A stretch of DNA of 14,416 bases, taken from contig JAFTCU010000309.1 of assembly GCA_017454585.1 (NCBI GenBank), positions 1 to 14,416 on the forward strand. Reading direction: 5' to 3'. Shown here one piece after another: positions 1 to 14,416 of this stretch. The stretch is from Thermoguttaceae bacterium (GTDB lineage: Bacteria; Planctomycetota; Planctomycetia; Pirellulales; Thermoguttaceae). The position numbers and the translations under genes were made by a program. A model generated the notes under the pieces. It was given only the letters and a program-made list of their open reading frames with translations. It was not told the DNA's origin and did no database searches. Each line of letters opens with the position of its first letter. Position 1 is the stretch's first letter.

Positions 1-48
1 CAAGAGCAGCATTTGCTCGCGGTTTCCATTTTTTGTCCTAAATCCCAT
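1..48 (-). CDS. Probable transposase, first 16 codons only (cut by window edge)
   Basis: An ATG at 48 reading leftwards is preceded by AGGAG at 55-59 with a 6-nt spacer, and by a good promoter at 75-102. The visible peptide is MGFRTKNGNREQMLLL. Many IS1182-type DDE transposases begin with a short basic stretch followed by a motif like REQ-x-LLLPPSL, and this start would fit that pattern. The identification rests on recalled family similarity over very few residues, so it is tentative. If correct, an insertion sequence starts between the small Tat-protein gene at 110-313 and this ATG. No terminal inverted repeat or target duplication can be confirmed because the other end lies outside the window. 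The alternative is an unrelated gene with its own promoter. Confidence 0.4.
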   Translation of the reverse strand, partial: MGFRTKNGNREQMLLL

Positions 49-74
49 TGGTAACTCCTGAATTTGTACAGGAT

Positions 75-102
75 ATTGTACCAGATTTTCAGGAAAATAC
101 AA
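75..102 (-). promoter_or_regulatory. Sigma-70-like promoter for the left-edge gene
   Basis: On the minus strand TTGTAT (97-102) and TACAAT (75-80) are separated by 16 nt. The predicted start near 68 leaves a leader of about 20 nt that contains the AGGAG ribosome site. The spacer holds a 14-nt palindrome, ATTTTC-AG-GAAAAT (85-98), which could be an operator. The promoter lies immediately after the stop codon of the upstream small gene, so the left-edge gene has its own transcription signal. Confidence 0.5.
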
Positions 103-109
103 GATGGGA

Positions 110-313
110 TTAGTTGGCGGGGTGGTATGTGCAACAGGCTGAATCTGGCCCCGGCGGCGGTGGAGGGGGACAACTTTGAGGGCCATGGGGGGCCGGTGGA
201 GGCGGTGGAGCCTGAGCGTTCGCTTCACCAACGCTTAAAGCGGTGAAGATACCGGCTCCCAGCGCAAGGCCACTTTTACGAAGGAAAGAGCGGCGAGACT
301 CGTTAACTGACAT
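110..313 (-). CDS. Small Tat-exported Pro/Cys-rich protein (short paralogue)
   Basis: The product is 67 residues and is not a family I recognise by name. It starts MSVNESRRSFLRKSGLALG, with a textbook twin-arginine motif SRRSFLRK (residues 6-13), a hydrophobic stretch, and a probable signal peptidase site after ANA (about residue 33). The predicted mature part is only about 34 residues: five prolines, an APHGPQSC segment, six prolines, and a CC pair, with Cys at 48, 60 and 61. Its first 19 residues are identical to those of the paralogue at 584-910, and C48 and C61 align. It lacks that paralogue's C-terminal glycine-rich tail, so it may be a truncated or decayed copy. The start is supported by AAAGGAAG upstream and by the shared promoter element at 370-400. 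The role is unknown. Proline spacing with Cys/His suggests metal binding, disulphide cross-linking or a surface role, all inferred. Confidence 0.75.
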   Translation of the reverse strand: MSVNESRRSFLRKSGLALGAGIFTALSVGEANAQAPPPPPAPHGPQSCPPPPPPGPDSACCTYHPAN

Positions 314-369
314 TGATTCTTCCTTTCAATATAAAGGGGTGACACCAAGGATGACAAGTCCTTTATCAA

Positions 370-400
370 TGAGACACCTGAACAGACTAAAACTAAACAG
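370..400 (-). promoter_or_regulatory. Shared promoter element, copy 1 (probable ECF sigma site)
   Basis: On the minus strand CTGTTTAG (393-400) and CTGTTCAG (378-385) are direct repeats with a 15-nt period, followed by TCTCA at 370-374. From the end of GTTTAGTT (391-398) to TCTCA is 16 nt, the usual geometry for an ECF -35/-10 pair. The region upstream is AT-rich. The -10-like box ends 56 nt before the start codon at 313. The same element occurs at 966-996 and 1730-1760 with identical spacing. Confidence 0.7.
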
Positions 401-530
401 GAAAATAAATAAAATTTTAAAAAATAGGAAAATTTCCCAGATTGTTTGTTTTTTTCCCCCGTTTGTTCATCTTTTCTTCTGGTGAATTCAGAATCTTGAT
501 ATTTTAACTTATTCAAAACAAAAATTTTAT

Positions 531-574
531 AAAAAAAGAACCATCCCCCATAATTATAAAAAGGTTTGGTTCTT
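531..574 (-). terminator. Intrinsic terminator after the longer Tat-exported protein gene
   Basis: On the minus strand AAGAACCA (567-574) pairs with TGGTTCTT (536-543) across a 23-nt loop and runs into a T tract (531-535). It starts 9 bp after the stop codon of the gene at 584-910 and would isolate that gene from the next one downstream. Confidence 0.7.
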
Positions 575-583
575 GGAAATGAA

Positions 584-910
584 TTAACCACCAATAATGC
601 GCCCAATCAATTCGCCAATTCCACGGCCTAAATCACATTCTGACCCCGGCTCTGGCCTTGGCGGAGGTGGATAACAACGTGGACCCGGCGGCGGTGGGCA
701 ATGGCCGTGCGGCGGTGGTGGCGGCGGGCATTGACCGTGCGGCGGTGGCGGCGGTTGTTGCTGTCTGCAAGGTGTTCCTGGATTCGGCACAGGATGATAT
801 TGTTGAGCTTGGACTTCAGGAGGCTCTGCGCCAAAAGCTGCGGCGACTCCGATTCCCAGAGCAAGACCGCTTTTACGAAGGAAAGAGCGGCGAGATTCGT
901 TAACGGACAT
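584..910 (-). CDS. Small Tat-exported Pro/His/Cys-rich protein (long paralogue)
   Basis: This 108-residue protein has no family name I can give. The N-terminus has the Tat motif SRRSFLRK (residues 6-13), a hydrophobic core and a likely cleavage site after VQA (about residue 35). The mature part contains irregular repeats of the form P(4-6)-HG-x-C or P-G-P-R-C, with Cys at 48, 61, 71, 79 and 92 and HG pairs at 58 and 68. It ends in a glycine-zipper-like amphipathic tail (about residues 94-108, GIGELIGRIIGG) that could insert into or lie on a membrane. GAAAGGAA precedes the ATG, and the shared promoter element sits at 966-996. Tat export implies folding or cofactor loading before transport, which would fit a metal-binding peptide, but that is inference. 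Several antiparallel open frames in this GC-rich stretch are by-products of the proline codons. Confidence 0.8.
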   Translation of the reverse strand: MSVNESRRSFLRKSGLALGIGVAAAFGAEPPEVQAQQYHPVPNPGTPCRQQQPPPPPHGQCPPPPPPHGHCPPPPGPRCYPPPPRPEPGSECDLGRGIGELIGRIIGG

Positions 911-965
911 TTTTTGTTCCTTTCAAAAAATATTTTAATACGAAGACTTTATAGCCTTCTGTAGT

Positions 966-996
966 TAAGACCCCTGAACAGAAAAAAACTAAACAG
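966..996 (-). promoter_or_regulatory. Shared promoter element, copy 2 (probable ECF sigma site)
   Basis: On the minus strand CTGTTTAG (989-996), CTGTTCAG (974-981) and TCTTA (966-970) have exactly the same spacing as the copy at 370-400. The -10-like box ends 55 nt before the ATG at 910. An AT-rich run (about 1000-1040) lies upstream and could act as an UP element. Confidence 0.7.
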
Positions 997-1139
997 AAAA
1001 ATGGATAAATTTCTTAAAAAAAAGAGAATTTTACTGTTTTGTCGTTTTTTTTAATGTTTTTTCCTGTTATTGTCGTATTTTTTAACCCCGGTACTGACGA
1101 AAACAGGAAATCATTCCCTATTCTCCGGTTTGCCGCCAC

Positions 1140-1682
1140 TTACAGATTTTCATTCTCGTCCTGAAAAAGCTCTTTCAGTTTGCGCATGAGTCTGTTTTTG
1201 GCGGCGCTGATGGTTTGTTTGTTCGTGCCCAGGAGCAGGGCGATCTCCTCAATGGAAAAAGAACTCTCACTTTGGTAGGTCAAATAATAAATGTTCCTCT
1301 CCATTTTTGAAAAACAATGGATCCGGCTATTGATTTTTTCAAGCTGCTCAGACTGGATCAGGGTTTCGATCGGATGTTTCCAGTGAGTGTCTTCGCTCTC
1401 GGAAATGTCTTTGAAGACAACCGAATTCCTCCCCTCAACTTTTTGTTTTTTCTTTGAGCGGAGGAAATTGTTGCAGTCATTATAGACTACTTTATAAAGC
1501 CAGGCCCGCGGGTTGACGATCTCCTCCTGCTGAATCTGAAGCCATATTTTATTCATGGCTTGCTGAACGATGTCCTCAGCATTGACGTTTCCCACGAACT
1601 GGTTGGCGAAATTGACTAATTCCGTCCAAAAATCGTTGAATATATACTCAAACTCTTGTTCGAGTCTGTTTTTTTGGTCCAT
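1140..1682 (-). CDS. ECF-type RNA polymerase sigma factor
   Basis: This 180-residue protein has the two-domain plan of group 4 (ECF) sigma factors. Region 2 covers about residues 20-80, with AEDIVQQAMNKIW at 35-47 and a basic segment RSKKKQK after it. Region 4 covers about 115-173, with a helix-turn-helix at 143-170 (SIEEIALLLGTNKQTISAAK). There is no C-terminal extension and no adjacent anti-sigma factor gene, so how its activity is controlled is not visible here. No clear Shine-Dalgarno site precedes the ATG at 1682. Copy 3 of the shared promoter element lies 48 nt upstream of the start, and the two genes downstream on the same strand carry copies 1 and 2. Autoregulation plus control of the two exported peptides is the natural inference. 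It diverges from rpsB. Confidence 0.9.
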   Translation of the reverse strand: MDQKNRLEQEFEYIFNDFWTELVNFANQFVGNVNAEDIVQQAMNKIWLQIQQEEIVNPRAWLYKVVYNDCNNFLRSKKKQKVEGRNSVVFKDISESEDTHWKHPIETLIQSEQLEKINSRIHCFSKMERNIYYLTYQSESSFSIEEIALLLGTNKQTISAAKNRLMRKLKELFQDENENL

Positions 1683-1729
1683 AAAGCCGGATAAATAATC
1701 ATGGTAGCTCTACAAATAATTACCCATAA

Positions 1730-1760
1730 TAAGAGGCTTAAACAGAGAAAAACTAAACAA
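1730..1760 (-). promoter_or_regulatory. Shared promoter element, copy 3, upstream of the sigma gene itself
   Basis: On the minus strand TTGTTTAG (1753-1760), CTGTTTAA (1738-1745) and TCTTA (1730-1734) match copies 1 and 2 without gaps. GTTTAGTT is perfect in all three copies. The -10-like box ends 47 nt before the ATG at 1682. Its place in front of the sigma gene suggests positive autoregulation. Confidence 0.7.
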
Positions 1761-1859
1761 AAATATTGAAAGATTGTTAGATTTTTTTGATAAATTGAAA
1801 TCATGGTGCGATTGTATTATGAGGATTTCAGGAATCTTTGCAGATTTTTTGAGCCCCCC

Positions 1860-1887
1860 TTGACGTGGATGAAAAATCTGGTATAAT
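1860..1887 (+). promoter_or_regulatory. Strong sigma-70-type promoter for rpsB
   Basis: TTGACG (1860-1865) and a consensus TATAAT (1882-1887) are separated by 16 nt. The predicted start near 1894 gives a leader of about 120 nt before rpsB. This is the best housekeeping promoter in the window. Confidence 0.85.
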
Positions 1888-1890
1888 GCT

Positions 1891-2016
1891 AAAATCCATC
1901 GTGATACGGCTAGCGATGGTGTATTTTGTCATGCCGATTAACCTAACGTTGGACACTATGGGCGGGCACGCGAGTGTCGCCTGTCTGATGTGACTCTTAT
2001 TAGAGGGAGAATTACA
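1891..2016 (+). promoter_or_regulatory. Structured rpsB leader, possible S2 autoregulatory element
   Basis: Two hairpins are visible. In the first, CCATCG (1896-1901) pairs with CGATGG (1914-1919), extended by AAAAT/ATTTT (1891-1895 with 1923-1927) across a small bulge. In the second, GGCGGGCAC (1961-1969) pairs with GTGTCGCC (1974-1981) with one bulged G, closed by a GCGA tetraloop of the GNRA type. A GAGGGAG ribosome site follows at about 2003-2009. S2 leaders that bind S2 are known in other bacteria. Whether this one does is inference. Confidence 0.5.
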
Positions 2017-2730
2017 ATGTCGTCTCTGATGGTCAAAGACCTGATTGATGCCGGTGTACACTATGGTCACCGCGCGAGCCGCTGGAATCCGAAAATGCGC
2101 CCGTATATTTACGGTCGTCTGAACCAGATCCATATCATTAATGTGCGCGAGACTCTTCGTGGTCTTTTCCGCGCTCGCAAGTACCTCCAGCAGGTCGTCG
2201 CCGCCGGCAGTCTGATTCTGTTTGTCGGAACCAAACGTCAGGCTTCCGAAATCATCCAGCGCCAGGCGGAAAGCTGTGGAATGCCTTTCGTCAGTGAACG
2301 TTGGCTGGGTGGTACGCTCACCAACTTCCGTACGGTCACGAAACGTCTGGAACGCCTCACGGAACTGGAAAACCTTCGCGCTGGTGAGGAATTCGCTCAG
2401 TACAGCAAGAAAATGCAGTCCAGCCTGAACCGCGAGTACCGTAAAATGTATCGTAACCTGAACGGTCTGCGTACGCTCAACCGTATTCCGGAAGTTCTGG
2501 TCATTGTGGACCCGAAGAAAGAAAAGAACGCGGTCGCTGAAGCGCGTAAAATGAATGTTACGACGATTGCTCTGATTGATACGAACTGTGACCCTGACCA
2601 GATTGATCTTCCGATTCCGGGTAATGACGACAGCATTCGTTCCATTGACCTGATCATTGGTTATCTTGCCGGTTCTATTGCCGCTGCGAAAGCGGAACAG
2701 GAAGGGCAGACCGCCGCGGCTGCGGAATGA
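2017..2730 (+). CDS. rpsB: Small ribosomal subunit protein uS2
   Basis: This 237-residue protein is close to the usual S2 length (about 240). Family signatures are [23 protein letters not shown] near the N-terminus, GGTLTNF in the middle, and the [16 protein letters not shown] segment near residue 195, followed by the hydrophobic stretch of the last helix and an Ala-rich tail. S2 joins the 30S subunit late, on its solvent side, and is needed for mRNA binding with S1. The start at 2017 is chosen over the upstream in-frame ATG at 1990 because GAGGGAG sits 7 nt before 2017 and [13 protein letters not shown] matches the expected S2 start. tsf follows after a repeat-bearing gap, the conserved rpsB-tsf arrangement. 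Confidence 0.97.
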
Positions 2731-2753
2731 GTTTCATCAAGCGTGAAGTGAAT

Positions 2754-2844
2754 GAATAACGAATAATGAATAACGAATAATGGAAGAAACGGATCAAAAG
2801 GTAAATCACATTATTCGTTATTCGTTCTTCATTATTCGTTTCTT
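2754..2844. repeat. Inverted heptamer repeats (GAATAAY) between rpsB and tsf
   Basis: The left arm has four tandem heptamers, GAATAAC-GAATAAT twice (2754-2781). The right arm (2810-2837) has the complementary series ATTATTC, GTTATTC, GTTCTTC, ATTATTC. A 15-nt perfect inverted pair lies at 2768-2782 and 2809-2823, with a 26-nt loop. A transcript through here could form a long AU-rich hairpin. The same heptamer family occurs at 5214-5286. Confidence 0.85.
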
Positions 2845-2892
2845 CTACGGACCTTCTACTTCAAACATTAATGAAAATCCAAGGAGATTAAT

Positions 2893-3723
2893 ATGGCTAT
2901 TACAGCGAAACAGGTAATGGATCTGCGCGCCAAGACCGGTCTGGGTATGATGGACTGCAAAAAAGCTCTGAACGAAGCTGACGGTGACGAAGACCTCGCA
3001 ATCGAAATTCTTCGTAAAAAAGGTTTGGCCAAGATGGCTGAAAAACTGACCGAGCGTACCACTGAAGAAGGTATCATCGCGATGGTTCGCAAAGATGGTT
3101 CCCTTGGTCTTGTTGAACTGTTGTGCGAAAGCGCTCCGGTTACGACGAACGAAGGCTTTGTCCAGCTCGCCAACGACATCGCGGAAGTGGTCGCTTCCAA
3201 TCCGGAATTTGCCACGACGGAAGAACTGATGGCTCAGAAAGCCCCGAATTTCGATGGGACGCTTCAGAATGAACTGGACGAACTGTTCAACCGTATTCGT
3301 GAAGTCTTCCGCGTGAAGCGTTTCCTGAAAGTCGATGGTCTTTGCTCCAGCTATCTCCACCACGACCACAAATCCGCCGTTCTGCTTCTCCTTGAGGCTG
3401 GCGACGAAGCGGTCGGGCGCGACATTTGCATGCATATCGCAGCGATGAAGCCGCAAGGCCTCCGCGCAGAAGACCTTGATCAGGCCGTCATCGAAAACGA
3501 GAAGCGTATCCAGCTCGAGCTTATGAATGCCGATCCGAAAAACGCCAACAAGCCGGACGCCATCAAAGAGAAGATCATCAATGGTTCGATGCACAAATTC
3601 CTTGCCCAGAAATGTCTGCTGAGCCAGCCGTTTGTGAAGGAACCGTCTCTCACGGTCGAGCAGTTTGCGAATCAGAACGGTCTGAAAATCATCAAGTTCG
3701 TTCACTGGATTCTTGGCAAATAA
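2893..3723 (+). CDS. tsf: Translation elongation factor Ts
   Basis: EF-Ts is the guanine-nucleotide exchange factor for EF-Tu. The protein is 276 residues, near the family norm. It opens with an N-terminal UBA-like domain carrying the signature VMDLRAKTGLGMMDCKKAL (residues 8-26). The core follows, with VGRDICMHIAAMKPQGL as the second subdomain signature. An AGGAG site (2882-2886) lies 6 nt before the ATG. Where most EF-Ts proteins carry the TDFV motif that contacts EF-Tu, this one reads CESAPVTTNEGF (S80-V83). I recall similar sequences in planctomycetes, so this is probably lineage-typical rather than damaged. A probable terminator follows the gene. Confidence 0.96.
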   Translation: MAITAKQVMDLRAKTGLGMMDCKKALNEADGDEDLAIEILRKKGLAKMAEKLTERTTEEGIIAMVRKDGSLGLVELLCESAPVTTNEGFVQLANDIAEVVASNPEFATTEELMAQKAPNFDGTLQNELDELFNRIREVFRVKRFLKVDGLCSSYLHHDHKSAVLLLLEAGDEAVGRDICMHIAAMKPQGLRAEDLDQAVIENEKRIQLELMNADPKNANKPDAIKEKIINGSMHKFLAQKCLLSQPFVKEPSLTVEQFANQNGLKIIKFVHWILGK

Positions 3724-3738
3724 TCAGGTTTGAAATCA

Positions 3739-3787
3739 GGGATAGTTTGTCCTGCCTTCGTGGATGGGGTGAACTGTCCCTTTTTTT
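3739..3787 (+). terminator. Probable intrinsic terminator after tsf
   Basis: GGGATAGTTT (3739-3748) pairs with GAACTGTCCC (3771-3780), a 10-bp stem that includes G-U pairs, and is followed directly by seven T residues (3781-3787). It starts 15 bp after the tsf stop codon. It would end or attenuate transcription before pyrH. Confidence 0.65.
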
Positions 3788-3788
3788 A

Positions 3789-3874
3789 AGTAGTCAGTAG
3801 TCCGCGTTTCGGCTGTGCCGAAAAATGGGATTTATTCAAATTCTGCCGAAGGCAGAACACTGACTGTGACTACT
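3789..3874. repeat. Inverted AGTAGTC heptamers with nested hairpins between tsf and pyrH
   Basis: Two tandem AGTAGTC heptamers (3789-3802) face a partly complementary right arm (3858-3874). The first 8 nt are a perfect inverted match (3789-3796 with 3867-3874). The space between holds two further hairpins: TTTCGGC/GCCGAAA (3807-3813 and 3817-3823, loop TGT) and TTCTGCC/GGCAGAA (3841-3847 and 3851-3857, loop GAA). The right arm ends 6 bp before the pyrH ribosome site. No convincing pyrH promoter was found in the gap. Confidence 0.75.
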
Positions 3875-3889
3875 CAAAAAGGGTGAATC

Positions 3890-4624
3890 ATGGCAAACGA
3901 AACCGCTCTCAAATACAAACGTCTCATTCTGAAAATTTCGGGTGAATCTCTTGCTCCGGCAGGGGGGCGCGGTGTTTCGATGGAGTCCATCGTTACGATC
4001 GCAAAGCAGGTTTACGCTGCCAGCCAGCACGGCACGCAGATCGGGTTGGTTCTGGGCGGCGGAAATATCCTTCGCGGCGCGCAATTCATGACCCAGGGTG
4101 CACACGTCCATGAGGCGACGGCCCACTACATGGGAATGCTTGCGACGGTGATGAACGCTCTGGCGATGCAGGACGCGCTGGAATCGGTCGGCTGCACGAC
4201 CCGCGTCATGACGGCCATTAGGATGGATGGCGTTGCGGAACCGTACATTCGCCGCCGCGCATTGCGTCACCTGGAAAAAGGCCGCGTGATCATTCTGGCT
4301 GCGGGGATCGGCAGTCCGTTTGTGACGACGGACACCGGGGCGGCGCAGCGTGCCCTGGAACTGGACGCGGACATTTTGCTCAAGGGGACGAAAGTCGATG
4401 GCGTGTATTCGAGTGACCCGGTTAAGGACCCCGACGCGCTTTTCTACCCGCATCTGACGTACGAGGAAGTGCTCGCCAAGCACCTGAGGATCATGGATCA
4501 GGGCGCGGTCACGAAGTGCATGGAGTACAGCCTCCCGATCCGCGTTTTCAATTACCGCCAGGACGGGAACATTGAAAAAGCGGTGCGAGGCGAGGAAATC
4601 GGAACGCTTATTTCAAATTATTAA
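3890..4624 (+). CDS. pyrH: UMP kinase (uridylate kinase)
   Basis: The enzyme phosphorylates UMP to UDP with ATP in pyrimidine nucleotide synthesis, and the bacterial form is a hexamer of the amino-acid kinase fold. At 244 residues it has the usual length. Visible signatures are LKISGES (residues 14-20, with the phosphate-binding Lys at 15), GGGNILRG (56-63), [15 protein letters not shown] from about residue 144, which binds UMP, and [19 protein letters not shown] for the nucleotide site. AAGGGTGA lies just before the ATG at 3890. frr follows after 12 bp. In many bacteria pyrH follows tsf, and that order is kept here. Confidence 0.97.
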
Positions 4625-4636
4625 TAGGAGTTGAAA

Positions 4637-5194
4637 ATGACAGACGATATTCTATTAGATGTTGAAGAACGCATGGAAAAAGCGGTCGCCCGGCTGAAAT
4701 CTAACCTGGCTGGAATTCGTACCGGCCGCGCTAATCCGGGACTGGTGGATTCCCTGAAGGTGGACGCTTACGGCTCGCAGTGCCCGCTGAAGCAGCTTGC
4801 TTCCGTCGGCTGTCCGGAACCGACGCAGATCGTGATCCGTCCGTACGACCCGAGCACGCTGAAAGACATCAGCAAGGCAATCATTAATAGTGATCTCGGT
4901 TTCGCTCCGCAGGATGATGGAAAAGTCATCCGTTTGAATATACCGCCGCTTTCTCAGGAAACGCGCCGCAAGTTGGTTTCGCGTATCGGCGATCTGAAAG
5001 AAGAAGCGAAAGTTTCCCTTCGTAACATTCGCCGTGATGGTGTGAAAGCGTGCGACAAAGGCGAGAAAGACAAACTTTTCTCTGAAAACGACCGCGATGC
5101 CGCCAAGGAAGAAATCGACAATCTGATCAAGAAGTTCGAGAAAGAAATCAACTCGCTGGCGGATGCTCGCGAAAAGGACGTTTTGGAGTCCTGA
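4637..5194 (+). CDS. frr: Ribosome recycling factor
   Basis: RRF splits post-termination ribosomes together with EF-G. The protein is 185 residues, the same length as the E. coli factor. Signatures are LAGIRTGRANPGLVDSLKV (about residues 24-42), LKQLASVGCPEPTQIVIRPYD in the hinge and domain II, and IRLNIPPLSQETRRKLV leading into the last long helix. AGGAG (4626-4630) is 6 nt from the ATG at 4637. An in-frame TTG at 4631 directly abuts the AGGAG and is not the start. It is 12 bp downstream of pyrH and almost certainly cotranscribed with it. Confidence 0.97.
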   Translation: MTDDILLDVEERMEKAVARLKSNLAGIRTGRANPGLVDSLKVDAYGSQCPLKQLASVGCPEPTQIVIRPYDPSTLKDISKAIINSDLGFAPQDDGKVIRLNIPPLSQETRRKLVSRIGDLKEEAKVSLRNIRRDGVKACDKGEKDKLFSENDRDAAKEEIDNLIKKFEKEINSLADAREKDVLES

Positions 5195-5213
5195 AAGCGA
5201 AACTTTTGTAAAC

Positions 5214-5286
5214 GAAGAACGAATAATGAATAACGAATAACGAATAATGAAAGGAATAATTATTCGTTATTCGTTATTCATTATTC
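5214..5286. repeat. Perfect 28-bp hairpin made of GAATAAY heptamers between frr and rluB
   Basis: The left arm has GAAGAAC followed by GAATAAT, GAATAAC, GAATAAC and GAATAAT (5214-5248). Positions 5221-5248 are the exact reverse complement of 5259-5286, giving 28 perfect base pairs around a 10-nt loop. The right arm ends 26 bp before the next start codon. In RNA this would be a very stable hairpin, a candidate processing or termination site. The family is the same as at 2754-2844. Confidence 0.92.
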
Positions 5287-5312
5287 ATTTGTTAAAAGAA
5301 GGGATTTAAGTC

Positions 5313-6755
5313 ATGGCTAAATTTAATTCTCCTCGTTCCAAAACCGCCCGCAATCCCGGCCCGGTCGGTCGCGTTAAAAAATTCAATCAGGCCAAAAACC
5401 GTGCGGGTTTTCAGGGGGGAAAACCACGTCGTGGGGGCGAGGAGGAAAACCGGTTTGGTCGTGGACCTCGCCGCCGTGGGTCTGCTGGTTCGATGAATTT
5501 CGAGGAAGCGGACGATTACGTGCGCCCGGAAGCGCCTGGCCGTTCCAATGGCCGTGCGGGAAACCGCCCCACGAAGCATTTTAATCCACTGAATTACCTG
5601 CGGGCGGATGAAGAAGACGGCATCGTGAGCATTCCGTCGCCTCAATTCGTCGAAATGGACGAAGACGAGTGGGCCGATCAGGGCCTGAAACGCGGCGCGT
5701 CGCCGTTCCGGAAGTCGATCCGTGGGACGAAGGCCGCCGGGAAGTTCACGAAAGACTTCCGTGACGCCAAATCCCCGCGTAAAGGGACCGGCTCCGCAGC
5801 CTCCAGAGCGAGAACGGCCTCCAAACCGGCACCGGAGCGCAAGCCGTTCGGGACGAAACCGCGTTCCTCGAAAAAAGCCACGGCAAAAGGCCCGGCCCCT
5901 GAGGGGGAACGTCTGCAGAAAGTCCTTGCCACGGCTGGATTCGGAAGCCGCCGGGACTGCGAAGAGTTCATTCTTGCCGGGCGTGTCATGGTAGATAGGG
6001 AAATTGTGACGGAGCTTGGAACCCGTGTTTTGCCGACTCAAACGATCCATCTCGATGGAGAGCTGGTACGTCGTCCCAAGGGTTACGTGTACTACGCGCT
6101 GAACAAACCGACGAACGTGATTTGCACCAATGATGACCCCGCTGGGCGCCGCCGCGCGTTGGACTACATCCATGAAAACGTGCCGGGCCTTTTCCCGGTC
6201 GGGCGGTTGGACCTTCACAGTGAAGGGCTACTGCTCATCACGAATGATGGCGAGCTGGCAAACCGCCTGACGCATCCGAGCTACGAAGTGCCGAAAGTCT
6301 ATCGCGTCCGTGTTTCCGGAACACCAACCCGGGCGGAGATCGCTCAAATGTGCCGCGGGATCCACCTGGCCGAAGGGGTTGCGAAGGCGGAAGAGGTAAA
6401 ACTTCGCCACGTGTACCGCGATGGAACAGCCGTTTTGGAGGTGACGCTCCGCGAGGGCCGCAACCGCGAGATCCGCCGCATCCTCGCCCGCATCGGGCAC
6501 AATGTGCTCGACCTGGTTCGCATTTCGATCGGAAACGTGAAACTGGGCAAACTGCCTGTGGGTGAATACCGCTCGCTGACGGCTCTGGAAGTGAAAAGCC
6601 TGAAAAAGCTCGTGGGCCTGACAGGCATGAAGTCGGAGATCCTCGCTCCTGCCAAACCCAAGAGCAAGCCAGACCTTCCGACGGAGCCAGACACTCCGCT
6701 TCCGAACGACACCACGCCGGACGAGTTGTACGAAGAGTGGAAAAACGAGTTTTGA
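5313..6755 (+). CDS. rluB: 23S rRNA pseudouridine synthase, RsuA/RluB/RluE/RluF family
   Basis: The 480-residue protein has three parts. Residues 1-196 are a low-complexity basic tail rich in Arg, Lys, Gly, Pro and Ser, likely disordered and RNA-binding. An S4 RNA-binding domain follows (about 198-260, GERLQKVLATAGFGSRRDCEEFI). The catalytic domain runs from about 265 to 440, with the family motif GRLDLHSEGLLLITNDGELA (from 297, catalytic Asp300) and a downstream EGRNREIRR segment. RluB-type enzymes modify helix 89 of 23S rRNA. The NRLTHPS continuation after the motif favours RluB over RsuA, but the exact target is inferred. The family is usually 230-300 residues, so the tail is an unusual addition. 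A GAAGGGA site lies about 10 nt before the ATG. Confidence 0.9.
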   Translation: MAKFNSPRSKTARNPGPVGRVKKFNQAKNRAGFQGGKPRRGGEEENRFGRGPRRRGSAGSMNFEEADDYVRPEAPGRSNGRAGNRPTKHFNPLNYLRADEEDGIVSIPSPQFVEMDEDEWADQGLKRGASPFRKSIRGTKAAGKFTKDFRDAKSPRKGTGSAASRARTASKPAPERKPFGTKPRSSKKATAKGPAPEGERLQKVLATAGFGSRRDCEEFILAGRVMVDREIVTELGTRVLPTQTIHLDGELVRRPKGYVYYALNKPTNVICTNDDPAGRRRALDYIHENVPGLFPVGRLDLHSEGLLLITNDGELANRLTHPSYEVPKVYRVRVSGTPTRAEIAQMCRGIHLAEGVAKAEEVKLRHVYRDGTAVLEVTLREGRNREIRRILARIGHNVLDLVRISIGNVKLGKLPVGEYRSLTALEVKSLKKLVGLTGMKSEILAPAKPKSKPDLPTEPDTPLPNDTTPDELYEEWKNEF

Positions 6756-6770
6756 CGTATGAAAGGATTA

Positions 6771-6830
6771 CCCCATGAAAAATATTTTAGTCCTGATTTT
6801 TCATGGGGATTTCCTTTGACGTTTTTTTTT
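6771..6830 (+). terminator. Hairpin and downstream T-rich run after the pseudouridine synthase gene
   Basis: CCCCATGAAAAA (6771-6782) and TTTTTCATGGGG (6797-6808) are a perfect 12-bp inverted repeat with a 14-nt loop. A T-rich run follows a little later (6822-6830), not directly after the stem, so this is a probable rather than a textbook intrinsic terminator. Confidence 0.55.
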
Positions 6831-6891
6831 ATTTCTTTTGACTTTTTTTGAAACCTTCCTCTTGCTCTTAGCATAAAATAGAGTAAAGAAC

Positions 6892-7698
6892 ATGAAAATG
6901 ACCTTTTGGAAAGAAAAAGTGGTCCTCGTGACCGGTGGCTCCAGCGGGCTGGGGCTGGAACTCGTCACGGCGTTCGCCCGAAATGGGGCGAGGGTCGTGA
7001 TCGCGGCTCTGGAAAAAGACGCGGTGGAAGCCGTTACGAAGGATTTTCAGGCGGAAGGCCTCGACGTGACTGGTTTTCAGGTGAACGTCTGCTCCGATGA
7101 GGACGTGCAGACGCTCAAAAAGGAAATCGAAACGCGTTTCGGCCGGCTGGACGTTCTGGTGAACGTGGCGGGCCGAACCGACCGCGGGAAGATGCTCCAG
7201 TGTGACGCGGACCATTTCGCGAAGGTGATGAATCTGAACTTCATCGCGCTGGTGCGGGTCACGCATACGTTCCTCCCGATGCTTCTGGAATCGAAGGGCC
7301 GGATCATTAATATTGGGTCCCTCGCTTCCAAATCGGCCTCCCGCTGGACGGGCGCTTACCCGGCGAGCAAGCACGCGGTGGCGGCCTACTCGCAGCAGCT
7401 GCGGCTGGAGCATCACGGCGAGCTGAAAGTACTCTTGGTTTGCCCTGGACCGATCCAGCGTGAGACGGAACGTCTTTACCCGCTAGAGGGGCTGGAAGAT
7501 CTTCCCGAAGAAGCGCGGCGCCCCGGTGCAGGCGTGAAAGTGAAGCGGATCCCGCCAAAAGTGCTGGTGGATTCGATCCTCAAAGCCTCCGAGCGTGGCG
7601 ATGTGGACCTCGTTCTTCCCAAAAAGGCCAGGATTTTGTTCACTATCAGTCAGCTGTTCCCGAAACTGGGGGATTGGCTGGTTCTGAAAAACACGTGA
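6892..7698 (+). CDS. Short-chain dehydrogenase/reductase (classical SDR)
   Basis: The 268-residue protein has a Rossmann fold. It carries the cofactor motif TGGSSGLG (residues 14-21) and NVAG (91-94, in place of the usual NNAG). The catalytic set is Asn114, Ser143, Tyr156 and Lys160, the last two in YPASK. The CPGPIQRET segment after it (about 182-190) matches the PG motif. The acidic or basic residue that would decide NAD versus NADP after the second strand is not clear (A38-A39-L40-E41). The substrate cannot be named; the sequence resembles DHRS7-type reductases that often act on lipid-like substrates. The start at 6892 has only a weak AAAGAA ribosome site, and Met3 is an alternative. No clear promoter was found in the AT-rich upstream gap. 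Confidence 0.88.
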   Translation: MKMTFWKEKVVLVTGGSSGLGLELVTAFARNGARVVIAALEKDAVEAVTKDFQAEGLDVTGFQVNVCSDEDVQTLKKEIETRFGRLDVLVNVAGRTDRGKMLQCDADHFAKVMNLNFIALVRVTHTFLPMLLESKGRIINIGSLASKSASRWTGAYPASKHAVAAYSQQLRLEHHGELKVLLVCPGPIQRETERLYPLEGLEDLPEEARRPGAGVKVKRIPPKVLVDSILKASERGDVDLVLPKKARILFTISQLFPKLGDWLVLKNT

Positions 7699-7766
7699 TA
7701 AAATGTAGTTTTGAGGAAAAAAGAATCAAGCCGGCGGAGCAGGATTTTCCCCGGTTAGATCACCAT

Positions 7767-7788
7767 TTTCTGAAGAATCATTCAGAAA
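7767..7788. repeat. 8-bp palindromic hairpin upstream of the PDZ gene
   Basis: TTTCTGAA (7767-7774) and TTCAGAAA (7781-7788) are perfect inverted repeats around a 6-nt loop, with no T run after them. It lies 32 bp before the start at 7821. It could be an operator, a leader hairpin, or the end of the SDR transcript. Confidence 0.4.
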
Positions 7789-7820
7789 TTTCAAAAGTTC
7801 ATCATTGAATGGAGGATTTT

Positions 7821-8930
7821 ATGAAAAAGATTTTGGTTTTGAGCGCGATGTTCTGCCTGGGAGCTGCTTTGGGGGCCTCAGGAGTTCTGAAGTCTGTCGC
7901 CGAAGAAGCGAAAAATGGTTTGGAAGTCCTTGAATCTTCTGCCATTCAGCTCGTTGATGGCGTGAAGGAAGCAGATAAAGCCAAGGCGGAAGATAAAACC
8001 GAAAAGGACGCAGAGGAAGCGGCTCCAGTCGAGAAAACATTCTGGGTAGGCGCGATGATCGGCCCGATCCCGGAACCGATCCTTGCGCAGCTCGCGGAAG
8101 GCACGATCCCGGAAGGAAAAGGGGTCTGCGTGATGCAGGTCGTTCCTGAATCCCCGGCTGAAAAAGCGGGTCTGAAAACCTACGACATCATCCTGAAAGT
8201 GAACGGGGAAGCGGTCGATGGCGATGGATTCGTCGAAAAGGTAAAAGCCTCCAAGGGCGAAAAACTCACCGTCGAGATCCTCCGCGCCGCCAAAACCCAG
8301 AAAATTGAGATGACTCCGGCGGAACGTCCGGCCCAGGCGAAAGGGTTCCCGCGCCGCGGCCCGCGTGGAATGCGCGTCCCGGAAGGGTTCAAGATGGAGA
8401 TCCCGTTCGGTGAAATGCCTGAAATGCCCGAAATGCCGGAAATGGATTTTGACGACGAAAATCTCCCGATTCCGGAACAGATGCGTGAAATGCTGAAACA
8501 GCAGCGCGACATGCTGAAGAAGGGGGGCTTCGGTTTCCGCATGGTCCCCGGCGGTCAGAATCAGCAGCAGATGAAAATCGAAGTGACCCCGAACGGGACG
8601 GCAATGGCCCGTACGATGGCGTCCATTGAAAATGGTGAGAAACTGACGGTTTCTGTCAGAAAGATTGGCGACGAGCCTGCGAAAATCCTTGTTGAATGGA
8701 AAGACGAAGACTACGAAACTACCGAGGATAAACTGGACGTGATCCCGGAAGAAATTCGCGGGAAAGTCAAGGATTTCCTCGAATCGGGAAGTGGCGTGAC
8801 GATTAACGGTGATTCGATCACCAAGGCTTTGGAAGCTCCTGCCGACGACGAAAAAGCAGAAGATGCTGAAGGCGAAAAGAACGAAAAAGAGATCCAGATC
8901 AAAAAAGAGAAAGTGATCGATCTGAAATAA
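7821..8930 (+). CDS. Exported acidic PDZ-domain protein
   Basis: The 369-residue protein begins with a Sec-type signal peptide (MKKILVLSAMFCLGAALGA), followed by an Ala/Glu/Lys-rich linker to about residue 70. A PDZ domain follows (about 72-165), with GVCVMQVVPESPAEKAGLKTYDIILKVNGEAV beginning at about 101. No protease domain is attached, so it may be an adaptor or scaffold rather than a HtrA enzyme. Residues 198-208 are a tandem EMP repeat. A Gln/Met-rich segment follows, and the C-terminus is a highly charged Lys/Glu tail. GGAGG (7811-7815) lies 5 nt before the ATG at 7821, which places the start there and not at the in-frame ATG at 7809. Partner and function are unknown. It is the last gene of the plus-strand block. 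Confidence 0.85.
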   Translation: MKKILVLSAMFCLGAALGASGVLKSVAEEAKNGLEVLESSAIQLVDGVKEADKAKAEDKTEKDAEEAAPVEKTFWVGAMIGPIPEPILAQLAEGTIPEGKGVCVMQVVPESPAEKAGLKTYDIILKVNGEAVDGDGFVEKVKASKGEKLTVEILRAAKTQKIEMTPAERPAQAKGFPRRGPRGMRVPEGFKMEIPFGEMPEMPEMPEMDFDDENLPIPEQMREMLKQQRDMLKKGGFGFRMVPGGQNQQQMKIEVTPNGTAMARTMASIENGEKLTVSVRKIGDEPAKILVEWKDEDYETTEDKLDVIPEEIRGKVKDFLESGSGVTINGDSITKALEAPADDEKAEDAEGEKNEKEIQIKKEKVIDLK

Positions 8931-8956
8931 AAAGTTCCTCCCGTTTGTAACGGTCA

Positions 8957-8997
8957 GGCGAGGCTGGGCGAAAACCCGGCGCTCGCCTTTTCTTTTT
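8957..8997 (+). terminator. Intrinsic terminator after the PDZ gene
   Basis: GGCGAGGCTGGG pairs with CCCGGCGCTCGCC (8957-8987) in a 12-bp GC-rich stem with one bulge and a CGAAAA loop. A T-rich tract, TTTTCTTTTT (8988-8997), follows. It sits between the convergent PDZ and oxidoreductase genes and has no T run in the other direction. Confidence 0.9.
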
Positions 8998-9012
8998 AAA
9001 CGGTCAGAACGT

Positions 9013-10482
9013 TTAATCCAGTGTCACTTCCGGAACGACGAAATCTCCACGTCCCGGCCGACGATCCATCAGGGCGTTGGCGGCGTCCGCGTTTTCACCA
9101 ACGAAACGACGTGTCGTCTCGTCCAGAGTCAGCATCGGGCTGAGCGCGAACGTCTCGTCCAATGCGATCTCCTGCGTTGCCAGGTACTTCTTCATATCGT
9201 CGATCATCTCGCCGAGTTTTCCAGTGTCCTGAGCCATCGTGAGGGCTTTTTCTTTCGACCAGTTCCCACCCAGACGGTACGCCACGTTCGCCGAGTTGTA
9301 CCAGAACGAAGTGTCCCACCCGACCTGGATCTCGCCGTTCAGGTTGGTCGGATCGTTTGCGCGCACCGAGTCGCAGAAGTTCTTCAGGTGATTATAGGCG
9401 CCCGCGCCGTAGTCGGACGTTTTGAAGTCGCGGATCTTCTTCCCGGTCGTATCATACGCGGACGCAGGCCCCCACGGCTTCTGGTACGTGCCGCCCTCGC
9501 AGTACACGATGTAACCCGGATTCGGGCCGACGCACGGGCAGGTTGCGCCGCGCTTTGCTTTGTCCTCGACGCCCGAGAAGCCGAAAATCACCGGGGCCGA
9601 TCCCGTGTCGAAGTACGTGAACATCGTGTTCGGCGTTTCGCCGGCGTCTTTGATCCCGAGGCGGCCGCCGCAGGAGAAAACGCGCTTCGGGATGGAGATC
9701 TGGTTGCAGAAAATGTCGTTCCGGCAGTCGTCAAGAAGGTGTGCGCCCCAGTTCCCGGTCTCACCGTTTCCGGTGTTCCACATAAAGTGCCAGTCGTAGT
9801 GCAGCTGGTTCCGGTAGAGTGGAAGGTCATCCGCCGGGCCGAGCCACAAATTGTAGTTCACCTCGGGCTGAACGGTCAACGGCGTTTCTCTCAGACCGAT
9901 CGGGCGGCGGACGAAGTACCGGTTGACCCGGATCGCGAGGATCTTGCCGAGGGCTTTTTCTTCGTGCAGGAACTTTTTCACTTCCGCGTGGGCTTCCCGG
10001 TCGGTACGCATCTGAGTGCCGATCTGCACGCATTTCTTGTACTTGCGCGAGGCGTTGAAGAGCTGCTGGCCTTCCCAGAATGAGAGGCAGAGCGGTTTTT
10101 CGACGTACACGTGCTTGCCGGCCTGCATCGCCCAGATCCCGCCCAGGCAGTGCCAGTGGTTCGGCGTGGCGATGACCACCGCGTCGATTTCGGGATCATC
10201 GAACACTTTGCGCGGGTCGGTGAAGGTCTTGGCGGGATTGAACGCTTTTTTGCCCTGGTCGAGCCGCACGGAGTCCACTTCGCAGATCCCGGCGAGCTTG
10301 TAGGGTTCACCGGCGGCCGCGAGGCGGTTCAGGATGCTGCTGTGCTCGCGGCCTTTGTTGCCGTTTCCGAGGACGCAGACGCGGACCTCTTCATTGGGAC
10401 TTCCGGCAATCAGAGCGGGGGCGGGAAAAACGGACGCGGCAGCCAGCGCCGCGCTCGAGGCGAGGAAATGACGACGATTCAT
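9013..10482 (-). CDS. Tat-exported Gfo/Idh/MocA-family oxidoreductase
   Basis: The 489-residue protein has a Tat signal (RRHFLASSAALAAASVFPAP, from residue 3) with cleavage near residue 27. The N-terminal Rossmann domain begins VRVCVLGNGNKG (about 34-44). EKPLC (128-132) carries the conserved Lys of the GFO_IDH_MocA family. The C-terminal domain includes YDWHFMWNTGNGETGNWGAH (about 228-247), with a probable catalytic His/Asp pair in GAHLLDD (His247). These NAD(P)-dependent enzymes act on sugars, inositols or their acids, and planctomycetes carry many exported members. The substrate is unknown. AGGAG (10490-10494) is 7 nt before the ATG. The protein shares the YDWH-GN-G core with the partial protein at 13474-14416. 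Confidence 0.9.
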   Translation of the reverse strand: MNRRHFLASSAALAAASVFPAPALIAGSPNEEVRVCVLGNGNKGREHSSILNRLAAAGEPYKLAGICEVDSVRLDQGKKAFNPAKTFTDPRKVFDDPEIDAVVIATPNHWHCLGGIWAMQAGKHVYVEKPLCLSFWEGQQLFNASRKYKKCVQIGTQMRTDREAHAEVKKFLHEEKALGKILAIRVNRYFVRRPIGLRETPLTVQPEVNYNLWLGPADDLPLYRNQLHYDWHFMWNTGNGETGNWGAHLLDDCRNDIFCNQISIPKRVFSCGGRLGIKDAGETPNTMFTYFDTGSAPVIFGFSGVEDKAKRGATCPCVGPNPGYIVYCEGGTYQKPWGPASAYDTTGKKIRDFKTSDYGAGAYNHLKNFCDSVRANDPTNLNGEIQVGWDTSFWYNSANVAYRLGGNWSKEKALTMAQDTGKLGEMIDDMKKYLATQEIALDETFALSPMLTLDETTRRFVGENADAANALMDRRPGRGDFVVPEVTLD

Positions 10483-10502
10483 GAGATTTCTCCTGATTAT
10501 AA

Positions 10503-10537
10503 ATGATGAATTATGAATTGTGAATTTTGGATTAAAT
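10503..10537. repeat. Single array of ATTNTGA-type heptamers upstream of the oxidoreductase gene
   Basis: Five consecutive units of 7 nt occur: ATGATGA, ATTATGA, ATTGTGA, ATTTTGG, ATTAAAT. No inverted partner was seen, unlike the other heptamer sites. It lies just upstream of the ribosome site of the gene starting at 10482. Confidence 0.5.
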
Positions 10538-10540
10538 GAG

Positions 10541-10564
10541 ACGGCGTGTGAGCCGTTCGACGGC
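10541..10564 (-). promoter_or_regulatory. Mutually exclusive short hairpins before the Tat oxidoreductase
   Basis: On the minus strand GCCGT (10560-10564), ACGGC (10552-10556) and GCCGT (10541-10545) occur in a row. The middle segment can pair with either flank, so two alternative 5-bp hairpins are possible. The geometry resembles an attenuator, but the stems are short and no leader peptide was found. It may only be a vestige of a terminator for the prepilin peptidase gene. Confidence 0.25.
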
Positions 10565-10578
10565 GGCCCTCCGAATCT

Positions 10579-11862
10579 TTAATAATCAAATCCAAGGAGT
10601 TTTTCCACCCAACGAATCAGCGTGAGCAAAATCACCATGAGGAGCAGAAGCCCCAATCCCAGCGTGATCAGGTGAGGCCCAAGCCGAAAAACCGGGAGCG
10701 TGAGGTTCCAGAAGAACGGCCAGTACAACATGGTAATGAGCGCTCCAAGGCACAGGAAGGGGCCGAACGGCGTTTCCAGGTCACGAAGGAAAATCAAACG
10801 GGGTATTGCAAGGAATAATCCCGCGAACGGGGCGAGGAAAAATAAAACGATACATGGCTGCCAGCCGAGAAACGCGCCGAACATGGCCATGAGGAGTACA
10901 TCGCCAAATCCCATTGCCTCGCGATCCATGGCGAATTGGGCGGCAATCCGGAGTATCCACATAAAACTGCCAGCGATTCCCATCCCTAAAAGGGTGGACC
11001 AGACTGTAAGCCACTGCGGCCAGGCGAGCGCCCAGAGTATAATGATGGCAGCTGTCCCCCATTTCAGGAGGTTCCAAAGCAGCAGGGTGGAATGTGTACG
11101 TTTGAGCCGTTCCCAGAAAATCCGACAGGCCCAACGGAACCCACGGTTCATTCGCCAATGGCGTTCCATCAGGGCGAAACACCAGCCCCACCAGCAGAGC
11201 AGGGCAGATATCAGTCCCCACGTCCCGCCTTTTTCGTTTCGAAAAACTTCCAGTGGGGGATTTGGAGAGGCAGCGTTCAGCGGGAAAATCAAATCCTCAC
11301 CTGATTCGACTTTGCAAAGAGGAAAATCAAGCAACTGCGTAACAGGTAAAATCTGATCAGTCCCATCTTTTCTCTCGTCGAACGTGTACGGAGTGAAAAA
11401 CGAAACGACCAGGGCCAGAAGCGTTCCGCCAATGAGGATCTGGTCGGGAATCGTCTTTTCGTCAAAGTCGATCAGGGACGCGCCGAGCATCAATCCAATG
11501 AAAACCAACTGGAAAGCGCATCGGGCCAAAAGGCTCCACACGAACGTTGCGGTTATGGGAATCTCGTGATTAAAAGCCAGTATGAGCATTCCCATGACCT
11601 GCGACTGAAAAAACCAGCCAGCGAAAGCGCCCATTCCCAATTCTACGCAAAGGGGCCGGATCCAGAACCCACGTCCGAAACGGTCGGCCTCCTTCCTCAT
11701 TCCAAACCAGCCGATGATCGGGATTTTCCACCAAAATGGGCGTGGACGATCCGAATGACACCACGGATGATTTCGTTTGGGACTCCACGCCCAAGCGGCT
11801 GCCGCGTAGTTCGCCAGAGCGCCAAGGAAAATTCCGAAAATGAGGAACGCAAAAAAATACAT
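10579..11862 (-). CDS. Prepilin peptidase (type IV leader peptidase, family A24), divergent
   Basis: The 427-residue polytopic membrane protein resembles PilD/GspO, which cut and N-methylate type IV prepilins and pseudopilins. The first aspartate motif is LIDFDEKTIPD (catalytic Asp132). The second is GFGD (318-321, Asp321), with LLMAMFGAFLGW after it. The N-terminal domain (about 1-80) keeps IPIIGWFGMR and RPLCVELGMG, similar to the family's PILSWL and PLVEL. Of the zinc-binding CxxC pairs only Cys35 and Cys72 remain. The catalytic Asps are 189 residues apart, against roughly 60-65 in the classical enzymes, so there is a large insertion. No SD site precedes the ATG at 11862. It lies 11 bp after aroK, so translation may be coupled. 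No pilin genes are in view. Confidence 0.85.
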   Translation of the reverse strand: MYFFAFLIFGIFLGALANYAAAAWAWSPKRNHPWCHSDRPRPFWWKIPIIGWFGMRKEADRFGRGFWIRPLCVELGMGAFAGWFFQSQVMGMLILAFNHEIPITATFVWSLLARCAFQLVFIGLMLGASLIDFDEKTIPDQILIGGTLLALVVSFFTPYTFDERKDGTDQILPVTQLLDFPLCKVESGEDLIFPLNAASPNPPLEVFRNEKGGTWGLISALLCWWGWCFALMERHWRMNRGFRWACRIFWERLKRTHSTLLLWNLLKWGTAAIIILWALAWPQWLTVWSTLLGMGIAGSFMWILRIAAQFAMDREAMGFGDVLLMAMFGAFLGWQPCIVLFFLAPFAGLFLAIPRLIFLRDLETPFGPFLCLGALITMLYWPFFWNLTLPVFRLGPHLITLGLGLLLLMVILLTLIRWVEKLLGFDY

Positions 11863-11873
11863 ATTAATCAGGA

Positions 11874-12404
11874 TTAATGCGTAAGGAGGGGGGAGCCGTT
11901 GATTTCAAGCAGTTGTTTCACTATTTCCTCTGGGCTGCACAGTTCGGTCGTGATTTCCATCGTGGCGCAGTCGCGGTACATTGGTTCACGAAATTCGAGG
12001 AGGTGGCGAATTTCATCGAGGGCGGGGAGATTGGTCAGACTGGGGCGGCTCGTTTTGGTCGTTTCATCACCCGTCATGCGATGTAGAATCGTTTCCGGAC
12101 TGGCCGTCAGCCATAGTACCGGGCCGGAGTCACGCAGGACTTTCCGCGTATTTTCCCGCATGACCGCGCCACCGCCCGTGGCCAGGATCAGTTCGGGCTT
12201 CATGCACAATTCGGCGATGATCCGCTCTTCAAAGTCACGAAACGCAGGTTCACCGTCCTCGGCAAAAATTTGGGCGATGGTTTTGCCGGCCTGACGCTCA
12301 ATTTCCCGGTCTGAGTCGATCCACGGGCAGTTCAGCGCCTCGGCCAGAAGCTTCGCGATCGTCGTTTTCCCGGTCGCCCGGTAGCCAATCAGGGAAAGGA
12401 TCAT
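11874..12404 (-). CDS. aroK: Shikimate kinase
   Basis: Shikimate kinase makes shikimate 3-phosphate on the route to chorismate. The 176-residue protein has a P-loop (GYRATGKTT, residues 7-15), the shikimate-binding Asp30 and Asp32, Arg56, the GGG motif at 77-79 (ATGGGAV), and a lid arginine in TSRPSL. The length is typical. A GAGGAG site (12413-12418) is 8 nt before the ATG, and the start overlaps the upstream gene's stop as ATGA (12401-12404). It is the middle gene of the probable PrsW-aroK-prepilin peptidase operon, although no metabolic link between the three is evident. Confidence 0.95.
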   Translation of the reverse strand: MILSLIGYRATGKTTIAKLLAEALNCPWIDSDREIERQAGKTIAQIFAEDGEPAFRDFEERIIAELCMKPELILATGGGAVMRENTRKVLRDSGPVLWLTASPETILHRMTGDETTKTSRPSLTNLPALDEIRHLLEFREPMYRDCATMEITTELCSPEEIVKQLLEINGSPLLTH

Positions 12405-13315
12405 TCTTCGTGCTCCTCTCCGGTTTCAAAAGATTCCCACGTTTGAATCACTAAATTAGGGTCTTGCAATGGTTCAGATTCATAAACCTGAATGATTTTA
12501 CTCTTACAGTTGGGGCACCTTTTCAGGTTTGAGGCGTACACGTTTCCACACTGTGCACACACTTTCAAGGCGTTTTCCTCCTGTCCTTCCGGCACGAGCA
12601 GGCTGGCAAGGTGGCGAATTCTTTTGATCGAGCAGACCCACAGGCAGACGTTGATTGCGAGGAACATGAGGTACAGAAGACCAAGCACTCCTTCATTCAT
12701 TCCCTCAATGTCTCTCAAAAACAGAACAGCGTCGTAGGAACCGTGGAAAAGGACTGGGACCCACAGTGCGTAGCTCAAATATTTCTTATTGTTTACACGT
12801 TCAAATTTTGCGAGGGAGAAAAAGTACCCCATCATTACACCGCATAGCGCGTGACAGGGAATGCTGAAAATGGCACGGGTATAGGCGATATTTTGGGCCG
12901 TATCGACACCTGAATTAAGCCCGCCAAAAACATACATAAGATTTTCAATGCAGGCAAACCCCAAAGATACGAAAACGGCGTAAACGATCCCGTCGTAATG
13001 CTCGTCAAACTCTCTGTTGTCCCAGATCCAGTGTTTGAGGATGTATAACTTGGCGAACTCTTCCGGTATGGCGGCGCCAATAAAACCAACGGCGATCGCG
13101 TGGAGAGCAGGAAAGGGAATTAAATCAATGAATTCGGCAATGAAATTTTCAACAATTACGATTGGGTAAGCGGAAACAAACCCCAAAAAGAAGATTTTCG
13201 CCAAGAGCCCAAGTGGTTCCTTGTGGTACCTGTCACGAAGGTAAATATAAGCCAGCAGGATGACCACCGGACCGACGGCCCAATAAAACAGGTATTTGAG
13301 TTCAGAAGGTTCCAT
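12401..13315 (-). CDS. PrsW-family intramembrane protease with C-terminal zinc ribbon
   Basis: The 304-residue protein has several membrane segments and the PrsW signatures: PEEFAK (Glu85-Glu86), FDEHYDGIVYAVFVSLGFACIEN (Glu124), SIPCHALCG (His155) and LFHGSYD (His191, Asp195). These form the likely metal-dependent or acid active site. PrsW was first described as a site-1 protease for anti-sigma factors in Bacillus, but the family is wider and other roles are possible. After the membrane part, residues 253-270 form a CxxC-x10-CxxC zinc ribbon, which many family members lack, followed by an acidic tail. No SD site precedes the ATG at 13315. The gene's end overlaps aroK. Whether it acts on a partner of the ECF sigma factor at 1140-1682 is not supported by the layout. 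Confidence 0.85.
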   Translation of the reverse strand: MEPSELKYLFYWAVGPVVILLAYIYLRDRYHKEPLGLLAKIFFLGFVSAYPIVIVENFIAEFIDLIPFPALHAIAVGFIGAAIPEEFAKLYILKHWIWDNREFDEHYDGIVYAVFVSLGFACIENLMYVFGGLNSGVDTAQNIAYTRAIFSIPCHALCGVMMGYFFSLAKFERVNNKKYLSYALWVPVLFHGSYDAVLFLRDIEGMNEGVLGLLYLMFLAINVCLWVCSIKRIRHLASLLVPEGQEENALKVCAQCGNVYASNLKRCPNCKSKIIQVYESEPLQDPNLVIQTWESFETGEEHEE

Positions 13316-13356
13316 TCGAGTTTGGAGTGTGGAGTGAGTGTTGAGTGTTGAATATG

Positions 13357-13456
13357 GAGAGTTGAGAGTTGAGTTAAAAAGCTTTCGGCTTTTTATGGGT
13401 TGACGTTTTTCGTAAAGTAACGTTACGCGCCAGCGTCAACTCAACTCTCAACTCTC
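13357..13456. repeat. Inverted GAGTTGA heptamer repeat upstream of the PrsW gene
   Basis: A 19-nt perfect inverted pair (13357-13375 and 13438-13456) is built from GAGTTGA units, with more GTGTTGA-type heptamers on the left side (from about 13336). The 62-nt centre contains the hairpin AAAAAGC-TTTCG-GCTTTTT (13376-13394) and a GTTGACG/CGTCAAC pair (13398-13404 with 13434-13440). It fills most of the 158-bp gap between two minus-strand genes. Confidence 0.85.
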
Positions 13457-13473
13457 AAATCTCAACCCTGAAA

Positions 13474-14416
13474 TCAGACTTCTTCCGCTGACGGGCAGAC
13501 GAAACCTTCGCGCCATTCGCGGTTCAGGAGAGGCGCGGCGTAGCTGCTGTTGTCGCAGAACTCTTCCTTTTCCGGATCAAAGTGAAGCGTCGGACCGAGG
13601 GAAAGCGGCGTGACGTCCAGATCGACGCCGTTCGCCTGCAGATGCTCGACCGTGCGGTCCAGCGTCGCCACATCGTCGTCCAGGCCACGCACGTCTTCCA
13701 GCGCTTTTCTCAGTTCCGGGACGGAAATCTTGTTCTTCTCGCCGAAGTAGTAGCTGGCGTTTCCAAGGTGGGCCAGCGACGCGGAGAGATGGCCGTCCAG
13801 AATAGGAGCGTTGAGGATGGACGGGTCGCGCTTCTGAACCGCTTCGATGAAATTGTCGAAGTGGAGCTGGTCGCTGCCGCCCTTGAATTCCTTAATGACG
13901 TTTCCTTCTTTGTCATACGCAACGCAGTAACCGTAGTTCACCTGGACGAGTTTTCCTTCGGTGCCGTAGAAGATCACGCCGATCTTGGCACCGTCGAGGT
14001 CCGGGGTTTCCAGACCGCGGGTTTCGAAGACCAACGTCTTGTCGCCGTAGCTGAAAATGGAGACTTCCGTGTTGGCCGTGTCGCCGGCGTCCACGTAGTT
14101 CGGATCCTTGCGTTCAGCCTGGTAGCCGACGCGGCCGCCGTAGGTGATCACGGAGTTCGGATGACGCATGATCCCGAGGCCCCAGCGCGCAATGTCGAAC
14201 TGGTGCGGGCCCTGGTTTCCGGAGTCGCCGTTTCCGTAGAGTCGCTGCCAGTGCCAGTCGTAGTGGAAATTAGGGCGCGTGAGTTTCGGGTCGGTGTAGA
14301 TCGCCGGGCAGCTCCAGAGGTTGAAATCGACCGAGGCCGGAATTTTGTCGGTGTAGTCGCCCAGAGAGCCGATCGACTTGCGGCGTTTGTAGCACAGACC
14401 TCGGGCGAAATTGACC
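13474..14416 (-). CDS. Gfo/Idh/MocA-family oxidoreductase, C-terminal part (N-terminus beyond window)
   Basis: The frame is open to the right edge. It can be read upstream of the internal ATG at 14169 from position 14415, so the visible part is about 313 residues, the C-terminal two-thirds of the enzyme. Key features are SVDFNLWSCPA, PNFHYDWHWQRLYGNGDSGNQ and GPHQFDIARWGLG, which line up with NYNLWLGPA, HYDWHFMWNTGNGETGN and GAHLLDDCR of the protein at 9013-10482. The Rossmann domain, any Tat signal and the EKP motif lie off the edge. It is probably a separate paralogue, more distant than a recent duplicate. The stop at 13474-13476 is followed by the GAGTTGA repeat. Confidence 0.85.
   Translation of the reverse strand, partial: VNFARGLCYKRRKSIGSLGDYTDKIPASVDFNLWSCPAIYTDPKLTRPNFHYDWHWQRLYGNGDSGNQGPHQFDIARWGLGIMRHPNSVITYGGRVGYQAERKDPNYVDAGDTANTEVSIFSYGDKTLVFETRGLETPDLDGAKIGVIFYGTEGKLVQVNYGYCVAYDKEGNVIKEFKGGSDQLHFDNFIEAVQKRDPSILNAPILDGHLSASLAHLGNASYYFGEKNKISVPELRKALEDVRGLDDDVATLDRTVEHLQANGVDLDVTPLSLGPTLHFDPEKEEFCDNSSYAAPLLNREWREGFVCPSAEEV

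What the first reader, a model, noticed from the sequence alone, without database searches (positions are those of the whole stretch)
370..1760. One sigma factor and two small exported peptides share a three-copy promoter element
Seen directly: a 29-bp element occurs three times on the minus strand, at 370-398, 966-994 and 1730-1758. GTTTAGTT is identical in all, the internal spacing is exact, and TCTYA lies 16 nt further on. Each copy ends 47-56 nt before a start codon: two paralogous Tat-exported peptides and the ECF sigma gene itself. Known: ECF sigma factors often drive their own promoter and have -35/-10 boxes with this spacing; RpoE uses a TCTGA-like -10. Inferred: these genes form an autoregulated regulon, perhaps for envelope or metal stress. 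I know of no described system with this combination.
Basis: partly seen in the sequence, partly recalled or inferred. Interest (0 to 1): 0.85.

Follow-up and report, generated by a model that had tools for sequence, protein, structure and literature searches.

The report
Sigma factor sharing promoters with peptides
In a gut planctomycete, a small gene for a transcription-switch protein and two neighbouring genes for tiny, probably exported peptides carry the same promoter-like DNA element, which suggests that the switch turns on itself and the peptides; the arrangement is of a known general kind, but very few relatives of these genes were found.

Summary
A 29-bp element lies at 370-398, 966-994 and 1730-1758 on the minus strand, 56, 55 and 47 nt before the ATGs of two Tat-leader peptide genes and an ECF-type sigma gene. 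All three copies agree at 22 of 29 positions. With up to 3 mismatches nothing else in the window matches, and nothing in 200 shuffles. Between the sigma and peptide copies, similarity stops sharply below the element.

Most likely it is a self-activating ECF promoter shared by three genes, with no anti-sigma gene recognised beside them (0.7; nothing was measured).

tat1 and tat2 are duplicates, so their copies are not independent. The supposed spacer is conserved too (TCTGTTYA) and forms a 15-bp direct repeat with the first half, so a regulator site is a real rival. The -35 lacks the classic AAC. Metal or envelope stress is only a guess.

The window is a gut Thermoguttaceae. The module is not upstream of rpsB in three relatives, and no orthologue was recognised in 119 family genomes (no positive control). 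A word-based search of 5.8 billion proteins found two close sigma relatives. No genome is held for the window, so the regulon could not be enumerated.

The parts
1730..1758 (-). promoter-like element copy 3, upstream of the sigma gene
966..994 (-). promoter-like element copy 2, upstream of tat2
370..398 (-). promoter-like element copy 1, upstream of tat1
1140..1682 (-). ECF-type sigma factor, 180 aa
   Evidence: TIGR02937 above cut-off; Pfam Sigma70_r2 above cut-off, both region-4 models below theirs; SigW E 8.2e-7; ECF-containing entries head the Foldseek list from a moderate-confidence model
584..910 (-). tat2: 108-aa peptide with twin-arginine leader, Pro/His/Cys-rich
   Evidence: TIGR01409 13.1 bits, below its cut-off of 16.7; leader identical to tat1 for 19 residues
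110..313 (-). tat1: 67-aa peptide with twin-arginine leader, Pro-rich with Cys and His
   Evidence: TIGR01409 18.8 bits, cut-off 16.7
1738..1760 (-). direct repeat TTGTTTAG / CTGTTTAA, period 15, overlapping copy 3
   Evidence: 2 mismatches
974..996 (-). direct repeat CTGTTTAG / CTGTTCAG, period 15, overlapping copy 2
   Evidence: 1 mismatch
378..400 (-). direct repeat CTGTTTAG / CTGTTCAG, period 15, overlapping copy 1
   Evidence: 1 mismatch
537..573 (-). hairpin followed by a U run after tat2, possible terminator separating tat2 from tat1
   Evidence: weak: 47 of 200 shuffles of the 101-nt stretch fold at least as well (z -0.68), and the terminator scan did not list it
1..1853 (.). module region without counterpart upstream of rpsB in three relatives; GC 0.426 against 0.539 in the rest of the window
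   Evidence: the left limit lies outside the window

Best explanation
The three elements are promoters read by RNA polymerase carrying the ECF sigma factor encoded at 1140-1682: -35 region GTTTAGTT(TT), 16-nt gap after GTTTAGTT, -10 region TCTYA, with transcription starting a few nt downstream. The sigma activates its own gene and, from separate promoters, two genes for short peptides with identical twin-arginine leaders and different Pro/His/Cys-rich remainders. This makes a small positive-feedback module that exports the peptides when triggered. Shown: the elements, their positions, the sigma family, the leaders. Inferred: that this sigma reads these sites, the start points, export. Unknown: the trigger; no anti-sigma gene was recognised beside it, so control may be transcriptional or by a distant regulator. 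The peptides may bind metal or act in the envelope through their His/Cys/Pro residues, but that is a guess.
For: Three copies with exact spacing, each 47-56 nt before a start codon, in gene orientation, no others in the window at up to 3 mismatches. Sharp loss of similarity below the element between the sigma and peptide genes. The third gene is itself an ECF-type sigma; positive autoregulation was listed as an ECF hallmark (PMC8103513, its section on classification read whole). ECFs without an anti-sigma are on record (PMC8999054, passages). The spacing resembles that of ECF promoters (recalled). The element is rare in relatives: 6 matches at up to 3 mismatches in 119 family genomes, against 13 for the reversed-pattern control.
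Against: The element holds no AAC and no CGT on the coding strand, unlike the classic boxes. Its middle (TCTGTTYA), which should be a free spacer, is as conserved as the boxes and repeats the first half. The tat1 and tat2 copies share descent, and the tat1-sigma match alone is matched by 3 of 1000 shuffles. No relative of the promoter was found to test conservation: exact pattern 0 in genome contigs and 0 in viral contigs, no excess in 119 family genomes. No expression data.
Confidence: 0.7

Rival explanations
1. The element is an operator: a direct repeat YTGTTTAG-N7-CTGTTYAR bound by an unseen activator or repressor that co-regulates the sigma gene and the peptide genes; TCTYA is part of a weak -10. 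The sigma is then a target and not the reader of the sites.
For: The direct repeat is present in all three copies with 1, 1 and 2 mismatches and constant period 15; the spacer is conserved; no AAC or CGT in the element.
Against: An 8-mer repeat at a distance of 9-21 occurs at 28 of 737 (3.8%, up to 1 mismatch) and 136 of 737 (18%, up to 2 mismatches) positions of the module's intergenic DNA, the elements themselves included. No other regulator was recognised among the 13 window proteins scanned. TCTYA at fixed ECF-like spacing is left unexplained.
Confidence: 0.18
2. Both: an ECF promoter overlapped by a regulator site, so that sigma and a second factor are both needed.
For: Conserved boxes and a conserved, repeated spacer together.
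Against: No second factor seen; the spacer could be alike because two of the copies are duplicates.
Confidence: 0.08
3. The similarity is leftover from duplication or a spreading AT-rich repeat, with no regulatory meaning.
For: tat1 and tat2 regions are paralogous over 84 and 98 nt; the region is AT-richer than the rest.
Against: Sigma and tat genes share the element but not the 30 nt below it (4 of 30); three-way identity 22 of 29 against at most 16 in 150 shuffles; every copy sits at a similar place before a start codon.
Confidence: 0.04

Closest known systems
Autoregulated ECF sigma regulons (general; PMC8103513, classification section read whole plus passages)
   Same: sigma2-sigma4 protein; promoter-like element upstream of its own gene and of neighbouring genes for exported products
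   Different: no anti-sigma recognised in the neighbourhood; no AAC or CGT in the element; conserved, repeated spacer
gigPABT and rpoQ-rsqA of Cupriavidus metallidurans (PMC10304878, passages read)
   Same: ECF gene beside a gene for a small, putatively periplasmic Cys-containing peptide (GigP)
   Different: there the sigma has a predicted membrane-bound anti-sigma and the peptide gene lies in the gigPABT operon; that paper reports no direct evidence that RpoQ drives gig
Bufferin clusters (MNIO-modified exported peptides; PMC12452194, passages including parts of the abstract)
   Same: small Cys-containing exported peptides; sigma-factor domains are listed there among proteins relevant to MNIO clusters
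   Different: bufferin precursors have Sec signals and an MNIO enzyme gene; here Tat leaders, and no MNIO among the 13 window proteins scanned
E. coli sigmaE (RpoE) promoters (recalled, no call)
   Same: TCTGA-like -10 and similar spacing
   Different: GGAACTT -35 not present

Membership tests
ECF sigma factor (group 4 sigma-70) | sigma2 and sigma4 domains only | tested here: met
   TIGR02937 69.6 bits over residues 10-171; Pfam region 2 above cut-off, region-4 models 14.9 and 13.7 bits, below 24.1 and 25.7; SigW match over 11-172; ECF-containing entries head the Foldseek list, but TM-scores (by query) are 0.30-0.38 for the 17 at E up to 0.001 and model pLDDT is 73.8
ECF sigma factor (group 4 sigma-70) | binds core RNA polymerase and directs transcription | not testable with these tools
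   needs biochemistry
Classic ECF hallmark set (2009 classification, as told in PMC8103513) | -35 with AAC and -10 with CGT | tested here: not met
   neither triplet in any of the three copies on the coding strand; hallmark, where it is said to be no longer defining
Classic ECF hallmark set (2009 classification, as told in PMC8103513) | co-transcribed anti-sigma | tested here: not met
   next same-strand genes are tat2 and tat1, in which Pfam and NCBIfam recognised no anti-sigma; the DNA left of the window was not seen, and anti-sigmas can escape such models
Classic ECF hallmark set (2009 classification, as told in PMC8103513) | positive autoregulation | tested here: inconclusive
   own upstream region carries the shared element; no expression test
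Tat-exported proteins (tat1) | twin-arginine signal at the N-terminus | tested here: met
   TIGR01409 18.8 bits, cut-off 16.7
Tat-exported proteins (tat2) | twin-arginine signal at the N-terminus | tested here: inconclusive
   13.1 bits, below 16.7, but first 19 residues identical to tat1
Bufferin / MNIO-modified peptides | MNIO (DUF692) enzyme encoded nearby | tested here: not met
   none among 13 window proteins scanned with Pfam; the genes at 11874-12404 and 13474-14415 and the DNA left of the window were not scanned

The most novel reading that the evidence does not exclude
A self-contained accessory regulatory cassette of gut planctomycetes: an ECF sigma without anti-sigma that reads a non-AAC promoter with an internal 15-bp direct repeat and drives itself plus a fast-diverging set of Tat-exported Cys/His/Pro peptides, the peptides being the whole output (for example metal-binding, envelope or signalling peptides).
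Probability: 0.25. Interest if true: 0.6.

Novelty: new variant of a known kind. Interest (0 to 1): 0.42.

Why it matters
If the sigma does read these sites, the three promoters give the recognition sequence of an ECF type with hardly any known relatives, in a poorly studied gut lineage, and tie it to a new group of tiny Tat-leader peptides. An ECF positive-feedback loop with no visible anti-sigma raises the question of what keeps it off.

Tried and rejected
As a substitute I searched 119 family genomes around the nearest relative: 6 matches at up to 3 mismatches against 13 for the reversed control. This shows that the element is rare, not that a regulon exists there.

Orthologues. Exact element: 0 in genome contigs and 0 in viral contigs. 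Sigma profile: 0 of 6 genomes at 1e-10; 25 of 119 at 1e-5, best 1e-11. tblastn of the window sigma hits 18 of the 20 fetched sigma loci, at 24-28% identity, so I take these as other ECFs. 0 of 396 order genomes at 1e-12. None of these genome searches had a positive control, and completeness of the genomes was not told. 0 relatives in viral contigs. tat1: 12 of 119 genomes with 14 places at E up to 0.01, best 4.6e-4; I gave 12 of the 14 places to a script, which printed frames for 10; they look like Tat leaders of large proteins or chance frames. The element with up to 5 mismatches occurs 0 times in the 20 distant ECF loci; at 6 mismatches 5 times, against 2 for the reversed control. A narrow search for small RR.FL peptides in the fetched loci from L027 on listed only the window's own two.

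Sigma-70 promoter for the three genes: a sigma-70-like site lies between element and ATG of tat1 only (357-328), so it does not explain the shared element. A second -35/-10 pair starting from the second repeat half was looked for by eye only and not seen. RNA family in 1-2900: none at gathering score. Metal-stress function by analogy to bufferins or gig: no partner genes seen, kept only as a guess. Transposase at the left end: two weak DNA hits in 119 genomes; the script found no frame with a matching start in them.

Full report
What is there. The three elements are as described: GTTTAGTTTTAGTCTGTTCAGGTGTCTCA, GTTTAGTTTTTTTCTGTTCAGGGGTCTTA and GTTTAGTTTTTCTCTGTTTAAGCCTCTTA on the minus strand at 370-398, 966-994 and 1730-1758, ending 56, 55 and 47 nt before the ATGs of tat1 (110-313), tat2 (584-910) and the sigma gene (1140-1682). 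22 of 29 columns are identical in all three. The full pattern with up to 3 mismatches finds these three places only, and none in 200 shuffles. The two boxes alone are not specific at 3 mismatches (10 found, 4.8 expected), so the strength of the observation rests on the conserved middle as well as on the boxes.

Independence of the copies. tat1 and tat2 are duplicates: 19 identical leader residues with five silent changes in those codons, 98 nt at 82% around the start and 84 nt at 77% from the element upstream. Between them the element is 25 of 29, the 30 nt above 22 of 30 and the 30 nt below 14 of 30. Their shared element is therefore partly shared descent. The sigma gene is the independent witness: against tat1 and tat2 its element is 22 and 24 of 29, while the 30 nt below are 4 of 30 and the 30 nt above 14 of 30 in both comparisons. 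The best 29-mer match is 25 for tat2-sigma (0 of 1000 shuffles reach it) but only 22 for tat1-sigma (3 of 1000 reach it). Three-way, 22 identical columns against a maximum of 16 in 150 shuffles; the window reported there starts 11 nt above the element and ties with it, so the block extends into T/A-rich DNA above the -35.

The proteins. The 180-aa protein is an ECF-type sigma factor: NCBIfam TIGR02937 69.6 bits (cut-off 42.9) and Pfam region 2 above cut-off; the region-4 models are below their Pfam cut-offs. The one solved-structure sequence match is SigW (E 8.2e-7). A 3-sequence AlphaFold model (pLDDT 73.8, pTM 0.46) finds ECF-containing entries first in the PDB, with low TM-scores. A word-based search of 5.8 billion proteins gave two close relatives, 89% and 79% identical; a profile search added three sigma-like proteins at 27-29%. 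tat2 found only itself. The mature parts are rich in Pro with His and Cys; nothing says what they do. No anti-sigma was recognised: the next same-strand genes are the two peptides, and the DNA left of position 1 is not available.

Where it is. The Tsf part used as query is 96, 86 and 85% identical to three goat and water-deer gut Thermoguttaceae MAGs. The rpsB side of the window aligns with them, but alignment stops at window 1854, 1856 and 1874, and other genes lie upstream of rpsB there. GC is 0.426 left of 1854 and 0.539 to the right. In 119 genomes of the family no sigma or peptide orthologue was recognised and the element shows no excess; these searches had no positive control. So the module looks accessory and lineage-restricted; whether it was gained or lost was not tested.

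How it probably works. Positive autoregulation was listed as an ECF hallmark, and target promoters of autoregulated ECFs are predicted from over-represented motifs (PMC8103513, classification section read whole). The element fits in geometry (recalled) and in position. I therefore favour a self-activating ECF with two separately transcribed peptide genes. A hairpin with a U run after tat2 (537-573) may separate the units, but 47 of 200 shuffles fold as well and the terminator scan did not list it. Two things do not fit neatly. The classic AAC and CGT are missing; that review says they no longer define ECFs. And the spacer is conserved: TCTGTTYA makes a direct repeat with the -35 region (CTGTTTAG/CTGTTCAG twice, TTGTTTAG/CTGTTTAA; period 15). 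Such repeats occur at 28 of 737 (up to 1 mismatch) or 136 of 737 (up to 2) intergenic positions of the module, so it is a lead and not proof, but it makes a regulator site a serious rival.

Compared with known systems. A small Cys-containing, putatively periplasmic peptide beside an ECF gene is known from gig/rpoQ of Cupriavidus (PMC10304878, passages), and small exported Cys peptides from bufferin clusters (PMC12452194, passages). Those have an anti-sigma or an MNIO enzyme, and bufferins use Sec signals. Neither partner was found in the 13 window proteins scanned. ECFs without anti-sigma are on record (PMC8999054, passages). Seven paper searches ran (0, 1, 16, 4, 11, 11 and 0 papers, of which at most 10 were listed per search); no listed title or abstract start described this combination. 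They cover open-licence PMC papers only.

Verdict. A real, well-observed feature, most likely a small autoregulated ECF module with unusual promoter details and lineage-specific peptides. Interesting as a testable unit in a poorly studied gut lineage, but of a known general kind and without functional evidence.

Noticed in passing
window 1-48, minus strand: Start of an open frame (MGFRTKNGNREQMLLL) running off the window, with an upstream stretch resembling the rpsB promoter (75-89 against 1873-1887). It reminded me of transposase starts (recalled, unconfirmed); relatives gave no matching gene.
   Followed up: partly
proteins P0001-P0003 (sigma at window 1140-1682): Mosaic: over residues 1-111 the window sigma differs from P0002 at 3 and from P0003 at 36 positions, but over 112-180 from P0002 at 16 and from P0003 at 1. 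This looks like recombination that swaps the -35-reading region.
   Followed up: partly
window 12401-13315, minus strand: PrsW-family intramembrane protease, a family known (recalled) for cutting the anti-sigma RsiW of SigW; no link to this module shown.
   Followed up: no
window 687-746: Two head-to-tail 30-nt copies inside tat2 (87% alike), suggesting that the Pro/His/Cys part changes by repeat expansion.
   Followed up: no
window 2748-2844: Stretch between rpsB and tsf that matches another place in L001 (9871-9956, 76.5%), a dispersed intergenic repeat.
   Followed up: no
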